Below are positions 1-64,000 of a stretch of 64,000 nt of DNA, in pieces. Made by a program: the position numbers and the translations under genes. Below the pieces are notes generated by a model. It was not told the origin of the DNA, searched no databases, and saw nothing but the letters and a program-made list of their open reading frames with translations. Every line of letters begins with the position of its first letter. Within the stretch, counting starts at the first letter, position 1. Source of the DNA: Algoriphagus lutimaris (lineage in GTDB: Bacteria > Bacteroidota > Bacteroidia > Cytophagales > Cyclobacteriaceae); NCBI RefSeq assembly GCF_017051705.1, contig NZ_JAFIDJ010000001.1:682001-746000 (forward strand), read 5' to 3'.

Positions 1-497
1 TCGATCCATTCTTTGATGATTTTTTCCGGGGAATTTTCAGCCACCTCTTCGATGTCCATTCCACCTTCTGTAGAAGCCATGATGACATTGCTTCCAGTTG
101 CTCTATCCAATAAGATGGATAAATAATATTCTTTCGGTTCGGATGCTCCTGGGTAGTAAACATCTTCAGCAACTAGTACTTTGTTTACTAATTTACCTTC
201 CGGTCCTGTCTGATGCGTCACCAAAGTCCCGCCCAGAATATTTTTAGCTTTTTCAGCTACATCTTCTAGTTTTTTGGCAAGAACCACACCGTTTGATCCA
301 GTAGACTGGATTTTGCCTTTGCCTCGGCCACCGGCATGAATTTGAGCTTTGATCACATACCAGGAAGTTCCGGTCTGAGCATTTAGCTTAACTGCTGCTT
401 CATGAGCTGCTTCTGGACTGTCGGCTATAATACCTTCCTGAATGCGAACTCCATAACCTTTTAATACTTCTTTAGCCTGATATTCGTGAATATTCAT
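1..497 (-). CDS. sucC: Succinyl-CoA synthetase beta subunit (5' part)
   Basis: This is the N-terminal part of the ADP/GDP-forming succinyl-CoA ligase beta chain, the TCA-cycle enzyme that couples succinyl-CoA cleavage to nucleotide triphosphate formation. About 165 codons are visible before the window edge. The protein begins [17 protein letters not shown], the usual start of SucC, and continues with the ATP-grasp segment containing [12 protein letters not shown] and later EDVYYP. The ATG at 495-497 gives the family N-terminus. It is transcribed away from the ABC gene at 649, so the 150 bp between them should hold two divergent promoters. The family call is secure; the C-terminal half is outside the window. 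Confidence 0.95.
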
Positions 498-648
498 CCT
501 ATGAAAATTTTTGCCCGAAGTTAAGTCCTAAGAGCCGATAAATCAAACCTAGATTTGTCCTTTCTTCTCAAAAAATCCCGTTTATTACGAATTAATTGAG
601 TATCTGGAAAAGATTTGTTCTAATTTTAAATTTGTAAAAAATCTTACT

Positions 649-1299
649 ATGCTGAAAGCCAGTGGTATCCATAAGCACTATGGAAATCTACACGTATTAA
701 AGGGAGTGGATGTAGAAATTTCATCTTCAGAAATAGTTTCTATTGTTGGATCTTCCGGAGCTGGAAAAAGTACCCTCTTACATATATTAGGAACCTTGGA
801 TAAACCGGAATCCGGGATTCTCACCATGGAAGATAAAGATTTGTTGAAATTGACCGGAGAAAATCTGGCCAAGTTCCGCAATCAGAAAATAGGCTTTATT
901 TTTCAGTTCCATAATTTGTTGCCTGAATTTACAGCATCGGAAAACATCCAGATTCCAGGGATGATTAAAGGAGGGAACCCTGCGGCATTGGAAAAGCGGG
1001 CTGGGGAACTGGCAGAATTGCTAAGTATCAGTCACCGCCTGGACCATAAACCTTCCACGCTTTCAGGAGGGGAGCAGCAACGGATAGCAGTGGCCAGGGC
1101 ATTAATCAATGATCCTGCAGTGGTGTTTGCAGATGAGCCTAGTGGGAATCTGGATACAGAAAATGCCAGAGCCCTACATTCCCTGTTCTTTACGCTGAGA
1201 GAGGAATTGGGGCAAGCTTTTGTAATTGTAACCCATAATGAAGAACTGGCAGGAATGGCTGACAGGAAATTAACCATGAAGGATGGCCTGATTATATAA
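649..1299 (+). CDS. LolD/MacB-type ABC transporter ATP-binding protein
   Basis: This 216-residue ATPase is of the size and type that partners FtsX/LolC-like permeases in lipoprotein release or export (LolD, MacB, FtsE group). Visible motifs are Walker A GSSGAGKST at residues 34-42, the Q-loop in GFIFQFHNLLPEFTA, the signature LSGGE at 138-142, Walker B VVFADEP at 158-164 and the switch His in VIVTHN near 196. The phrase 'FHNLLPEFTA' is typical of LolD-like proteins. No permease gene lies next to it, so the partner must be encoded elsewhere. LolD is the most likely role, but the family contains other small ATPases that look the same. Confidence 0.85.
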   Translation: MLKASGIHKHYGNLHVLKGVDVEISSSEIVSIVGSSGAGKSTLLHILGTLDKPESGILTMEDKDLLKLTGENLAKFRNQKIGFIFQFHNLLPEFTASENIQIPGMIKGGNPAALEKRAGELAELLSISHRLDHKPSTLSGGEQQRIAVARALINDPAVVFADEPSGNLDTENARALHSLFFTLREELGQAFVIVTHNEELAGMADRKLTMKDGLII

Positions 1300-1469
1300 C
1301 TGTTCAAATGAGCTAATAGGGGTATTAAATATCAGGGGTTAATGAGGGCATTACGCAGTTGAATGAGAAGCAAAATTAAAAAGACTCATTAATTTAAATC
1401 CTTCCAATTTTCTTGAACTTTCTTCCGGTTTTTTACATTTGATCTTGATAACCACCAAATGAATTACTT

Positions 1470-2303
1470 GTGAAGATAAGCAGTGTCCAGTCCATGTTAT
1501 TGGCTGGAGTTTTTTTTGCATTGATGAATGTGTCTGTCAAGTACATTCCTCATATTCCTGCGATAGAAATTATCTTGTTCAGGTCTCTCTTTAGTTTGGT
1601 GTTTAGCTTTACCATGTTAAGAAGGCAGCATGTACCTGTTTTTGGAAATAATAAAAAGCTTTTGGTACTGAGAGGGGTGGTAGGTTCTGTAGGATTGATT
1701 TCCTTCTTCTATACCCTCCAAAAAATACCCTTGGCGAGTGCGGTTACCTTGCAATACCTTTCTCCTATTCTGACAACTATACTTGGAATCTTTTTGGTTA
1801 AAGAAAAGGTGAAGCCTATTCAGTTTCTCTTTTTTGCCATTTCATTTGTTGGAGTGGTTATGGTGCAGGGGTTTGATACGCGGGTAAACCTGCTTTATGC
1901 AAGTATAGGATTCATCTCTGCCTTGTTTTCTGGATTGGCTTACAATGTGATCCGGAAATTGAAAAATACCGAACACCCCTTGGTTATTATCTTTTACTTC
2001 CCTTTAGTCACCCTTCCAATCGCTTGTGTCGTCAGTTTCTTTACTTGGGTGCAACCGGAAGGTTGGGACTGGGCCATTTTGTTATGGATAGGAATCTGTA
2101 CACAGACGGCTCAATATTTTATGACCGTTGCTTACCAAAATGCCAACGTTTCTAGGATTTCTAGTTTGAGTTATTTGGGCGTTTTTTATGCATTAATCTT
2201 CGGATTCTTCTTCTTTGGAGAAGCATATACTTTGATGGCTTATGTGGGAATGGGCTTGTTGCTATTAGGGGTCATTCTGAATTATCGGGTTAAAAATGCA
2301 TAG
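1470..2303 (+). CDS. DMT-superfamily (EamA) permease
   Basis: This 277-residue integral membrane protein has about ten hydrophobic segments arranged as two five-helix EamA repeats, the usual plan of drug/metabolite transporters. The pattern LASAVTLQYLSPILTTILGIFLVKEK in the first half is typical of EamA domains that export amino acids or other metabolites. The first in-frame start is GTG at 1470; the next choice is ATG at 1494, which removes eight residues and still leaves the first helix, so the exact start is unsettled. No clear ribosome binding site is present. The substrate cannot be inferred from sequence. It stands alone between the ABC ATPase and pncB, with 58 bp to pncB. Confidence 0.8.
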   Translation: MKISSVQSMLLAGVFFALMNVSVKYIPHIPAIEIILFRSLFSLVFSFTMLRRQHVPVFGNNKKLLVLRGVVGSVGLISFFYTLQKIPLASAVTLQYLSPILTTILGIFLVKEKVKPIQFLFFAISFVGVVMVQGFDTRVNLLYASIGFISALFSGLAYNVIRKLKNTEHPLVIIFYFPLVTLPIACVVSFFTWVQPEGWDWAILLWIGICTQTAQYFMTVAYQNANVSRISSLSYLGVFYALIFGFFFFGEAYTLMAYVGMGLLLLGVILNYRVKNA

Positions 2304-2361
2304 AAAGAAAAGTTTGTTGAAGTACGCATCCATAGTACCTTTATAGGCTAGCAATTCTTTT

Positions 2362-3852
2362 ATGAAAATCACTAAAGATCTTTATCAGGGCTCTTTGGCC
2401 TTATTAACCGATTTCTATCAACTGACCATGGCTTATGCCTATTGGAAATCAGGTAAAGCAGAGCAGGAAGCCGTATTCAATTTGTTTTTTAGAAAGCATC
2501 CATTTCAAGGTGGTTTTACCTTAGCTGCCGGCTTGGATTATGTGGTGGATTATTGTAAAAACTTCAAATTTGGTTCGGAGGATATCCAATATTTATCCTC
2601 CATGAAAAATGAAGAAGGTGAAAATCTTTTTGATCCGGAATTTCTCAAGTACCTATCCAAGATGAAGTTTAGCTGCGATATAGATGCAGTGGAAGAAGGA
2701 ACCGTGGTTTTTCCAAATGCGCCGATGATTCGAGTGAAAGGGCCATTGATTCAATGTCAGCTATTGGAAACTCCTTTATTAAATATTTTCAACTTTCAGA
2801 CCTTGATTGCCACCAAAGCAGCAAGAATTAATTTAGCAGCCAAGGGGGAGCCAGTGTTGGAATTTGGACTCAGACGTGCCCAAGGTATTGATGGGGCATT
2901 AGCGGCTTCTAGAGCATCTTATATTGGTGGTTGTAGCTCCACCAGCAATGTGATGGCAGGTAAACTTTTTGGAATTCCGGTATCAGGCACTCATGCACAT
3001 AGTTGGATCATGTCCTTCGAAACTGAAATGGAGGCTTTTGAGGCTTATGCGGATGCTTTTCCCGATCGTTGTATTTTTTTGGTAGACACCTATGATACCA
3101 TCACAGGAGTAAAGAATGCCATTAAAGTAGGTCAATCCCTTAGAAAGAAAGGGAAAGAAATGTTGGGAATACGTATTGATTCCGGAGATTTGGCCTATTA
3201 CAGCAACAAAGCTAGGGAAATGCTGGATGAGGCTGGTTTTCCGGATGCGAAAATCGTGGCCTCTAACGATTTAGATGAACATATCATCACCTCCTTGAAA
3301 GGTCAAGAAGCATCGATTAATGTCTGGGGAGTAGGGACGAAGTTGGTGACTGCCTTTGATCAACCGGCTTTGGGTGCAGTGTATAAACTTTCTGCCATTC
3401 GAATTGAGAATGGAACCTATGTTCCAAAAATAAAAATCTCTCAGCAGTCTTTGAAAATCAACATTCCAGGTGTGCATAATGTAAAACGGTACTACTCTAA
3501 AGGAAAGGCTGTAGCAGATATGATTTATCTGGAGGATCAGGAAATCAATCCCAAAGGTTTGGTGATTATTGATCCAATTGATAGTACTAGAAGAAAAAGG
3601 ATCATGCCATATTTTTACCAGGAGGAGGAGTTACTTCAGCCCATCTTTAGAGGAGGGAAGCAAGTGTACAAATCCCCAAATCTGGAGAGCATTCGAAAAA
3701 GAGCAAAGGAACAATTAGATTCATTTGATAAAACCCATAAACGAATGGTCAATCCACATCTGTACCCTGTAGGTTTAGAGGAGAATTTGCACCATTTGAG
3801 GACAGATTTGGTTTTAAAAGCACAACAATTAGATCCTAAAGATGAAAAGTAA
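2362..3852 (+). CDS. pncB: Nicotinate phosphoribosyltransferase
   Basis: The protein makes nicotinate mononucleotide from nicotinate, PRPP and ATP, the first committed step of the Preiss-Handler NAD salvage route. It has 496 residues, the length of the longer (eukaryote-like and Gram-positive-like) NAPRT class. It starts with SLALLTDFYQLTMAYAYWKSG, as in that class. The GTHAHSW motif at about 209-215 contains the histidine phosphorylated in the family, and LVDTYDT and GIRIDSGDL form the phosphoribosyl pocket. The last codons overlap the start of pncA by 11 bases, so the nicotinamidase that supplies its substrate is very probably co-translated. Function is secure from family membership and neighbour. 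Confidence 0.95.
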   Translation: MKITKDLYQGSLALLTDFYQLTMAYAYWKSGKAEQEAVFNLFFRKHPFQGGFTLAAGLDYVVDYCKNFKFGSEDIQYLSSMKNEEGENLFDPEFLKYLSKMKFSCDIDAVEEGTVVFPNAPMIRVKGPLIQCQLLETPLLNIFNFQTLIATKAARINLAAKGEPVLEFGLRRAQGIDGALAASRASYIGGCSSTSNVMAGKLFGIPVSGTHAHSWIMSFETEMEAFEAYADAFPDRCIFLVDTYDTITGVKNAIKVGQSLRKKGKEMLGIRIDSGDLAYYSNKAREMLDEAGFPDAKIVASNDLDEHIITSLKGQEASINVWGVGTKLVTAFDQPALGAVYKLSAIRIENGTYVPKIKISQQSLKINIPGVHNVKRYYSKGKAVADMIYLEDQEINPKGLVIIDPIDSTRRKRIMPYFYQEEELLQPIFRGGKQVYKSPNLESIRKRAKEQLDSFDKTHKRMVNPHLYPVGLEENLHHLRTDLVLKAQQLDPKDEK

Positions 3853-4480
3853 AGAAGAAGCCTTACTCATAGTGGATGTTCAGAATGATTTTTTACCTGG
3901 AGGAGCATTGGCGGTAAAAGAGGGTGATCAGATCATTCCGGTCATCAATTCACTTCAGGAACATTTTCAATTTATTGTGGCTACTCAGGATTTTCATCCT
4001 GTAAACCATGGCAGTTTTGCTTCAAATCACCCTGGTAAAAAAGTGGGAGAGTTTGTAGGATTAGGTGGCTTAGATCAAATTTTATGGCCAGATCACTGTG
4101 TTCAGGGAACTTTTGGAGCTTCATTTCATCCGAACTTGAACAAGGAAAAATGGAAGGCCATATTTCAAAAAGGTAAAAACCCGGAAGTGGATTCCTATTC
4201 AGGTTTTTATGATAATGCCAGGAAGGGAGATACTGGATTAGGGCAATACCTAAAGGATCGAGGAATTAAAAAAGTTTATATCGCAGGACTCGCTTTGGAT
4301 TACTGTGTGAAATTTACGGCTTTAGATGCACATGGGTTGGGGTTTGAAACCTATTTGATTGTGGATGCTACCCGGGCTGTAAATGTGGACCCAATGGATG
4401 GTGATTTTGCCATTGAAGAGTTGGTTGGGTTGGGAATTAGATTAATTAATAGCCAAGAAATACTAAAAAATCATGTTTGA
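3842..4480 (+). CDS. pncA: Nicotinamidase
   Basis: This cytosolic amidohydrolase converts nicotinamide to nicotinate and ammonia, feeding pncB directly upstream. The catalytic triad of the isochorismatase-like family is visible: Asp12 in IVDVQNDF, Lys110 in FQKG and Cys155 in LDYCVK. The metal site is the DFHPVNHGSF segment (Asp-x-His-x4-His). At 212 residues it matches the usual length. It overlaps pncB by 11 bases at its start and the downstream thioesterase by 8 bases at its end, so the three form a translationally coupled operon. Confidence 0.95.
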   Translation: MKSKEEALLIVDVQNDFLPGGALAVKEGDQIIPVINSLQEHFQFIVATQDFHPVNHGSFASNHPGKKVGEFVGLGGLDQILWPDHCVQGTFGASFHPNLNKEKWKAIFQKGKNPEVDSYSGFYDNARKGDTGLGQYLKDRGIKKVYIAGLALDYCVKFTALDAHGLGFETYLIVDATRAVNVDPMDGDFAIEELVGLGIRLINSQEILKNHV

Positions 4481-4991
4481 ATACGATCCAGAAAAACATT
4501 ATCCCTCTGAAACAGAAAGCCGAGTTGTAATTCGATTTCAGGACTGTGATCCATTAAGGCATTTGAATAATGCGAAGTACTTTGACTATTTCTTCAATGC
4601 CAGAGAAGACCAAGTACCTAAACTATATGGGTTGGAGGTGATGGACTTAATAAGGAAATATAAAGCAGCATGGGTGGTTTATAACCATAATATCAGTTAT
4701 GTCAAGCCTGCCATGGTAGGGGAATGGGTGCGTATCATGAGTAGGATCATCTGGCACAATCAAAATACAATTGTCATTGAATATTACATGACAGATGATA
4801 GTAAAAAGCAATTAAAAACATTGCTTTGGACTACCATGCGCTATGTTACCCTGGCGGAAGGAAAGTCTACGGATCATGAAGGAGCAGTGGCTGATTTTCT
4901 GAAAGCTACCTCTGGAAACTTGGATATTTCTACCTTAAATATTAAGGATAGAGTTAAATTTTTGAATACTCAAATGAAAAATAGTAATTGA
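4473..4991 (+). CDS. 4HBT-type acyl-CoA thioesterase
   Basis: This 172-residue protein carries a hot-dog fold of the 4-hydroxybenzoyl-CoA thioesterase/FatB-like group. The active-site loop reads QDCDPLRHLNNAKYFDYFF, matching the family pattern in which an Asp is followed by HxNN. It is followed by the long central helix and the 'YNHNISYVKPAMVGEWV' strand. The product would hydrolyse an acyl-CoA thioester, substrate unknown. It begins inside the last codons of pncA, so it is the third gene of the pnc operon, although no metabolic link between NAD salvage and a thioesterase is obvious. The coding call is secure and the substrate is open. Confidence 0.85.
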   Translation: MFEYDPEKHYPSETESRVVIRFQDCDPLRHLNNAKYFDYFFNAREDQVPKLYGLEVMDLIRKYKAAWVVYNHNISYVKPAMVGEWVRIMSRIIWHNQNTIVIEYYMTDDSKKQLKTLLWTTMRYVTLAEGKSTDHEGAVADFLKATSGNLDISTLNIKDRVKFLNTQMKNSN

Positions 4992-5017
4992 TAAAAGTCA
5001 AAAATCTGTGTCTCAGC

Positions 5018-5047
5018 GAACAAAGCCTGTTCGTAAGCGTACAGGTT
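5018..5047 (+). promoter_or_regulatory. Distal upstream element of secreted paralog 1
   Basis: A block reading GAACAAAG, then TGTTC-N6-GTACA (5028-5043), then GGTT. The same block occurs before paralog 2 (6808-6836) and paralog 3 (7944-7972). In all three the dyad is TGTnC-N6-GTACA and lies 85-87 bases before a conserved TGTAAC. The likely role, by inference, is an enhancer site for a sigma-54 activator about 280 bp upstream of the promoter core. Its hairpin potential and run of T could also serve as a weak terminator for the pnc operon. Confidence 0.6.
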
Positions 5048-5124
5048 TTTTATTTTTAAGGGTTTTGTAATCAAGTGGTTATAGAAAAAATAAAAATTAT
5101 TTTTTCATAAAAAATATCATAAAG

Positions 5125-5216
5125 TGTAACCCCGATTTTTCGCAATTCTGTACAAATATGTCCGCATGTATGACAATCGAACAAGAAATTGTTTCAAAAC
5201 TGTGCGAATTTGTTCG
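5125..5216 (+). promoter_or_regulatory. Medial upstream element of secreted paralog 1
   Basis: The block opens with TGTAACC (5125) and, exactly 47 bases later, has GACA (5172) within ATGTCCGCATGTATGACA, followed by ATCGAAC. Paralogs 2 and 3 have TGTAAC and GACA at the same 47-base distance. TGTC-N9-GACA forms a dyad here and in paralog 2. Two further half-dyads of the TGTnC-N6-GTnCG kind lie at 5149-5164 and 5201-5216. Seen in sequence: conservation and spacing. Inferred: binding of an activator or second regulator. Confidence 0.6.
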
Positions 5217-5316
5217 GTTTAATGTCGTTACATCAAAATAATATTTTGTAGAAATTAAAATAAATTAAGAATAAGATTGTTTGAAATCGTTAGGTTTGGC
5301 AGGTTAAACATGTTTT

Positions 5317-5342
5317 GGTATGGGCTTGGCATCATAAAAAGC
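5317..5342 (+). promoter_or_regulatory. Sigma-54-like promoter of secreted paralog 1
   Basis: TTGGTATGGGCTTGGCA carries the GG-N10-GC hallmark of RpoN promoters (GG at 5317-5318, GC at 5329-5330). Twelve bases after the -12 C the predicted start is C5342, the first bases of a leader (CACAACACTAAACCAAC) conserved upstream of paralog 2. The 5' UTR would be 23 nt. The agreement of core, spacing and leader among three copies makes this a strong prediction, though no transcript data are available. Confidence 0.75.
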
Positions 5343-5364
5343 ACAACACTAAACCAACACTGTT

Positions 5365-5949
5365 ATGAAAACCCTATTCACTTTAGCTATGGCAGGCGCC
5401 CTTTCTTTTAGCGCTTTAGCCAACGCAGACGACGATTTAAGAGAATTGTCTGACGTAAATTCAAAATTCAAAAAAATCAATGTATTACTTAAAGAAGGTG
5501 TAGGTGATGCCAAAATTGCCATCATTGACATGAATGGTCATAAACTTCACCAAAGAAAGGTGCATGTAAAAAATGACGACCTCATGGTCCCTTATAATCT
5601 GGATGAATTGCCTTGTGGAGAATACCAGGTACGAATTTCTACTGACGACGAGGAAGTAGTGTACACGGTAGAAACAAAGGAAAGACCTATTCCTACTGAA
5701 GAATTGCCCTTAATGGCATATGGGAAACTATTAGATGATGATACGATCAATTTGGCTGTCATAGGACTTACCGAACCAGGTGTGGAAGTAAAAGTGAAAA
5801 CCGAAAAAGAAGGAAGTGTAATCTTTGAAGAGTATATTGACCAAGCGGAAGGTTTCAAAAAAGATTTTACTTTCAATGGGATTGACCCAAAGGATATTTA
5901 CCTAGAATTGACTGACGCCTTAGGAAGAACTAGAATCATTCATTTTTAG
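5365..5949 (+). CDS. Secreted two-repeat beta protein, paralog 1
   Basis: I do not recognise a named family. The 194-residue product starts with a Sec signal peptide (MKTLFTLAMAGALSFSALA, cleavage expected after ALA), then has an acidic stretch (DDDLRELSDV) and two similar beta-rich modules at about 35-105 and 115-194. Each module shows the pattern hydrophobic strand, x-x-G-V-x-x-x, strand, Gly, strand, as in Ig-like or T9SS-tail-like sandwiches ('LPCGEYQVRI' resembles a sorting-domain turn). The hinge ERPIPTEELPLMAYGK is almost invariant in the three paralogs, as is the C-terminal LGRTR. It is the first of three tandem copies, each with its own promoter, so dosage or variant expression may matter. 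A periplasmic or surface location is inferred from the signal peptide. Confidence 0.85.
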   Translation: MKTLFTLAMAGALSFSALANADDDLRELSDVNSKFKKINVLLKEGVGDAKIAIIDMNGHKLHQRKVHVKNDDLMVPYNLDELPCGEYQVRISTDDEEVVYTVETKERPIPTEELPLMAYGKLLDDDTINLAVIGLTEPGVEVKVKTEKEGSVIFEEYIDQAEGFKKDFTFNGIDPKDIYLELTDALGRTRIIHF

Positions 5950-5978
5950 GCTTTCAAACCTAGTTTAGTTGAAGAAAG

Positions 5979-6008
5979 AGCTTTAGCCTGCAGGTTAAAG
6001 CTTTTTTT
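5979..6008 (+). terminator. Rho-independent terminator of paralog 1
   Basis: AGCTTTAGCCTG at 5979-5990 pairs with CAGGTTAAAGCT at 5991-6002 with one G-U pair, followed by a run of T. It lies 30 bases after the stop of paralog 1, so paralog 1 is a single-gene unit. Confidence 0.75.
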
Positions 6009-6784
6009 ATGCATTATTTTGTTCTAGAATAAGTTGACAACAAATCGACTCATCATGGAAAATTGAAATATTGATCCTAAAAAACGAAATCAGCATAATT
6101 ATAACCTGGGCTTTAAATCATCACTTTTTTCCAAGTGAATTAAGACTAGTTGACTTTTATGTAAGCCTAGAGATTATATATGATTCAAGGGAATTCAACA
6201 CTTTAGGTTTCAATAACTTTGTAGTTTGGATTATCTCAATTTATTCATTTTATAAGCCTCGAAAGAAGAAAAAAATAATAGTCCGATATTAAACTTTTGA
6301 TATCCTTGAAACCGGTGAAGATGCCACGTTAAGACCCTCCAAAATTGTATGATTTATTGAGAGACCAATTCAGTAAGATGGAGTTGAAAAAAGGTGTTGA
6401 CAGACTTTCTGCCTATCTAAGTGATGAAAGTATGTAGATTCAACTTTTTATCAGATTCACGAAGATTACTCATTCATAGCATTGGTGGAGAAGCATCCAA
6501 ATTTGTCAAAAGATTTCAAACTAATCTGAATTGATTAAATCTTATCAATTTTTTCAAGTTTTTGCCAATTAAAGAATGGGAGGAATTAGAAACTCAGCTT
6601 TTTTATTTGAATCCACTATTTGAATCCGCTGTCCTTGATTTATATATAAAGTGAATTATTACTGTACTTAATACTATTTGATTAGATAAAGCCTCAAATA
6701 AGAAGGTAGGGTCGAGATTTGGTTTAACCTAGCTCGAATTCTTCTGAAAGAATCAAAAAAGAAAAGAAGATGAGACAATAACTT
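6009..6784. other. AT-rich intergenic stretch with a degenerate ORF
   Basis: This is the longest non-coding stretch of the window. Apart from the broken reading frame at 6333-6529, I see no gene, RNA or terminator in it. A TTG-initiated frame at 6071-6292 has low-complexity, lysine-rich content and no upstream signal, and is not accepted as a gene. The unusual length between two tandem paralogs suggests decay of an older gene. Confidence 0.5.
6333..6529 (+). pseudogene. Degenerate coding fragment with frameshift
   Basis: Bases 6333-6434 read as 34 sense codons with protein-like composition (for example RDQFSKMELKKGVDRLSAYL) and end at TAG 6435. Stepping back one base at 6434 opens a second frame of 31 codons (VDSTFYQIHEDYSFIALVEK and on) that ends at TGA 6527. 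The two pieces together look like one helical protein segment of about 65 residues interrupted by a frameshift, with no start codon upstream because TAA precedes it at 6330. I do not recognise the family. It may be a gene remnant or chance; confidence is low. Confidence 0.3.
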
Positions 6785-6836
6785 GTCCGAAAACTTGAAT
6801 GCTATCGGACGAAATATGTACAAAACCGTACAGTAT
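6785..6836 (+). promoter_or_regulatory. Distal upstream element of secreted paralog 2
   Basis: Contains two dyads: GTCCGA at 6785-6790 with TCGGAC at 6805-6810, and the perfect TGTAC-AAAACC-GTACA at 6817-6832. The second matches the TGTnC-N6-GTACA dyads of paralogs 1 and 3 in sequence and in distance (85 bases) to the downstream TGTAAC block. This copy has the most symmetrical half-sites and is the best one from which to define the operator. Confidence 0.6.
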
Positions 6837-6911
6837 ATTTTTGGTATCAGAAATTAAAAAATGATTTAGTAGAATTTCCGAAATTAAATTTTCTTAACAA
6901 GTATATTTTTA

Positions 6912-6972
6912 TGTAACCCTGAAATTCCGAAAAAATCAAAAAACATGTCCGCTTGTAAGACAGTCGAACAGT
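6912..6972 (+). promoter_or_regulatory. Medial upstream element of secreted paralog 2
   Basis: TGTAACCC at 6912 is followed 47 bases later by GACA (6959) in ATGTCCGCTTGTAAGACA and then GTCGAACAG. The match to the paralog 1 block is close over the last 25 bases. The distance from GACA to the -24 GG is 145 bases, identical to paralog 1. The conserved spacing argues for a protein-binding module rather than leftover homology. Confidence 0.6.
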
Positions 6973-7103
6973 AAAGTGAATTGGAAGTGGACAGATTTTG
7001 TTAAAAAATCATGAATTTTTCAAAATTAAATTTTGATAAACTGTTAAAAAAGTAAAATAAAAGAAGAATCCTTACATGTGGATTTGGTACAAGTTATTGG
7101 TTT

Positions 7104-7129
7104 GGTACGAGCTTCGCAATAAAGAAAGC
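7104..7129 (+). promoter_or_regulatory. Sigma-54-like promoter of secreted paralog 2
   Basis: TTGGTACGAGCTTCGCA has GG at 7104-7105 and GC at 7116-7117, separated by ten bases. The predicted start is C7129, the second base of GCACAACACTAAACCAAC, aligned exactly with the start predicted for paralog 1. The 5' UTR would be 22 nt. This promoter lies inside the upstream extension of the reading frame, which is why the ATG at 7151 is the true start. Confidence 0.75.
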
Positions 7130-7150
7130 ACAACACTAAACCAACAAGTT

Positions 7151-7738
7151 ATGAAAACCTTATTCACATTCGCAATGGCTAGCGCCTTATCTTTTAGCGC
7201 ATTGGCAGCAGACGCAAACGAAGATTTAAAAGACCTTTCAGCTGTAAACACCAACTATAAAAAGATCAATGTTACTTTAAAAGAGGGGGTTGGAAATGCA
7301 AAAATCACTATCCTTAACCAACAGGGAAAAAGCCTGAATCAAAAGAGGGTTCATGTAAAAGATGAAAGTATCATGGTTCCTTACAATATGAAAAATTTAC
7401 CGGCAGGTGAGTACCAAATTAAAATTGTAACGGATGAGGATGAAGTGATCTATTCTGTAAATACTACCGATTCGCCGATTCCTGTAGAAGACCTTCCTTT
7501 AATGGCCTATGGAAAAGTTGTAGACGAAAATACAGTAAGTCTTGCTGTAGTAGGATTGACAGAGCCAGGAGTAGAGGTGAAAGTATATTCCTCTGAAAGT
7601 GGTAAAGTCATCTATGAGGAAACTATTGACCAAGCAGATGGATTCAGAAAAGACTTCTCCTTTAAAGGAATGAATTCTGAAGAAGTATATCTTAAAGTAA
7701 AAGACAACTTAGGAAGAACAAGAACCATTTTCTTCTAG
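7151..7738 (+). CDS. Secreted two-repeat beta protein, paralog 2
   Basis: A 195-residue paralog of the genes at 5365 and 8277. The frame is open from 7076, but the start at 7151 is chosen because it gives the signal peptide MKTLFTFAMASALSFSALA shared with paralog 1 and because the predicted promoter and leader end just before it. The mature part has the same two beta-rich modules, the SPIPVEDLPLMAYGK hinge and the LGRTR ending. The acidic mature N-terminus (DANEDLKDLS) is also kept. It lacks the single Cys present in paralog 1 (PCGEY is PAGEY here). No family name is recognised; an exported structural or stress-related role is inferred only from location and promoter type. Confidence 0.85.
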   Translation: MKTLFTFAMASALSFSALAADANEDLKDLSAVNTNYKKINVTLKEGVGNAKITILNQQGKSLNQKRVHVKDESIMVPYNMKNLPAGEYQIKIVTDEDEVIYSVNTTDSPIPVEDLPLMAYGKVVDENTVSLAVVGLTEPGVEVKVYSSESGKVIYEETIDQADGFRKDFSFKGMNSEEVYLKVKDNLGRTRTIFF

Positions 7739-7761
7739 TATTAAGCCAACTTATTAGAAGT

Positions 7762-7792
7762 AAGCCTTGATCGTGTGATCAAGGCTTTTTTT
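7762..7792 (+). terminator. Rho-independent terminator of paralog 2
   Basis: AAGCCTTGATC at 7762-7772 pairs perfectly with GATCAAGGCTT at 7777-7787 across a four-base loop, followed by eight T. It ends the paralog 2 transcript about 25 bases after the stop codon. Confidence 0.85.
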
Positions 7793-7943
7793 TGTTTAAA
7801 AATTAAAACCATCAATTAATTTGTGTCAATTCAAAAAGCATGAAAATAATCAAAAACAAAGAGTGTTTAAAAAAATGACATTGAGATTGGAAAGTCCAGT
7901 TTTGATGGATTGATAATAGTATTTAGTAAAAATGAATCCTAGT

Positions 7944-7972
7944 GAACAAAGATGTGCAAATGCGTACAGGTT
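7944..7972 (+). promoter_or_regulatory. Distal upstream element of secreted paralog 3
   Basis: GAACAAAG is followed by TGTGC-AAATGC-GTACA (7953-7968) and GGTT, matching the distal blocks of paralogs 1 and 2. It is 85 bases before TGTAAC at 8048. Confidence 0.6.
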
Positions 7973-8047
7973 ATTCAATCGTCAATCAATTCACTCTTAT
8001 TTTTATTAATTTTTTTGTCTTAAAAAAATATAAAATAAGCGATAAAC

Positions 8048-8105
8048 TGTAACCTATGAATTTCCAAAACACACTGGAAATCGTTCGGTTTTATGACAGT
8101 ATACC
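8048..8105 (+). promoter_or_regulatory. Medial upstream element of secreted paralog 3
   Basis: TGTAACC at 8048 and GACA at 8095 are again 47 bases apart. The stretch between them has diverged: ATGTCCGC is replaced by ATCGTTCGG, which resembles the TTGTTCGG found at 5210-5217 before paralog 1. From GACA to the -24 GG is 134 bases, 11 fewer than in the other two copies, about one turn of the helix. Confidence 0.55.
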
Positions 8106-8228
8106 TCTATTTAGTATGTTTTTCATCAAGTTTGACTGATTTTATCAATAGGACTCCAAATAATATTCTGTTTTACTGTTGAAGGGTGGATTCCCTTTCT
8201 CATTGAAATTTCAGGAAGATTTAAACTT

Positions 8229-8254
8229 GGTACAGCGTTGGTAAAAAGATAAGC
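8229..8254 (+). promoter_or_regulatory. Sigma-54-like promoter of secreted paralog 3
   Basis: TTGGTACAGCGTTGGTA keeps the -24 GG (8229-8230) and the ten-base spacing but has GT instead of GC at 8241-8242, so it may be weaker. The predicted start C8254 again falls on a GCA trinucleotide, and the leader retains CTAAACCAAC before the ATG at 8277. Confidence 0.6.
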
Positions 8255-8276
8255 ATATATCTAAACCAACATTATT

Positions 8277-8858
8277 ATGAAAACTATTTTAGCATTAGCA
8301 ATGGCCAGCGTAATTTCTTTTAGCGCTCTTGCTGCAGTTGAAGACTTAAGAGAATTGTCAGGAGTAAGTTCCACATTCAAGAAAATCAATGTCACTCTAA
8401 AAAGTGAAGTAGGGGATGCCAAAATTTCCATCATGGATGAGTCAGGAAAAAAATTGGCAGATAGAAAAGTTCATTTGAAAAACACAGATGTAGTGGTTCC
8501 ATTCAACCTGAATAGTCTTCCAGAAGGAGACTACTTGGTGAAAATTGAGACCAATGAAGAAGAAGTCATTTATGAAGTAGAAACCATAGATAGACCGATC
8601 CCCACGAATCAACTTCCTTTGATGGCTTATGGAAAAGCAATAGATGACAATACAATCAATCTTTCTGTGATTGGTTTAACTAAGCCAGGAGTAAAAGTTG
8701 AAATTCATTCTGCATCATCAGGCGAGTTGATTCATGAAGAATTCATCAATCAGCCCGAGGCATTCAAACAAGATTTCTATTTAAAAAACCTCAAAGCAGA
8801 TGAGGTTTATTTGGAATTGACGGACGCATTGGGAAGAAGTAGAACCCTATTTTTCTAA
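8277..8858 (+). CDS. Secreted two-repeat beta protein, paralog 3
   Basis: The third tandem paralog, 193 residues. It has the signal peptide MKTILALAMASVISFSALA, a shorter acidic spacer (AVEDLRELSGV), two beta-rich modules, the hinge RPIPTNQLPLMAYGK and the ending LGRSRTLFF. Sequence similarity to paralogs 1 and 2 runs along the whole length, with no indels beyond the N-terminal spacer, indicating recent duplication under constraint. The C-terminal TDALGR is identical to paralog 1, suggesting that 1 and 3 are closest in that region. The function is unknown. Confidence 0.85.
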   Translation: MKTILALAMASVISFSALAAVEDLRELSGVSSTFKKINVTLKSEVGDAKISIMDESGKKLADRKVHLKNTDVVVPFNLNSLPEGDYLVKIETNEEEVIYEVETIDRPIPTNQLPLMAYGKAIDDNTINLSVIGLTKPGVKVEIHSASSGELIHEEFINQPEAFKQDFYLKNLKADEVYLELTDALGRSRTLFF

Positions 8859-8877
8859 ATTATTCAAATATCACAGT

Positions 8878-8909
8878 AAAAAGCTCCCGAATTAATTCGG
8901 GAGCTTTTT
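8878..8909. terminator. Bidirectional terminator
   Basis: AAAAAGCTCCCGAA and TTCGGGAGCTTTTT form a long perfect hairpin that can terminate transcripts from both paralog 3 and the convergent ADP-ribosylglycohydrolase operon. The stop codon of the latter (8892-8894) lies in the middle of the hairpin, so the end of that CDS is part of the terminator. Confidence 0.9.
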
Positions 8910-10151
8910 GTTTTGACCGAGATGTACGGTTAATTTCTTTGCCAGTTCTTTTAAATCAATGCCCAGTAATTCTTTGCTTACTTGGATAACTTTTTCTTTG
9001 GAGGAAGTTGGTAGCCTATCAAATCCATAAAAAGCACCTAATATACCTCCTGCCACTGCTGCGGTGGTATCATTATCTCTCCCATAATTCACCAAAAAAA
9101 CCAGTGTTCCCTGAAAATCAAAGTCAGCATACAACATGGCTGTCAATAATTGTAGGTAGATTTCACCTGCATGAAAAGGCATATCCTGTTGTCTCTGGTC
9201 TAGTTCTGCAAAAGCATATTTTAATCCTTCGCTTTTTGGGTTGAGTCTAAATTCCGTGCTATCTAATTCCAAGGATTTGTGATGAATTCTGAGAGCATCC
9301 ACCAAAATCCGCTGTGCAGTCCTTCCTACCAATCTACTTTCATAATACCCTTTGGGGTCTATCCTTAAAGAAGATAAAATATCTTCTTTGGTAGCTCCCT
9401 GCTTCATTCCAGCAGCTGTCATTGCAGCGGCTAAAGAGGATAAGTCTCTCGCATATCCTATATCATAGATAGAAAGCTTGAAAGCTTCTTGATAAGCTTT
9501 TTCTGGGTTGGCAGGAAAAACAGCACCAATAGCCGGGGCATACAATAAGCCTGCACAAACCATTTCTCCTCCATAAAACCTGCTTAAGGAATCAGCATAC
9601 CCGTCCACATTTCCTTCGATATAAGGTTGACTAACTTTTGCCCATTCTTGGAGCCAAGTAAGTTTGAGAGTAGCACCTTCGATTTCGGAAGGATTTACCC
9701 CTTTGATGGATTTCAATTCCTTCACATAATCAGAATATTGGTCAAATATATACTGTGCAAACTCAGTAGAATTTAAGGATTGTGGATCTTGACTGAGCAA
9801 GTAATTTACTGTCAGTTCTTTCCATCGAGTGTCATCGGTGGTTCCTCCGGCAGGTAAATTCGGAAGCCAAGTTCCTTCTGGAGAAACTTCTCTGATCATA
9901 GAGTCCAGCTGTTCCACAAAGCCATATTGCAGATCAATATCTTCTCTTGACCACATTTCTGTAGGGGCACCCATCGCATCGCCAATTGCAGATCCCACTA
10001 GCATTCCAAGAATTTTATCTTCTAATTCTTCATTGGAAAGCCCTGGATCAACATAATTGTACTCTTCTTCTTTAGCTATTTCTTCTTTTTTCTCTGAGTT
10101 ACAGGCAAAAAAAAGCAGGAGGAAAATACATAAAATTGGAAGGTGTTTCAT
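8892..10151 (-). CDS. ADP-ribosylglycohydrolase-family lipoprotein
   Basis: This 419-residue protein belongs to the DraG/ADP-ribosylhydrolase fold, which cleaves ADP-ribose or related N-glycosidic bonds with a two-metal centre. Metal-site motifs are visible: GSAIGDAMGAPTE at 53-65, a TTDDTRW segment near 105, and GRDNDTTAAVAGGILGAFYG in the C-terminal third. The N-terminus is a lipoprotein signal with Cys17 (LLFFAC), so the enzyme is expected to be anchored in the periplasm or outer membrane rather than act on cytosolic proteins. It begins one base after the end of the kinase-like gene at 10153 and is therefore the second gene of that operon. Related exported members are common in Bacteroidota and have unknown substrates, probably ribosylated small molecules. 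Confidence 0.85.
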   Translation of the reverse strand: MKHLPILCIFLLLFFACNSEKKEEIAKEEEYNYVDPGLSNEELEDKILGMLVGSAIGDAMGAPTEMWSREDIDLQYGFVEQLDSMIREVSPEGTWLPNLPAGGTTDDTRWKELTVNYLLSQDPQSLNSTEFAQYIFDQYSDYVKELKSIKGVNPSEIEGATLKLTWLQEWAKVSQPYIEGNVDGYADSLSRFYGGEMVCAGLLYAPAIGAVFPANPEKAYQEAFKLSIYDIGYARDLSSLAAAMTAAGMKQGATKEDILSSLRIDPKGYYESRLVGRTAQRILVDALRIHHKSLELDSTEFRLNPKSEGLKYAFAELDQRQQDMPFHAGEIYLQLLTAMLYADFDFQGTLVFLVNYGRDNDTTAAVAGGILGAFYGFDRLPTSSKEKVIQVSKELLGIDLKELAKKLTVHLGQNKKLPN

Positions 10152-10152
10152 A

Positions 10153-11112
10153 CTAGGATAGAATCAATTGTTCTGCTTTTTCCATTAAGCTTTCTTTTTG
10201 TTCCAGGGTCATATTGAGAGGCAATTGAGCAATCCCTATTAAACGCCTCAATAGCTCTACACCCTGATATTGATTTAATAAACCTGGAGAAAGGGGAAGG
10301 GTATAAGTCTGAAGAATTTTTGTTTTGACCTCCTCGGGCTGTTGTCCTAAATCCAAATGAGCAAATAAAACTCCTAAATCAAATTCAGGGTCTCCCAGAA
10401 ATGCGAATTCTGGGTCTATGACTTTTAAACCTTTCCCGGTCTTTAGCCAGCTTCCTGGGTAAAAATCCCCATGCAAAAGGGTTTCTCCTTGTTTTAAATA
10501 TCTTTTTCCAAGTTCCTCTATTTTTCTTTTTAATGGGATGTTGGTTTTATATTTCAAGCTTATTTCTTGAAGCCCATATTGTATAGAGTCTAAATCGAAT
10601 CCATTCTCAATCTGAAAAGGGAAGCTAAAAATATGCTCATGGTTCAGTTTTTTCATCAAGCTATTATCTGGGAATTCTTTGGGCTCTAAGTCATGAAGGG
10701 CAATTAGGTAGTCACAGAGATCATTTACATCGGTCGTGCCTAAATAGAAATCTCCGCTATATATTCCTATAAAATCACTTCCTTTTCCTAAATCTTCGGT
10801 AATCAATAAATGTTGTTCTGGAATAAATTTTAAAACCTGTGGTGAATAATTTCTCAATGTAGAACTCTTACTAATTGCTTTAAAAAATTCATGTTCCACA
10901 TATATTCTTTCTATAGGTGCTGGAATCTGTGGGAATTTGTTTACATAAGGTTTCGATTGTTTGATAATCACAGAACGCATATTGGTGCTTACTCTAACTA
11001 CTACATTCATATTACTCTCTCCAGCTGATTCAGATTTTAGAATTTTTTCATCTGCCTTCCAAAAAGGGATGTTAGATATTTCTTCCAAACTGGTATTTTC
11101 TTCCAGATTCAT
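10153..11112 (-). CDS. APH/MtnK-like small-molecule kinase
   Basis: A 319-residue protein of the aminoglycoside phosphotransferase/choline kinase fold. The catalytic loop LLHGDFYPGSW gives the family HGD Asp and an Asn-equivalent position, and KVIDPEFAFLGDPEFDLG provides the Mg-binding Asp. The 'IDPEFAF' wording is typical of methylthioribose kinase (MtnK) relatives. No signal peptide is present, so it acts in the cytosol. The gene ends one base before the exported ADP-ribosylglycohydrolase, suggesting that both handle a ribosyl compound: hydrolysis outside, phosphorylation inside. That link is inference; a true MtnK would normally sit with methionine-salvage genes, which are absent here. Confidence 0.75.
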   Translation of the reverse strand: MNLEENTSLEEISNIPFWKADEKILKSESAGESNMNVVVRVSTNMRSVIIKQSKPYVNKFPQIPAPIERIYVEHEFFKAISKSSTLRNYSPQVLKFIPEQHLLITEDLGKGSDFIGIYSGDFYLGTTDVNDLCDYLIALHDLEPKEFPDNSLMKKLNHEHIFSFPFQIENGFDLDSIQYGLQEISLKYKTNIPLKRKIEELGKRYLKQGETLLHGDFYPGSWLKTGKGLKVIDPEFAFLGDPEFDLGVLFAHLDLGQQPEEVKTKILQTYTLPLSPGLLNQYQGVELLRRLIGIAQLPLNMTLEQKESLMEKAEQLILS

Positions 11113-11292
11113 GCTTCAGTTTTTAATGATTATCAAGTAATAAACTTATGCACCCAAACATAAGTTTAGATGATGGATAATGAGTACAAATTAGGAAAGA
11201 TTCATCATTGTGTCGCATCCTATACAATTTTGGACTTGCCCACATCCAAAAATCCTTATTTTTGGTAAAGAGTTAAAATATAAACCCTATAT

Positions 11293-12450
11293 ATGTTTGG
11301 ATTACCAAGAACCCTATTTACGGAAGAACACGAACTTTTTCGCCAAAGTGTTCGAGATTTTATAGCCAAAGAAATAACTCCCTATAATATGGAATGGGAG
11401 AAAAATCAAATGGTATCAAGAGAGTCCTGGAAGAAGTTTGGAGAAAATGGATTTCTAGGAATGCAAGCTCCAGAATCTCTGGGGGGAATGAATATTCAGG
11501 ATTTTAGATTTAATGCCATTTTAGTGGAAGAGCTTGGTCTCAGTGGATGTTCGGGGCCTGCCATAGGTTATCCTCTACATAGTGATATTGTGATGCCCTA
11601 TATTTTACATTTTGGGACAGAAGAAGTAATGAATAAATATATTCCAAAAATGATTTCTGGGGATTTTATAGGGGCTGTGGCAATGACAGAACCTGGAGCA
11701 GGCAGTGATCTTCAAGGAATTCAGACCAGAGCAGAAGATAAAGGGGATTATTATTTAGTTAATGGATCCAAAACCTTTATCACCAATGGATTCTTATGCG
11801 ATGTAGTCGTAGTAGCCGTAAAAACTGATCCAACTAAAGGTGCAAAAGGAATCAGCCTCATTGTGATCGATAAGGATATGCCAGGTTTTACAAAAGGGAA
11901 ACCATTTGATAAGGTGGGTTTACATGCCCAAGATACCTGCGAGTTATTCTTTGAAGATGTGAAAGTGCCCAAGGAAAATTTGCTGGGTAAAGAAGGGGAA
12001 GGATTTAAATACCTGATGATCGAGCTAGCCCAAGAGCGCCTTGTGGTCGCTTTGGCAGCCGTGGCATTAGGTGAGTATATGCTAACTTCTACGATTGACT
12101 ATGTCAAAACTAGAAAAGCATTCAATAAGTCAATTTCTGAATTTCAAAATACAAGATTCAAATTGGCGGAAATGACAGCTGCTTTAGAGCAGGGCAGAAT
12201 TTATTGTGACTATTTAGTTCAATTGCATAATGATGGGAAACTTGATTCAGCAATGGCTTCTGCCGCAAAATATAATATGACAGAACTACAGTGTAAGGTA
12301 GCAGACGAATGCGTACAATTACATGGAGGCTATGGATATATGTGGGAATATGGAGTAGCAAGAGCTTATGCAGATGCCAGAGTACAAAGAATATATGCTG
12401 GTACCAATGAGATCATGAAAGAATTGATCGCAAGAAAAATTTTGAAATAG
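11293..12450 (+). CDS. Acyl-CoA dehydrogenase
   Basis: A 385-residue FAD enzyme that introduces a trans-2,3 double bond into acyl-CoA in beta-oxidation. The FAD and substrate-binding loop AMTEPGAGSDLQGIQT and the C-terminal signature QLHGGYGYMWEYGVARAYADAR are present. In short/medium-chain members the catalytic Glu precedes GT near the C-terminus, but here that motif reads IYAGT; Glu248 in AQERLVV occupies the place of the catalytic base of long-chain and isovaleryl-CoA dehydrogenases. A Bacteroidota-type -7 box (TATTTTTG, 11257-11264) lies just upstream, and fadD follows 76 bp downstream on the same strand. Substrate is therefore more likely long-chain or branched-chain acyl-CoA. Confidence 0.9.
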   Translation: MFGLPRTLFTEEHELFRQSVRDFIAKEITPYNMEWEKNQMVSRESWKKFGENGFLGMQAPESLGGMNIQDFRFNAILVEELGLSGCSGPAIGYPLHSDIVMPYILHFGTEEVMNKYIPKMISGDFIGAVAMTEPGAGSDLQGIQTRAEDKGDYYLVNGSKTFITNGFLCDVVVVAVKTDPTKGAKGISLIVIDKDMPGFTKGKPFDKVGLHAQDTCELFFEDVKVPKENLLGKEGEGFKYLMIELAQERLVVALAAVALGEYMLTSTIDYVKTRKAFNKSISEFQNTRFKLAEMTAALEQGRIYCDYLVQLHNDGKLDSAMASAAKYNMTELQCKVADECVQLHGGYGYMWEYGVARAYADARVQRIYAGTNEIMKELIARKILK

Positions 12451-12526
12451 TTATAGATTTTAATTGTTGAAAGACAATAAATTTTAGTAATTCCAGAATA
12501 AATTTAGATACCCAAAATACATCGAA

Positions 12527-14209
12527 ATGAAGGATTACCCATGGTTTAAACACTACCCTGAATCGGTAGATAAAATTGTAGATTGTGAAGCCTATGAAAG
12601 TGTTCCAGAGCTATTTGAGGAATGTGTAAAATCATATGGCCCAACCATTGCCTATGAATGTATGGGGAAAACTCTTTCATTTAATGAATTAGAAAAATAT
12701 TCTTCCTACTTCGCCAATTACCTGATTCACGTATTGAAGTTGGAAAAAGGTGCTAGAATTGCCATTCAAATGCCTAATTGTCTCCAATATCCGGTGGTGA
12801 TGTTTGGAGCATTAAGAGCTGGAATGATCGTTGTCAATACAAACCCATTGTATACCGCTGCGGAGATGAAGCATCAATTCAACGATGCGGGAGCAGATGT
12901 CGTGGTAATCCTAGCCAATTTTGCCTTTAATCTGGAGAAAATTAGGAATGAAATACATGCAAAGAGAATAATAGTAACAGAGCTAGGAGATATGCTTGGA
13001 CTTCTCAAAGGTACATTAGTGAATTTAGTGGTCAAGCATGTAAAAAAAATGGTGCCTAGTTATTCATTGCCAGGAGCTGACTCCCTAAAATTTGCTTTGG
13101 ATCAGGGTGCTGAATATGAATTTAGAAGCACAAAGATCAGTTTAAATGAAACTGCATTTTTGCAATATACTGGAGGAACGACAGGAGTTTCCAAAGGAGC
13201 TGAATTGACTCATGGGAATATTATCGCCAATATGCAGCAGATTTCAGCTTGGATGAAGCCTAAATTGAAAGCGAGGGAAGAAATTGTAATCACTGCATTG
13301 CCTTTGTATCATATTTTTGCGCTGACAGTAAACTGCTTGGCAATGCTCAAGATTGGGGCGCACAATGTATTGATTACGAATCCAAGGGATATGCCTGCAT
13401 TTTGTAAGGAGTTGTCCAAACATAAATTCACTGTCTTTACCGGGGTTAATACATTATTTAATGGCTTATTGAACCAAGAGTCATTTAGAAAGCTTGATTT
13501 TTCCGGTCTGAAAATCTCTGTTGGCGGAGGTATGGCTGTTCAAAAGTCTACTGCTGAGCGATGGAAAGAAGTGACAGGAACTCCATTGGCAGAAGGCTAT
13601 GGCTTGACAGAAACTTCACCAGTAGCCTCTTGTAACCCCATTGATGGGACGGAGCGTAATGGGACAATAGGTATTCCCCTTCCAAATACAGAATTAAAAG
13701 TGATGGATGACGATGGAAAGGAATTAAAAGTAGGTGAGCGAGGAGAAATTTGCATCAAAGGCCCTCAAGTGATGAAAGGATACTGGAATAGACCAAAGGA
13801 AACCGCTGAGGTTATGCGAGGAGAGTGGTTTAAGTCAGGCGATATTGGAATCATGGATGAAGATGGCTTTTTTAAAATAGTGGATCGTAAGAAAGAAATG
13901 ATTTTAGTCTCTGGTTTCAACGTTTATCCAAATGAAGTGGAAGATGTAATAGCTTCATGCCCAGGGGTCCTTGAAGTTGGGGTGATCGGAATGCCTGACC
14001 CGAAGTCTACTGAAAAAGTGGTTGCTTTTATTGTTCCTAATGATAAATCCTTAACCGAGGAGGCGGTAAAAGGCCATTGTCATGAATCGTTGACCAATTA
14101 CAAATGTCCAAAAGAAGTGTATTTCACCGATGAACTACCTAAATCCAACGTGGGGAAAATTCTGAGGAGGAAAATCAAGGAGGCTCATTTAGAGAGTCTG
14201 GGGAAATAA
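12527..14209 (+). CDS. fadD: Long-chain acyl-CoA synthetase
   Basis: A 560-residue AMP-forming ligase that activates fatty acids to acyl-CoA. Visible motifs are the P-loop YTGGTTGVSKGAEL at 214-227, the A5 motif EGYGLTETSP, the A7 region WFKSGDIG and the hinge DRKKEMILVSGFNVYPNEVE, which is the fatty acyl-CoA synthetase signature. The C-terminal KSNVGKILRRKI carries the catalytic Lys. It lacks a transmembrane segment and would be peripheral at the inner membrane. It follows the acyl-CoA dehydrogenase and ends at a clear terminator, so the two make a fatty-acid degradation unit. Length and motifs match E. coli FadD. Confidence 0.92.
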   Translation: MKDYPWFKHYPESVDKIVDCEAYESVPELFEECVKSYGPTIAYECMGKTLSFNELEKYSSYFANYLIHVLKLEKGARIAIQMPNCLQYPVVMFGALRAGMIVVNTNPLYTAAEMKHQFNDAGADVVVILANFAFNLEKIRNEIHAKRIIVTELGDMLGLLKGTLVNLVVKHVKKMVPSYSLPGADSLKFALDQGAEYEFRSTKISLNETAFLQYTGGTTGVSKGAELTHGNIIANMQQISAWMKPKLKAREEIVITALPLYHIFALTVNCLAMLKIGAHNVLITNPRDMPAFCKELSKHKFTVFTGVNTLFNGLLNQESFRKLDFSGLKISVGGGMAVQKSTAERWKEVTGTPLAEGYGLTETSPVASCNPIDGTERNGTIGIPLPNTELKVMDDDGKELKVGERGEICIKGPQVMKGYWNRPKETAEVMRGEWFKSGDIGIMDEDGFFKIVDRKKEMILVSGFNVYPNEVEDVIASCPGVLEVGVIGMPDPKSTEKVVAFIVPNDKSLTEEAVKGHCHESLTNYKCPKEVYFTDELPKSNVGKILRRKIKEAHLESLGK

Positions 14210-14242
14210 AATTGAAAATTTAAATATCAATTGAATTTATCT

Positions 14243-14269
14243 AGCCCATTTGTAAGAAATGGGCTTTTT
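14243..14269 (+). terminator. Rho-independent terminator of fadD
   Basis: AGCCCATTT at 14243-14251 pairs with AAATGGGCT at 14257-14265 across a five-base loop and is followed by T. It overlaps the first in-frame ATG of the next gene at 14259, which argues that this ATG is not the real start. Confidence 0.85.
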
Positions 14270-14303
14270 AATGTCCAGTAGCGTTTCATTTAGTTCAATC
14301 GTA

Positions 14304-14789
14304 ATGGAATTAAAAACATTCCCTTCTTTGAAAAAACTGTTTCTGCTTTCTCTAATTTCCATTTTATTCTTTTCATGTGACAATGAAGATTCTGATCCAG
14401 ATAGTATTGTGGGGAAATGGGGATTGATTGAAATCTATTATCCAAGGACTGTTGTAAGCAGTGATGAGTTTGTGGAAGAAAATTTTCAGACCTACCGATT
14501 CTATTCTAATGGGACCTTTGAAAAAACCAGAATTAGTGAAGGGGAGGATTTACAAACAGCAACCGGGGATTATTTACTGGAACAAGTGCCAGCTTATAGT
14601 TCAAGTGAGGTCAAATTGTATGTCAATTTGGAATTCAAAGAAGGAGATAATATAACCAATAATTGTGGTCAGCCGGATGGAGAACAATTGATGTTACGAT
14701 TTAATAATCAATTGGATAATTTTTCTGCAATTCCATGTGATGGGCCTGGTTACATCTTTCAAAAAGAATCAAAAAAGCCATCCTTTTGA
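14304..14789 (+). CDS. Lipocalin-like lipoprotein
   Basis: A 161-residue predicted lipoprotein. The start at 14304 is preferred to the ATG at 14259 because it gives a clean lipoprotein signal (MELKTFPSLKKLFLLSLISI with lipobox FFSC) and avoids the fadD terminator. After the Cys, an acidic linker (DNEDSDPDS) leads to IVGKWGLIEIYY, the opening of lipocalin-like/DUF-type beta barrels common in Bacteroidota, with FYSNGTFEKTR as the next strand pair. Two Cys (in NNCGQPD and IPCDGPG) could form a disulfide near the C-terminus. The ligand is unknown. The gene ends within a bidirectional terminator. Confidence 0.75.
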   Translation: MELKTFPSLKKLFLLSLISILFFSCDNEDSDPDSIVGKWGLIEIYYPRTVVSSDEFVEENFQTYRFYSNGTFEKTRISEGEDLQTATGDYLLEQVPAYSSSEVKLYVNLEFKEGDNITNNCGQPDGEQLMLRFNNQLDNFSAIPCDGPGYIFQKESKKPSF

Positions 14790-14801
14790 GATGGCTTTTT
14801 T
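14771..14801. terminator. Bidirectional terminator
   Basis: AAAAAAGCCATC at 14771-14782 pairs with GATGGCTTTTTT at 14790-14801. It overlaps the last codons of the lipoprotein gene, whose TGA is in the loop, and serves the convergent gene at 14816 as well. Confidence 0.85.
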
Positions 14802-14815
14802 GATTGGAATCCAAT

Positions 14816-15748
14816 TTATATGATTTCTTCAAAATATTTGATGGTTTTGATCAAACCATCTTTTAACGCAACTTTAGGCTCCCAGCCCAATTCTTCTTTC
14901 GCCAAGTCGATGACTGGCTTTCGTTGCATGGGATCATCCTGAGGCAAAGGCATAAATACCAATTTACTTTTGCTATTGGTCAAGTCAATGATTTCTTGAG
15001 CCAATTCCAACATGGTAAACTCTCCGGGATTACCAATATTCACTGGTCCAGTGAAGCCATCCCTACTGTTCATCAACCGGTACATTCCTTCGATATTATC
15101 ATCTACATAGCAGAATGACCTTGTCTGCTTTCCATCACCATAAATGGTGATGTCTTGATTTTTTAAAGCTTGTACGATAAAATTTGAAACAACTCTGCCG
15201 TCGTTTGGATGCATTCTTGGTCCATAAGTATTGAAAATACGCATGACCTTGATAGGCACCTGGTGTTGTCTATAGTAATCGAAAAACAAGGTTTCAGCAC
15301 ATCTCTTCCCTTCATCATAACAAGCTCTTGGGCCCAATGTATTGACATTACCTCTATAAGATTCAGGTTGTGGGTGTATCTCCGGATCTCCATAAATCTC
15401 GGAAGTACTTGCCTGCAAAATTTTAATTTTGAGCCTTTTGGCCAACCCTAACATGTTCATGGCACCAATAACTGATGTTTTGGTGGTTTGAACTGGATCA
15501 AATTGGTAGTGAATTGGGGAGGCAGGACAAGCAAGGTTATAAATTTCATCAACCTCCACATAAAGGGGATGGGTGACATCATGACGCAGTAATTCGAAAT
15601 TTTTACTGTCAAGAAGGTGGTGGATGTTTCTACGGTTTCCTGTAAAAAAATTATCAACACACAAAACTTCATTTCCTTCCTTTAAAAGTCGGTCACAAAG
15701 GTGGCTTCCAAGGAATCCTCCTCCGCCTGTTACTAAAACTCTTTTCAT
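14816..15748 (-). CDS. UDP-glucuronate decarboxylase (UDP-xylose synthase)
   Basis: This 310-residue extended short-chain dehydrogenase converts UDP-glucuronate to UDP-xylose using bound NAD. The Rossmann motif [11 protein letters not shown] is at 7-17, the catalytic pair is Tyr144 and Lys148 in ACYDEGKR, and [17 protein letters not shown] and [15 protein letters not shown] are typical of the UXS family. No membrane anchor is present, so it is a soluble bacterial UXS used for cell-surface polysaccharide or LPS precursors. It is separated by 103 bp from the acetyltransferase gene upstream and may or may not belong to the uronate operon. Its substrate is the nucleotide-activated form of the sugar degraded by the neighbouring genes, which may be coincidence. 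Confidence 0.9.
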
Positions 15749-15851
15749 TTATTTAATTCAAAAGATATAACTATTGCAAGCCAAAAATAGGGAAATGTTT
15801 TTCATTTTAAACCTTCACCTGATATAAGGATAGAAAATTGCAGATAGGTTA

Positions 15852-16415
15852 TTAATTTGAAGGAGGAACTTCTTTGATAAACTTGGCTGGATTTCCACCT
15901 ACAATCACCCCTGGTGGAACATCTTTGGTAACCACTGACCCTGCGGCAACAATGGATTTATCACCTATAGTCACGCCAGGACAGATAATAGAGCCACCTC
16001 CAATCCAAACATCAGAACCAATGGTAATAGGCTTGCCGAATTCCCAAAGCTCACCTCTGGTTTTCGCTTCTGTGGGATGGGTAGCTGCGTAAAATTGAAC
16101 ATTAGGAGCAATTAAGACCCGATCTCCCATCTTTACAGGTGTGACATCTAGGACTATACAGTTAAAATTGAAGAAACAATCATCTCCAACCTCGATATTA
16201 TATCCATAATCGCAGAAGAAAGGAGGCTCTATCCAAATATTTTTCCCAGCTTTTCCCAATAACTCTCTAACCAACTGCACCCGAAATTCAGGATCTTCGG
16301 GGGCAGAATCGTTCAATTTTTTTAGGAGTTTACGGGCATGCATTCTTTCTCTCACCAACTCTGGGTCAGCGGCGAGATACCATTCTCCTGCAAGCATTTT
16401 CTCCTTTTCTGTCAT
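15852..16415 (-). CDS. Maltose/galactoside O-acetyltransferase family protein
   Basis: A 187-residue left-handed beta-helix acetyltransferase. The N-terminal Mac domain ([20 protein letters not shown]) and the hexapeptide repeats ending [32 protein letters not shown] identify the Maa/LacA/NodL group, which moves acetyl from acetyl-CoA to a sugar hydroxyl. The catalytic His is expected in the ATHPTE loop. The start overlaps the stop of uxuA in an ATGA junction, so it is co-translated with a uronate-degradation enzyme, an uncommon partner. It may detoxify excess intracellular sugars, as proposed for LacA; that is inference. Confidence 0.88.
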
Positions 16416-17587
16416 TTTGATTTGTTGTACAATAATGCGGCTTCTACTCCTCTGATTTCTGCGAGGCCTTTGAGTCTCCCAATGGCAGAATAACCAGCGT
16501 TGGTCTTTTTGTTTAGATCATCTAACATTTGATGTCCATGGTCTGGTCTCATCGGCAGGGATTTGCCTCTTTTTTCCTGAACCTTAAGGATTTCATCAAT
16601 AACTGCTACCATTGGAACATTTCCGTCCAAATGATTATCCTCAAAGAAATCCCCATTTTCTTTTCTTCTGGTACTTCTCAAATGGATAAAATGGATATGA
16701 TCCCCGAATTCAGCGACCATTGCTGGAAGGTCATTGTCCGCTCTCACTCCATAAGAACCGGTACAAAAGGTAAAACCATTGTAAGGGCTTGGTTGATCTG
16801 TGATCAATCTTCTTGCATCTGAAGCGACAGATACCACTCTAGGAAGACCAAAAAGTGGGAATGGAGGGTCGTCAGGGTGAATCGCTAAATACACTTTATT
16901 TTCTTCAGCCACCGGCACAATTTCATCTAAGAATAACTTGAGGTGTTCGGCTAACTTGGGGGCATCAATACCGGCGTAGGTTTCCAGCATAGCCTTGAAT
17001 TCTTCGAGCGTATAGCCGATCTCCGAACCAGGAAGTCCTTTTAATATATTGTCGATGATCAATTGGTGCTTTTCAGGGCTCAAGGCATCATAATATGCTT
17101 TGATCTCTTGGATTTCTTCTGAGGAATATTCGGCCTCTGCACCTTCTCTTTTAAGAATAAACAAGTCAAATGCCTGAACTGCTTTTTTCTCAAATAACAA
17201 AGCCTTCGCCCCATTGGGAAGGGTATGGAATAAGTCGGTTCTGGTCCAATCAAGAATAGGCATGAAGTTATAACATACCGTATGAATCCCTACAGAAGCC
17301 AGATTTCGAATACTTTGCTTATAGTTTTCAATGAGCTCTTTAAAATTTCCCGTTCTGGTTTTTATTAACTCATGAACTGGGATAGATTCAACTACTGACC
17401 AGGTTAGACCTGCTTTTTCAATAATGTCTTTTCTTTTTTGAATTTCTTCGATTGTCCAAACTTCACCATTTGGAATATGATGCAAGGCGGTGACAATTCC
17501 AGAAGCTCCTGATTGAAGAATGTCTTGAAGACTTACAGGGTCATTTGGGCCATACCAACGCATGGTTTGCTCCATTTTATAGGCCAT
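16412..17587 (-). CDS. uxuA: Mannonate dehydratase
   Basis: This TIM-barrel enzyme dehydrates D-mannonate to 2-keto-3-deoxy-gluconate. The 391-residue protein begins [24 protein letters not shown], as UxuA proteins do, and has [34 protein letters not shown] and MRPDHGHQM, the metal and substrate residues of the family. The first Met (MAYKMEQ) may add four residues. It lies 78 bp downstream of the SDR-type oxidoreductase gene and overlaps the acetyltransferase gene by four bases. With uxaC and the SDR it forms the complete glucuronate to KDG route; KDG kinase and aldolase are not in this window. Confidence 0.95.
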
Positions 17588-17665
17588 AAAACTGAGGGTT
17601 ATATGTTAATACTTGGTATTTAGAGTTAGATAATTTGCACAATTGGCGAATCTTTTACTATTTCT

Positions 17666-18484
17666 TTAAACTCCTGAATAGGCACTGAAACCTCCATCCA
17701 CAGGTATAATGGTTCCAGTTACAAATTCAGACGCATCACTACAAAGCCACTGTAGGGCTCCCAACAAATCCTCAGGCTTTCCAAATCTTGCCATTGGCGT
17801 ATGTGTTTTTATTTGATTTCCTCGCTGTGTAAGACTTCCGTCTGTTTCCGTTAACAAGGTTTTGTTTTGCTCTGTTAAGAAAAATCCCGGAGCGATCGCG
17901 TTGACTCTAAAACCTGCTCCATGTTTGGAGCAGAGTTCTACCGCCATAAATTTTGTGAAATTGTCGATAGCCGCTTTGGCAGAGGCATAGCCTAATACTC
18001 TTGTCATAGGTCTCGTTGCAGCCATGGAGCTAATATTAAGGATGTTCCCTTTATTTTTATTTAGCATTAATGGCAACAGTGCTTTGGTGGGAAGTACAGT
18101 TCCTAAGTAATTTAAATCCATTACTTTTTTCAAAGAATTGGTGTCTAAATCCAAAAAGCTTTGATCAGGAGTGATGACTGCTCCAGGCATATTACCTCCT
18201 GCGGCATTGATTAATATGTCTATATAGCCATGATCTGCTTCAATTTGGGCAACGATACCCGTAAGGTCAGTTTCATTGGTTACATCCGCTATATAGCCCC
18301 AGGCACTTCCTCCTTCGCTTTTCACTTCAGCTACCAATTCATCTACTTTAGCCGGAGTCCTGCCAATTACTAAAAGGTCAGCCCCTTCTTTAGCCAAGTG
18401 AATACTCATGGTTTTGCCTAATACTCCAGTTGCTCCAGAGAAAGCTATTTTTTTTCCTTGCAAGGAAAATATGGTGTTACTCAT
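17666..18484 (-). CDS. uxuB: D-mannonate oxidoreductase, SDR type (UxuB role)
   Basis: A 272-residue classical short-chain dehydrogenase. The cofactor motif GATGVLGK is near residues 17-24, NAAGG near 93, and the catalytic Tyr166 and Lys170 are in GYASAKAA. The C-terminal GTIIPVDGGFSAYSGV is typical. Because it sits two bases from uxaC and before uxuA, it very likely reduces D-fructuronate to D-mannonate. This is the SDR-type enzyme known from Bacillus (YjmF) rather than the polyol-dehydrogenase-type UxuB of E. coli. The assignment of substrate comes from operon position; by sequence alone gluconate 5-dehydrogenase would also fit. Confidence 0.87.
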   Translation of the reverse strand: MSNTIFSLQGKKIAFSGATGVLGKTMSIHLAKEGADLLVIGRTPAKVDELVAEVKSEGGSAWGYIADVTNETDLTGIVAQIEADHGYIDILINAAGGNMPGAVITPDQSFLDLDTNSLKKVMDLNYLGTVLPTKALLPLMLNKNKGNILNISSMAATRPMTRVLGYASAKAAIDNFTKFMAVELCSKHGAGFRVNAIAPGFFLTEQNKTLLTETDGSLTQRGNQIKTHTPMARFGKPEDLLGALQWLCSDASEFVTGTIIPVDGGFSAYSGV

Positions 18485-18486
18485 AT

Positions 18487-19932
18487 TTAATAATTGATGT
18501 TATTTGGATGGAAGTCAAAGTAATTCTTGGCATTTTTATAACAAATATCTTCAATGATTTTACCAAGCCATGCTTCATCCCATGGTAATTCTCCGTTCTC
18601 AACATCCTTTCCAAATAGATTACATAATATTCTTCTGAAGTATTCATGTCTAGGAAAGGATAGGAAACTTCTTGAATCAGTCAACATGCCAATAAAGCAA
18701 CTGACCAAGCCCATATTGGAAAGGGTATTGATTTGTTTTTCCATCCCATCTTTCTGATCCATGTACCACCAACCTGAACCGAATTGAATCTTTCCCTTGA
18801 TAGAACCATCGTTGAAGTTACCTATCATTGTTGCCAAGACTTCATTGTCTCTAGGGTTAAGGTTATACAGAATTGTTCTTGAAAGTTGGTCTGTAGAGTC
18901 CAAAGCATTGAGGTATTTAGCCAAGGATTTTGCTTGATCAAAATCACCAATTGAATCAAAGCCAGTATCTGGACCTAGCACTTGAAGCATTCTAGTATTG
19001 GTGTTTCTTAATGCACCTAAGTGAAATTGCTGAACCCAGCCTTTGGCATGATACATTTTTGAAAGCTCTTTTAATACTCGGTATTTGAAGAAACTTACCT
19101 GCTCTGGAAGAAGAGTGTTTCCATAGCGAAGCATTTCTAATAATCCATCCATATCATAGGAAAGATCATTTTCGAAATAAGAAAGTTGTTCTAGTCCATG
19201 ATCTGATACTCTGCACCCTCTATCATGGAAATATTGTACTCTTATTTCCAAGGCCTGAATCAATTCTTCAAAACTATAAATCAACTTACCTATAGTTAAT
19301 TCTCCCAGTTTGAGAAGGTATTGATTGTAAGTTTCTAAATTTTCTACAGCGTATGCTTTATCCGGACGAAATGCGGGATACAAATCCAAATCGTTTTCTT
19401 TTTTACTGAATTGTACATGTTCTTCCAAGGTGTCAGTGGGATCGTCTGTAGAACACACCGTTTCAACATTCATTTTCTTCAGAAGAGAGCATGTAGAGAA
19501 ATCCTGACCTTGTAGCATTTCTGTTGTTTGATCATATATTCTATCCGCATTTTCACCTGTGAGCAATTCCTCTATTCCAAAATATCGCTTTAGTTCTAAA
19601 TGAGTCCAATGGTACAAAGGATTCCTTAGGGTGTAAGGGACAGTTTCAGCCCATTTTTGGAACTTTTCCCGGTCAGTAGCATCTCCCGTGATATATTTTT
19701 CAGAAATTCCAAGTGTCCTCATTGCCCTCCATTTGTAATGGTCTCCAGCTAACCATATTTTTGAAATATTTTCAAAGGTTTGATTAGAATTAATTTGGCT
19801 AGGAGGGAGGTGATTATGATAATCTATGATGGGTTGATTTTTAGCATACGTATGATAAAGTATACTAGCATACTTATTTTGTAAAAGAAAATCTTCTGAC
19901 AAGAATGCATGTTGAGTTTCTATTGTTTGCAT
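18487..19932 (-). CDS. uxaC: Glucuronate isomerase
   Basis: The enzyme interconverts D-glucuronate and D-fructuronate (and galacturonate and tagaturonate), the entry step of hexuronate catabolism. The 481-residue protein matches the family length and shows the metal-dependent amidohydrolase-like fold: IIDYHNHLPP near the N-terminus, CSTDDPTD, FRPDKA, FHLGALRNTN, and MLTDSRSFLSFPRHEYFRR near the C-terminus. It is the first gene of a minus-strand operon uxaC-uxuB-uxuA-acetyltransferase, divergent from the LacI regulator. A LacI-type palindrome lies 78-91 bp upstream of its start. Confidence 0.95.
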   Translation of the reverse strand: MQTIETQHAFLSEDFLLQNKYASILYHTYAKNQPIIDYHNHLPPSQINSNQTFENISKIWLAGDHYKWRAMRTLGISEKYITGDATDREKFQKWAETVPYTLRNPLYHWTHLELKRYFGIEELLTGENADRIYDQTTEMLQGQDFSTCSLLKKMNVETVCSTDDPTDTLEEHVQFSKKENDLDLYPAFRPDKAYAVENLETYNQYLLKLGELTIGKLIYSFEELIQALEIRVQYFHDRGCRVSDHGLEQLSYFENDLSYDMDGLLEMLRYGNTLLPEQVSFFKYRVLKELSKMYHAKGWVQQFHLGALRNTNTRMLQVLGPDTGFDSIGDFDQAKSLAKYLNALDSTDQLSRTILYNLNPRDNEVLATMIGNFNDGSIKGKIQFGSGWWYMDQKDGMEKQINTLSNMGLVSCFIGMLTDSRSFLSFPRHEYFRRILCNLFGKDVENGELPWDEAWLGKIIEDICYKNAKNYFDFHPNNINY

Positions 19933-20009
19933 AAGCTGAGGTGCTCGATCCTTAGAAGTTAAAAACGTTTCAATTTACCTTGATTTACGACCAAATTCGG
20001 AAGAAAATA

Positions 20010-20023
20010 CGCAATCGTTTTCG
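20010..20023. promoter_or_regulatory. LacI-family operator between uxaC and lacI
   Basis: CGCAATCGTTTTCG matches the perfect palindrome CGCAATCGATTGCG found before susC at 12 of 14 positions. It lies in the divergent intergenic region, so the LacI protein encoded at 20110 could control both the uxaC operon and itself. Confidence 0.65.
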
Positions 20024-20109
20024 ATTTTATATGAGTGGAATAGGGGGAATACCATGGAACCTTTGTAATTTATCAGCCAATTTCTATTAACCCAAAAAAA
20101 ATCTAAAGG

Positions 20110-21132
20110 ATGGTTTCCGGTATAAGTCTAAAGGAGCTGGCTGCTGAGCTTAATCTAGCACCCTCTACGGTTTCGAGAGCTTTGAATGATAGCTACGAAA
20201 TCAGTGAGCAGACCAAGAAAAAGGTCTTAAGTATGGCTGAAAAGCTGAACTATCATCCCAATCCTTTTGCAAGGAGTCTAAGGGAAAATAAAAGCAAAAC
20301 TATAGCAGTAATTATTCCTGAGAGAATCAACAATTTCTTTGCTCAAGTAATTGATGGAATTGAGTCGATTACGCAGGAACATGGATATCATCTATTGGTA
20401 TATTGTACCCACGAAGATGTGGAAAGAGAGAAAAAGATTGTCTCGGTTTTATTGAATGGAAGAGCTGATGCCATAGTCATGTCGGTTTCAAGTCAAACGA
20501 GTGATATTTCACATCTTAGAAAATTGTACGATAGAGGCTTGCCCATCTTATTTTTTGATAGAATCTGTAGTGAAATACCTACCACAAAATTTATCACTAA
20601 CGATTATCAAAGCACATTAGAAGCGACAAGACATTTGATTCAGCAGGGGTGTAAACGTCCTGCATTTTTAATGCTTTCGGAGGATATATCTATCACTAAA
20701 GAGAGACATCGAGGTTTTCTTGCTGCCTTGAAAGAGGCGGGGATTGAGCATAATCCTGAATTCAGTAAAGTTTGTTGTCAAAAAGAGGAACGGAATATAG
20801 AGATTCTTAAAGAACTTTTATCTAAAGAAAATAGGCCAGATGGCATCTTGGCATCGGTAGAGAAATTGGCCTTGGCCACCTATCAAGCGGCTAAAAAGGC
20901 CAATGTGAGAATTCCAGAAGATTTAAAAGTGATCAGTTTTTCAAATATGGGGATTGCAGGATTGTTAAACCCTTCTTTGACCACCATTTCCCAACCAGCT
21001 TGCTGTATAGGGGAGGAATGTGCCAAAATCCTGATGAAAAAATTGACCAAGGTCAATCAACCTGATTTGCCAAATGAAGTGATTACCTTTCCTTCCAAGC
21101 TTACCATTCGTGCATCTACGATGGCAGAATAA
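20110..21132 (+). CDS. LacI-family transcriptional regulator
   Basis: A 340-residue LacI/GalR repressor. The N-terminal helix-turn-helix reads ISLKELAAELNLAPSTVSRALN at 5-26, followed by the hinge HPNPFARSLRENKSKTIAVI and a periplasmic-binding-protein-like effector domain ending in TTISQPACCIGEECAKILMKKL. It is divergent from uxaC with a LacI-type operator between them, and similar operators precede susC and the DUF1080 gene, so it is the likely regulator of the whole uronate region. The inducer is probably a uronate or KDG-related intermediate (inference). It ends at a strong bidirectional terminator shared with susD. Confidence 0.9.
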   Translation: MVSGISLKELAAELNLAPSTVSRALNDSYEISEQTKKKVLSMAEKLNYHPNPFARSLRENKSKTIAVIIPERINNFFAQVIDGIESITQEHGYHLLVYCTHEDVEREKKIVSVLLNGRADAIVMSVSSQTSDISHLRKLYDRGLPILFFDRICSEIPTTKFITNDYQSTLEATRHLIQQGCKRPAFLMLSEDISITKERHRGFLAALKEAGIEHNPEFSKVCCQKEERNIEILKELLSKENRPDGILASVEKLALATYQAAKKANVRIPEDLKVISFSNMGIAGLLNPSLTTISQPACCIGEECAKILMKKLTKVNQPDLPNEVITFPSKLTIRASTMAE

Positions 21133-21160
21133 TTCTAGTTATGAATAAATCAGTCCATAA

Positions 21161-21192
21161 AAAAAGCTGTTTCGAATTCGAAACAGCTTTTT
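21161..21192. terminator. Bidirectional terminator
   Basis: A perfect 16+16 base palindrome, AAAAAGCTGTTTCGAA joined to its complement, with A and T tracts at both ends. It separates the convergent lacI and susCD units. Confidence 0.9.
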
Positions 21193-21214
21193 GCATTAAC
21201 AACCCTATCAACAA

Positions 21215-22885
21215 TTAATAACCTGGGTTTTGAGGGAATGCACTTGCATTGCCTTCCGCTCTATCAATTTGGTTTTGAGGAATCGGTCTCAACACATGGA
21301 AATCTTGAATATTGGGAGCCCCTTGAGGATTATAAGCTCGCACTCTTTCAACCAAAATCCCCCATCTTTTTAGATCCAACCATCTGCTTTGCTCTCCAAG
21401 TAATTCTCTTTCTCTTTCTTCAGTGATGAACTCAAAGGTCAATTCAGATTCGGAAATTTCCATTGCTGCTTCTTTCCCTGGGAAAGCTGCTCTTCTTCGG
21501 ACCATATTGATGTTTTCAGTAGCAGCAGCTATTTTACCTTGACGGAATTGAGCTTCAGCTAACATAAGGTAGGTGTCAGCCAATCTAAAAGCGATATAAT
21601 CTCTACCTCCAGCAAATTGAGTTCTATCCGCTCTTCCTGGATCCTTATGCTTTTTTAGACCTGGGAATAATCTTTCTGTATATAATTCAGGAGTCAGAAC
21701 TTGATATGGATATTTTGCACGCTCAGATTCTGACATATTATAACCTGGTAACCATATCGTGGTATCACCAGCAGCAAAAGTTACGGTCTCTTTTGATTTA
21801 TCAAACGTCGTGTTATACGTGCCTGGTTTATTTGACTGGAAGAAATCAACAAAGGAGTTTTTATAGCGTGAATCATTCTCCCGGTCACCGAAAATCACAT
21901 TTAATGTATAATCCGTTGGTCTAAATCTTTTGAATGGACGACCATTAAAAACGTCTCTTTGCATTCCAGGCTGAACATCATATTCCATTAAGAAAAACAC
22001 ATGCGAGTTATTACCCCCACCTGTTGTTAATGGGTCATAGGTATATTGAGTAGACCAGATTACCTCCTCATTAATTTCATTTCCAAAGGCATGAACATCT
22101 CCAAAATTAGGTAATAAAGCGAATCCATAATTGTCAATCACACTTTGGAATAAAGTCTCAGCTTTTGCATAGTCAGAGGCCTCTCCTGCTTCTGAAGTTG
22201 CTTTGGTTAAGTAAACTCTTCCCAACAAGTGTTCTGCAGCAGGCTTTGTTGCTCTACCATAATCAGAGGATTTTGCTTTTGCTTCGAGATTAGGTATTGC
22301 TTCTTCTAAATCTTGGATGATTGCAGAATATACTGCTGCAACCGATGCTCTTGTCACCTCTTTGGTAGGAACAGATGTTTCAGAAAGTTGTAAGTCCACT
22401 CCACCAAATAATTGAACCAAGATGAAGTAATGATGTGCTCTAATGAACTTCGCCTCAGAAATTCTTTGTAACAACACTTCTTGAGGCACTCCTGTTACTT
22501 CTGCAGATCTATCAATTACTGCATTACAAGTGTTGATTCCTGAGTAAAACTCATCCCACAATTGCCGTACATGACCATTTTGAGAGTCAAACTGGTTTGT
22601 GTACGTGTTCATGAATTTCCAGGAACCATCAGCCCCGTTGGTGTAGGAGTCTGTACCGAAAATGGTGAAGTTATTTCCTCTTTCAGTACCGTACCAAGCT
22701 CGCATGGTGCTATACGCTGCATTTACCCCGTCATTTAAACCTTTTGGTGTACTGAGATAATCATTCCCAATTTGCGATACAACATCCTCGTCTAGAAATC
22801 CGCTACAAGCAGACATGGCTGATATCCCAATGAGGAGGGCTGTAGATTTAGCCCAGGTGTTTAATTTTATTGCTAATTTTTTCAT
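21215..22885 (-). CDS. SusD/RagB-family outer-membrane glycan-binding lipoprotein
   Basis: A 556-residue SusD-like protein that caps the SusC pore and binds the incoming saccharide. The signal sequence ends in the lipobox MSACS, and the mature protein contains the TPR-like helical region (RAHHYFILVQLFGGVDL) and the C-terminal domain FRLADTYLMLAEAQFRQGKI, EERERELLGEQSRWLDLKRWG and LRPIPQNQIDRAEGN, all classical SusD features. It follows susC with 6 bp between genes. Ligand specificity is not readable from sequence; the genomic context points to uronic-acid-containing glycans or glucuronides. Confidence 0.95.
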   Translation of the reverse strand: MKKLAIKLNTWAKSTALLIGISAMSACSGFLDEDVVSQIGNDYLSTPKGLNDGVNAAYSTMRAWYGTERGNNFTIFGTDSYTNGADGSWKFMNTYTNQFDSQNGHVRQLWDEFYSGINTCNAVIDRSAEVTGVPQEVLLQRISEAKFIRAHHYFILVQLFGGVDLQLSETSVPTKEVTRASVAAVYSAIIQDLEEAIPNLEAKAKSSDYGRATKPAAEHLLGRVYLTKATSEAGEASDYAKAETLFQSVIDNYGFALLPNFGDVHAFGNEINEEVIWSTQYTYDPLTTGGGNNSHVFFLMEYDVQPGMQRDVFNGRPFKRFRPTDYTLNVIFGDRENDSRYKNSFVDFFQSNKPGTYNTTFDKSKETVTFAAGDTTIWLPGYNMSESERAKYPYQVLTPELYTERLFPGLKKHKDPGRADRTQFAGGRDYIAFRLADTYLMLAEAQFRQGKIAAATENINMVRRRAAFPGKEAAMEISESELTFEFITEERERELLGEQSRWLDLKRWGILVERVRAYNPQGAPNIQDFHVLRPIPQNQIDRAEGNASAFPQNPGY

Positions 22886-22891
22886 TATCGA

Positions 22892-25800
22892 TTAGAATTT
22901 TGCATTAATACCAAATGTGAAAGAAGTAACTGCAGGAGAGACGTTGGAATTTACTGTTCCTGCCGCAACGCCTTGTTCTCCATCCATAAACACTTCTGGA
23001 TCAATTCCTTTGTACTTGGATCTATATTCAGCAAAAATGAATGGTTGTTGAATACTAGTATAGATTCTAAGGCTTTGAAATCCGATTTTACTTACAACTT
23101 CAGGTGTGAAATTGTAACCGAAATTGATGTTTCTCACTTTGATAAAGGATCCATCAAAATATTGCATTGAGCTTGCATATTTTGCACTTTCTTGGTTCAC
23201 ATTTGGTCGAGGGAACTCGTTGGTTGGATTGTCAGGAGTCCAATAATCCACATCCAAGTTGTTATATCTACCCGCTAAAGTATTGTTACTAGTGTGGAAT
23301 TGAGAACGGATCATAAATCCGAATCTACCATATAGGAAGAAGGAAAGGTCAAAACCTTTATAAGTAAATCGGTTAGTCATACCCAATGCAAAATCAGGTA
23401 CCACAGAACCTAAGAATTGTCTGTCATCTGCATTGATTTTGCCATCTCCATTGACGTCTTCAATCTTGATTTCACCTGGTTTGTCCCCAAATGAAGTCGC
23501 TAAATCAGTTTCTGACAATTGCCAAATCCCAATTTTATTCCAATCATAAAAGATGGTCAAAGGTTGACCAATGAATCTTCCTGCAGAAATATCATCTCCA
23601 TTTGGTAAGGAAATGATTTCTTCACGGTTTCTGTTGAAAATGAAGTCAGTTGACCACATGAAATCACCTTTTTCGATGTTCAAAGTAGAGAGGGTTAATT
23701 CTAAACCTCGGTTTTGAGTCTCACCGATATTGGTGGTAAATCCTCCAAATCCTGTGGAATTTGGAAGTGGTTGTGGAGCAAGCAAATCAGAAGTATTAGT
23801 GATGTAATATTCCAATGAACCAAATACTCTACTCTTCCAAAGAGCAAAATCTAAACCTAGGTTAAAAGTCGTTGAAGATTCCCATCTCAAGTCTGGATTA
23901 CCAATGGTATTTGGTCTGTATCCAAAAGCAGCTGTATTGTCAAAAGCATAGGATGTTCTTCCTAACAATGCCTGAGTTTGATATGGGTTGATCGCTTGGT
24001 TACCGATGGATCCATATGATGCTCTAAACTTCAATTGATCTACTGTTGATGAATTTTGCATAAAGCTTTCTGAATGGATATTCCAACCCAGAGCTACAGA
24101 AGGGAAATAACCAAACTTGTTGTTTTCACCAAATCTAGAGCTACCGTCAGCTCTCAACGTCGCGGTCAAAAGGTACTTGTTTTTGAAATCGTAATTTACT
24201 CTTCCCATAAAAGACATCAGAGCCCATTCTCTCAAATTGGTATTAGCGCCAGTAATTAAAGAAGCATCACCAAGTCTATGAAATAATTGAGATTCTGCAG
24301 GAATACCTTGAACACTTACCGTAGTTTGTTCAAAACGGTCCTTTTGAATAGACTGGAGTGCAGTAATATTCAAGTTATGTTTTTCATTAAAGGTCTTGGT
24401 ATAAGTTAGGATGTTCTCCAAAGTATAGTTGAACGTGAATTGATCATTCACACTACCTGTAGCATCACCACCACGTCTTGCATTCGTTTGGGATCCAGTG
24501 AATCTTCCTGCTCTACTAATGGTGATATCTGGACCAAATACCAACCTGTAATTTAAGCCAGGAATGATTTCATAATTAGCGAAGATGCTATTGAAGATTC
24601 TGTAATTTTTGGTCAAATCCTGTTGAGCACCTGGTACAATTTCAGCGAATGGGTTGGTTCTTAAACCATCTGAAGTGGGTAAGAAGATGATGTTTCCTTC
24701 GTCATCAAATGGCTTGCCCAATGGATTTTCTGCTAAAGCACCTCCAAGTGGGTTGAAGTTTGCGCCATTTCTCTCACTAAAGGAAACCAAGGTAGAGGTA
24801 CCAAATTTGATTTTCTTATTGATAGAATGGTCAATATTTGCTCTGAAAGTATATCGCGTATAATCTTGATTTTTAATGACACCTTTATCATTAAAGTAGT
24901 TGGCAGAAACAAAGAAGGTGGTTTTATCAGAACCTCCACTTACACCAACTTGATGACTTTGAATAGCTCCATTTCTTAATAAGCCACCTACATAATCAGT
25001 ACTTCTACCTAAAGAGATACCCTCTAATTCAACAGGCTCAAATAAAGACTCATCAGCCTGTGGAGTGGCAGGTCCATCAGGGTATTCTCCACTGGCTCTT
25101 CTGGATTCTCTCTTGTATTCTGCGAATTCAGATCCATTGAAGACATCAATTCTTCCCAATTCTTTGTTTACACCATAATAGGAATCAACGGAAACGATTG
25201 TTTTTCCTCTATTCCCTCTTTTTGTGGTGATCAATACCACACCATTTGATCCTCTGGAACCATAAATAGCAGTTGCAGATGCATCTTTTAAGACTTCCAT
25301 AGAAGTAATATCCTGAGGGTTGATATCATTTAATCCACCCACTACTGGAATTCCATCAATCACGTACAAAGGTTCATTGGAGGCGTTGAAAGATCTTCTA
25401 CCTCTAATTCTAACCTGTGGGGCTGATCCGGGCTTAGATCCTGGTTGTGTTACATCCACACCTGCAGCTCTCCCTTGTAAAGCTTGTCTCGCGTCTGTAA
25501 TCGGTAATTCCTGGATCTCTTTGGATCCCACAGATGAAATCGCACCTGTCAATTGACTTTTCTTGGCAGTACCGTAACCAACGACTACCACTTCTTCCAA
25601 ATCTGCTAGATCCGGGTCTAGTGTGACATCGATAACTGACTGGTTTCCAACCACTACCTCTGTTGGAGTGTATCCTATAAAGGAAAAAACCAAGGTTTCG
25701 TTACTAGATGCAGCGATCGAATACTTTCCATCTAAATCGGTGGTTGCACCTCTAGTGGTACCTTTTACTAAGATGGTAACTCCTGGTAAGGGGAAACCAG

Positions 25801-25909
25801 TCTCATCAAGAACGGTACCTGTTACTTGAGCTTCTTGCGCAAAAGTGTGAGTAACACCCGAGAGCAAAAGCAGCACTACCATTAGGTAAGTGTAAAATTT
25901 AGGCCTCAT
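22892..25909 (-). CDS. SusC/RagA-family TonB-dependent transporter
   Basis: A 1005-residue outer-membrane transporter. After the signal peptide come a CarboxypepD_reg-like domain (VTGTVLDETGFPLPGVTILV), the TonB box region (DLEEVVVVGYGTAKK), the plug with the SusC signature (PLYVIDGIPV and GSRGSNGVVLITTKRG) and a 22-strand barrel ending in VTSFTFGINAKF. It forms a SusCD pair with the following gene. About 140 bp upstream of the start is a perfect LacI-type palindrome. Its location next to uxaC-uxuA-uxuB suggests uptake of oligo-uronides or glucuronides. Confidence 0.95.
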   Translation of the reverse strand: MRPKFYTYLMVVLLLLSGVTHTFAQEAQVTGTVLDETGFPLPGVTILVKGTTRGATTDLDGKYSIAASSNETLVFSFIGYTPTEVVVGNQSVIDVTLDPDLADLEEVVVVGYGTAKKSQLTGAISSVGSKEIQELPITDARQALQGRAAGVDVTQPGSKPGSAPQVRIRGRRSFNASNEPLYVIDGIPVVGGLNDINPQDITSMEVLKDASATAIYGSRGSNGVVLITTKRGNRGKTIVSVDSYYGVNKELGRIDVFNGSEFAEYKRESRRASGEYPDGPATPQADESLFEPVELEGISLGRSTDYVGGLLRNGAIQSHQVGVSGGSDKTTFFVSANYFNDKGVIKNQDYTRYTFRANIDHSINKKIKFGTSTLVSFSERNGANFNPLGGALAENPLGKPFDDEGNIIFLPTSDGLRTNPFAEIVPGAQQDLTKNYRIFNSIFANYEIIPGLNYRLVFGPDITISRAGRFTGSQTNARRGGDATGSVNDQFTFNYTLENILTYTKTFNEKHNLNITALQSIQKDRFEQTTVSVQGIPAESQLFHRLGDASLITGANTNLREWALMSFMGRVNYDFKNKYLLTATLRADGSSRFGENNKFGYFPSVALGWNIHSESFMQNSSTVDQLKFRASYGSIGNQAINPYQTQALLGRTSYAFDNTAAFGYRPNTIGNPDLRWESSTTFNLGLDFALWKSRVFGSLEYYITNTSDLLAPQPLPNSTGFGGFTTNIGETQNRGLELTLSTLNIEKGDFMWSTDFIFNRNREEIISLPNGDDISAGRFIGQPLTIFYDWNKIGIWQLSETDLATSFGDKPGEIKIEDVNGDGKINADDRQFLGSVVPDFALGMTNRFTYKGFDLSFFLYGRFGFMIRSQFHTSNNTLAGRYNNLDVDYWTPDNPTNEFPRPNVNQESAKYASSMQYFDGSFIKVRNINFGYNFTPEVVSKIGFQSLRIYTSIQQPFIFAEYRSKYKGIDPEVFMDGEQGVAAGTVNSNVSPAVTSFTFGINAKF

Positions 25910-26229
25910 AGTTTTGGGGTTTAAGTTGTTAAAAAGGGTTTAGGAATATCTAGTAACCGTTAGAAAAAAATATCTGTGATTAGTAGAATTAATTATTTTC
26001 AAATTATGGTAAAAAAGGAATGTATTCAAGCATGTATAGTGATACATTTACGCAATCGATTGCGCGATTATAAATGGCAAAAAATCAGGCTCTTGTAATG
26101 AAGATTCGGAATTCAAAAATTAGGTCGATTATTTGTGTTTTTTTTAAATATTGAGTTTAGTTAATGCTTTAATAAAAATTTAAAGTATGTTTTATTGACT
26201 TTTTGATTTAATATAGTTTATACAATAAA
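25910..26229. other. AT-rich intergenic region upstream of susC
   Basis: The stretch contains the LacI-type operator at 26051-26064, described separately, and no open frame or RNA gene that I can support. The terminator of the upstream oxidoreductase operon follows at 26230. The susC promoter must lie in this region on the minus strand, but I see no convincing -33/-7 pair. Confidence 0.6.
26051..26064. promoter_or_regulatory. LacI-family operator upstream of susC
   Basis: CGCAATCGATTGCG is a perfect 14-bp palindrome with the central CG typical of LacI/GalR operators. It is the best of three related sites in the window and lies 142-155 bp upstream of the susC start. Confidence 0.75.
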
Positions 26230-26269
26230 AAACACCTGTTATAAAATATATAAAGTATAACAGGTGTTT
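26230..26269 (-). terminator. Terminator of the oxidoreductase operon
   Basis: AAACACCTGTTATA at 26230-26243 pairs with TATAACAGGTGTTT at 26256-26269. On the minus strand the stem is followed by a T-rich run, placing it 23 bp after the stop of the Gfo/Idh/MocA gene. Confidence 0.85.
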
Positions 26270-26291
26270 AGTAATAATTAAATAAGAGAAT

Positions 26292-27638
26292 TTATAGTTT
26301 TGGCGGCTCCCAACCTTTTTCATATTCCCTTGACCAAAGGGCTTTTGCTTTGGAAGAATTGGTAATGTGCCCATTAGATGGATCACAAATCAAAGATTCA
26401 CCGGTTCGATAAGAAATATTCGCTAAGTGACATAATAGTGTGCTTACAGCACCTTCCTCTATTGTAGAATTCTGCTTTTCTTTTCCTCGAATCGCTTCAA
26501 AGAAATTGGCCACATGAATGGTACTCATATCTCCACCACCACCTAATTGGGTTCCTCCTTCGTTGTTGGCAGATAAATTTTCCTTTACCAGTTTTCCTGA
26601 TCGATCGAATTGTTTGTATCCACCTCGATCAACATAAACTGATCCTTCTGAGCCGTAAATGATAGTTCCTCGATCTGATCCATAGGTGCTATATCCATTT
26701 CTACTTTTTCCATCCCATTGAATTACGCTTCCATTTTCAAACTCATAGGTGGACTCCAACGTGTCATACATGGTCCATCCGTCTTCAGGAAAATGAAATT
26801 TTCCTCCCACGGTAGAAACTTTACTTGGGTAATTTACCTGAAGTGCCCATCTGGCAACATCCAATTCATGGGTGGCATTGTTGCCTGTTTCTGCAGTTCC
26901 GTAATCCCAACCATACCAATGCCAATTGTAATCCCAGGTATTATGGGTGTATGCACGTCGAGGGGCGGGACCCTGGAACATTTCCCAATCCAATCCTTCT
27001 GGTGGAGCGGCAGGAGTGGGGTTCACTACTGCACCTCTATTATTACTATAGAATGCTTTTGCCATGGAAACTTTACCGATAGCCCCCGCATGAATGGCTT
27101 TGATAATCTCAATACTTTCAGGTGCAGACCGTTGCTGATTTCCCATCTGAATGACATTGCCGTATTTTTTCTGGATCGCAATAAGAATCTCACCTTCTTT
27201 GGGGTTGTGGCTACAGGGTTTTTCTACATATACATGTTTGCCTCGCTCAGATGCCAACCAAGTGCCTGGGGCATGCCAATGGTCTGGAGTTGCATTGATT
27301 AAGGCATCTACCTCTTTATCCTCCAAAACCTTCATGATATTCCCTTCCAGTTTGGGTCGGTAATCAATATGCTTGGCGAAGTTCTGCGCTGCTTTGGTCA
27401 TTTGAGATTCCATTACATCGCATAAATACATCAGATTCACATTGGTTTTTGGAAGTTTAATCGGCTCATAATATGCTCCTAATCTCCTTCCTAAACCCGC
27501 AATAGCAACATTGATTCGCTCGTTTGCGCCAATAATATTTCCATAACTTTTGGCTGAAAAACCTAGACTTCCCAAAGCAGAAAGGCCCACAGTTGCCGCG
27601 GCAGATTTTTTGATAAATTCTCTTCTATTGTTTTTCAT
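26292..27638 (-). CDS. Tat-exported Gfo/Idh/MocA-family oxidoreductase
   Basis: A 448-residue NAD(P)-dependent oxidoreductase with a twin-arginine signal (NNRREFIKKSAAATVGLSALG), so it is folded with its cofactor before export to the periplasm. The Rossmann segment is INVAIAGLGRRLG, and the family motif EKPCSHN carries the catalytic-site Lys. TGNNATHELDVARWAL is the C-terminal substrate-domain motif. It follows the DUF1080 gene by 13 bp. In Bacteroidota, such exported enzymes work with DUF1080 proteins in a 3-keto-glycoside pathway in which the sugar is oxidised at C3 and then cleaved. That role here is inferred from the pairing. Confidence 0.88.
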   Translation of the reverse strand: MKNNRREFIKKSAAATVGLSALGSLGFSAKSYGNIIGANERINVAIAGLGRRLGAYYEPIKLPKTNVNLMYLCDVMESQMTKAAQNFAKHIDYRPKLEGNIMKVLEDKEVDALINATPDHWHAPGTWLASERGKHVYVEKPCSHNPKEGEILIAIQKKYGNVIQMGNQQRSAPESIEIIKAIHAGAIGKVSMAKAFYSNNRGAVVNPTPAAPPEGLDWEMFQGPAPRRAYTHNTWDYNWHWYGWDYGTAETGNNATHELDVARWALQVNYPSKVSTVGGKFHFPEDGWTMYDTLESTYEFENGSVIQWDGKSRNGYSTYGSDRGTIIYGSEGSVYVDRGGYKQFDRSGKLVKENLSANNEGGTQLGGGGDMSTIHVANFFEAIRGKEKQNSTIEEGAVSTLLCHLANISYRTGESLICDPSNGHITNSSKAKALWSREYEKGWEPPKL

Positions 27639-27651
27639 GTTCGTTTTGGGC

Positions 27652-29034
27652 TTATTTTAACGTTTTAATCTTGATATTCTTGAAGCTAACTTCATTCCCA
27701 TGGTCTTGTAATAAGATGTGACCTTGATCTGCTTCTCCGAAATTGTCCCATTTAGCATACTTGCTTTTAGCAACCAAATCTCTGTATTCGGGGGAACCTC
27801 TATCATATTCCAATACTTTTACCCCGTTCAGATAATGAGTGACATGATTGTTTGGTTCTACTACCACACGTCCTTTGTTCCACTCTCCAATAGGTTTGAT
27901 GAAGCGAGGTTGCTTATCAGCAGTAATAAGGTCATACAAACTGGAAAGTGTTCTATTGCCTGCAATACCCATTTTAGCGTCTGGATGTTTTTCATCATCT
28001 AAAATCTGATATTCCAATCCGATGGCAGAACCAGAATTTCCTTCTGATAAGGTAACAAAATATTTCAATCCACTATTTGCACCTTCTGTAAGTCTGAATT
28101 CAAAACCAAGGTCGAAAGCAGAATATTCCTCCGTCGTGACAATATCTCCAGCATTGGAGGACTCGCCTCCGTCAGAAGCTGCAATGGTTAAAATCCCATC
28201 ATTTACGGACCAACCAAAATCAGGAAAAGTTTCTTTGTAAGCACCTTTCCATCCTTCAGAGTTTTGTCCATTGAAAAGTAATTTCCAACCGATATTCTTT
28301 TCATATTCTGTCAGCTCATTCAGACGGTTGTTAACCACATAAATAGATTTGTCAAAAGGTCGAGGATCCAGGTTGGTGGTTTTGATTCTCACATTTTTGA
28401 AATAGGATTTATTTCCTTCGTCCTCAGGATTTCTGATACTGTGTACCTGTAGTCCTATAAAACCTTTTTTGTCGGTGTCATCTACGACGTAAGCTACTTC
28501 TTGTCCATTCAACCAGGTTTTGATTTCATCTCCAATGACTTCAATTCTATAATGGTTGAATTCTCCCATTTTGAAAGCAGATTTAGCTGCTGGATTCAGA
28601 TCCAAAGGGTATAACCAACCTCTTCTAGCCTCATCATACACTCCGGCAGACCATGCTCGGTCGCTTGGGTCTGCTTCTATCTGATAACCATAAACCAATC
28701 CTTTTCCATCTCTTCCTGCTGGATCAAATTGACCACGGGCCATGATACCTGAATTACTGGTCAAATCCTCAACTTTTAAATCCAACTCTAAAATAAAATC
28801 TCCAAATGTCTCTTCGGTAATTAGAAAAGTATTCGGCGAACCTGCTACAGCGGAACCTTCTATAACACCATCAACCACCTCAAATGTGGCCGTTCCAGCC
28901 ACCGGTTTCCAACCAGTAAGATCCTTACCATTGAACAGGTCTCTCCAATCATCCTCTACTTTAGGCTCGGTAGCGCAACTGAATAAAGTGGTGCCAGATA
29001 GTAACAGAATGAATAGGGTTTTTATTTTTTTCAT
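27652..29034 (-). CDS. Two-domain DUF1080 (3-keto-glycoside hydrolase-like) lipoprotein
   Basis: A 460-residue predicted lipoprotein with two tandem DUF1080 (3-keto-disaccharide hydrolase, concanavalin-like) domains: WRDLFNGKDLTGWKPV opens the first and GWKLLFNGQNSEGWKG the second. Each ends with a strand such as YFKNVRIKTTN or SFKNIKIKTL. The start at 29034 is preferred over the upstream in-frame codon at 29088 because it gives a standard lipoprotein signal (MKKIKTLFILLLSG, lipobox LFSC). A LacI-type operator lies 75-88 bp upstream, and the Tat-exported oxidoreductase follows in the same operon. The expected role is cleavage of 3-keto-glycosides at the cell surface or in the periplasm. Confidence 0.87.
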   Translation of the reverse strand: MKKIKTLFILLLSGTTLFSCATEPKVEDDWRDLFNGKDLTGWKPVAGTATFEVVDGVIEGSAVAGSPNTFLITEETFGDFILELDLKVEDLTSNSGIMARGQFDPAGRDGKGLVYGYQIEADPSDRAWSAGVYDEARRGWLYPLDLNPAAKSAFKMGEFNHYRIEVIGDEIKTWLNGQEVAYVVDDTDKKGFIGLQVHSIRNPEDEGNKSYFKNVRIKTTNLDPRPFDKSIYVVNNRLNELTEYEKNIGWKLLFNGQNSEGWKGAYKETFPDFGWSVNDGILTIAASDGGESSNAGDIVTTEEYSAFDLGFEFRLTEGANSGLKYFVTLSEGNSGSAIGLEYQILDDEKHPDAKMGIAGNRTLSSLYDLITADKQPRFIKPIGEWNKGRVVVEPNNHVTHYLNGVKVLEYDRGSPEYRDLVAKSKYAKWDNFGEADQGHILLQDHGNEVSFKNIKIKTLK

Positions 29035-29108
29035 AAATTTTAAATTTTGGGAATGGTTAAAATTCCTTATTTCGCGCATTCCGAACAACTTCGATAGACT
29101 TCAATTTA

Positions 29109-29122
29109 CGCAATCGTTTGCG
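29109..29122. promoter_or_regulatory. LacI-family operator upstream of DUF1080 operon
   Basis: CGCAATCGTTTGCG differs from the perfect palindrome before susC at one base. It is followed by another TTTGCG at 29127-29132. Its presence puts the DUF1080-oxidoreductase pair in the same predicted regulon as susCD and uxaC. Confidence 0.7.
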
Positions 29123-29204
29123 AGTATTTGCGAAAAAATAAGATGAGCGAAAGTTCAGTTTTTTGAATGGATTAAGAATCGGATGAACTTTCTTACTTTT
29201 GCGC

Positions 29205-30365
29205 ATGCTTGATTTTGACCAAAGAGGAAAAGTATTTATTACTTGTAAAGATCGTTTTGCCTCCTACCTCGAGAAGGAAGTGCGGGAACTGGGGTTTGTT
29301 CCTGAATCCGTATCCAGAACAGGGATAGAACTTAAGGCCAGTTTGGAAGAGTGTATGGATTTGAATCTCCATTTAAGAACGGCCTCCCAGGTACTTTTTG
29401 AAATTAAATCCTTTTATCTGCAACATGCAGATGATATATACCGAAAGATAAAAACGATTCCCTGGGAAGAGTTTTTAGATGTAGATGGATATTTCTCCGT
29501 GAATTCGGTTGTTGACAACGAGAGCATCAATAATCCTATGTTTGTGAATGTTCGGGTGAAGGATGCCATCGTGGATCGATTTAGGGAAAAAACAGGAAGA
29601 AGGCCTGACTCAGGATCGGATTTTCAAGGATTGGTTCTACAACTTTACTGGAAAGACAGACAGGCTTCCATGTATATCAATACCTCCGGAGAAACGATCG
29701 CTAAACACGGATATCGAAAAATCCCAGGTAAAGCTCCCATGTTAGAAGCCTTGGCAGCAGCTACTATTTATGCAACGGAATGGAATACCCGTGTTCCATT
29801 TGTTAACCCCATGTGCGGTTCAGGGACCTTAGCCATTGAAGCAGCCTTGATGGCCACCAAAAGATACCCTGGTTTGTATCGTGACAATTATTCTTTCCAA
29901 TACATTTTAGGGTATCAAGAAGAAGCATTTTTGGCCAAAAAGAGAAAATTGGAAAATAAAATCATGGAGGTACCTGAAGTAAAAATCATCGCTTCTGATA
30001 TTTCATTGCAGGCTATTGCTTTTGCTAAGGAAAATGCCATCGTAGCCGGAGTAGATCATATGATTGAGTTTCAGGTTTGTGATTTTGCAGAGACAGAGAT
30101 CCCAGAAAGACCCAGGGGAGTGGTGATTTTCAATCCTGAATATGGGCAAAGACTTGGAGAGTCGTTGGAATTGGAAGAAACCTATAAAAGGATGGGGGAC
30201 TATATGAAGCAGAAATGTGCTGGGTATAGAGGATATATTTTTACAGGTAATATGGAGTTGGCTAAAAAAGTAGGATTAAAGGCCAGTAGAAGGATTGAGT
30301 TCTGGAATGGAACCATTGATTGCCGACTACTGAAATATGATCTGTACGCAGGTAAGAGGGAATAA
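29205..30365 (+). CDS. THUMP-domain RNA methyltransferase (RlmL-type)
   Basis: A 386-residue methyltransferase of the class that modifies guanine N2 in 23S rRNA (RlmL, G2445). The N-terminal half has the THUMP fold (HADDIYRKIKTIPWEEFL), the second half the Rossmann-like domain. Motif I-type MCGSGTLAIEAALMA and the NPPY-type catalytic motif are visible; the latter is NPEYG here, a variant in the place of NPPYG. ATG at 29205 is preferred over TTG at 29199. A -7-like TACTTTTG (29194-29201) lies directly before it, so the message may be almost leaderless. There is no RlmK domain, as usual outside gammaproteobacteria. Confidence 0.88.
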   Translation: MLDFDQRGKVFITCKDRFASYLEKEVRELGFVPESVSRTGIELKASLEECMDLNLHLRTASQVLFEIKSFYLQHADDIYRKIKTIPWEEFLDVDGYFSVNSVVDNESINNPMFVNVRVKDAIVDRFREKTGRRPDSGSDFQGLVLQLYWKDRQASMYINTSGETIAKHGYRKIPGKAPMLEALAAATIYATEWNTRVPFVNPMCGSGTLAIEAALMATKRYPGLYRDNYSFQYILGYQEEAFLAKKRKLENKIMEVPEVKIIASDISLQAIAFAKENAIVAGVDHMIEFQVCDFAETEIPERPRGVVIFNPEYGQRLGESLELEETYKRMGDYMKQKCAGYRGYIFTGNMELAKKVGLKASRRIEFWNGTIDCRLLKYDLYAGKRE

Positions 30366-30501
30366 GCATCAGTAATAATTTGCAGTAGGAAAGAGTAGGA
30401 GGTAAGAAGTTTAAAATCTTAACGCTGAAAATGGTTACTGCTAGGGCTTTTGGGTAGGGAATGGATGAATCGTTACCCGGATATAAAAAAAATGCCCATA
30501 A

Positions 30502-30541
30502 AAAAAGCTGAAATTGACCGATGTATCAATTTCAGCTTTTT
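30502..30541. terminator. Bidirectional terminator
   Basis: AAAAAGCTGAAATTGA at 30502-30517 pairs with TCAATTTCAGCTTTTT at 30526-30541. It serves the methyltransferase gene and the convergent DUF4301 gene. Confidence 0.9.
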
Positions 30542-30572
30542 ATTTTCAGTGATCAAACTGAGATACCAGATT

Positions 30573-32084
30573 TTACTGATGTTCGTCTCTTAGTAAATCG
30601 TTTACGGTTTTCACGGGATTGAAAGTGATGATTGGAACTTCTACGAATAAGGTATTCCATCCCGCCATCGCACCATTCCAAAGTCCAGGTAATTCCAATG
30701 CTTTTAGCTCTTTTCCACTTTTTGACTTTTCAGTAATAAATCCAGTCATCATATCCCGGTACTTTAATAAATCAAAATCATTGCCTTCAAAGTCCTTGGT
30801 ACCACAGACTAAATCTACCGGATTAAAGTGAGTGGATCCCTGGAAATGCTTTTTAGCTTCAGGATCATTTAAGTCTATCTGAGCGGTTTCTGCTATCTGT
30901 AAAGAAAGTGAACCATCTGAATCTTTCACCCAAAAAGGTCCTCCCCCCGGTTCACCAGTATTTTTCACCATTCCACATACCCTTAGTGGTCTATTCAATT
31001 TTGATTCTAAATAGGTTGTTTTTTCTACTGAAGATTTGCCTTCATATGATTCAGGGAATTTAATTCCTAAATGGTGTTTTAGCACATGTTCGGCGTGGCT
31101 TACCGCATTATCATCTTGTTGGTTTTTTAGTCTCAACAATGCTTCAAAGACCCGTTCCTGAATTTCCAACAAGAGTCCTCCTATGGCCATTTTGTAATCT
31201 TTGGTATCTCCTTTCAATCGATCAGGCACCACATTATCAATATTTTTAATGAAGATGAGGTCAGCTGATATATCGTTTAGGTTTTCTAATAAGGCTCCAT
31301 GCCCTGCAGGTCTAAACAGAATACTACCGTCATCTTCAATAAAAGGAGTGTTGTCCATATTGACAGCAATGGTATCCGTAGACTTTTTTTGTTGGGAGTA
31401 ACTGATGTCAAAATTGATTCCGTTTTCTTTTTCCAATTTTGGTAAGACCGATGCGATCTCTGATTTGAATTTTGATTCATGCTCAGGCGATACGGTAAAA
31501 TGAATCTTAACGGTATTTCCAGCTCCAGTAGCATATTGAACTCCTTCGATCAGATGTTCATGTGCAGGAGTTCTTCGTTCCTCAGAATAGGTATGGAATC
31601 TCAATAAACCTTTAGGAAGACTTCCATAAGCTAAACCATCTGAATCTAGCAATGCGGCTAAAATTCCTTTATAATCCTTACTGTCCAGTTTTTGGTTGAT
31701 GCTACTTCCCTGGGATTTTAAAACATCATTTAAATCATCATAAAAGGCGAACTTTTCGATGTTATTCATGAATTTCTGAACAAAAGCAGATTTGCTTAAA
31801 TCTCCATCTCCTTCCAGAAATGCAAAAAGGTCTTTAAACATCCTCGAAGCAGCACCACTAGCAGGTACAAATTTGACTACTTCTATTTGGGAGGCCTTTT
31901 CAGGGTAGGTGTTTTTAAAATGTGATAATTCCTTTTCACTTAATACTTTGATGCCATTGCCAGGAGTGGCAGGTGCTACTATTTGTAAAAAAGGAAAGCC
32001 ATTTTCAAAATGGCTAATTTGTTGTTTAACAACTTCAGGGTTCATTCCCTGTGACAAAATCTTTGATTCTAAGCCAGCGTCCAT
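30573..32084 (-). CDS. DUF4301-family protein
   Basis: A 503-residue protein recognised as DUF4301 from VVKFVPASGAASRMFKDL and the RFHTYSEERRTPAHEHL and LFRPAGHGALLENLND segments. The family is confined mainly to Bacteroidota and is uncharacterised. The early PASGAASRM loop resembles a phosphate-binding loop and RPAGHGALLENL is reminiscent of nucleotidyltransferases acting on sugar phosphates, so a nucleotide- or sugar-phosphate-dependent enzyme is possible but unproven. No signal peptide is present. It stands alone between terminators. Confidence 0.8.
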   Translation of the reverse strand: MDAGLESKILSQGMNPEVVKQQISHFENGFPFLQIVAPATPGNGIKVLSEKELSHFKNTYPEKASQIEVVKFVPASGAASRMFKDLFAFLEGDGDLSKSAFVQKFMNNIEKFAFYDDLNDVLKSQGSSINQKLDSKDYKGILAALLDSDGLAYGSLPKGLLRFHTYSEERRTPAHEHLIEGVQYATGAGNTVKIHFTVSPEHESKFKSEIASVLPKLEKENGINFDISYSQQKKSTDTIAVNMDNTPFIEDDGSILFRPAGHGALLENLNDISADLIFIKNIDNVVPDRLKGDTKDYKMAIGGLLLEIQERVFEALLRLKNQQDDNAVSHAEHVLKHHLGIKFPESYEGKSSVEKTTYLESKLNRPLRVCGMVKNTGEPGGGPFWVKDSDGSLSLQIAETAQIDLNDPEAKKHFQGSTHFNPVDLVCGTKDFEGNDFDLLKYRDMMTGFITEKSKSGKELKALELPGLWNGAMAGWNTLFVEVPIITFNPVKTVNDLLRDEHQ

Positions 32085-32204
32085 GGTCTTTGGGTTGAAA
32101 TAATGATATGTTAAGATAGCAGGCTATTTTACTTTGCTCAAATTTGAAGCGGGTTTTTTTGAGCATAATTTCAAAAATTGTTTAAGTCTTTTCCTTTTTT
32201 TCAC

Positions 32205-33083
32205 CTATTCAAAATTGATAATTTTAAAAATAAATTGTTGGTTGGGTGATTTTTGGGAGAGTTGGGCGATCGATTTTTCAGGTAAATGAAGGATTCTTGG
32301 ATAGCCTCCTGTGACTTGTGCATCCTTCATTAAAATAATTAGTTTTCCACCAGATGTTAATTGGACGGTACCCGGATATACTGCAGCTGTAGACATTTCA
32401 ATTAATAAGTTTGGAATAAGCTCTTCCAATTGGATTGCCATTCGATTTTGAAGTTTTGAAATGGTAAAAACGCCGTTTTGGATCTTGTCCTTGTTTTTAT
32501 CAGCCAACTCTCCCCACTCGGGGCCATGAAATGCTTCTATGGTGTTGGAATCCATCCAACTTCGATCAAATTTTACAGTGGACCATGTTGGGTTTTGATG
32601 TTCATGAATAGATGAATATTCTAGCTGATCTCCTTTTTTCAACATTCCTGATTCAGTTATTCCTTGATAGGAACTTTTACTGTTAAGTACGATAGGTACC
32701 TTAAACCCTTTTTTTACTCCTAAATACAACCGAGATCCCATAATAAATGAGCCAAAACTAAGTACATCACCTTCATTGATTAAAAATAAACCTTCAGATT
32801 TAATAGGGGAGTCGTTTAGCGTGATGTTGGCTTTTGCCCCTGCGATGCAGATTATGGTGGGAGATCCAAAGTGTACCTTTAGCCCAGGTAGAGAAATTTC
32901 CAGAACGGCTTCCTTTTCCGGGTTTTGTAATATGTGATTTACCCAACGCATGGAAATGCTATCCATCACCCCTGATACCGGAATTCCGTATTGTCCCAAA
33001 CCCTCTCTGCCAAGATCTTGGATACTTGTACCCGGACCAGTTCGTAAAATAGTCATGTATGGATTTTCCTTCATTTTTCCCAA
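32205..33083 (-). CDS. pxpC: 5-oxoprolinase subunit C
   Basis: A 292-residue KipA/biotin-dependent carboxyltransferase-like protein. It opens with LRTGPGTSIQDLGREGLGQYGIPVSGVMD, the family signature, and ends with QVTGGYPRILHL. Together with PxpA and PxpB it hydrolyses 5-oxoproline (pyroglutamate) to glutamate with ATP. The start overlaps the end of pxpB by 13 bases; a Met four residues in (MKENPY) is an alternative start. It closes the pxpABC operon. Confidence 0.92.
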   Translation of the reverse strand: MGKMKENPYMTILRTGPGTSIQDLGREGLGQYGIPVSGVMDSISMRWVNHILQNPEKEAVLEISLPGLKVHFGSPTIICIAGAKANITLNDSPIKSEGLFLINEGDVLSFGSFIMGSRLYLGVKKGFKVPIVLNSKSSYQGITESGMLKKGDQLEYSSIHEHQNPTWSTVKFDRSWMDSNTIEAFHGPEWGELADKNKDKIQNGVFTISKLQNRMAIQLEELIPNLLIEMSTAAVYPGTVQLTSGGKLIILMKDAQVTGGYPRILHLPEKSIAQLSQKSPNQQFIFKIINFE

Positions 33084-33775
33084 ACTGGTTGTTGAGGATT
33101 TTGTTGAATCGACTTGAATTCTTCTATGGAAATAGGGTTGAATTTAATGAGGTCACCCGGACTGGCCCAAACTGGTGGGGTGTTTGATGGGTCAAAAAGA
33201 ATGATCGGTGTTTGCCCAATTAAATGCCACCCTCCGGGACTAACACTTGGATAAATTCCCGTTTGATTTCCTCCAATAGCAATGGATCCAGCTGGAACAC
33301 TGGCATCTGGAAGTGATTTTCTCGGAGTAAAAAGTACTTCAGGCAAGCCTTGCAAATACATAAACCCAGGTAAAAACCCATAGAAATGTAATCGGTAGTT
33401 ATTTTTTGAATGAAGGTCAATCAAGGCTTTCACTTCTAAACCTTTGGCAGAAGCTAAATTTTCTAAATCTCTTCCGAGTTCTAAATCATAGCAGGCAGGG
33501 ATTTGCCAGACCTTGTTAGAAAGAGGAGCATATTCTTCCATTTCCTCAAATTGATCAATAAGAGCTTGAACCTCCTTAAAAGGAAATTTGGATTTCCAAG
33601 AGATTCCCAGAGTCTTGAATCCAACCCCTATCTCTAAGATGTTTTTTTGAAAATGGTTTTCAAGAATACTTTTAAGCGCTAACTGTTTTTGTAAAAGGAG
33701 GTCGGAAATTTCCAGGCTCCATTTTATCTCGGAAAGTGTAGTGGTTATGATGGAGTGGATCGGTTTCATGTCCAC
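33071..33775 (-). CDS. pxpB: 5-oxoprolinase subunit B
   Basis: A 234-residue KipI-family protein. The typical segments are VCYDLELGRDLENLA (here ACYDLELGRDLENLA), FYGFLPGFMYLQGLP, PRKSLPDASVPAGSIAIGG and QTGIYPSVSPGGWHLIGQTP. It is one of the ATP-dependent 5-oxoprolinase subunits, formerly annotated as an inhibitor of sporulation kinase in Bacillus. It overlaps pxpA by 10 bases and pxpC by 13 bases, so the three products are translationally coupled in stoichiometric amounts. Confidence 0.92.
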   Translation of the reverse strand: MDMKPIHSIITTTLSEIKWSLEISDLLLQKQLALKSILENHFQKNILEIGVGFKTLGISWKSKFPFKEVQALIDQFEEMEEYAPLSNKVWQIPACYDLELGRDLENLASAKGLEVKALIDLHSKNNYRLHFYGFLPGFMYLQGLPEVLFTPRKSLPDASVPAGSIAIGGNQTGIYPSVSPGGWHLIGQTPIILFDPSNTPPVWASPGDLIKFNPISIEEFKSIQQNPQQPVWEK

Positions 33776-34491
33776 CAGGTTTGTCTAATTGCTGAAAGAA
33801 ATGAATCCAAGCCTGGGTTGTCTCCATGAAAGCATAAAGTATCTGCTTGAATGGGTAAATGTGTACCTTCTATTGAGATTAGTTCACCTTTGGTAAATAA
33901 AGGGTCCAATTGATGATTGATGCTATTCAAATCACTTAGCAAGGAACCCTTTACATTTCTTGATACCAAGGAATAATCTGAATGGTATGCTCTATCTGCA
34001 AAAACCTCTCTCCTAATTGTTAAACCTTTTTCTAGACAAAACCTTTCCATTTCAGAATTTGGGGGAGTGAAAATCGGTGTTTGAGGATAGTTCTTTAAGA
34101 GGAAGTTTGTCAACGTTTCTGCAAGATCTACTCTTTTTGCTGAATCATTATATAAAGCCCCATGGAATTTAATATGGTCCATAATGAAGCCCAATTCATT
34201 AACGACATCAAGAAACAATTTGAGTTGCGTTTGAATACTTTGGATCAAATCTTCATTGGTGATCGAAATGGATTGCCTACCAAAATTTTCTCGATCTGGG
34301 TAGGAGGGATGGGCTCCTACTTTCTTTCCGAATTTTTTTGCCAACTGTAGAGATTGATAAATACTGGATCGATCTCCATAATGTCCTCCGCAAGCGATAC
34401 TAGCGGCATCAATCCACGGAAAAATCTTTTCTTCAAAGGGTATACCTTCCCCTAAATCACAATTTATTTCCGGTAATTGTTTCTTAGTCAT
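33766..34491 (-). CDS. pxpA: 5-oxoprolinase subunit A
   Basis: A 241-residue LamB/YcsF-family protein. INCDLGEG at the N-terminus, ACGGHYGDRSS, GAHPSYPDRENFGR and HIKFHGALYNDSA carry the family metal and substrate residues, and EVFADRAYHSDYSLVSR is the usual 3' signature. It is the first gene of pxpABC. The cluster salvages pyroglutamate that forms spontaneously from glutamine and glutamate. No transporter is linked, which suggests an internal damage-control role. Confidence 0.93.
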   Translation of the reverse strand: MTKKQLPEINCDLGEGIPFEEKIFPWIDAASIACGGHYGDRSSIYQSLQLAKKFGKKVGAHPSYPDRENFGRQSISITNEDLIQSIQTQLKLFLDVVNELGFIMDHIKFHGALYNDSAKRVDLAETLTNFLLKNYPQTPIFTPPNSEMERFCLEKGLTIRREVFADRAYHSDYSLVSRNVKGSLLSDLNSINHQLDPLFTKGELISIEGTHLPIQADTLCFHGDNPGLDSFLSAIRQTWWT

Positions 34492-34625
34492 CCCAAAGTA
34501 AAATTACTATTTAGAAGGGAAAGATAGTTTTAATTCATGAATCCCCATTGTCCCAGCGTCTCAAGGCTTGACATTTTTTTATCAGTTTTTTACCTTCAAA
34601 TGAATCAAATTAAACCAAAATAATT

Positions 34626-34751
34626 ATGGGAAAAGGAGATATGAAAACTAAAAAAGGTAAAACCAACAGAGGGACTTTTGGCGCTAGTAGACCTAAGAAA
34701 GAGTCGAACAAAGCTGCAAGAAGGGAAAAATTTAAAATAAATGAGGATTAA
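34626..34751 (+). CDS. 30S ribosomal protein Thx
   Basis: A 41-residue, strongly basic protein starting MGKGDMKTKKGKTNRGTFG and continuing SRPKKESNKAARREKF. The MGKGD-KT-KGK start and the G-S-RPKK centre are those of the Thx (bS31-like) ribosomal protein that binds at the top of the small subunit head in Thermus and is widespread in Bacteroidota. It is too short for ordinary ORF cut-offs. It is followed seven bases later by a terminator, so it is a single-gene unit with its promoter in the 130 bp after the divergent pxpA. Confidence 0.85.
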   Translation: MGKGDMKTKKGKTNRGTFGASRPKKESNKAARREKFKINED

Positions 34752-34757
34752 AAATGA

Positions 34758-34778
34758 AGAGGGCATTGCCCTCTTTTT
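34758..34778 (+). terminator. Terminator of the Thx gene
   Basis: AGAGGGC at 34758-34764 pairs with GCCCTCT at 34768-34774 and is followed by TTTT. Confidence 0.8.
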
Positions 34779-34796
34779 ATTGAATTGAAATCTTTT

Positions 34797-35096
34797 CTAA
34801 TCTCTTGGGTAGATTCCAATTACTTCTCTTGTTTTTCCATCAATTTCTATCACTATTGGACCTAAAAGTGCATCGTAAATTGTATTAAAAAGAACTTCAT
34901 AATTGCCATTTCTATTTTTTCTCACAAAAGCCTTCTTCCAATTTCCTATAATGGTCTCTTGAGTTGAATCGTCCAGATAGTTGTAGGCAATTTCTCTGAA
35001 TTTACTTAAATCGGCTTCTTGATCATCTTTATCTTGGCAAGCTACGATGGTAAAAACAAGTAAAAAAATAAGTAGATAAGGGATTGATTCCTTCAT
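34797..35096 (-). CDS. Small lipoprotein of unknown function
   Basis: A 99-residue protein with a lipoprotein signal (MKESIPYLLIFLLVFTIVAC, Cys20). The mature part has a short acidic linker, an amphipathic helix (KFREIAYNYLDDSTQETI) and a compact beta segment ending IVIEIDGKTREVIGIYPRD, which resembles a PepSY-like or cystatin-like strand pair. It has no partner gene. The family is not recognised. Confidence 0.65.
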   Translation of the reverse strand: MKESIPYLLIFLLVFTIVACQDKDDQEADLSKFREIAYNYLDDSTQETIIGNWKKAFVRKNRNGNYEVLFNTIYDALLGPIVIEIDGKTREVIGIYPRD

Positions 35097-35158
35097 AGGT
35101 ATTCGAAATAATTTGTTTAAAACTTAACCAGCCTACTTGTTGTTCCGAAACACTTCTA

Positions 35159-35665
35159 TCACAAATTATTGTAATATTTAATCAGTTCATTTAATTGTTT
35201 GAAGTCTAATTTTCCTTTAGATAATCTGAGATGATGCATAATGGCTAGTGACTTCTTCACCCTGCTTTCAGGATTTTTCACTTTAGTAACTAGATATACT
35301 AAGCTTCTTTGTTTACCAGGTGTCAATGATTTGAAATACTTACTTCCCTCTTCATCTTGGTCCATTAATACCTGAAACTCTTCAGGTAATTTATGTCCAA
35401 ATTCACTAAAATCACTTTCTATAAAAATGGAAAGTGAATCTCCAGACTCTAATTTTAATTTGGATCGGATTTAATGGTTAATTAAAATATACCAATACGC
35501 TTTGGCTTTCATCAAAGCCATATGATATGGCCCTACTTGATTGAATTTGACCAACACTCTTCTTTGGTTCTTTTTTAGTAATTCATTAGCTAGTTCTTCA
35601 GGAACAGCTACATGGAAGCTCCAATGGTTGAATTCGAAGTTTTCTAATATTCCTTGAAAATCCAT
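35159..35665 (-). pseudogene. DUF1905/YdeI-type gene interrupted by an in-frame stop
   Basis: Reading down the minus strand from ATG 35665, the frame encodes a DUF1905 domain (MDFQGILENFEFNHWSFHV and on, RRVLVKFNQVGPYHMALM, YWYILINH), hits TAA at 35471-35473, then continues in the same frame as IRSKLKLESGDSLSIFIESD and the YdeI/OmpD-associated domain (GSKYFKSLTPGKQRSLVYLV and KVKNPESRVKKSLAIMHHL). Related full-length proteins have a Lys or similar residue where the TAA stands (typically 'NKxIR'). So one point change (AAA to TAA) would split a 169-codon gene into two fragments of about 64 and 68 residues. It may be a recent pseudogene, a sequencing error, a split gene or a recoding site. An in-frame TTG at 35701 could extend it upstream and overlap the kinase stop. 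Confidence 0.75.
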
Positions 35666-35697
35666 GCGAATTATTATTTCACTACCACCAAATGAAT

Positions 35698-37140
35698 TCA
35701 AGAACTCAAATTAAAGCTTAGCAAAAATGTGGTTCCAACTCCTTCTTCACTTTTTACGCGTATGGAGCCTCCATGGCTTAAGATGATGTTTTGAGTATTG
35801 GTTAGCCCTAAGCCAGAACCGGATTTTTTACTGGTAAAGAATGGCTCAAATAATCTTTCCAAATTTTCCTTAGGAATACCCACTCCATTATCTTTTAATT
35901 CAACTCTGCACTGCTTTCCTTTAATGTAGGTCTTAAGAAACAGCTTTCCTCCAGATTCAGGCATAGCCTCGATGGCGTTTACCAATAGGTTAATAAGCGC
36001 GATTTTTACTTTTTCAGCATCTACATCGATTTTGCAAATATCATTTTGAAAGTCTTTTGTGATCTTCAGGTTTTTCATTTGGACTCGATCCATTACTTCC
36101 TCCAAAGCCTCATTTAAAAGATCATTGATGGAGTGATTGGCAATATCTAACTCGGTAAACCTGGTACTTTCCAATAATTGGGTAACCAATTGATTGATTC
36201 GATTACAGTTTCTCTGGATTACTTCAATTAGATCTCCGCTTTCTTTCAAGATATTCTCTGGTAGCTCCATTTGAAGTTGATCAGCAGATAAAACAATGGT
36301 AGTAAGCGGATTTTTAACTTCGTGGGCTAGCAACCTAGCAATCCTTCCCGTAGAAGAGAATTTTTTAAGATTTAATTCTTCCTCTTCTTTTGCTTTCATG
36401 GCTGTTAGATCCTTGATTAGCACTTGAAAAAGGTTGGCATCCTGCTTGGCAATACTGATTAATGCATTGATGCGTGTGTCATTGTCTATTTTCAGGACGG
36501 TTTCTAAATCATACAAGTCAGATTTTTTACCCAAAACGTCCATTAAAATCAACCTAGATACTTGGTCCTCTATAAAGTCGGAAAAAAAATAACCTAATCC
36601 AGATTCTTCTGAATGAGGTTCAATCCCAAATTTCGAGATAAAAATAGGGTTAGCTTCCAGTATTTTACTTGTTCCATCCATTAATAGAAAGGGATCTCCT
36701 GCTCTTTCAAAGATGGATCGAAATTTAATGGCAGCACTATCTAGTGATTCCATTAATTGGGAATCCCGAATTGCATACCTCAAAGTACGGTCTAGCGTTC
36801 TCGCATCAAATTCCCCCTTGATTAAATAATCAGAGGCCCCTAATTGAAGAGCCTCTTTATCAATTGCACCTGTATTCATGCCCGTCAGCATAATCACTGG
36901 GGCATGTTTTTGAATTGATTTTATTTCTTGGATAAGCTCTAATCCGGTTGCTTTACCAAGTTTGTAATCCACAAGGTATACGTCAAAGCGCTCTTGGGAT
37001 TTCTCAAGCGCTTCCTCGTAAGAAGCTGCGGATTCAATCTGATAATTGGTTTCATTAATTTTTTTTAAAATGGTAGAAAAAAGGAATAAATCATCCGGAT
37101 CATCATCAACATATAAAATGCGAATGGTTTCAGAACTCAT
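35698..37140 (-). CDS. Hybrid sensor kinase: REC-PAS-HisKA-HATPase
   Basis: A 480-residue soluble signalling protein. Residues 1-125 are a receiver (ILYVDDDPDD, phospho-acceptor Asp58 in LVDYKLG, Lys in YLIKGEFD), about 135-250 a PAS domain, then a HisKA helix with His273 in LLAHEVKNPLTTI, and a HATPase domain with N box (INLLVNAIEAMP), G1 box (DNGVGIP) and G2 box (KSGSGLGLTNTQ). A receiver at the N-terminus means it takes phosphoryl input from another kinase, perhaps the CHASE3 kinase at 37705. It lies 14 bp downstream of the CheY-like gene, forming an operon. Confidence 0.9.
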   Translation of the reverse strand: MSSETIRILYVDDDPDDLFLFSTILKKINETNYQIESAASYEEALEKSQERFDVYLVDYKLGKATGLELIQEIKSIQKHAPVIMLTGMNTGAIDKEALQLGASDYLIKGEFDARTLDRTLRYAIRDSQLMESLDSAAIKFRSIFERAGDPFLLMDGTSKILEANPIFISKFGIEPHSEESGLGYFFSDFIEDQVSRLILMDVLGKKSDLYDLETVLKIDNDTRINALISIAKQDANLFQVLIKDLTAMKAKEEEELNLKKFSSTGRIARLLAHEVKNPLTTIVLSADQLQMELPENILKESGDLIEVIQRNCNRINQLVTQLLESTRFTELDIANHSINDLLNEALEEVMDRVQMKNLKITKDFQNDICKIDVDAEKVKIALINLLVNAIEAMPESGGKLFLKTYIKGKQCRVELKDNGVGIPKENLERLFEPFFTSKKSGSGLGLTNTQNIILSHGGSIRVKSEEGVGTTFLLSFNLSS

Positions 37141-37154
37141 GCTTAATAGTTTAT

Positions 37155-37598
37155 TTAGAGAGGTAACATGACTGTATTAGACCAATAATTTTCAATTTCT
37201 TTAGCCACTTTTACCAGCCCTTCAAAAGTGCCAGGTTTAGTGATGTAGCTATTGCTACCCATTTTGTAAGTAGTTTCTATATCGTCTTTCAGATTGGATG
37301 TAGTGAAAATGATCACTGGTATTTTTTTAAAATCCTCATGACTTTTGATTTCAGCAAGTGCAGTCCTGCCATCCTTTCTAGGCATGTTCAGATCAAGTAA
37401 AATGATATCAGGAACAGGATAATTATTCAAATCATCAAAAGGAGCAGATCTTTTAAGGTACTGAAGTAATGCCTCTCCATCTTCGACACAGGTGACGTTT
37501 TCTTTTGGCAGCGTTTTTTGAAAAGCTTTTATGATCAGTAATTTGTCATCATCATCATCTTCTGCGACAAGAATGTTAATTGGCTTTTTCACGAACAT
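37155..37598 (-). CDS. Single-domain response regulator (CheY/Rcp1-like)
   Basis: A 147-residue stand-alone receiver. The acidic pocket is VAEDDDDD at 11-18, the phospho-acceptor Asp69 is in ILLDLNMPRKDG, and the conserved Thr and Lys are in IFTTSN and YITKPGTFEG. The extended loop (RSAPFDDLNNYPVPD) is typical of Rcp1-type regulators that work with hybrid or phytochrome kinases. No output domain is present. It is followed by the hybrid kinase gene and preceded by the CHASE3 kinase gene with 106 bp between, where a 23-bp palindrome lies. Confidence 0.9.
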   Translation of the reverse strand: MFVKKPINILVAEDDDDDKLLIIKAFQKTLPKENVTCVEDGEALLQYLKRSAPFDDLNNYPVPDIILLDLNMPRKDGRTALAEIKSHEDFKKIPVIIFTTSNLKDDIETTYKMGSNSYITKPGTFEGLVKVAKEIENYWSNTVMLPL

Positions 37599-37673
37599 AG
37601 ATGTTTATTAAAGGCACAAGAAGATATTAGTTTTTTGCAAATAAAATAATTGTGTGAGTTATTTATTGATATA

Positions 37674-37696
37674 TGGCACAAATGTCATTTGGTACA
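37674..37696. promoter_or_regulatory. 23-bp inverted repeat before the response-regulator gene
   Basis: TGGCACAAATG-T-CATTTGGTACA: an inner CAAATG/CATTTG pair with one central base, flanked by TG and CA. It is 76-98 bp upstream of the minus-strand regulator gene. TGGCAC on the plus strand recalls a -24 element, but no -12 partner is present. It may be an operator; evidence is symmetry only. Confidence 0.4.
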
Positions 37697-37704
37697 CTGA
37701 CTTT

Positions 37705-39180
37705 TTAAGATGGAATGACTGGCAAATAAATCGTAAATATTGAACCTACCCCAGGTTCGCTTTTTGCTTGAATAGTACCGTTAGATTTTTCAATGATTTT
37801 CTTTGAAATAGAAAGACCTATTCCAGTTCCTTCAAAAGCTTCTTTTCCATGAAGACGTTGGAAAATGGCAAAAATTTTCTCTGAATATCCTTCATCAAAA
37901 CCAATTCCATTATCCTCCACTGTAATCTTGTAATAGGAAAGTTCTGGGTCTAACTGAACAATACTCTTTATTTCTTCATTGGGAGCTTCATCGCAGTTAA
38001 TTTTGATCTCGGGTATTTTCTTAGGATCTGAAAATTTCAAAGCATTAGAAATCAAATTTTGAAACACTTGTCTGAACTCGGTCTCTTTTCCGATTACTTT
38101 TGGGAAAGTTCCCACTTCAACTTTTGCCTTTTTCTCAACAATAGCGATCTCCAAGTCATCTAAAACAATTTCTAAGACATTTTGAAGATCGATTTCTTTT
38201 TCCTCCTCATTGGTAATTCTTCCAGCCCGACTATACTCCAATAAATCCGTTATGAGTCTTCTCATTCGATTTGCCGCCACCGTGATTCTATTCAGGTACA
38301 GCGCTCCTTCACCTTTAAGAGTGTCGGAATATTGCTCAACCAGTAAATCTGAGAATGCAGTTATTTTCCTAAGTGGCTCCTGTAAGTCATGTGAAGCAAC
38401 ATAAGCAAACTGCTCTAATTCCTTATTGGAGTCATCCAACAAATAGAGCTGTTCTTGTAGCTGTTCCTGATAATTTTTGATTCTTCTCGAGGCAATTTTT
38501 TGAACCTTATTGTAATGAAATATTGAAAATAAGGTGACAAAGCCTACAGAAATTGAGAATAGAGATATTAAACCAACGATAAAGGGAAGGGCATTGATAT
38601 TATTAAGTAGGGACCTATTTCGCTCCACAAATAACCTATTCTCTTCATCATTAATGGTGGTGACTGCCTGCTTGATGGTTCTATATCCACTTAGGGCATT
38701 ATCGACTCTACCAGAATTTAAAAACCCCTCTAAACTTCCATTTTCATGATAATAAGAAATAGTTTCCTCAAAGGCGGTTACCCGTTGTTTAATTAGATCT
38801 TCTAGAACTTCTAAGTTTTGATGCTGCTTTGGATTATCAATCGTGAGATCCTTTAATTTATCCAAAAGCATTTGAGCATCTATCAAAGACTGCCTGTAAT
38901 TGGTAAGAAATTCTTCTTCCCCAGATATCACAAAGCCCCTAATATTGGTTTCCCGTTCTAAAATACTTGCATAAAGTTCGCTTGTTCTTTGGAGGATATC
39001 CTGAGTTTCCATCAAAGCTGAAGTGTAGAATCCGATTCTCTCAGAAGTCCAATAGGAGATACCACTTCCTACGATGATTAAAAAAAGAGAAATGATGGAA
39101 TATAACTTAATTCGATTCATGGATAAGTTGGTGCTTTCAAATAGCTGGGAATTCCCAGAATTGGGGAATTTATTTCTCAT
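37705..39180 (-). CDS. CHASE3-domain sensor histidine kinase
   Basis: A 491-residue membrane kinase. Two transmembrane segments (about 25-45 and 185-215) bracket a CHASE3 extracytoplasmic sensor with the signature ERETNIRGFVISGEEEFLTNYR. A coiled coil then leads to HisKA with His264 in YVASHDLQEPLRKI, and a HATPase with N box (QNLISNALKFSD), G1 (DNGIGFD) and G2 (GTGIGLSI). The last residues carry no receiver. It is the likely kinase for the regulators around it. The ligand of CHASE3 domains is unknown. Confidence 0.92.
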   Translation of the reverse strand: MRNKFPNSGNSQLFESTNLSMNRIKLYSIISLFLIIVGSGISYWTSERIGFYTSALMETQDILQRTSELYASILERETNIRGFVISGEEEFLTNYRQSLIDAQMLLDKLKDLTIDNPKQHQNLEVLEDLIKQRVTAFEETISYYHENGSLEGFLNSGRVDNALSGYRTIKQAVTTINDEENRLFVERNRSLLNNINALPFIVGLISLFSISVGFVTLFSIFHYNKVQKIASRRIKNYQEQLQEQLYLLDDSNKELEQFAYVASHDLQEPLRKITAFSDLLVEQYSDTLKGEGALYLNRITVAANRMRRLITDLLEYSRAGRITNEEEKEIDLQNVLEIVLDDLEIAIVEKKAKVEVGTFPKVIGKETEFRQVFQNLISNALKFSDPKKIPEIKINCDEAPNEEIKSIVQLDPELSYYKITVEDNGIGFDEGYSEKIFAIFQRLHGKEAFEGTGIGLSISKKIIEKSNGTIQAKSEPGVGSIFTIYLPVIPS

Positions 39181-39275
39181 ATCTCGGAGTTTACCGGGTT
39201 AAGATGACATCGATAGAGGTCTAAAACCTGCTTTCTTACCAAATTAAGCCCCTTTTTTCGAATTTTTGACATATG

Positions 39276-39301
39276 GGCATGAGCATTGAATCTAAAGAAT
39301 C
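39276..39301 (+). promoter_or_regulatory. Possible sigma-54-like promoter of the small membrane protein gene
   Basis: GGCATGAGCATTGA has GG at 39276-39277, ten bases, then GA (39288-39289), one mismatch from GC. The predicted start is C39301, again a CA dinucleotide as in the paralog promoters, with a 32-nt leader containing AAACCA. Weaker than the other candidates and found by looking for them. Confidence 0.4.
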
Positions 39302-39332
39302 AAATAAAACTTAAACCATAACCACTAAAACC

Positions 39333-39485
39333 ATGAGTTCTCTATTATATTTTATCGCGGTGATTCTCCTCATTGGCTGGCTGATTGGAGTATTCGCTTA
39401 TAGTGCGTCAGGATTAATTCACGTACTGCTAGTTTTGGCTGTTATTGCAGTTTTATTTAGACTTATCAGTGGTAGGGGGATTTAA
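39333..39485 (+). CDS. Small membrane protein (lmo0937/DUF5670-like)
   Basis: A 50-residue, two-helix membrane protein: MSSLLYFIAVILLIGWLIGV, then FAYSASGLIHVLLVLAVIAV and the short basic tail LFRLISGRGI. This is the pattern of the lmo0937 family, often found near stress or envelope genes. It is too short for the usual ORF cut-off. It lies between a divergent CHASE3 kinase and a YtxH-like gene 98 bp downstream, in the block that contains the sigma-54 activator and dps, which fits stress induction. Confidence 0.8.
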   Translation: MSSLLYFIAVILLIGWLIGVFAYSASGLIHVLLVLAVIAVLFRLISGRGI

Positions 39486-39583
39486 CCTCTCCATATATTT
39501 TAAAGATATCTCCTTAAAATCGAATCAGGCTTTAAAGACTTACGTTTAATCTTAAAAAAGCTAACATTTAAACCATTAAGAAC

Positions 39584-39859
39584 ATGAACAAACAGGTAAA
39601 AACAACAACCATTTGGGTAGGCGGATTAATAACAGGTGCAATGATCGGTGCTTTTCTTTATAAGAATAAAGACCAATATGAACCTCAAAAAGAGAAATTA
39701 AACAGCCTATTGTCAGAATTTCAAAACATTGCGGCAGACCTTAAATCAAAATTACTTTCTGCTAGTCAGGAAGGATTGAATGCTACAAAATCAGCGCTTC
39801 AAACAGCAAAAGAGACCGCAAAAGAAACTGCTAAAAATGCTAAAGAAAAAGTGAAGTAA
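39584..39859 (+). CDS. YtxH-domain general-stress-type protein
   Basis: A 91-residue protein with one N-terminal transmembrane helix (TIWVGGLITGAMIGAFLYKN) and a long alanine- and lysine-rich helix with heptad-like repeats (AKETAKETAKNAKEKVK at the C-terminus). This is the layout of YtxH/YtxH-like proteins of the general stress response in Bacillus. The leader before the ATG (AAACCATTAAGAAC) resembles that of the preceding gene. It ends in a terminator. Confidence 0.75.
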   Translation: MNKQVKTTTIWVGGLITGAMIGAFLYKNKDQYEPQKEKLNSLLSEFQNIAADLKSKLLSASQEGLNATKSALQTAKETAKETAKNAKEKVK

Positions 39860-39874
39860 GGTTTATTAAAAAAG

Positions 39875-39909
39875 GAAAAGGTACAATTAATGAATGTACC
39901 TTTTCTTTT
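39875..39909 (+). terminator. Terminator of the YtxH-like gene
   Basis: GAAAAGGTACA at 39875-39885 pairs with TGTACCTTTTC at 39895-39905 and is followed by TTTT. Confidence 0.8.
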
Positions 39910-39996
39910 AATCCAAATTAGACATAATAATAAAAAAAAATAAATCAATTATTTGAGTTTAGTACTCTGAATAACCATTTCAAATGCCGAAACCTG

Positions 39997-40365
39997 ATGA
40001 AGAATAATGTGATCCTTGTAGTGGATGATGAATTAGAAATCAGAGCACTATTATCTCGATTCTTAGCTAGAAAAGGATATGAAGTGTTTTCCGCAGGGAC
40101 CCTCTCTGAAGGAAGGCAACTCGTAAATGAAAGAAATCCCAACCTAATTTTCTTAGATGTAAATTTGCCAGATGGCAATGGTTTGAAGGAATTGAAAAAA
40201 TGGTCTCAAGATTTTGATTCACTAAATGTGATCATGATGAGCGCCTTTGACCATTTAGAAGCCAGAGAAGAAGCAATCCAATCAGGAGCGCTTCACTTCT
40301 TAAGTAAGCCTTTTAACCTAGCAAGATTAGAGCAGGTTATTCAAAAAGATATTTTCAACAATTAA
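39997..40365 (+). CDS. Single-domain response regulator
   Basis: A 122-residue receiver domain. Acidic pocket VVDDELEIR at 8-16, phospho-acceptor Asp54 in IFLDVNLPDGNG, and the conserved Lys in FLSKPFNLARL. There is no output domain. It lies 11 bp upstream of the NtrC-type regulator and is probably co-transcribed with it, giving a two-receiver relay. Its receiver resembles those of NtrC-type proteins (GYEVFSAGTLSEGRQL) rather than the Rcp1 type at 37155. Confidence 0.9.
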   Translation: MKNNVILVVDDELEIRALLSRFLARKGYEVFSAGTLSEGRQLVNERNPNLIFLDVNLPDGNGLKELKKWSQDFDSLNVIMMSAFDHLEAREEAIQSGALHFLSKPFNLARLEQVIQKDIFNN

Positions 40366-40376
40366 TATTTACCACC

Positions 40377-41792
40377 ATGGCAAAGATTCTTGTAATCGAT
40401 GACAATATTGACATTTGCCAATTATTAGAGCGTTTTTTAACTAAAAAAGGCTACGATGTCGAAACCACTATTTCAGGTAAAAACGGTCTTGAAATGGTTA
40501 AAAACACGTACTATGACCTAATTTTTTGTGATTTTAAATTACGGGATATGGAGGGGCGAGATGTATTGGCTAGAGTACGAATCATTTCTCCTGGAACCCA
40601 AGTAGCTATTATTACCGGGTATGCGGATGTGAAAATTGCAGTTGAAGTTATAAAAAAAGGAGCGTTTGATTACATCACTAAACCACTGATTCCAGATGAA
40701 ATCATCAGTTTAATTGAACGGGCCTTGGCAGTTCAAAAAGAGACAAAAGTAAATACAGTCACTTTAGACAAAGCCGAAACAGAAGCAAATAAGAAGGGCC
40801 AAAAGACAGAGGCTAAATCTGATTTTTTGAAAGGAACAGGGAAGGAATCCAAAAAACTTTATAAGGAAGTAAAATTGGTAGCACCTACCAATTTAAGTGT
40901 AGTTATTTACGGAGAAAGTGGGGCTGGTAAAGAAAACATAGCCCGCTTAATTCATGATCAAAGTGAAAGAGCAGGGAAACCTTTCATAGCAGTGGATTGC
41001 GGAGCTCTAACCAAAGAATTAGCCGGTAGCGAACTCTGGGGTCATGAAAAAGGATCATTTACAGGAGCTCATGCAGAAAAACCAGGCCAATTTGAATTGG
41101 CGAATGGAGGAACCATATTCCTAGATGAAATTTCTAATTTATCTTATGAGGTACAAGTGGGTTTGTTGAGATTGGTCCAAGAAAGAAAATTAAGAAGAAT
41201 AGGTGGGACGAAGGATAAATCCATTGATGTTCGAATTATAGTAGCTTCTAATGAGGACCTTCGTAAGGAAGTTCAGGAAAATAAATTCCGAGAGGATTTG
41301 TATTTCAGATTCAACGAATTTAGTATTACTGTTCCTCCTTTAAGAGAAAGAAAAGACGATATAGAAGCATTTGCATTGCACTTCCTCCACCTATCCAATG
41401 AAGAATTGAAAAAATCCGTGAAAGGGTTCGATGATGAGGTAATGAAGGTGTTTAATGAATATGTTTGGCCAGGTAATCTTCGTGAAATGAGGAATGTGAT
41501 CAGAAGGGCAACTCTCCTAACCGATGGTGAAAAAATGACCGTTTCAGCATTACCTCCAGAAGTAGTTTATGCTCGAAAATTTAATTTTACTGATTCAGGA
41601 TCTGAATCAAAAAGTAACAGATCATCTTCAAACCATACCCCCGTCAACTTGAAAGATGCAGCTGCTGAAGCTGAAGCTGAAGTTTTGAGGAAGGTATTAG
41701 AAGAAGTAAAATATAATCGGACCAAAGCTGCCAAGCAATTGGGGATCGATCGGAAAACATTATTCAATAAAATGAAACAATACGATTTATAA
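40377..41792 (+). CDS. Sigma-54-dependent NtrC-family response regulator
   Basis: A 471-residue enhancer-binding protein. Receiver at 1-120 with Asp52 in IFCDFKLRD, AAA+ domain at about 145-390 with Walker A GESGAGKE at 179-186, the sigma-54 contact loop GSFTGA at 226-231 (GAFTGA in most), Walker B GGTIFLDEI and arginine finger region REDLYFRFNEF, then a Fis-type helix-turn-helix at about 430-471 (YNRTKAAKQLGIDRKTLFNK). It activates RpoN-dependent promoters by ATP hydrolysis. Sigma-54-like promoters stand directly downstream before dps and, elsewhere in the window, before the three secreted paralogs, so it is a candidate for their activator. The link is inference. Confidence 0.95.
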   Translation: MAKILVIDDNIDICQLLERFLTKKGYDVETTISGKNGLEMVKNTYYDLIFCDFKLRDMEGRDVLARVRIISPGTQVAIITGYADVKIAVEVIKKGAFDYITKPLIPDEIISLIERALAVQKETKVNTVTLDKAETEANKKGQKTEAKSDFLKGTGKESKKLYKEVKLVAPTNLSVVIYGESGAGKENIARLIHDQSERAGKPFIAVDCGALTKELAGSELWGHEKGSFTGAHAEKPGQFELANGGTIFLDEISNLSYEVQVGLLRLVQERKLRRIGGTKDKSIDVRIIVASNEDLRKEVQENKFREDLYFRFNEFSITVPPLRERKDDIEAFALHFLHLSNEELKKSVKGFDDEVMKVFNEYVWPGNLREMRNVIRRATLLTDGEKMTVSALPPEVVYARKFNFTDSGSESKSNRSSSNHTPVNLKDAAAEAEAEVLRKVLEEVKYNRTKAAKQLGIDRKTLFNKMKQYDL

Positions 41793-41811
41793 ATACTGGG
41801 ATTTTGAATTC

Positions 41812-41846
41812 AAAAAAGGCCCTCAATCAATTGAGAGCCTTTTTTT
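41812..41846 (+). terminator. Terminator of the NtrC-family gene
   Basis: AAAAAAGGCCCTCAAT at 41812-41827 pairs, with one mismatch, with ATTGAGAGCCTTTTTT at 41830-41845. It lies 20 bp after the stop codon. Confidence 0.85.
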
Positions 41847-42010
41847 GTGCAATTAACTCAACATTTTGGGGAAGTATTTTCATGCAGATTTGCACAGGTA
41901 TCATCCCTGATTTTAAGAATACCAAATGATCTGTTGGATCTTAAAAAAGTCTCCAAAGATTGGTGTGAAATCTTATGGTAAGCAGTGGAATCTATGGTCA
42001 TCATAATAAT

Positions 42011-42036
42011 GGCGGGGACCTTGCACTTATAATGAC
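42011..42036 (+). promoter_or_regulatory. Sigma-54-like promoter of dps
   Basis: TGGCGGGGACCTTGCA carries GG at 42011-42012 and GC at 42023-42024 with ten bases between, and keeps the TGGC and TTGCA parts of the RpoN consensus. The predicted start is C42036, a CA as at the paralog promoters. About 117 bp upstream, ATGCAGATTTGCACAGG (41882-41898) resembles the distal element of paralog 3 (GCGTACAGG) and may be an activator site. Confidence 0.7.
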
Positions 42037-42063
42037 ATGGATAACTTAACTAACACTAATACA

Positions 42064-42552
42064 ATGAACACTAATAAAGCAACACTCGAAAATCATTTAA
42101 AATTGGATAATAAGGCCATGAATAATTTGGCTAGTAATATGAATGATCTACTTTCAGATTATCATATTTTTTATCAGAATGTAAGAGGATTTCACTGGAA
42201 TGTAAAAGGTGAAAATTTCTTTGAATTACATGAAAAGTTTGAAGAGCTTTATACGAAACTGTATCAAAATATTGATGATTTAGCAGAGAGGGTAGTAACG
42301 ATCGGGTTTAATCCTAAGCATGCTTATTCTGATTATTTGAAAAATAGTATTCATAAAGAAATCACAGATGTTTCCCATGGAGAAGAATGTGTGAAGCATG
42401 TAATTGATGGATTGGGAATCCTCGCCAAATCCCACAGAAAAGTAGCTGAAGAGGCTGGAGCCGCCGGAGATATCGCTACTGAAGATATGTTGACAGCATT
42501 TGTTGGAGATTTGGAAAAAAGAATGTGGATGTTTACTATGTTTGTAAAATAA
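42064..42552 (+). CDS. dps: Dps ferritin-like DNA-protection protein
   Basis: A 162-residue Dps/ferritin-like subunit; twelve of these form a shell that oxidises and stores iron and protects DNA. The ferroxidase ligands lie in FYQNVRGFHWNVKGENFFELHEKFEELY, with the conserved His and the downstream Asp/Glu (IDDLAERV). The frame also has an ATG at 42037, but the predicted start of transcription (42036) would leave it without a leader, so the second ATG at 42064 is preferred; it gives a 28-nt leader similar to those of the paralogs. The gene follows the sigma-54 activator and ends at a strong terminator. Stress or stationary-phase expression is expected. Confidence 0.9.
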   Translation: MNTNKATLENHLKLDNKAMNNLASNMNDLLSDYHIFYQNVRGFHWNVKGENFFELHEKFEELYTKLYQNIDDLAERVVTIGFNPKHAYSDYLKNSIHKEITDVSHGEECVKHVIDGLGILAKSHRKVAEEAGAAGDIATEDMLTAFVGDLEKRMWMFTMFVK

Positions 42553-42574
42553 ATTACCAAACACAACCAAATTA

Positions 42575-42602
42575 AAAAACCGCAGCAATTGCTGCGGTTT
42601 TT
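42575..42602. terminator. Bidirectional terminator
   Basis: A perfect 14+14 base hairpin, AAAAACCGCAGCAA with its complement, flanked by A and T tracts. It serves dps and the convergent isomerase-like gene. Confidence 0.9.
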
Positions 42603-42622
42603 GTTTTTTAAGGCAACATGGA

Positions 42623-43651
42623 TCAGCTAAGGGCTTTTTCACAAAATTCTACGCATTTCTGAACTTCTTTGACAGCATCAGAGCCTTCAGGAACTTGATA
42701 CTCCAATTCAATGGTAGCAGGGAATTTATATTTATTTGTTTTCATCAAGTTTAATAATTCTGGAATAGGAGTATCTCCAGAACCCCATGCCAAATTGCCT
42801 TTTCCATTGGCAGGAGTCTGTCTATCCTTGGTATGCATGCTTAGAATATGCTTGTGTTGTTTTTCTATCAAAGGAATTAAATCAGTGTTGCCTGCGGCGA
42901 TATAATGTCCTGCGTCTAGATTCATTCCGTTTTTAGGACTTTGACTGATAGCAGTATCCCAGAAGTTAAAAGTTTCTTGTTCATGGCCATGATAGCCAAC
43001 GGAAATACCATTTTTCTCAGCCATTTTACCAAGCTTTAAAGTATGTGCATCGTCAGAAGGATGTTCTAAAGTAACATGGCTTGCTCCTAATGCTTTCGCT
43101 GCCTTCATTCCATAATTGATCTCTGCATCAGTATTATTTTTACCAAATGCACTAGGCTTGAATGCATAAATACTGACTCCAGCAGCCTTGTACATTTTAC
43201 GCAGATCTTCAAACTTTTTCATGTCAGCTTTTGCTCTCCATTCAGCTACTTCTTTTCTGTATGCTTCTCCTTCAGCTCGCATTTCATCCAATTCTGATTT
43301 TTCTGAAGAATTCAAATCTTGCCCATCTCTTTGTTTTCTCATGAGCTGGAACATTCTCATCCGATTTATAGGAGAGGAAGGCATTCCCGCAAAACTTTCA
43401 GCAGGGTCTCCCATCAATTCAATCGCATTCAATCCTGATTCAGTCACATATTTTAAGGTAGCCTCGGCACTCTGATCAGGCATAGATCGAAAAGAATAGG
43501 TAATACACCCTAATTGCACACCATTGATCAGTGAATTAGGTTTATTAAAGGATTTGATGATGGAAGGAGCGCCTTGTAACCAAGCGGGAGCAGCTACTAG
43601 TCCTGCTGCACCGAGGGCAGATTTGATTAGAAATTCTCTTCTGTTTTTCAT
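42623..43651 (-). CDS. Tat-exported sugar phosphate isomerase/epimerase-like protein
   Basis: A 342-residue xylose-isomerase-like TIM barrel with a twin-arginine signal (MKNRREFLIKSALGAAGL). Metal-site segments are VTLEHPSDDAHTL, GYHGHEQETFNFWD, NLDAGHYIAAG and HTKDRQ, followed by LEYQVPEG. A folded metal enzyme in the periplasm is expected. Related exported proteins in Bacteroidota are linked to 3-keto-glycoside or inositol-type metabolism, so it could connect with the DUF1080 pair at 27-29 kb, but it has no neighbour in that pathway here. The substrate is unknown. Confidence 0.85.
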   Translation of the reverse strand: MKNRREFLIKSALGAAGLVAAPAWLQGAPSIIKSFNKPNSLINGVQLGCITYSFRSMPDQSAEATLKYVTESGLNAIELMGDPAESFAGMPSSPINRMRMFQLMRKQRDGQDLNSSEKSELDEMRAEGEAYRKEVAEWRAKADMKKFEDLRKMYKAAGVSIYAFKPSAFGKNNTDAEINYGMKAAKALGASHVTLEHPSDDAHTLKLGKMAEKNGISVGYHGHEQETFNFWDTAISQSPKNGMNLDAGHYIAAGNTDLIPLIEKQHKHILSMHTKDRQTPANGKGNLAWGSGDTPIPELLNLMKTNKYKFPATIELEYQVPEGSDAVKEVQKCVEFCEKALS

Positions 43652-43839
43652 AGTATTTTGGGTTGATTAATAGGGTGAGATTGATTAAGGGAAAACAAAT
43701 TAGCATTTTTTTGAAAAATTAGTTTTAAAATCATCCGTTCACCCAAATGAATGGATAGTAGGTGATTATTTCATTTAAATGAAAGCATGTAACTTGCTTA
43801 CATAACAGATTTAATATTTTATTAACAAGCGGTTACCAA

Positions 43840-44259
43840 ATGCAATCTTTAAGAGAAAGAATTGAGAAGGGTTATTTTTTGTCTGAAATGAATTTTCAAA
43901 CCTCCAGGAGTGGTGGGGCAGGAGGTCAGCACATCAATAAAGTGGAAACCAAAGTACAGTTGTCTTTTGATCTTGAAAACTCGATGTTTTTGACGGAGGA
44001 GGAGAAAAGCTTGATCCGGGAAAAACTGAAAAATAAAATTACTGACGATGGTTTTCTGCAAATCCAAGCACAGGAAAAACGTTCCCAATTGCAAAATAAA
44101 GAGATCGTGATTCGAAAATTTTATAAACTCATCCAAAAGAGCTTAGAGAAAAAGAAAGTAAGAAAAGCGACCAAACCAGGAAAAGGAGCGATAGAGAAAC
44201 GATTAAAATCGAAAAAATCCCAAGGGGAGAAAAAAGCAAACCGATCCTGGAAATATTGA
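43840..44259 (+). CDS. arfB: Alternative ribosome-rescue peptidyl-tRNA hydrolase
   Basis: A 139-residue ArfB (YaeJ)/ICT1-type protein that frees ribosomes stalled on mRNAs without a stop codon. The catalytic GGQ is at 28-30 in SRSGGAGGQHINKVETKV, and the basic C-terminal tail (KKVRKATKPGKGAIEKRLKS to the end) is the part that enters the empty mRNA channel. The length and tail distinguish it from RF1/RF2. It is alone between the divergent isomerase-like gene and the convergent DtxR regulator, 24 bp from the latter. Confidence 0.93.
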   Translation: MQSLRERIEKGYFLSEMNFQTSRSGGAGGQHINKVETKVQLSFDLENSMFLTEEEKSLIREKLKNKITDDGFLQIQAQEKRSQLQNKEIVIRKFYKLIQKSLEKKKVRKATKPGKGAIEKRLKSKKSQGEKKANRSWKY

Positions 44260-44283
44260 TATTTCTTAGTATGAGAAAGTTGT

Positions 44284-44943
44284 TTATCCTACTAATCTTA
44301 CCAATAACCGATCACAGACTTTTTCACTTAATGTTTCTGAAGGATGGCCTTCAAAACTAACTACCATGCTTTGATCGTAAGGCTCAATTGATATTACCTG
44401 AAGCTCTATTCCCAATCTCAGGTCTCTACTATTTAAAAATTCTAAAAATTCTGTAGAGGAATTGGTTAATGCTGCCAAGTTTACAATTTGACCTGTTTTG
44501 CATTTGGACAATGTAAAGTAGCTTACTTCTTGAACTCTTCCCATCTTATCTGGAATGGGAGATCCATGGGGATCGACCGTAGGATGTCCCATCATTTCAT
44601 CCATTCTTTCAAAGAATTTTGGTGAATGAATATGCTCTATTTGTTCAGCAATTTCATGAACTTCTTCCCAGCCAAACCCCATTTTTTTTACTAAAAACAT
44701 TTCTGTCAAGCGATGTTTCCTGATCACCAATGCCGCCTCTTTTTTTCCCTCTGAGGTGAGGGTAACAGGTTTATATTTTTCGTATATCAACCAACCGTTT
44801 TTTTGAAGGGTTTTTACCATACTATTCACGGTGGGCATACTTACCTGCATTTGTTGAGCTAGTTCTGAAATGTTTACTTCTCCAGCTTCATTTGCCAAGT
44901 TGAACAATGACTTTAGGTAGTTTTCTTCTGTTTGAGATGCCAT
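44284..44943 (-). CDS. DtxR/MntR-family metal-dependent regulator
   Basis: A 219-residue metalloregulator. The winged helix (SQTEENYLKSLFNLANEAGE, then ISELAQQMQVSMPTVNSMVKTL) is followed by the dimerisation and metal-binding domain (RHRLTEMFLVKKMGFGWEEVHEIAEQIEHIHS, HPTVDPHGSPIPD) and a FeoA-like C-terminal domain. The ATG at 44943 is preferred to an in-frame TTG at 44964 because family members begin close to the TEENYL motif. It faces the TonB-receptor gene across a perfect 22-bp palindrome, presumably its operator, so it should regulate itself and the receptor in response to Mn or Fe (possibly another metal). Confidence 0.92.
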   Translation of the reverse strand: MASQTEENYLKSLFNLANEAGEVNISELAQQMQVSMPTVNSMVKTLQKNGWLIYEKYKPVTLTSEGKKEAALVIRKHRLTEMFLVKKMGFGWEEVHEIAEQIEHIHSPKFFERMDEMMGHPTVDPHGSPIPDKMGRVQEVSYFTLSKCKTGQIVNLAALTNSSTEFLEFLNSRDLRLGIELQVISIEPYDQSMVVSFEGHPSETLSEKVCDRLLVRLVG

Positions 44944-44992
44944 GAATAATGATTTAGTATTCAAATATTAAATAAAATATTTAGAAAACAAT

Positions 44993-45014
44993 TTTGTTAG
45001 AAGATTCTAACAAA
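44993..45014. promoter_or_regulatory. Palindromic operator between dtxR-like gene and TonB receptor
   Basis: TTTGTTAGAA-GA-TTCTAACAAA is a perfect 10-2-10 inverted repeat, well suited to a DtxR/MntR-type dimer pair. A second, shorter dyad (TAATC-TAATG-GATTA) follows at 45026-45040. Position between divergent genes supports joint control. Confidence 0.75.
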
Positions 45015-45056
45015 TTACTTTTGGGTAATCTAATGGATTAAATTAGCCTATTATAT

Positions 45057-47333
45057 ATGCTTCGACTACTACTAGTATTTCTTCTTATATCAGTGATTTA
45101 TATGGATTCTTTTGCTCAGGACTACTGGGTGAAAGGCAAAGTATTATCCAAGGGTGAGGTGGTGGAATTTGCCAATGTAATCCTAAAAGGAACTTCAGTT
45201 GGAGCGGTTACGGATGAAAATGGAGATTTCAATATCAAGGTAAACAACCCTGATACGTATGTCCTTCAAGTTTCAAGAATAGGATTTAAATCCATTTCAT
45301 CTTCTGTTAAAGTTCCATCAGAGGAGGCAACCCAATTGGTTTTTGAACTGGAAGAAATGGATTCTGGGTTAGATGAGGTAGTTGTAAGCGGTACCATGCA
45401 AGAGGTTTCTAAATTGGACAGCCCTGTTCCTGTGGAAGTGTATTCAGCAAAATTTTTTAGAGCCAATCCAACACCCTCTGTATTCGAGTCCTTACAAAAT
45501 GTAAACGGAGTCAGGCCTCAAATCAATTGCAATGTTTGTAATACTGGTGATATTCATATTAATGGATTAGAAGGTCCTTATACCATGGTATTAATAGATG
45601 GTATGCCAATTGTTTCAGGCTTAGCAACTGTCTATGGGCTGACAGGTATACCGCAATCATTAATCAATAGGATAGAAGTAGTGAAAGGGCCTGCTTCTAC
45701 TTTGTATGGATCTGAAGCTGTTGGAGGACTTATTAATGTTATTACGAAAAGTCCCGATGCTGCTCCCTTACTTTCAGCTGATCTATATGGGACAGGCTGG
45801 GGAGAGTTTAATATGGATTTGGGCTTTCGTAGTCAATTTGGATCCAATGTCCAGTCTCTAACCGGAATCAATGGATTTTATTATGACAACCCCATTGACA
45901 ACAATCAGGATGGCTTCACTGACCTAACCCTTTCTAAGCGAATTTCTATTTTTCAAAAATTCAATGTGAAAAGACCGGAGAATAGAATTTTCAATATTGC
46001 AGGCAGGTATGTTTATGAAGATCGGTGGGGAGGTGAAATGAATTGGGAAAAAAGTAATAGAGGGGGAGATGATATATATGGGGAAAGTATTTACACCAGT
46101 AGATGGGAGACTTTTGGTACCTATCAATTGCCAAGTTCAGAAGCTTTAAACTTGATGTTTTCTGCCAACGGACATCGTCAAAACTCAGTGTATGGGACGA
46201 CCATTTATAATGCAGATCAATACATTGGTTTTGGGCAGTTGACTTGGACTAAATCGATTGCCTCTCATAATTTTCTATCAGGATTGGCCTATCGCTATAC
46301 CTATTACGATGATGATACTCCGGTCACTTCTTCTGGGGATGGCGAACGGAATATGCCTTCTGTTATCCATTTACCTGGAGTTTTTATTCAGGATGAGATC
46401 AAATTTAAAGAAACACAAAGTCTTTTGCTTGGTGCTCGCTATGATTATAATTCTGTTCATGGTTCCATTTTCTCTCCTAGATTAAATTATAAATTATCCT
46501 CCTACGATAAAACAACAGCTCTCAGGGTTTCGGTGGGGAATGGATTTAGAGTTGCTAATGTCTTTACAGAAGATCATGCAGCTTTAACTGGAGCTAGGGA
46601 AGTGGTTTTTGAAGGGGAATTAAAGCCCGAACAAAGTTGGAATACAAACATCAATTTTGTGAAAAAAATCTATTCTAATAAAGGTACTTTCGTAGGGATT
46701 GATGCTACCGCATTTTACACCTACTTTACCAATAGAATAGTCCCTGATTATGAAACGAATGTTAATCAAATCATTTATGCAAATTTAGATGGTTCAGCAG
46801 TTTCGAAAGGTATTTCCACCAATGCGGATATTGCTTGGGCAAACGGGCTTTCCATTACAGCAGGAGTCACTCTGATGGATGTATCTATAGAAGAAGAAGG
46901 AATTAAAAGAAGGCAGTTGTTAACAGAGAGGTTTTCAGGAGTGTGGTCGGTTGGGTATGATATTCCGAGACTTGGTTTGACCATTGATTATACCGGCAAT
47001 GTTTATAGCCCGATGCGATTGCCTTTGCTTGGGGAATTGGATGAGCGAGATGAATTTTCTCCTTGGTGGAGTATACAAAATATACAACTCTCTAAAAGAA
47101 TTGGAAACCAGTGGGAAGTTTATACGGGTGTTAAGAACCTGCTGAATTTTACTCCTCCAGCTAATAGTATTGCCAGGTCATTTGACCCATTTGATAAAAA
47201 TGTGGTATTTAATCCGGATGGTTCAGTCATGCCAACCCCCGAGAATCCGAATGCCTTGACCTTTGATCCAACCTATGTTTTCGCCCCTAATCAGGGAATC
47301 AGGGGGTTTTTGGGATTGAGATTTACTTTATAA
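45057..47333 (+). CDS. TonB-dependent receptor, probably for a metal
   Basis: A 758-residue outer-membrane receptor with a signal peptide, an N-terminal CarboxypepD_reg-like domain (YWVKGKVLSKGEVVEFANVIL), a plug (PTPSVFESLQNVNGVRPQINC, IDGMPIVSGLATVYGL, EVVKGPASTLYGSEAVGGLI) and a barrel ending in RGFLGLRFTL. Cys158 and Cys161 in NCNVCNTGD, within the plug, form a CxxC that recurs in this receptor class and could bind copper or another soft metal. The gene is divergent from the DtxR/MntR-type regulator and just before the copper-export operon, which supports a metal substrate; the metal is unknown. Confidence 0.9.
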   Translation: MLRLLLVFLLISVIYMDSFAQDYWVKGKVLSKGEVVEFANVILKGTSVGAVTDENGDFNIKVNNPDTYVLQVSRIGFKSISSSVKVPSEEATQLVFELEEMDSGLDEVVVSGTMQEVSKLDSPVPVEVYSAKFFRANPTPSVFESLQNVNGVRPQINCNVCNTGDIHINGLEGPYTMVLIDGMPIVSGLATVYGLTGIPQSLINRIEVVKGPASTLYGSEAVGGLINVITKSPDAAPLLSADLYGTGWGEFNMDLGFRSQFGSNVQSLTGINGFYYDNPIDNNQDGFTDLTLSKRISIFQKFNVKRPENRIFNIAGRYVYEDRWGGEMNWEKSNRGGDDIYGESIYTSRWETFGTYQLPSSEALNLMFSANGHRQNSVYGTTIYNADQYIGFGQLTWTKSIASHNFLSGLAYRYTYYDDDTPVTSSGDGERNMPSVIHLPGVFIQDEIKFKETQSLLLGARYDYNSVHGSIFSPRLNYKLSSYDKTTALRVSVGNGFRVANVFTEDHAALTGAREVVFEGELKPEQSWNTNINFVKKIYSNKGTFVGIDATAFYTYFTNRIVPDYETNVNQIIYANLDGSAVSKGISTNADIAWANGLSITAGVTLMDVSIEEEGIKRRQLLTERFSGVWSVGYDIPRLGLTIDYTGNVYSPMRLPLLGELDERDEFSPWWSIQNIQLSKRIGNQWEVYTGVKNLLNFTPPANSIARSFDPFDKNVVFNPDGSVMPTPENPNALTFDPTYVFAPNQGIRGFLGLRFTL

Positions 47334-47336
47334 AAA

Positions 47337-47358
47337 AGCCCCAGATAAATCTGGGGCT
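47337..47358 (-). terminator. Terminator of the minus-strand metal operon
   Basis: AGCCCCAGAT at 47337-47346 pairs with ATCTGGGGCT at 47349-47358. The T run follows on the minus strand, so it mainly serves the DUF3347 operon; it may slow the convergent receptor transcript. Confidence 0.75.
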
Positions 47359-47386
47359 CAGGCGTTAAGTTAAAAAAGGGTAGTTT

Positions 47387-47968
47387 TTAAATTTCCTCTT
47401 GAACTGAACCGCACTTTAGCATTTTATCTCCGAAATAAGGGTTTCTTATCTCATTGGAAACACTTAACCAAAATGCCCCTTCATTGTTCTTTGCCATAGG
47501 GCAATATTGCTTATATAATTTCCCTTCAGTCACTACTGAACTTTTAACCAATTGGATCATTTGATTTGAAACCAAGTCAAATGATACTCTCTGAGCATCT
47601 GTATCTGTTGTTTCAGCAATTTTCTTTACTTCAATTTCCATTTCAGATTTTCCTTCAAAACTGGAGTTTCCTAAAATTGATAGCAGTTCAACTGCCGCAT
47701 TTTTAGCCTTTTCCCCATCAGTTTCAACTAAGGCGTCTTTTAAACCTAAATAGGCATTTACAGCTTCAGAAACCTGCTTGTCTTCAAATGAAACAGATGC
47801 CGTGGATTCCGAATTTGAACCATGGTCCATTGAGTCATGATTCTCATGATCCATTTCTTCTGTATGGTTCATGTGCTCCTCATTACCTTCATGTTGATCG
47901 TTTTGCTTACAAGCAAAAGCCAAACTGATTGTAAGTGCAATTAATAGAGTTTTAGTTAGATTTTTCAT
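47387..47968 (-). CDS. DUF3347-domain lipoprotein with His-rich linker
   Basis: A 193-residue lipoprotein (signal MKNLTKTLLIALTISLAFAC, Cys20). A His-, Met- and acid-rich linker (HMNHTEEMDHENHDSMDHG) precedes a helical DUF3347 domain that ends with YCPMAKNNEGAFWLSVSNEI and NPYFGDKMLKCG. The CPMA and MLKCG pairs are the probable metal-binding or disulfide Cys. The same domain ends the efflux adaptor at 48710, so this protein may act as a periplasmic metallochaperone for it. It is the last gene of the operon that starts with cusA or before. Confidence 0.85.
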   Translation of the reverse strand: MKNLTKTLLIALTISLAFACKQNDQHEGNEEHMNHTEEMDHENHDSMDHGSNSESTASVSFEDKQVSEAVNAYLGLKDALVETDGEKAKNAAVELLSILGNSSFEGKSEMEIEVKKIAETTDTDAQRVSFDLVSNQMIQLVKSSVVTEGKLYKQYCPMAKNNEGAFWLSVSNEIRNPYFGDKMLKCGSVQEEI

Positions 47969-47989
47969 GTTTAATTGATTTATTATTAT

Positions 47990-48685
47990 TTATTTAGATT
48001 GTTTCCTTTTCTTTTTCTGCGTCATAAAAAACAAAGTGAACCCAGAAGCCACTGTTGCTAAACCGAATAATGAAAAAGCTCTGAGCAGTAGGTTATTGAA
48101 ATCGTCTCTTCCTGCATAATCCATTGTATGGAACATCCAGAGAAAATCAAACCATCTCCAGCTTCTATGTCTCACTCGTTCAAAGCTTCCACTTTTAGCA
48201 TCTATATAGGCTACTAAGTTTTCTGGGTGGTCGTAGTGTACCGCCCAAGCAGGCAATGGTTTGCCCCGAAATTCATGGTGCGCTCCGGTTTCAGTAAGAT
48301 ATTCTACCGATTTGATACCCAAATCCCCCTTTACATAGATCTGGGCAATTTCCTTTGCTTCTTCTTCTGTCACCTCAGGTTTAAGTTTACCTGTTTGAGC
48401 ATTATAGAGCAATTTGGAATTAACCCAGTAATAAGGCTGGTGGTTGACAAATCTAAGTTCAAGAGTTGAAATCTGAAGGGTAGAATCCAATTTCCCAGGT
48501 TGAATTAGATTTTCTGCCGACTGATGCATCATGTGCTCATTATGAAAATGATCTCCATGGATTTCATCAATATCTGTCCAGCTGAAATATAATCCGCTGA
48601 TCGTCCAAAGGAAAAATTGAATTCCAATGAATACACCTAGAAAGCGGTGAATTTTTCTGGTGTAATACTGATTGTTTTTACGCAT
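47990..48685 (-). CDS. PepSY-associated transmembrane protein
   Basis: A 231-residue membrane protein with an N-terminal helix (IHRFLGVFIGIQFFLWTISGLYFSW) and a C-terminal one (FSLFGLATVASGFTLFFMTQKKKRKQ) around a PepSY-like domain. A His-rich loop (HGDHFHNEHMMHQ) follows the first helix. PepSY-TM proteins of this kind often accompany metal uptake or reduction systems; here it lies 24 bp downstream of the CusB-like adaptor gene, in the copper-export operon. A role in metal reduction or sensing is inferred. Confidence 0.82.
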   Translation of the reverse strand: MRKNNQYYTRKIHRFLGVFIGIQFFLWTISGLYFSWTDIDEIHGDHFHNEHMMHQSAENLIQPGKLDSTLQISTLELRFVNHQPYYWVNSKLLYNAQTGKLKPEVTEEEAKEIAQIYVKGDLGIKSVEYLTETGAHHEFRGKPLPAWAVHYDHPENLVAYIDAKSGSFERVRHRSWRWFDFLWMFHTMDYAGRDDFNNLLLRAFSLFGLATVASGFTLFFMTQKKKRKQSK

Positions 48686-48709
48686 AATTTACTATTAAAG
48701 ATTGGGTGA

Positions 48710-50470
48710 TTATTTCAATGTTTTGGTAACCTCTCCACAGGTTAGCATGGATTGTCCAAAATAAGGGTTGACAATATTTTGGTCTAGGCTCAACCAATCT
48801 GCTCCTTTATTACTATCAGCCATAGGGCAATGCTGAACATATAAAGTGCCTGCATATGAATGAAACTGCTCAGTCATTGTCACCATTTCCTTAGAAAGAT
48901 TTTGAAAACTCTTTCTTAATTCCTCAATAGATTTTGAGGATTGAGCAGCTTGTAAGGCTTTTTTCAAATTACTGTCAAAGCCCATCCATAGGTTGTGAGA
49001 TTCTCCTGTGAATAAAGCCATGTTCACTTGTTTCAAAGATGCATCCATCTTTGCCGCTGCCTCTTTGGCTGCATCCAGATTATCTTGCGTTAATTTGTCT
49101 TTCAGCAGTAAATATTGATCATAAACAGGTTTCAAGGCCTTTTTTGCATTTTCACTGATGGATAGGTTGGTGCTGGAAGGCATGCTGCTTCCTTCCATAT
49201 TTCCGTGGTCATGTCCTGTCATAGGTACACCGCCATCGGGGCTCATCATGCTTGGTTTACCAGCTAATTGCGCAGCTGCATCGATACTGAAAGTACCATT
49301 GATGGCTATTTCTTCACCTTCATTCAGCCCACTTTCAATGACATAACTTTCTCCTAAAGCAGGTCCCAAAGTTACTTCCCGAAGGTTAAAGCTAATCCCT
49401 CGTTCAGAACTTGATTTCACATATACTACAGACCTTTTTCCTGTCCATAATACCGCGGATTTGGGAACGGTAATCGAATTACTGCTGCTTTTAGAATCGC
49501 TTTTAATTGTACCAGAGACAAACATTTCTGGTTTCAAGCTTAGATCGGAATTGCTTACTTCAACCCTTGCTTGGGCAACTCTGGTTGAAGGATCAATCAA
49601 AGGATCGATATAACTGATTTTCCCAGAAAAAGTCTTTCCAGGAATGGATTGGACTGAATATTCAACCTCATAGCCTTTTTTGATCCAACTTAGATCGGAT
49701 TCATACACATCAAAAAGAACCCAAACTTTGGAAAGATCGGATACCGTATAAAGAGGCTGTCCAAGTGACACGTAGTCTCCAGCATTAGCCAATTTCTCAG
49801 TTATATATCCTGAAATATTTGCTCTGATGGGAAAGTTGTTAAGGATGTTTCCTGATTCAATAATCTGATCAATTTGGTTGCCTGATAATTTCCAGTTTCT
49901 CAGTTTCTCTTTTGCAGCCTGAAATAATTGTGGCTGGGAGTCTTTGATTTTTGCTGCTTGCAATAGTTCCTGCTGAGCGGTAACCAGCTCAGGAGAATAA
50001 ACAAAGGCAATCACCTGTCCCTTGGAGATGTATTCTCCTGTAAAATTGACGGTTAATTGCTCAATCCTGCCAGGAATATGAGTGGTCTGAGTAAAGATTC
50101 TCCGTTCATCAGACTGGATTTTCCCGGTGAGTTTTACTGATTTTGCAGCACCTGATTCTCCGACTATCGCAGTTTGGACATTGGCTAATTGCATGGCGGT
50201 AGGAGACATGCTGATGGCCATAGGGTCCAGATTTTCTTCCTCATTCTCTAGGGGAATCAAGTCCATTCCGCAGATTGGACAGGATCCCGGTTCACTCTGA
50301 CGGATCTGTGGGTGCATGGAACAGGTCCATACGCCATTTACTTCAGTGAGATCATGTTGGTGTTCATCTTGAGAAGGATTGTCATTTCTGAAGATGAGGT
50401 ATCCTGCAAGTATTCCGATGAATAACATGCCGATAGCAATGACCAAAACGTTTATTTGTAGCTTTTTCAT
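48710..50470 (-). CDS. CusB/CzcB-like efflux adaptor with heavy-metal and DUF3347 domains
   Basis: A 586-residue periplasmic adaptor. After a membrane anchor comes a heavy-metal-binding domain (WTCSMHPQIRQSEPGSCPIC followed by GMDLIPL, Cys at about 50, 64 and 67), a barrel-sandwich and coiled-coil region (QLANVQTAIVGESGAAKSVK; GRIEQLTVNFTGEYISKGQV), a His- and Met-containing linker (MTGHDHGNMEGSSM) and a C-terminal DUF3347 domain with YVQHCPMADSNKGADWLSLD. It bridges the RND pump CusA and the TolC-like channel. It overlaps the channel gene by four bases. Confidence 0.92.
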   Translation of the reverse strand: MKKLQINVLVIAIGMLFIGILAGYLIFRNDNPSQDEHQHDLTEVNGVWTCSMHPQIRQSEPGSCPICGMDLIPLENEEENLDPMAISMSPTAMQLANVQTAIVGESGAAKSVKLTGKIQSDERRIFTQTTHIPGRIEQLTVNFTGEYISKGQVIAFVYSPELVTAQQELLQAAKIKDSQPQLFQAAKEKLRNWKLSGNQIDQIIESGNILNNFPIRANISGYITEKLANAGDYVSLGQPLYTVSDLSKVWVLFDVYESDLSWIKKGYEVEYSVQSIPGKTFSGKISYIDPLIDPSTRVAQARVEVSNSDLSLKPEMFVSGTIKSDSKSSSNSITVPKSAVLWTGKRSVVYVKSSSERGISFNLREVTLGPALGESYVIESGLNEGEEIAINGTFSIDAAAQLAGKPSMMSPDGGVPMTGHDHGNMEGSSMPSSTNLSISENAKKALKPVYDQYLLLKDKLTQDNLDAAKEAAAKMDASLKQVNMALFTGESHNLWMGFDSNLKKALQAAQSSKSIEELRKSFQNLSKEMVTMTEQFHSYAGTLYVQHCPMADSNKGADWLSLDQNIVNPYFGQSMLTCGEVTKTLK

Positions 50471-51792
50471 TGGTCTAATGTTTTTGCAGTGATATAATCT
50501 ATTTCCGCAATGTTTATTTGTAGTGCTGTTTCAGCAGACACTTTCAATTTTTGATATTTCAATAACTGCTGCTGCATTTGAAGTACATCCTCAAATGATT
50601 TTCCTGAATTGGAATAAGCAGTATAAAGTAATTCCAGAGACTGTTGAGTCTGTTTGATTTGCTCTTCGTATAAGATAATCAGATCATGCTGTTTAGAGAC
50701 TTGAAAGTCCAGTTGATCATAGGTACTCAGTAAATCATTCTCAAATTCCTCCTTTTGATACTGGTAAGCTTCCTGCATCAATTTCGCCTCCTTTTTTGCT
50801 GCTTGATATTTTCCGGAAAAGATGGGCAAACTCATGGAAACCATGGGCATCAATGCATTTTTACCATTATCATCTACCATCATATCTTCTCTTTTGCCAA
50901 TAATGACATAATCCAACCCAACCCCAATCTTGGGTTTTCCTTGACTAGCAGCAGTCATCTCATTGGCATGGCTTGCCTTGATTTTAAAGTCAAATTCTTG
51001 GAGGGTTGGGTTGTTTTCCAATAATGAATCCCTTCGGTAATTTTCTTGGACCAAGATTTCTTCCAACTCATTGACTACTTCCACCGGCTCATTTTCTTCC
51101 CGATTAAGCAAATTGTTGAATCGAGTAACCAAAGGGGTACGTTGCTTTTCCAAAATACCCAAGTTGGTTTCCGCATCTTTCAACATAATATCCACTCTCA
51201 ATACATCAACCATGGCACCATTTCCATTTGAAAATTGACTGGTAGCTAGTGTTTTATAGTTTTTAAGAATTTCAATGTTTTGCTCCTCTATTTCAATGAA
51301 CTTATTCAGTTCATACAACGGGTAGTAAGCAGATATTACCTTGAAGTACAATTTGTTTTTGGCATCCGTAAATGCTTGGAACTTCGCCTCGGCCATAGCT
51401 TCCGAGCCAGTGCCATAGTATTTTAACGTACCAAACCAAGGAAACATCTGGTTTAAGGATAATCGTGCCCTTTGAGGTCCAACCCGAGTTTCTACAGGAG
51501 AAATAAAGTATCCAAATGATATAGTTGGATCAGGTAAACTTCTAATCTGTGCAGCTTTCTGAAGTGCTGCTTCAAACTCTTTATAGCTACCTTTTAACCC
51601 TGGATTATTCTCGGCTGCTATTTTCAAATAGTCATCTAAACTTTGTCCAAATGAATGAAAACCAGTGAAGATTGCCAGTAGAAATGCGATTGTCCAGTTT
51701 TTGATCTGTTTAAAACTGGTATTTTTGGTCACATTGAACTTCGCATTCAATAGGTTCCTATCATTCTCTATTTTTTTATAGCTCGATTTCAT
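50467..51792 (-). CDS. TolC/CusC-family outer-membrane channel
   Basis: A 441-residue outer-membrane efflux protein with a long helical barrel (two OEP repeats). DYLKIAAENNPGLKGSYKEFEAALQKAAQIRSLPDP and the second-repeat NPTLQEFDFKIKASHANEMTAA are typical. The frame begins 45 residues before the likely signal peptide (IKNWTIAFLLAIFTGFHSFGQ), so translation might start later, but the overlap with cusA (four bases) supports the long form. With the adaptor and pump it forms the tripartite metal exporter. Confidence 0.9.
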   Translation of the reverse strand: MKSSYKKIENDRNLLNAKFNVTKNTSFKQIKNWTIAFLLAIFTGFHSFGQSLDDYLKIAAENNPGLKGSYKEFEAALQKAAQIRSLPDPTISFGYFISPVETRVGPQRARLSLNQMFPWFGTLKYYGTGSEAMAEAKFQAFTDAKNKLYFKVISAYYPLYELNKFIEIEEQNIEILKNYKTLATSQFSNGNGAMVDVLRVDIMLKDAETNLGILEKQRTPLVTRFNNLLNREENEPVEVVNELEEILVQENYRRDSLLENNPTLQEFDFKIKASHANEMTAASQGKPKIGVGLDYVIIGKREDMMVDDNGKNALMPMVSMSLPIFSGKYQAAKKEAKLMQEAYQYQKEEFENDLLSTYDQLDFQVSKQHDLIILYEEQIKQTQQSLELLYTAYSNSGKSFEDVLQMQQQLLKYQKLKVSAETALQINIAEIDYITAKTLDQ

Positions 51793-54700
51793 TTGCTAAT
51801 CTTTTTGAGTCTATATTCCTCACGGATGCTGTATAACACCGGAACAATGAAATAAGTAATGGCTGCTACTAACATTCCTCCGAAGGCAGGAATTGCCATA
51901 GGAATCATGATGTCGGAACCCCTGCCTGTAGAGGTCAAGATAGGTAACAAGGCAATGATGGTGGTTGCTGAAGTCATGACAGCCGGTTTGATTCTTCGCT
52001 GCCCAGCTTCGACTACAGCAGCCCGAATCCCTTTCAGGGTATTGGTCTTATTTCGATCAAAGCTTTGGTCTAGATACGTAGCCATCAATACCCCATCATC
52101 TGTAGCAATCCCAAATAGAGCAATGAAGCCTACCCAAACAGCTACACTTAGATTGATCGTTTGCATTTGGAATAACTCTCTGATATTGGTATCGAAAAGG
52201 CTGAAATCGGCAAACCATTCTTGTCCATAGAACCAAAGCATTATGAACCCGCCACTGAAAGCCATGGCGATACCAGTGAAAACCATTAAGGAAGTCGTTA
52301 CTGATTTAAATTGGAAATAGAGGATTAAGAATACCAACCCTAATACAATAGGAACGATAATAGAAAGTCGCTTTTCGGCACGTACCTGATTCTCATAACT
52401 ACCTGAAAACTTAAAACTTATTCCCGCAGGAACCTGTAGTTCACCAGAATCAATTCTTTCTTGAATCATTCGTTGGGCATCATTGACCACTGTTACTTCG
52501 GAGAAGCCTTCCCTCTTATCAAAAAGCACATAACCTACCAAAAAGGTGTTTTCACTTTTGATAGCTTGAGGTCCTCGTTGGTATTCGAAATCAATTATTT
52601 GAACCAATGGAATTTGAGCTCCGGTAGGGGTAGAGATCAAGATTTTACCTAAGGATTCAGGATCATCTCTGAGCTCTCTTGGATAGCGAACCCGTACTGG
52701 AAAACGCTCTCTGCCTTCCACAGTGTTCGTGATATTCATCCCTCCAATTGCCGTTTCTATCGTTTGCTGTACGTCCTCAATGTTTAATCCATAGCGGGCA
52801 ATTTCATCCCGTTTGATATTTAAAAGCAAGTAAGGTTTACCTACAATACGATCTGCAAATGCTGCTTCAGCTTTCACTGAAGGCACCTCTTTTAAAATAC
52901 TTTCTAACTTTAATCCAAAGGTTTCAATAGTCTGTAGATCAGGTCCATATACTTTGATGCCCATAGGAGCTCGCATCCCAGTTTGGAGCATGACCAATCG
53001 GGTTTCAATAGGTTGAAGTTTTGGGGCGGAAGTTACTCCAGGAATCTTGGTCACTTTTACTATTTCCTTCCAGATATCATCAGGGGAATTGATCTCATTT
53101 CTCCAGTTTCGAAAATAAAGTCCATCCTCATCCGGAATCAATTCCGTATTTTTTACTCCTTGTGCTATAGCTTCCTCATTACTTAAAGTATCACCGGAGG
53201 TGAGAATAAATCGATTGTCTTCATCCGTTCGGAAACGCACCCTAAATCCATCTTTATCTAGGACGTACTCAGGTTTATAGTTGATAATATTCTCATACAT
53301 CGAAATAGGGGCAGGGTCCAAGGCGGATTCCACTCTTCCCAATTTGCCTACGGTTAACTCCACTTCAGGAATATTAGTGAGCATCATGTCAAGCTGTGAA
53401 ACGACATTCCCATTAAACTCAATTCCTGAATGCGGCATTGCGGTTGGCATCAGTAAAAAGCTTCCTTCATCCAGAGACGGCATAAATTCTTTTCCTATTC
53501 CAGGGAAAGTGTGGGTTAAAGAAGCCCAGACCTTAGTAGGGCGAATGTTTACCCCGATTAAATCAAAGCCTTTAGGGATAAATCCAAACACTCCATTGAT
53601 CCCTAACCAAATGCTTCCTGCAAGAAGAATAAGTACTGTTGGGATGCTTAGAAATGCTTTTTTATGATTCAAACACCAGGTAAGGATGTGTTTGTAATAG
53701 TATTCCAAAACCGCAAAAGCACCTAAAATCAGACTTACAATCAAGGCTACAAAGAAGAAATTCGTAAAGGTACTTTCCGAAGGTCCGAGAGGAAGCCAAT
53801 ATTTTGCCAATAGCCAAACTACCCCAATCACCACTAAAAATAGTTCGGCATTGTTCAGGAATTTAGTAGAACGCTTATCCAGAACAATTTTGGAGGAATT
53901 CAAATACTGTTTTCCAATAGCTAAACCTCCAAACAGTAGGAGCATGATTCCTGCCCAAGAATAACCCAAAATTAAAGTGATGATGCCAAGAAGTAGTAGG
54001 GCAAAAGGGAAGAACTTTTTTGTTTTATCTCCTTTGATTTTAAACCCAAAAAACCAATGGGCCAGTGTCGGTAAGATTAACAAAGAGACAATCAAAGCAG
54101 CTACTAACGCAAAAGTCTTGGTAAAGGCTAAAGGACCAAATAGTTTTCCTTCTGCTGCCTCCAGCGTAAATACAGGAATAAAGGAAACAATGGTGGTAGA
54201 TACGGCGGTCAATATAGCCGTGGCTACTTCCGAGGAGCCTTTATAAATGGTTTCAATTAATTTTTGATCTTCAGGAGCTTCATCCAGATGCTTTAGGATA
54301 TTTTCTGATAGGATAATTCCTAAGTCTACCATGGTTCCGATCGCAATAGCGATTCCAGAAAGGGCTACAATATTGGCATCCACTCCAAAATACCTCATGG
54401 CTATAAACACCATTAATATAGATATGGGTAATAAGCTGGAAATCAACAAGGAAGCGCGAAGATTGTAAACCATTACTATCACTACCAAAATGGTAATCAA
54501 TAGTTCTAGGGTCAAAGCTTCTTCCAATGTGCCTAGCGTCTCCGAGATTAAGGTAGATCGATCGTAAAAAGGAACCAACGTCAATTGACTTTCCGTCCCA
54601 TTTGCTAGGGTTTTTTTAGGTAATCCTGAGCTGATTTCTGAGATTTTGGCCTTGACATCTTGAATAACTGCCAAGGGGTTAGCTCCATATCTGGCAACGA

Positions 54701-55613
54701 CCACACCACCTACTACTTCAGCTCCGTCTTTGTCTAAAGCCCCTCGGCGGGTAGCTGGACCCAATCCCACGACGGCTATGTCTTTAATACGGATAGGAAC
54801 GTTTTCCTGCACGGCCACTACAGCCATTTCTAGGTCAGAAATATTTTTGACGTATCCCAAGCCTCTGACCAGGTATTCTGCTTGGTTGATTTCAATAGTT
54901 TTGGCTCCAACGTCACGGTTTGATTTCTTTATCGCTTCCATGACTTTTGCTAATGGGATCTTGTAAGCTTTTAATGCGTCAGGGTTTACATCAATTTGAT
55001 ATTCCTGGACAAAACCTCCAATAGAAGCGACCTCAGAAACCCCTTCTACGGAATTTAACGCATATTTGACATAGAAATCCTGTACAGAGCGGATTTCGTG
55101 CAGGTCCCAACCTCCAGTTGGATTCCCATTGGAATCACGACCTTCCAAAGTGTACCAAAATACTTGTCCTAATGCGGTGGCATCAGGCCCTAGAGCAGGT
55201 TGAACTCCTTCTGGCAATAATCCCGATGGTAAGGAATTGAGTTTTTCTAAAATTCTGGATCTGGACCAATAGAATTCTATGTCTTCATTGAAGATGATAT
55301 AGATACTGGAAAATCCGAAAATAGAGGAACTACGAATGGATTTTACTCCAGGAATTCCGAGTAGATAAGTGGTAAGTGGATAGGAAATTTGATCCTCAAT
55401 ATCCTGAGGAGATCTTCCTGCCCATGGGGTAAATACGATTTGTTGATTTTCCCCAATATCTGGTATGGCGTCCACAGGAACTGGATCTGAAGGTAAAGAA
55501 CCTACTTTCCATCCAAAAGGAGCTGTAATAATTCCCCAACCAATCAATGCGATCAGTAGCAGAACTGTTACCAGTTTGTTTTCAAGAAAATACTTGATGA
55601 TTGAATTTAACAT
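51789..55613 (-). CDS. CusA/CzcA-family heavy-metal RND pump
   Basis: A 1274-residue proton-driven inner-membrane pump, about 200 residues longer than E. coli CusA because of an extra hydrophobic insert after the first half (about 520-680). The HME-RND signature GIAIAIGTMVDLGIILSENI, VDAIPDIGENQ near the N-terminus, SLDEGSFLLMPTAMPHSG and TGMRAPMGIKVYGPDL are all visible. Copper or silver is likely from the surrounding genes (CopA, HMA and DUF3347 proteins). It is the first gene of the operon cusA-cusC-cusB-PepSY-DUF3347. A 7-3-7 dyad lies 69-85 bp upstream. Confidence 0.92.
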   Translation of the reverse strand: MLNSIIKYFLENKLVTVLLLIALIGWGIITAPFGWKVGSLPSDPVPVDAIPDIGENQQIVFTPWAGRSPQDIEDQISYPLTTYLLGIPGVKSIRSSSIFGFSSIYIIFNEDIEFYWSRSRILEKLNSLPSGLLPEGVQPALGPDATALGQVFWYTLEGRDSNGNPTGGWDLHEIRSVQDFYVKYALNSVEGVSEVASIGGFVQEYQIDVNPDALKAYKIPLAKVMEAIKKSNRDVGAKTIEINQAEYLVRGLGYVKNISDLEMAVVAVQENVPIRIKDIAVVGLGPATRRGALDKDGAEVVGGVVVARYGANPLAVIQDVKAKISEISSGLPKKTLANGTESQLTLVPFYDRSTLISETLGTLEEALTLELLITILVVIVMVYNLRASLLISSLLPISILMVFIAMRYFGVDANIVALSGIAIAIGTMVDLGIILSENILKHLDEAPEDQKLIETIYKGSSEVATAILTAVSTTIVSFIPVFTLEAAEGKLFGPLAFTKTFALVAALIVSLLILPTLAHWFFGFKIKGDKTKKFFPFALLLLGIITLILGYSWAGIMLLLFGGLAIGKQYLNSSKIVLDKRSTKFLNNAELFLVVIGVVWLLAKYWLPLGPSESTFTNFFFVALIVSLILGAFAVLEYYYKHILTWCLNHKKAFLSIPTVLILLAGSIWLGINGVFGFIPKGFDLIGVNIRPTKVWASLTHTFPGIGKEFMPSLDEGSFLLMPTAMPHSGIEFNGNVVSQLDMMLTNIPEVELTVGKLGRVESALDPAPISMYENIINYKPEYVLDKDGFRVRFRTDEDNRFILTSGDTLSNEEAIAQGVKNTELIPDEDGLYFRNWRNEINSPDDIWKEIVKVTKIPGVTSAPKLQPIETRLVMLQTGMRAPMGIKVYGPDLQTIETFGLKLESILKEVPSVKAEAAFADRIVGKPYLLLNIKRDEIARYGLNIEDVQQTIETAIGGMNITNTVEGRERFPVRVRYPRELRDDPESLGKILISTPTGAQIPLVQIIDFEYQRGPQAIKSENTFLVGYVLFDKREGFSEVTVVNDAQRMIQERIDSGELQVPAGISFKFSGSYENQVRAEKRLSIIVPIVLGLVFLILYFQFKSVTTSLMVFTGIAMAFSGGFIMLWFYGQEWFADFSLFDTNIRELFQMQTINLSVAVWVGFIALFGIATDDGVLMATYLDQSFDRNKTNTLKGIRAAVVEAGQRRIKPAVMTSATTIIALLPILTSTGRGSDIMIPMAIPAFGGMLVAAITYFIVPVLYSIREEYRLKKISK

Positions 55614-55681
55614 GTGATGAATCTGATAAGTGACCAGAAAAGATTATTGACATCACCAGAACTTTATTTCGGCAATATCTC

Positions 55682-55698
55682 GGTTAGCAGAGCTAACC
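55682..55698. promoter_or_regulatory. Palindrome upstream of cusA
   Basis: GGTTAGC-AGA-GCTAACC, a perfect 7-3-7 inverted repeat starting 69 bp upstream of the cusA start. It is not followed by a T run, so an operator is more likely than a terminator. Its GTTAG/CTAAC half-sites also occur in the operator at 44993, with one base less spacing. Confidence 0.5.
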
Positions 55699-55713
55699 TT
55701 CCTTCATCCATGT

Positions 55714-56133
55714 TTAAATAATAAAGGTTTGAAACAGTACTTGGTGGTCCTGTTTCAGAAAAGGAGGGGAGTAATCTGAATAAGTAGTAGCGGTAGTTTC
55801 TTCTAGGGAAACTTTAAAAATAAACGTATGAACCAGTGCAAATGCGAAGTCCAAATTAAGGTGGAAAGAAGCTTTGTTAATGCTGAAATCTTCATCTAGT
55901 TGAAGAACCTCGAATTCATTATCACAACAGCCCGAATCCTGATGAACATGAACTTTCCCATCATTGGTGTCACAATCCGGTTTTTTTTGCTCCATGCCAC
56001 AATTGATATGGGAAGCATTCAAAGACAATTCAGAAAGCATTTCCAATCCACCACAGAAGTGGGTGGATTTTGCCATTCCTATACTCGTAAAGAGCAGAAT
56101 GAGTGATAGCACTATGGAAATTATCTTTTTCAA
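55714..56133 (-). CDS. HYC_CC_PP-type Cys/His-rich exported protein
   Basis: A 139-residue exported protein with a signal peptide (MKKIISIVLSLILLFTSIGMA) followed by KSTHFCGG, INCGMEQ, DCDTND, HVHQDSGCCDNEF and a C-terminal hydrophobic stretch with YSDYSPPFL. The HFCGG...CGM...C...CC spacing is that of the HYC_CC_PP family found next to copper genes in Bacteroidota. Metal binding through Cys and His is likely; the exact role is unknown. It lies 100 bp upstream of cusA. Confidence 0.8.
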   Translation of the reverse strand: MKKIISIVLSLILLFTSIGMAKSTHFCGGLEMLSELSLNASHINCGMEQKKPDCDTNDGKVHVHQDSGCCDNEFEVLQLDEDFSINKASFHLNLDFAFALVHTFIFKVSLEETTATTYSDYSPPFLKQDHQVLFQTFII

Positions 56134-56166
56134 CGTTGTAAAAATACGAATTTTTTGTCAAATGGG

Positions 56167-56601
56167 TTATTCTATTTTTTTATCTTCTGTTTCAAAATAT
56201 AAATGATAGTGTTTGCTGCAACCAGGGTTAAAAGCTGCCATGCATTTTGGACAGCTGTTATTACTTTTTTGATATTCAGAGATACTTAATTCTGTTCCAC
56301 AGACGCCACATAATATTGCTTTGAAATCAAATTCTGATTTTGGCCAAACTTTAGGTTCATGATCAGCTTCTTCTTCATGGCAAGAAAAACATGGATAATA
56401 CTTTTCACAGCATTTAAATTTGATTGCAATCACATCTAATTCAGAATGCCAATGCTGACATCTAGTTTGCTGGTCTATGGGTTTTCCATAGATATTTATG
56501 CCTCCAATACTGGATTTAACTATAGGCAAAGCGATGTTGGTTTGTGCCTTTATAGCTTGGATATAAAGAAATAAAAACAGCGCTAAGAATAGATTTCTCA
56601 T
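56167..56601 (-). CDS. CHY zinc-finger protein with predicted signal peptide
   Basis: A 144-residue protein. From residue 40 on it is a full CHY zinc finger (TRCQHWHSELDVIAIKFKCC, YYPCFSCHEEEADH, LCGVCGTELSISEY, CPKCMAAFNPGC, HYHLYF), normally a cytosolic redox or zinc-handling domain. Here it is preceded by MRNLFLALFLFLYIQAIKAQ, which looks like a Sec signal peptide, and no internal Met offers a shorter start before the domain. If real, the domain is exported, which fits the metal-export neighbourhood. It lies between the HYC_CC_PP and HMA genes. Confidence 0.83.
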   Translation of the reverse strand: MRNLFLALFLFLYIQAIKAQTNIALPIVKSSIGGINIYGKPIDQQTRCQHWHSELDVIAIKFKCCEKYYPCFSCHEEEADHEPKVWPKSEFDFKAILCGVCGTELSISEYQKSNNSCPKCMAAFNPGCSKHYHLYFETEDKKIE

Positions 56602-56627
56602 GGGTAATCAAAGAATTTGTCGCCAAT

Positions 56628-56837
56628 TTATTCAGGTTTGGCAACAAATCCTGCTTTGATGACAGTTTTAAAGACTTCTTCCGGAGTAATGTCATCCGAT
56701 TCTACTGTTAGAATTCTATCTTCACTTTCTAAATCTACACCCCAAGACTCGATTTTTGGATTTGCATTGAGTACAGGTGTAACTTTGGCTAGGCAGTTGC
56801 TACAGTTGATGTTGGTTTTGAATTTTTGAGTTTTCAT
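56628..56837 (-). CDS. Heavy-metal-associated (HMA) domain protein
   Basis: A 69-residue CopZ-like metallochaperone. The metal motif is INCSNCLAKV with Cys12 and Cys15, lacking the Met of MxCxxC (here NINCSNC). The beta-alpha-beta-beta-alpha-beta fold is otherwise complete (KIESWGVDLESEDRILTVE). It would bind Cu(I) and pass it to CopA. It is the first gene of the group running to the HYC_CC_PP gene, with 185 bp upstream of it containing no clear motif. Confidence 0.88.
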   Translation of the reverse strand: MKTQKFKTNINCSNCLAKVTPVLNANPKIESWGVDLESEDRILTVESDDITPEEVFKTVIKAGFVAKPE

Positions 56838-57022
56838 GATTGAGTTTTAAAATTATTAAGTGAGTGTATAGAATTCAAGTGAAAGTAAAATAGAAATTAA
56901 AAGGAAATACGATTGAAATAAGGTAGAAATAGAACTCCTTCGGATTTGAAATAATGAAATTAATATTCAACACTTCGTACAATATTTGTGGCGCATTTTT
57001 GTTAAAGTTTTATTAACGATGA

Positions 57023-59260
57023 TTATAGCTTTCTTCCTTTTAATCTTAGACTATTCAACACCACAGACACAGAACTGAATGCCATTGCTCCTCCGGCAAT
57101 CATAGGATCGAGCAAGAATCCATTGAAAGGATAAAGTAAGCCGGCCGCAATTGGAATTCCGATCAAGTTGTAAATAAAGGCCCAAAATAAATTCTGGCGA
57201 ATTCCATTTACCGTCATTTTTGAAAGTTTTAATGCCTTGGGTATGGCTTCTAAATCAGATGAAATAATCGTCATTTTTGCCACATCCATTGCAATGTCTG
57301 AACCATGTCCCATTGCAATGCTGACATCTGCCTGAGCCAAGGCTTCTGAATCGTTGATCCCATCACCTACCATAGCCACTTTTTTTCCTTGACTTTGGAG
57401 TTCTTTGATAAAATCTGATTTATCAGAAGGCATTACTTCTGCTTTGAAGTCGGTTAAACCCACCTGTTTCGCTACAGCAGCAGCAGTTTGACTATTATCT
57501 CCCGTGAGCATAAAGACCTCAATACCCTGCTGGATTAATTGGGAAATAGCAGATTTTGAACTGGGCTTGATTTCGTCTGTAATAGCTAGTATGGCTAAGA
57601 GTTCCTGTTCATTTGCAAAGAAAATAACGGTCTTGGCTTCTGATTTCCATGCTTTGGATAGTTTGTAAAACTCTTCTGGAATGGCGATTTGATGCGAATC
57701 GAGTAAGTTTTCATTCCCAACATAGAACATGACTTCTTTTTCATTTTTTGCAGATGCTCCTTTTCCGGTGATGCTTTGAAAGTCAAGTATTTTTCCGGAT
57801 TCCTGGTTGTTTTCTTTTAGGCTTTTTGAAACAGCTTCTGCCAATGGATGCTCTGACTTGGATTCTATCGCCAATAAAATTGGTGCAAAATCTTTCATGG
57901 CTTGATCGGAAACCCATTTCGAATCCGAGACACTGGGTTTACCTGCAGTGATAGTTCCTGTTTTATCCAAGACAATAGCATTGACATGATGAGCTAATTC
58001 CAGACTTTCGGCATCCTTGATAAGGATATTGTTTTCTGCACCTTTTCCAACTCCGACCATAATCGCAGTCGGTGTGGCCAAGCCTAAGGCACAAGGACAG
58101 GCAATCACCAACACTGCTACAGAGGTTAACAAAGCATGGGTAAAAGCATCCTTTCCACCTAAGATCATCCATGTTAAAAAAGTGATGATGGCGATTCCAA
58201 TGACAATAGGCACGAAGATACTAGCGATTTTATCTGCCAATTTTTGTACGGGGGCTTTGCTTCCCTGAGCTTCCTGAACCCGTTTGATGATTTGTGAAAG
58301 AAGGGTTTCACTGCCGACTTTATCGGCTTTGAAATGAAAACTTCCTTTTTGATTAACTGTTCCGGCATAAACCAGATCGTTTTCCTTTTTTTCCACTGGA
58401 ATAGGTTCACCACTGATCATGCTTTCATCTACATAGGAATTGCCAGAAAGGACTGTGCCATCCACGGGTATTTTTTCACCCGGTCTCACTACAATCTCAT
58501 GACCTATTGCAACTTCAGAAATGGGTATTTCCTGTTCTTTGCCATCAATGATGGCTTTCAGGGATTTTGCTTGTAGCCCCATCAGTTTTTTCAATGCAGT
58601 GGTAGTCCCTGTTTTTGCTTTCTCTTCTAGAAGCTTTCCAAAGCTGATAAAGGTGATAATCACTGTGGCAGCTTCGTAATAAACGTGTGGAGTTATGCCT
58701 CGATCCAGCCAAAATTCCGGGAATAGGGTATTTAGCAAACTGAATAGAAATGCGATTCCAGTACTCAGTGCCACCAGGGTGTCCATGTTGGCTTTTCTGT
58801 GTTTGGCTTGCTTATAGGCGTTGACAAAGAAGTGACGTCCAAAAATGAATAATACGGGGATACTTAATACTAGAGAAATCCATTTTCCGGGTTCCCAATG
58901 CATGAAAAACATCCCTAAAATGAAAATAGGAAGGGTCAAAAGGGCTGCACCAAGAGTTTGCTTTTTTACTTGCTGATAGTATTCTTGTTGGGCTTTTTCC
59001 CCCGCCTCTTCCAAGTTCTCTTCACTCACAATAAGCCCATATCCAATTTCTGACAATGCTTTGTTTAATCCTTCGGCCTGTATCTGTTCTTGGTCATATT
59101 CCACTAAAACGGTATTGGAAGCAAAATTGACAGATGCAGATTTTACTCCGTCCGTATAGGATAAGATCGTCTCGACACTGTTTGCACAGGCCGCACATGT
59201 CATTCCAGTTACTGGAAATGTCTTTTTGGTTAAATGTTCTGATGTGGCTGTTTGTGTCAT
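57023..59260 (-). CDS. copA: Copper-translocating P1B-type ATPase
   Basis: A 745-residue P1B-1 ATPase that exports Cu(I) from the cytosol. One N-terminal HMA domain ([11 protein letters not shown], Cys22 and Cys25), the transport-site CPC at 388-390 ([12 protein letters not shown]), the phosphorylated Asp432 in [12 protein letters not shown], the SEHPLAEAV nucleotide-binding His and [20 protein letters not shown] are all present. The C-terminal helices [22 protein letters not shown] match copper-specific ATPases. It has its own upstream region with a 7-3-7 palindrome 69-85 bp before the start. It likely works with CusABC, moving copper to the periplasm for extrusion. Confidence 0.95.
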
Positions 59261-59328
59261 GATAAATCAAGATTGATTAACACTACAAACTTCGGGAAAA
59301 ATGGAAGCCGACGTATTATGAAATTTTG

Positions 59329-59345
59329 ATCTTATGTTATAAGAT
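59329..59345. promoter_or_regulatory. Palindrome upstream of copA
   Basis: ATCTTAT-GTT-ATAAGAT, a perfect 7-3-7 inverted repeat starting 69 bp upstream of the copA start, the same geometry as the dyad before cusA. It lies between the end of the MFS gene and copA. No T run follows on the minus strand, so an operator is preferred. Confidence 0.45.
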
Positions 59346-59367
59346 TTGGCTTTTACTGATTATGGTT

Positions 59368-60570
59368 TTAGGAATTCTTCATTCTAAGTTGGACTATCAA
59401 GGAGGAGAGGATGGTCAGTATTCCAATAAAATAAATACTAACTTCTAAGCCCCATTGGTCTGCCAGAATCCCTGAAAAAATAGCCCCAACCGCATATCCT
59501 AAATCTCTCCAAAGCCTGAATGTCCCAATGCTTTCTGCTCTTTGCATAGGATGTGTGAATTCTGCAATGGATGCCATAAAGGTTGGGTACACCAAAGCAG
59601 TTCCAAGTCCCAAAAGTACCATTAATCCAATCTGGAAATAGTACCCCACAAATTCAGGCAAAATAAGAAGGGTCAGACCTTGGAGCAACATGCCAAAAAC
59701 GATCATTTTTTTCTTAGAAAAATGGTCTGCCATCTTACCGGTAAACAATTGACCAACTCCCCAAACTAATGGATAGACCGCTGCAACAATTCCAACTTTT
59801 TCAAGCTCTAAGTGATGACTGATCAAAAACACCGGTAACAGCCCCCAAACCATTCCATCATTCAGGTTGTTAACCAAGCCTGCTTGGGAAATACTACTCA
59901 GCGTCGGGTTTTTGAAAGAGGTTTGGATAAAAACATCCTTGATTCTTTTTTTGGTGACCGTTTGAGATTCCTTTTTGACAAATGAATGGGTATCATTGAC
60001 GAGACAGAGGGACAGAATCAATCCAGTAATCGCTACGGCAATTCCAAGGTAAAAAGGGTAGGGGCTCACGCCATAGTTATCTGCGATATATGCTGACAAA
60101 TATGCTGAAACTCCTAACATTAAATAGCCTGCAAATTCATTCATGCCCATGGCCAATCCCCGTTCTTTTTCTCCCACCAAATCAATTTTCATCAGTACAG
60201 TGCTTCCCCAAGTAAGTCCCTGGCTTATACCCAATAGGATATTGGCCACTATGACGAACGTCCAACTTGGTGCAAAAATTAACATCAATGGTACCGGGAG
60301 TGCTATGATCCAACCAAGGACAAGCAGCTTTTTCCTGCCTACTTTATTTGCGAATTTTCCTGTAATGTAATTCGTGCCGGCTTTCGAAAAGCCAAATGCT
60401 GTAATGAAGGAAAGTAAGGCAAAATTGGAATCTATCTGAAAAGTCTCAGAGGCAAACTGAGGAAAAATAGAGCGTTCCATTCCAAGCATGGAGCCTACCA
60501 GCCCATTGACGAACACCAATAAGGTGAACTGTTTCCAGTTATTCTTTAAACCTAGAACTGCAGCTGACAA
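59368..60570 (-). CDS. MFS transporter
   Basis: A 400-residue major facilitator with twelve predicted helices. The loop motif after helix 2 is GKFANKVGRKKLLVLGW, and the matching second-half loop is GKMADHFSKKKMIVFGM. It is most like the multidrug/sugar-efflux type. It follows the Crp/Fnr regulator by 66 bp. The substrate cannot be told; within this metal-resistance block it might export a metal chelate or an unrelated compound. Confidence 0.85.
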   Translation of the reverse strand: MSAAVLGLKNNWKQFTLLVFVNGLVGSMLGMERSIFPQFASETFQIDSNFALLSFITAFGFSKAGTNYITGKFANKVGRKKLLVLGWIIALPVPLMLIFAPSWTFVIVANILLGISQGLTWGSTVLMKIDLVGEKERGLAMGMNEFAGYLMLGVSAYLSAYIADNYGVSPYPFYLGIAVAITGLILSLCLVNDTHSFVKKESQTVTKKRIKDVFIQTSFKNPTLSSISQAGLVNNLNDGMVWGLLPVFLISHHLELEKVGIVAAVYPLVWGVGQLFTGKMADHFSKKKMIVFGMLLQGLTLLILPEFVGYYFQIGLMVLLGLGTALVYPTFMASIAEFTHPMQRAESIGTFRLWRDLGYAVGAIFSGILADQWGLEVSIYFIGILTILSSLIVQLRMKNS

Positions 60571-60636
60571 TTGAAATTATTTTTGAATACAAATTTTAAC
60601 TTTTTAAGTACCTGATCCTTTTACAAATGTTAAAAA

Positions 60637-61221
60637 TTATCGGTTACTCGATCTAATTCTGCTTAGACTGACCTGGGTAATGCCGAGGTAGCTGGCAATG
60701 TGTTTCAATGAGACATTTTCCAATAGGCGAGGGTAGTCCTTTACCAGTTGATTATAGCGCTCTTCGGCGGTATGAAATTGTAGGCTTTCCATACGATTGA
60801 CATAGGCCACAAATGAAGCTTCCAGAATTTTCCTAAAGAGTCTTTCTAAATCAGGGTAGGTGTCAAATAAGCCTTCCAATTTTGAAGCAGGGATTCCGAT
60901 GAATACTGTGTTTTCCAAGGCCTGAATAGCTTTTTTGCTGGGCCTTCCAGTGAATAAGCTTTCTGCCCGAATGATCATGTCATTTTGATGGGCAAAATAT
61001 TCAGTCACATCCGTCCCATCCTTCAAATAAAAGATTCTTGCCAAGCCTTCACTAACAAAGTAATAGGTTTTACAAGTTTGGCCGATTTCATGGAGATGTT
61101 TGTTTTTTGAAGTTTCAATTTCAAATGATATTCCATACAAAGCTCGCTCCGCCTCAGGGGAAATCGAATGAATGGTTTTGAAATAAGTGAAAAGAGATTG
61201 AATTGTTAGAGGAAACTCCAT
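60637..61221 (-). CDS. Crp/Fnr-family transcriptional regulator
   Basis: A 194-residue regulator with a cyclic-nucleotide-binding-like beta-roll (FYFVSEGLARIFYLKDGTDVTEYFAHQNDM read as YYFVSEGLARIFY) and a C-terminal helix-turn-helix (VSLKHIASYLGITQVSLSRIRSS). There are no FNR-type N-terminal Cys clusters, so it does not bind an Fe-S cluster. It is typical of the short Crp relatives of Bacteroidota with unknown ligands. It lies 31 bp downstream of the HMA-AraC gene and 66 bp upstream of the MFS gene, suggesting one transcript. Confidence 0.88.
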   Translation of the reverse strand: MEFPLTIQSLFTYFKTIHSISPEAERALYGISFEIETSKNKHLHEIGQTCKTYYFVSEGLARIFYLKDGTDVTEYFAHQNDMIIRAESLFTGRPSKKAIQALENTVFIGIPASKLEGLFDTYPDLERLFRKILEASFVAYVNRMESLQFHTAEERYNQLVKDYPRLLENVSLKHIASYLGITQVSLSRIRSSNR

Positions 61222-61252
61222 GAATAAATGTAAGGAAAGTGTCTTGGAGAAA

Positions 61253-61822
61253 TTAAACTTTGTCCAGACTTTTTCTAACGCTGCTTTTGCTTTTTTTGAA
61301 TTCAGAAGGTGTCATTCCTGTTTCTTTTTTGAATTGAGTGGATAGGTAAGCGACGCTGGAATAGTCCATTTTAAAAGCTATTTCAGATAAGGTTAATTCA
61401 TCATAGATTAAGAATTCCTTGATTTTTTCTGTTTTCAACTTCGTAATATATTTCTCAATAGTAACTCCCTCTACGGAAGAAAAAAGTCTACTGAGGTAGG
61501 CATATTCGTGATTGAGTTTATTGGCCAGGAAATCAGAATAATTCATAGTGAGATTTTGCTCAGAATGATGAATTTGTTCGATCAAAAGAGATTTTATCTT
61601 GGAAATAATTGCAGATTTTTCTCCTTTCAATAATTCAAATCCATGATTTGTTAAAGCTTTTGAAAGGATAACTTCCTGATCAATGGTTAGAGGATTATTG
61701 ATAGATACCTTACCTAATTCTACACTTTGGTAAGGGATACCTGTTTCTTCTAAAATGATTTTTAATGCCTCAATGCATCTTGGGCAGACCATATTTTTGA
61801 TCATTATCTCAGTTGAACTCAT
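61253..61822 (-). CDS. HMA-like domain fused to AraC-type HTH
   Basis: A 189-residue regulator. The first 70 residues resemble an HMA metal-binding domain (IMIKNMVCPRCIEALKIIL with Cys13 and Cys16, then a beta-alpha-beta pattern), and residues 90-185 are an AraC-type DNA-binding domain (LTLSEIAFKMDYSSVAYLSTQFKKETGMTPSEFKKS). The fusion suggests a sensor in which Cu(I) or another soft metal at the CxxC controls DNA binding. It follows the truncated TonB-receptor gene by 12 bp and precedes the Crp gene by 31 bp. A copper-responsive activator of the neighbouring genes is a reasonable hypothesis, not shown. Confidence 0.85.
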   Translation of the reverse strand: MSSTEIMIKNMVCPRCIEALKIILEETGIPYQSVELGKVSINNPLTIDQEVILSKALTNHGFELLKGEKSAIISKIKSLLIEQIHHSEQNLTMNYSDFLANKLNHEYAYLSRLFSSVEGVTIEKYITKLKTEKIKEFLIYDELTLSEIAFKMDYSSVAYLSTQFKKETGMTPSEFKKSKSSVRKSLDKV

Positions 61823-61834
61823 TTAGGTTGCTGA

Positions 61835-64000
61835 TTAAAATTCCTTTTCTCCAAATTCGCTTTTTACAAATTTAGCTTTGTTTTTGGAACGGTTTAATGT
61901 GTAAGAAAGGTTCAAAATCAGCATGTCTACCTCCTGTATATAATTGGTAGTGGTATAAAATTCTCCAGGTCGGAATGTGGTGATTCGTTGTTCATTGGTT
62001 TTGAGCAGCCCCATATCTATATTTTGCCAAATTAAATTGGCAGATAATCGGTTATCTAGCCATGTCTTCTTGATGTTAATACTTGGTAAGTAGAATCTAG
62101 AGTCTACTCCTTGAGCAGTCACTCTTTTGGATAGGTAATTAAGGTTCCCTTGAATACTCCAGTTTTTTTGAAGTGTAAACGTTGTATTGATGGAAAAGGA
62201 ATGAACCCAGCTGCTGGTATTGACTGGTTTATTGTCAAAACTACCCTCGATCGAATAATAGTACAAGTTCAGTCCAGCAAACAGTTTCCACCATTCGGTG
62301 GGGAAAAGTTCGGCTCCCAAGTCAAATCCAGTAGATTTTCCGGTTCCTACATTGGAGTAAATTCGATTCAAAATGCTGTCATTGTAGACCGTATTTACCC
62401 TGTTTACCAGGTTTTTTACTCGAGAATGGTAGGCTGTAGCATAAAAACTATTGGCATTCCAGGTTTTTACAATCCCCAATTCTACCTGATTGATGAATTC
62501 AGGAAGTAAATTAGGATCTCCTTGTTCCAGTGTTTCGCTATGTTCCCTTTCCGGAAAGGGATTCATTTTGAACGTAGTGGTTCTTTCTACCCGCTGGCTG
62601 AAATTTGCCTTGAATTGCAAACTTTCACTCAATGGAATCCCAATGTTTGCACTGATAAAAGGTCTGATAAAATCATACTGATAAACGGTGTCGATCATTC
62701 CTGCTTGATCCTCCAAGTCAAATGATCTATCCATATGTTCTACCCGGACCCCAAATCCATAACTGTATTTTTCTGACTTTTTATCCAACTGTAAATATCC
62801 TGCATGGATATTTCTTGTAAGATTCACACTACTTGAAAATTCAGGGATTACGTCAAATTCACCTGTTTCAATATTTTTTCTTTCGTAGAGAAAATCACCT
62901 GTATGGTCCAAACTTCTGAATTGGTAACCCGTTAATAATTGTCCGATACTTAATGGTTTAAAACTGTAGTCAACATTGACTCTGACTCCGTGAAGTGGGT
63001 TATCGTTTGTGTTGTAATCTTCTTGGTACACCTTACTGAGGTCAGGATACCCTAGGTTCAAATTACTTGTAGGACCTCCCAACATGCTATATTCATAGAG
63101 GATTGAACTACTGATTTTGGAATCATTTCCGAAAGTATGGGCGTAATCTAAGCTACCCAAAGCCACATCCCCTCGTCGGCTTTGATCATTTGCATTGAAA
63201 TATTGAAATGTGTAAATCCTTTCTCCATTTACGATAGCATGATTGTCATCGTATAAAATGTCTGCAGTTCGAAGCTTGTCTCTGACAGCCCCATAAAATC
63301 CTAATGAGAAACTATTTGCGGCGTTAGGATTGAAACCTATGGTAAACCTTCCAGAATAATTTTTTTCATCAATACTTCTTTCTCCTTGCGAGGGGAATCT
63401 GGTAGTGGTATCACCTGAAATGGTATATACATCTCCTACACGCCTTCCGGCGATGTCGTTTCTTTGATAGCTTGCACCCAAAGAAATGTCCCATTTTCCT
63501 TTGAGGTAGTTTAAATTGAAATCTGCTCCATATCTTTTTGCTCGCTCAGCATTGCCATAATTTTCAATAGGAGGAAAACCTAATCTGGAATTGAATTGGA
63601 CATAAAGTCCATCTGCAGTTCCAGATTTGGTAATGACATTGATCATTCCTGCTTTGCCTTCTGAATCATACTGAGCAGAAGGTGAAGAGATCCAATCTAT
63701 TTTTTCAATACTATTTGCAGGCAATTGGCTTAAAAAGGAAATAGGATCTGATTGGATGGGTTTTCCGTTGAGCATAACTACAAAACCGCTTGTTCCCCGG
63801 ATGGTAATAGTACCCATCGCATCAATGGCTACCCCTGGTAAGTTTTTTAAAATATCACTGGCAGTTCCTCCTTGCGCTGCTTGAAAATTATCGGCAGCAT
63901 AACTCTGCTTCTCCAGTTGGAAATTGGTACTGAGCTTTTGTCCTTTTACTTCGATTCCTTCCAAGGTGGTTTCATCGGGTTCTAAGCTGATGATCCCAAA
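61835..64000 (-). CDS. TonB-dependent receptor/outer-membrane beta-barrel protein (partial)
   Basis: The 3' part, about 721 codons, of an outer-membrane receptor; the frame stays open to the window edge, so the apparent TTG at 63964 is not a start. The readable part includes the linker (LEGIEVKGQK), plug (SDILKNLPGVAIDAMGTITI, GFVVMLNGKPIQSDP, PSAQYDSEGKAGMINVITKSG) and a barrel of the OMP_b-brl type with a C-terminal YTLNRSKNKAKFVKSEFGEKEF. The N-terminal CarboxypepD_reg domain is expected outside the window. It is transcribed toward the HMA-AraC gene 12 bp away, so it may be the membrane partner in a metal-responsive unit. Confidence 0.9.
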   Translation of the reverse strand, partial: FGIISLEPDETTLEGIEVKGQKLSTNFQLEKQSYAADNFQAAQGGTASDILKNLPGVAIDAMGTITIRGTSGFVVMLNGKPIQSDPISFLSQLPANSIEKIDWISSPSAQYDSEGKAGMINVITKSGTADGLYVQFNSRLGFPPIENYGNAERAKRYGADFNLNYLKGKWDISLGASYQRNDIAGRRVGDVYTISGDTTTRFPSQGERSIDEKNYSGRFTIGFNPNAANSFSLGFYGAVRDKLRTADILYDDNHAIVNGERIYTFQYFNANDQSRRGDVALGSLDYAHTFGNDSKISSSILYEYSMLGGPTSNLNLGYPDLSKVYQEDYNTNDNPLHGVRVNVDYSFKPLSIGQLLTGYQFRSLDHTGDFLYERKNIETGEFDVIPEFSSSVNLTRNIHAGYLQLDKKSEKYSYGFGVRVEHMDRSFDLEDQAGMIDTVYQYDFIRPFISANIGIPLSESLQFKANFSQRVERTTTFKMNPFPEREHSETLEQGDPNLLPEFINQVELGIVKTWNANSFYATAYHSRVKNLVNRVNTVYNDSILNRIYSNVGTGKSTGFDLGAELFPTEWWKLFAGLNLYYYSIEGSFDNKPVNTSSWVHSFSINTTFTLQKNWSIQGNLNYLSKRVTAQGVDSRFYLPSINIKKTWLDNRLSANLIWQNIDMGLLKTNEQRITTFRPGEFYTTTNYIQEVDMLILNLSYTLNRSKNKAKFVKSEFGEKEF

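Follow-up and report, generated by a model that had tools for sequence, protein, structure and literature searches.

Typical sigma-54 activators carry the contact loop GAFTGA, and the sites of NifA have TGT-N10-ACA spacing. Among Bacteroidota, the closest described case is the sigma-54 regulon of Flavobacterium psychrophilum, in which, according to the promoter section of the report, -24/-12 promoters precede genes that act in envelope stress or gliding or that encode exported proteins with no assigned function (PMC9723704). UAS and looping in sigma-54 activation are treated in part of another account (PMC7175178). In Porphyromonas gingivalis, the small exported protein PorA, which has a T9SS sorting-type domain, is described in part of a further report as altering the expression of T9SS genes via a two-component system (PMC7712824). 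Our literature search, from whose coverage subscription papers mostly fell outside, returned no paper on sigma-54 in Algoriphagus and no binding site of a Bacteroidota sigma-54 activator.

Here, we analyzed a 64,000-nucleotide stretch of Algoriphagus lutimaris DNA (the window), in which three tandem paralogues are predicted to encode small exported proteins. This locus resembles the F. psychrophilum regulon in its phylum, its -24/-12 promoters and its exported products, whereas the promoter section of that report names neither activator sites nor a long fixed architecture, and here the genes of two proposed regulators bear the sites (PMC9723704). Its products are like PorA in being small exported proteins with a stretch resembling a T9SS sorting domain; in PorA, however, this domain is C-terminal and control runs through PorXY-SigP, while here the stretch lies in the N-terminal half and control appears sigma-54-like (PMC7712824). 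The candidate regulators share with NtrC/NtrX a receiver-AAA+-Fis arrangement, a paired kinase, TGT-N10-ACA dyads and sites at their own genes, and differ in a GAFTDA or GSFTDA loop, in rigidly spaced sites reaching nearly 300 bp upstream and in an additional TGYAACC box.

Results

Promoter layout of the three genes

The earlier note on this DNA had described, upstream of each gene, a dyad, TGTAAC, GACA, a GG-N10-G(C/T) core and a GCA leader, and all of these were found where it had placed them (Table 1). The distal dyad TGTNC-N6-GNACA occurred once per promoter in the window. From CGTACAG (5038, 6827 and 7963) to TGTAAC, the start-to-start distance was 87, 85 and 85 bases, and GACA (5172, 6959 and 8095) followed TGTAAC by 47 bases at all three promoters. 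The cores read TTGGTATGGGCTTGGC, TTGGTACGAGCTTCGC and TTGGTACAGCGTTGGT (GG-N10 followed by GC, GC and GT, respectively), with the leader GCA at 5341, 7128 and 8253. The distance from TGTAAC to the core was 190 bases at promoters 1 and 2 and 179 bases at promoter 3, which is thus shorter by 11 bp.

Table 1. Positions of promoter elements, genes and a hairpin, counted from the first base of the window.
Feature	Position	Strand	Remarks
Promoter 1 distal block	5007..5044	+	two adjoining TGT-N10-ACA dyads, 21 bp apart; the second is 5028-5043, TGTTCGTAAGCGTACA
Promoter 1 TGTAACC box (TGYAACC)	5125..5131	+	
Promoter 1 proximal dyad TGT-N11-ACA	5159..5175	+	TGTCCGCATGTATGACA; includes the GACA of the earlier note
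Promoter 1 sigma-54-like -24/-12 core	5315..5331	+	TTGGTATGGGCTTGGCA; predicted start ~5341
Gene 1 leader box	5350..5358	+	TAAACCAAC; 5' of ATG
Family gene 1	5365..5949	+	194 aa; signal-peptide-like N-terminus; DUF3244 match
Promoter 2 distal dyad	6817..6832	+	TGTACAAAACCGTACA
Promoter 2 TGTAACC box	6912..6918	+	
Promoter 2 proximal dyad	6946..6962	+	TGTCCGCTTGTAAGACA
Promoter 2 sigma-54-like core	7102..7118	+	TTGGTACGAGCTTCGCA
Gene 2 leader box	7137..7145	+	TAAACCAAC
Family gene 2	7151..7738	+	195 aa from ATG 7151; longer ORF begins 7076
Terminator-like hairpin and T run, 3' of gene 2	7762..7787	+	2 in region, 1.9 expected (shuffles)
Promoter 3 distal dyad	7953..7968	+	TGTGCAAATGCGTACA
Promoter 3 TGTAACC box	8048..8054	+	
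Promoter 3 proximal site	8082..8098	+	left half degenerate, right half GACA
Promoter 3 sigma-54-like core	8227..8243	+	TTGGTACAGCGTTGGTA; GT at -12
Gene 3 leader box	8262..8270	+	TAAACCAAC
Family gene 3	8277..8858	+	193 aa; above T9SS type A sorting-domain cut-off, residues 39-95

The combination of the dyad with TGYAAC 65-94 bases further on was found at three places in the 4.7-Mb genome, all at these promoters, compared with 0 and 1 places for reversed-pattern controls. Similarly, the strict core TTGGTAY-N4-TT-N-G(C/T) occurred three times on both strands of the 64 kb, at these genes only. Taken alone, the core pattern matched 10 genome places (3 in the control), including two of the three family cores, and a relaxed dyad pattern matched 11 (3 in the reversed control). 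The latter comprised the three promoters, porV, the L075 intergenic region and six others, three of them inside ORFs (C1:753823, C8:296967 and C30:56420) and three between ORFs (C1:2343200, C8:479709 and C8:1547621). One further sigma-54-like promoter, at C1:52087 and 5' of a gene for a small exported protein, has a fitting core; no dyad was seen in the 800 surrounding bases, and it was left out of the regulon. Of the coordinated regulon proposed earlier, the shared architecture stands, but in this genome the full architecture is limited to the three promoters.

Conservation of the layout

We compared the upstream regions of family genes across Algoriphagus and other genera. Because the main dyad, TGYAAC and the core were located by pattern, the core patterns with fallbacks, counts and identities for these elements are biased upward, and the counts are not independent since the sequences are related; read in this way, the dyad TGTNC-N6-GNACA (the second dyad of the distal block) was carried by 86 of the 87 distinct Algoriphagus regions (0.0 expected from 10 shuffles), and 78 of the 86 had TGYAAC 90-102 bases from it, in every case at 95-97. 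Across 72 aligned regions, identity was 58-65% in the outer distal dyad and the proximal dyad, neither of which served as an alignment anchor, compared with 30-36% in the spacers. The leader box AAACCAAC was found in 88 of 93 Algoriphagus rows. That spacing is kept in diverged DNA, as had been argued from the local copies, is weakly supported by those three copies, in which 51 of 95 bases of one spacer are identical between copies 1 and 2, but strongly supported across species. The same layout was also found in other genera, and the loss of blocks and spacing at orthologous loci that would have spoken against the earlier proposal was not seen across species. In an order-wide search, 87 of 291 genomes gave matches, those outside the organism's own bacterial family resembling background as judged by eye.

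Several of the larger spacing shifts amounted to 10-12 bp, approximately one helical turn. Promoter 3 and its nearest relative showed a shift of -11 bp, L048 one of -11/-12 and L107 one of +10, and in most other-genus rows the distance from TGYAACC to the proximal dyad was greater by about 10 bp. Shifts of 18-19 bp in one clade, ~35 bp in L089 and 8 bp in L017 were off clean helical turns.

The conserved layout is consistent with a sigma-54 core accompanied by enhancer sites. GC was present at -12 in 79 of 91 Algoriphagus family promoters as against 5 of 23 from other genera, which makes the sigma-54 call weaker in the latter. The rpoN gene was found in the organism's own genome and in 71 of 73 genomes of the genus; G102 (99% complete with 6% contamination) and G133 (85% complete) had the family and gave no rpoN match. 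Together with comparative footprinting, this occurrence of rpoN backs the suggestion that the three genes have sigma-54-like promoters with a common upstream architecture.

The exported proteins

All but one of the 51 good Algoriphagus genomes had the family. All three proteins scored above the 25-bit cut-off of DUF3244 (PF11589), at 30.6, 33.3 and 37.6 bits, with the match confined to residues 35-101 of ~194. Thus, the family, which had been taken as undescribed, is little studied but not wholly undescribed. The T9SS type A sorting-domain profile TIGR04183 gave 17.9, 18.7 and 25.4 bits (cut-off 23), and PF18962 gave 18.8, 17.1 and 27.3 bits (cut-off 27); the TIGR04183 match fell within residues 39-98 of ~194, not at the C-terminus as in T9SS type A cargo. 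A PDB sequence search returned weak matches only (best E 0.0038).

Candidate regulators

TGTNCG/CGNACA half-sites within 450 bp upstream were found for only two of six strong PF00158 activators, L076 (locus L234) and its paralogue L075 (locus L233). Both have a PF00072 receiver, a PF00158 AAA+ domain and a PF02954 Fis HTH, adjoin an ORF with HATPase_c, and share the helix LTR-S/A-SLYRRLEKYGL, which L077, L078 and L079 lack. Between L075 and a divergent HlyD-like gene lies TGTTCGCCTGCGAACA, followed by the sigma-54-like TGGCATACCATTTGG. The own-genome L076 copy has half-sites upstream without a full dyad, and CC at -12 of the core beside the gene. Among 12 L076 orthologues, taken only from genomes with the protein family, nine had a full dyad within 300 bp upstream (0.04 expected) and all 12 had TGGCAY upstream; in the core beside the gene, -12 was GC in four, TC in six, AC in one and GT in one.

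The predicted sigma-54 contact loop is GAFTDA in L076 and GSFTDA in L075. Eight of the 12 L076 orthologues have G(A/S)FTDA and four gave no GxFTxA match, whereas L077, L078 and L079 have G(A/S)FTGA (GSFTGA in L077, which has no receiver). L076 and L075 thus have the domains of NtrC/NtrX-type sigma-54 activators and not the GAFTGA loop, and for this reason we treat them as candidates and do not file them as members.

The dyad at porV

In 18 of 19 genomes, porV was likewise preceded by the dyad, which in 15 of these 18 was separated by 73-77 bases from a box resembling TATTTTG; the nineteenth region (L186) had one only ~1.4 kb upstream. The porV promoter behind the dyad is not sigma-54 in appearance. 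We found porV in 19 of 30 sampled genomes of the genus, all 19 of which had the family, and the 11 small genomes without porV gave no strong family match (G141 a weak one, 1.1e-5), a co-occurrence that is weak since it may reflect one reduced clade. A link between the promoter system and type IX secretion is suggested.

Discussion

The reading that we prefer, to which we give about an even chance, is that each gene has its own sigma-54 promoter, worked through a DNA loop by a dyad-binding regulator of the L076/L075 type. RpoN-RNA polymerase would sit at the TTGGTAY-N4-TTNGCA core of each of the three genes, and an NtrC/NtrX-like two-component regulator (L076, L075) would bind the TGT-N10-ACA and TGT-N11-ACA dyads ~130-300 bp upstream and reach the polymerase through a loop whose geometry sets the spacing. 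A partner sensor kinase would detect some signal, perhaps from the envelope, upon which the small exported proteins would be made. Because its gene has the same sites, L076 probably controls itself. Our confidence in this explanation is reduced by the altered loop and by the fact that no more than 4 of the 12 L076 orthologues have GC at -12. Also weighing against it are the dyad at porV ahead of a promoter unlike sigma-54, the two family-bearing genomes that gave no rpoN match, the scarcity of GC at -12 in other genera and the spacing shifts off clean turns.

The same loop gives weight to a different division of labor, in which L076/L075-type proteins would bind the dyads as co-regulators, also at porV, while an activator with the usual loop, e.g. 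L077, would open the sigma-54 promoters. The GSFTGA loop of L077 and the presence of the porV dyad without a sigma-54 core are consistent with this arrangement; half-sites are absent upstream of L077, however, and we regard it as rather unlikely. The porV dyad, with its position relative to the TATTTTG-like box, may also be read as the site of some other dimeric regulator acting on several kinds of promoter, those of the family being sigma-54 promoters. CRP/FNR sites have five-base arms six bases apart, and a protein of that type could be the binder, but the half-sites at the L075 and L076 genes and their common recognition helix argue against it, and we consider it unlikely. That the regulator is the sigma-54 activator encoded in the window or the one at C1:50657 is highly improbable. 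The activator encoded in the window (40377..41792, + strand) has a receiver, AAA+ and HTH with a GSFTGA loop, and that at C1:50657 has a GAFTGA loop and adjoins another sigma-54-like promoter, but half-sites are absent upstream of both, and C1:50657 was discarded for this reason. The window activator was discarded also because its best match in G082, which has the family and the layout, was 3.9e-82, close to the value for the distant paralogue L076 in its own genome (6.8e-84) and not to that for C1:50657 (1.1e-132).

The remaining alternatives do without a protein at the dyads. The block could be retained as the source of an RNA (leader or small RNA), and the distal palindrome with its T run is indeed terminator-like, the distal site of several other genera resembling AACCTGTACG-N4-CGTACAGGTTTTTTT. 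Against this, a consensus fold of 37 aligned regions, a subset of the 76 listed, gave no pair, an Rfam scan of window positions 4900-8900 gave no match near threshold, and variation is greater in the T run and the outer stem than in the TGT/ACA letters, which were the anchor; we judge an RNA source very improbable. That the promoters are alike through tandem duplication alone, with no function, would suit tandem paralogues, copies 1 and 2 of which share 51 of 95 bases in one spacer, but the layout recurs across species and genera despite diverged spacers, and we find this hardly credible.

A sigma-54-type two-component circuit might conceivably sense T9SS load, the exported sorting-domain mimics acting as reporters in the periplasm or on the cell surface and the altered-loop regulator setting porV and itself; we hold this to be doubtful. 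Such a circuit would be a counterpart of the PorA-PorXY-SigP loop, with promoters of two kinds.

Comparative sequence alone has yielded a predicted binding site and two candidate regulators, together with likely self-control and a test of looping at which evolution hints. These offer an entry point to the exported protein family and to what may be an additional layer of type IX secretion control.

The exported protein family and its chromosomal place

In the window (C1:682001-746000 of G000, the 4.7 Mb genome of A. lutimaris), three tandem genes encode the small exported proteins considered here. Their best-matching stretch to DUF3244 (Pfam) lies within residues 35-101, and the nearest named relatives among those found belong to three Algoriphagus species, with 47-54% protein identity. 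Of the 73 genus genomes, 59 had a family match, strong in 56 and weak only in three (G141, G159 and G163); among the 51 good genus genomes the count was 50. In the wider bacterial family, 61 of 98 sampled genomes matched, many of them weakly.

Tandem family genes in the window
Gene	Coordinates	Protein length	Features
Family gene 1	5365-5949	194 aa	Signal-peptide-like start (by reading); DUF3244 above cut-off
Family gene 2	7151-7738	195 aa	Signal-peptide-like start (by reading); DUF3244 above cut-off
Family gene 3	8277-8858	193 aa	Signal-peptide-like start (by reading); DUF3244 above cut-off

In locus L235 the family gene is flanked, as in the window, by thioesterase-like and ADP-ribosylglycohydrolase-like genes, and L236 shares the neighbour on the thioesterase side only (names by reading). 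Judging from these common neighbours, the chromosomal place of the family gene is old, and the tandem copies probably arose locally. The stretch of about 870 bp that separates gene 1 from the dyad of promoter 2 (5950-6816) had no listed ORF of at least 80 aa, and may hold decayed sequence.

A conserved promoter layout upstream of the family genes

The earlier note had given distances between the blocks upstream of the three genes, and exact positions bore these distances out. The combination of dyad, spacer and TGYAAC occurred three times in the whole genome, each time at a family gene.

For comparison across genomes, 123 family gene starts were found and 3 incomplete ones dropped. In the resulting 120 rows, in which some promoters are present twice, the sigma-54-like core, distal dyad and TGYAACC box were found in 91, 90 and 80 of 93 Algoriphagus rows and in 23, 15 and 15 of 27 other-genus rows, respectively. 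The footprint set (E <1e-40, with three coreless regions and identical copies removed) held 98 regions, of which Algoriphagus contributed 87. Within 480 bases, TGTNC-N6-GNACA was present in 86 of these 87 regions as compared to 0.0 expected, and CGTACAG, on either strand within 400 bases, in 70 as compared to 1.1 expected. In the interval 90-102 bases from the dyad, 78 of the 86 regions had a TGYAAC, always at 95-97, and the remaining 8 had none.

Modal spacing was shared by 72 of the 87 regions, and block identities were measured in these. The values were 0.79 for the inner distal dyad, 0.92 for TGYAACC and 0.79 for the core, all three raised by pattern-based finding, and 0.65 and 0.58 for the outer distal and proximal dyads. 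The AT-rich element reached 0.60 versus 0.40 expected from its own composition; four spacer stretches gave 0.30-0.36 versus 0.27-0.29 expected. In other genera (L004-L020), the distal site often resembles a terminator, with an almost perfect palindrome and an extended run of T at a fixed promoter distance, and may serve two purposes.

Shortly before each of the three ATGs lies TAAACCAAC (5350-5358, 7137-7145 and 8262-8270). AAACCAAC was found in 88 of 93 Algoriphagus rows, at variable distance from the core, and in 0 of 27 other-genus rows; this leader box may act in translation or as an element of the mRNA. At G000:C1:52087 (L064 1501-1517, - strand) there is a further good sigma-54-like core, TTGGCACAGGCTTCGCA. 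It stands before a gene for a small, seemingly exported protein that matched nothing in Pfam, and a sigma-54 activator gene follows. The leader box TAAACCAA precedes this small gene too.

That exported proteins of Bacteroidota can be under sigma-54 control is already known (PMC9723704), and sigma-54 has been linked generally to the bacterial exterior (PMC3162934). Our literature search found neither a long rigid promoter layout like this one nor any published site at which a sigma-54 activator of Bacteroidota binds.

Spacing shifts and helical phasing

Sigma-54 enhancers depend on helical face. From dyad to core, Algoriphagus rows mostly measured 285-291 bases and most rows of the other genera 297-300, and the alignment placed a 10-base insertion of the other genera between TGYAACC and the proximal dyad. 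That interval was 34-35 bases in Algoriphagus and 43-45 in 11 of 13 other-genus rows (56 and 35 in the remaining two). Among the Algoriphagus promoters, shifts of -11 bases were seen in promoter 3 and the one most closely related to it, of -11 to -12 in L048 and of +10 in L107. Misfits to helical turns were one clade at -18 to -19 bases, L089 at about -35, and L017, in which proximal dyad to core was 8 bases shorter. These shifts, comprising few independent events, are suggestive of DNA looping with a preferred helix face.

Candidate regulators of the dyads

Of the ten matches to PF00158 in the genome, six are strong (L074-L079); L074 lacks an HTH in its reading frame (by reading). The activator encoded in the window was ruled out as universal regulator because G082, in which both family and layout are present, has no close orthologue of it. 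TGTNCG/CGNACA half-sites occurred within 450 bases upstream of L075 and L076, and of none of the other four strong activators. TGTTCGCCTGCGAACA sits between L075 and a divergent HlyD-like gene, behind which lies an ABC-type gene.

L076-type orthologues (82-91% identical) were taken from 12 other-genus genomes having the family. A full dyad preceded 9 of the 12 as compared to 0.04 expected, half-sites were commonly near -128, -107 and -97 with TGGCAY near -40, and the adjacent core had GC at -12 in 4 of 12. In G045 the L076-type gene lies 3.7 kb downstream of a family gene (L221). Both L075 and L076 are receiver-AAA+-Fis proteins with an adjoining kinase ORF. Their contact loops, GSFTDA and GAFTDA, respectively, differ from GAFTGA, which weakens the claim that they drive sigma-54; the altered loop could perhaps account for activity at promoters of another kind. 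As proteins that would bind the dyads, L075 and L076 are still the leading candidates.

The dyad upstream of porV

The dyad search also led to porV (PF19572, 34.2 bits; cut-off 27), which is followed by a porU-like ORF (by reading). A dyad lay within about 500 bases upstream of porV in 18 of 19 porV-bearing Algoriphagus genomes as compared to 0.09 expected; it was 80% identical, a value raised by pattern search, and its flanks 33%. In 15 of the 18, it stood 73-77 bases from a TATTTTG-like box, which is unlike sigma-54 and resembles the F. psychrophilum TAnnTTG type described in PMC9723704.

In L178, near position 1500, porV and a PadR-like gene are transcribed divergently, with a PspC-like gene behind the PadR-like one (names by reading); the PadR-like side carries a long conserved motif. 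Eleven small genus genomes (G130, G136, G138, G140, G141, G152, G156-G158, G160 and G161; 2.2-2.8 Mb, 67-91% complete) had no porV and no strong family match, and an rpoN match was present in each.

Of the three exported proteins, one scores above the cut-off for the T9SS sorting domain, with the match in its N-terminal half. A small protein with a sorting domain that influences the control of T9SS genes has a precedent in P. gingivalis PorA (PMC7712824). It is possible that dyad-type control is linked to T9SS.
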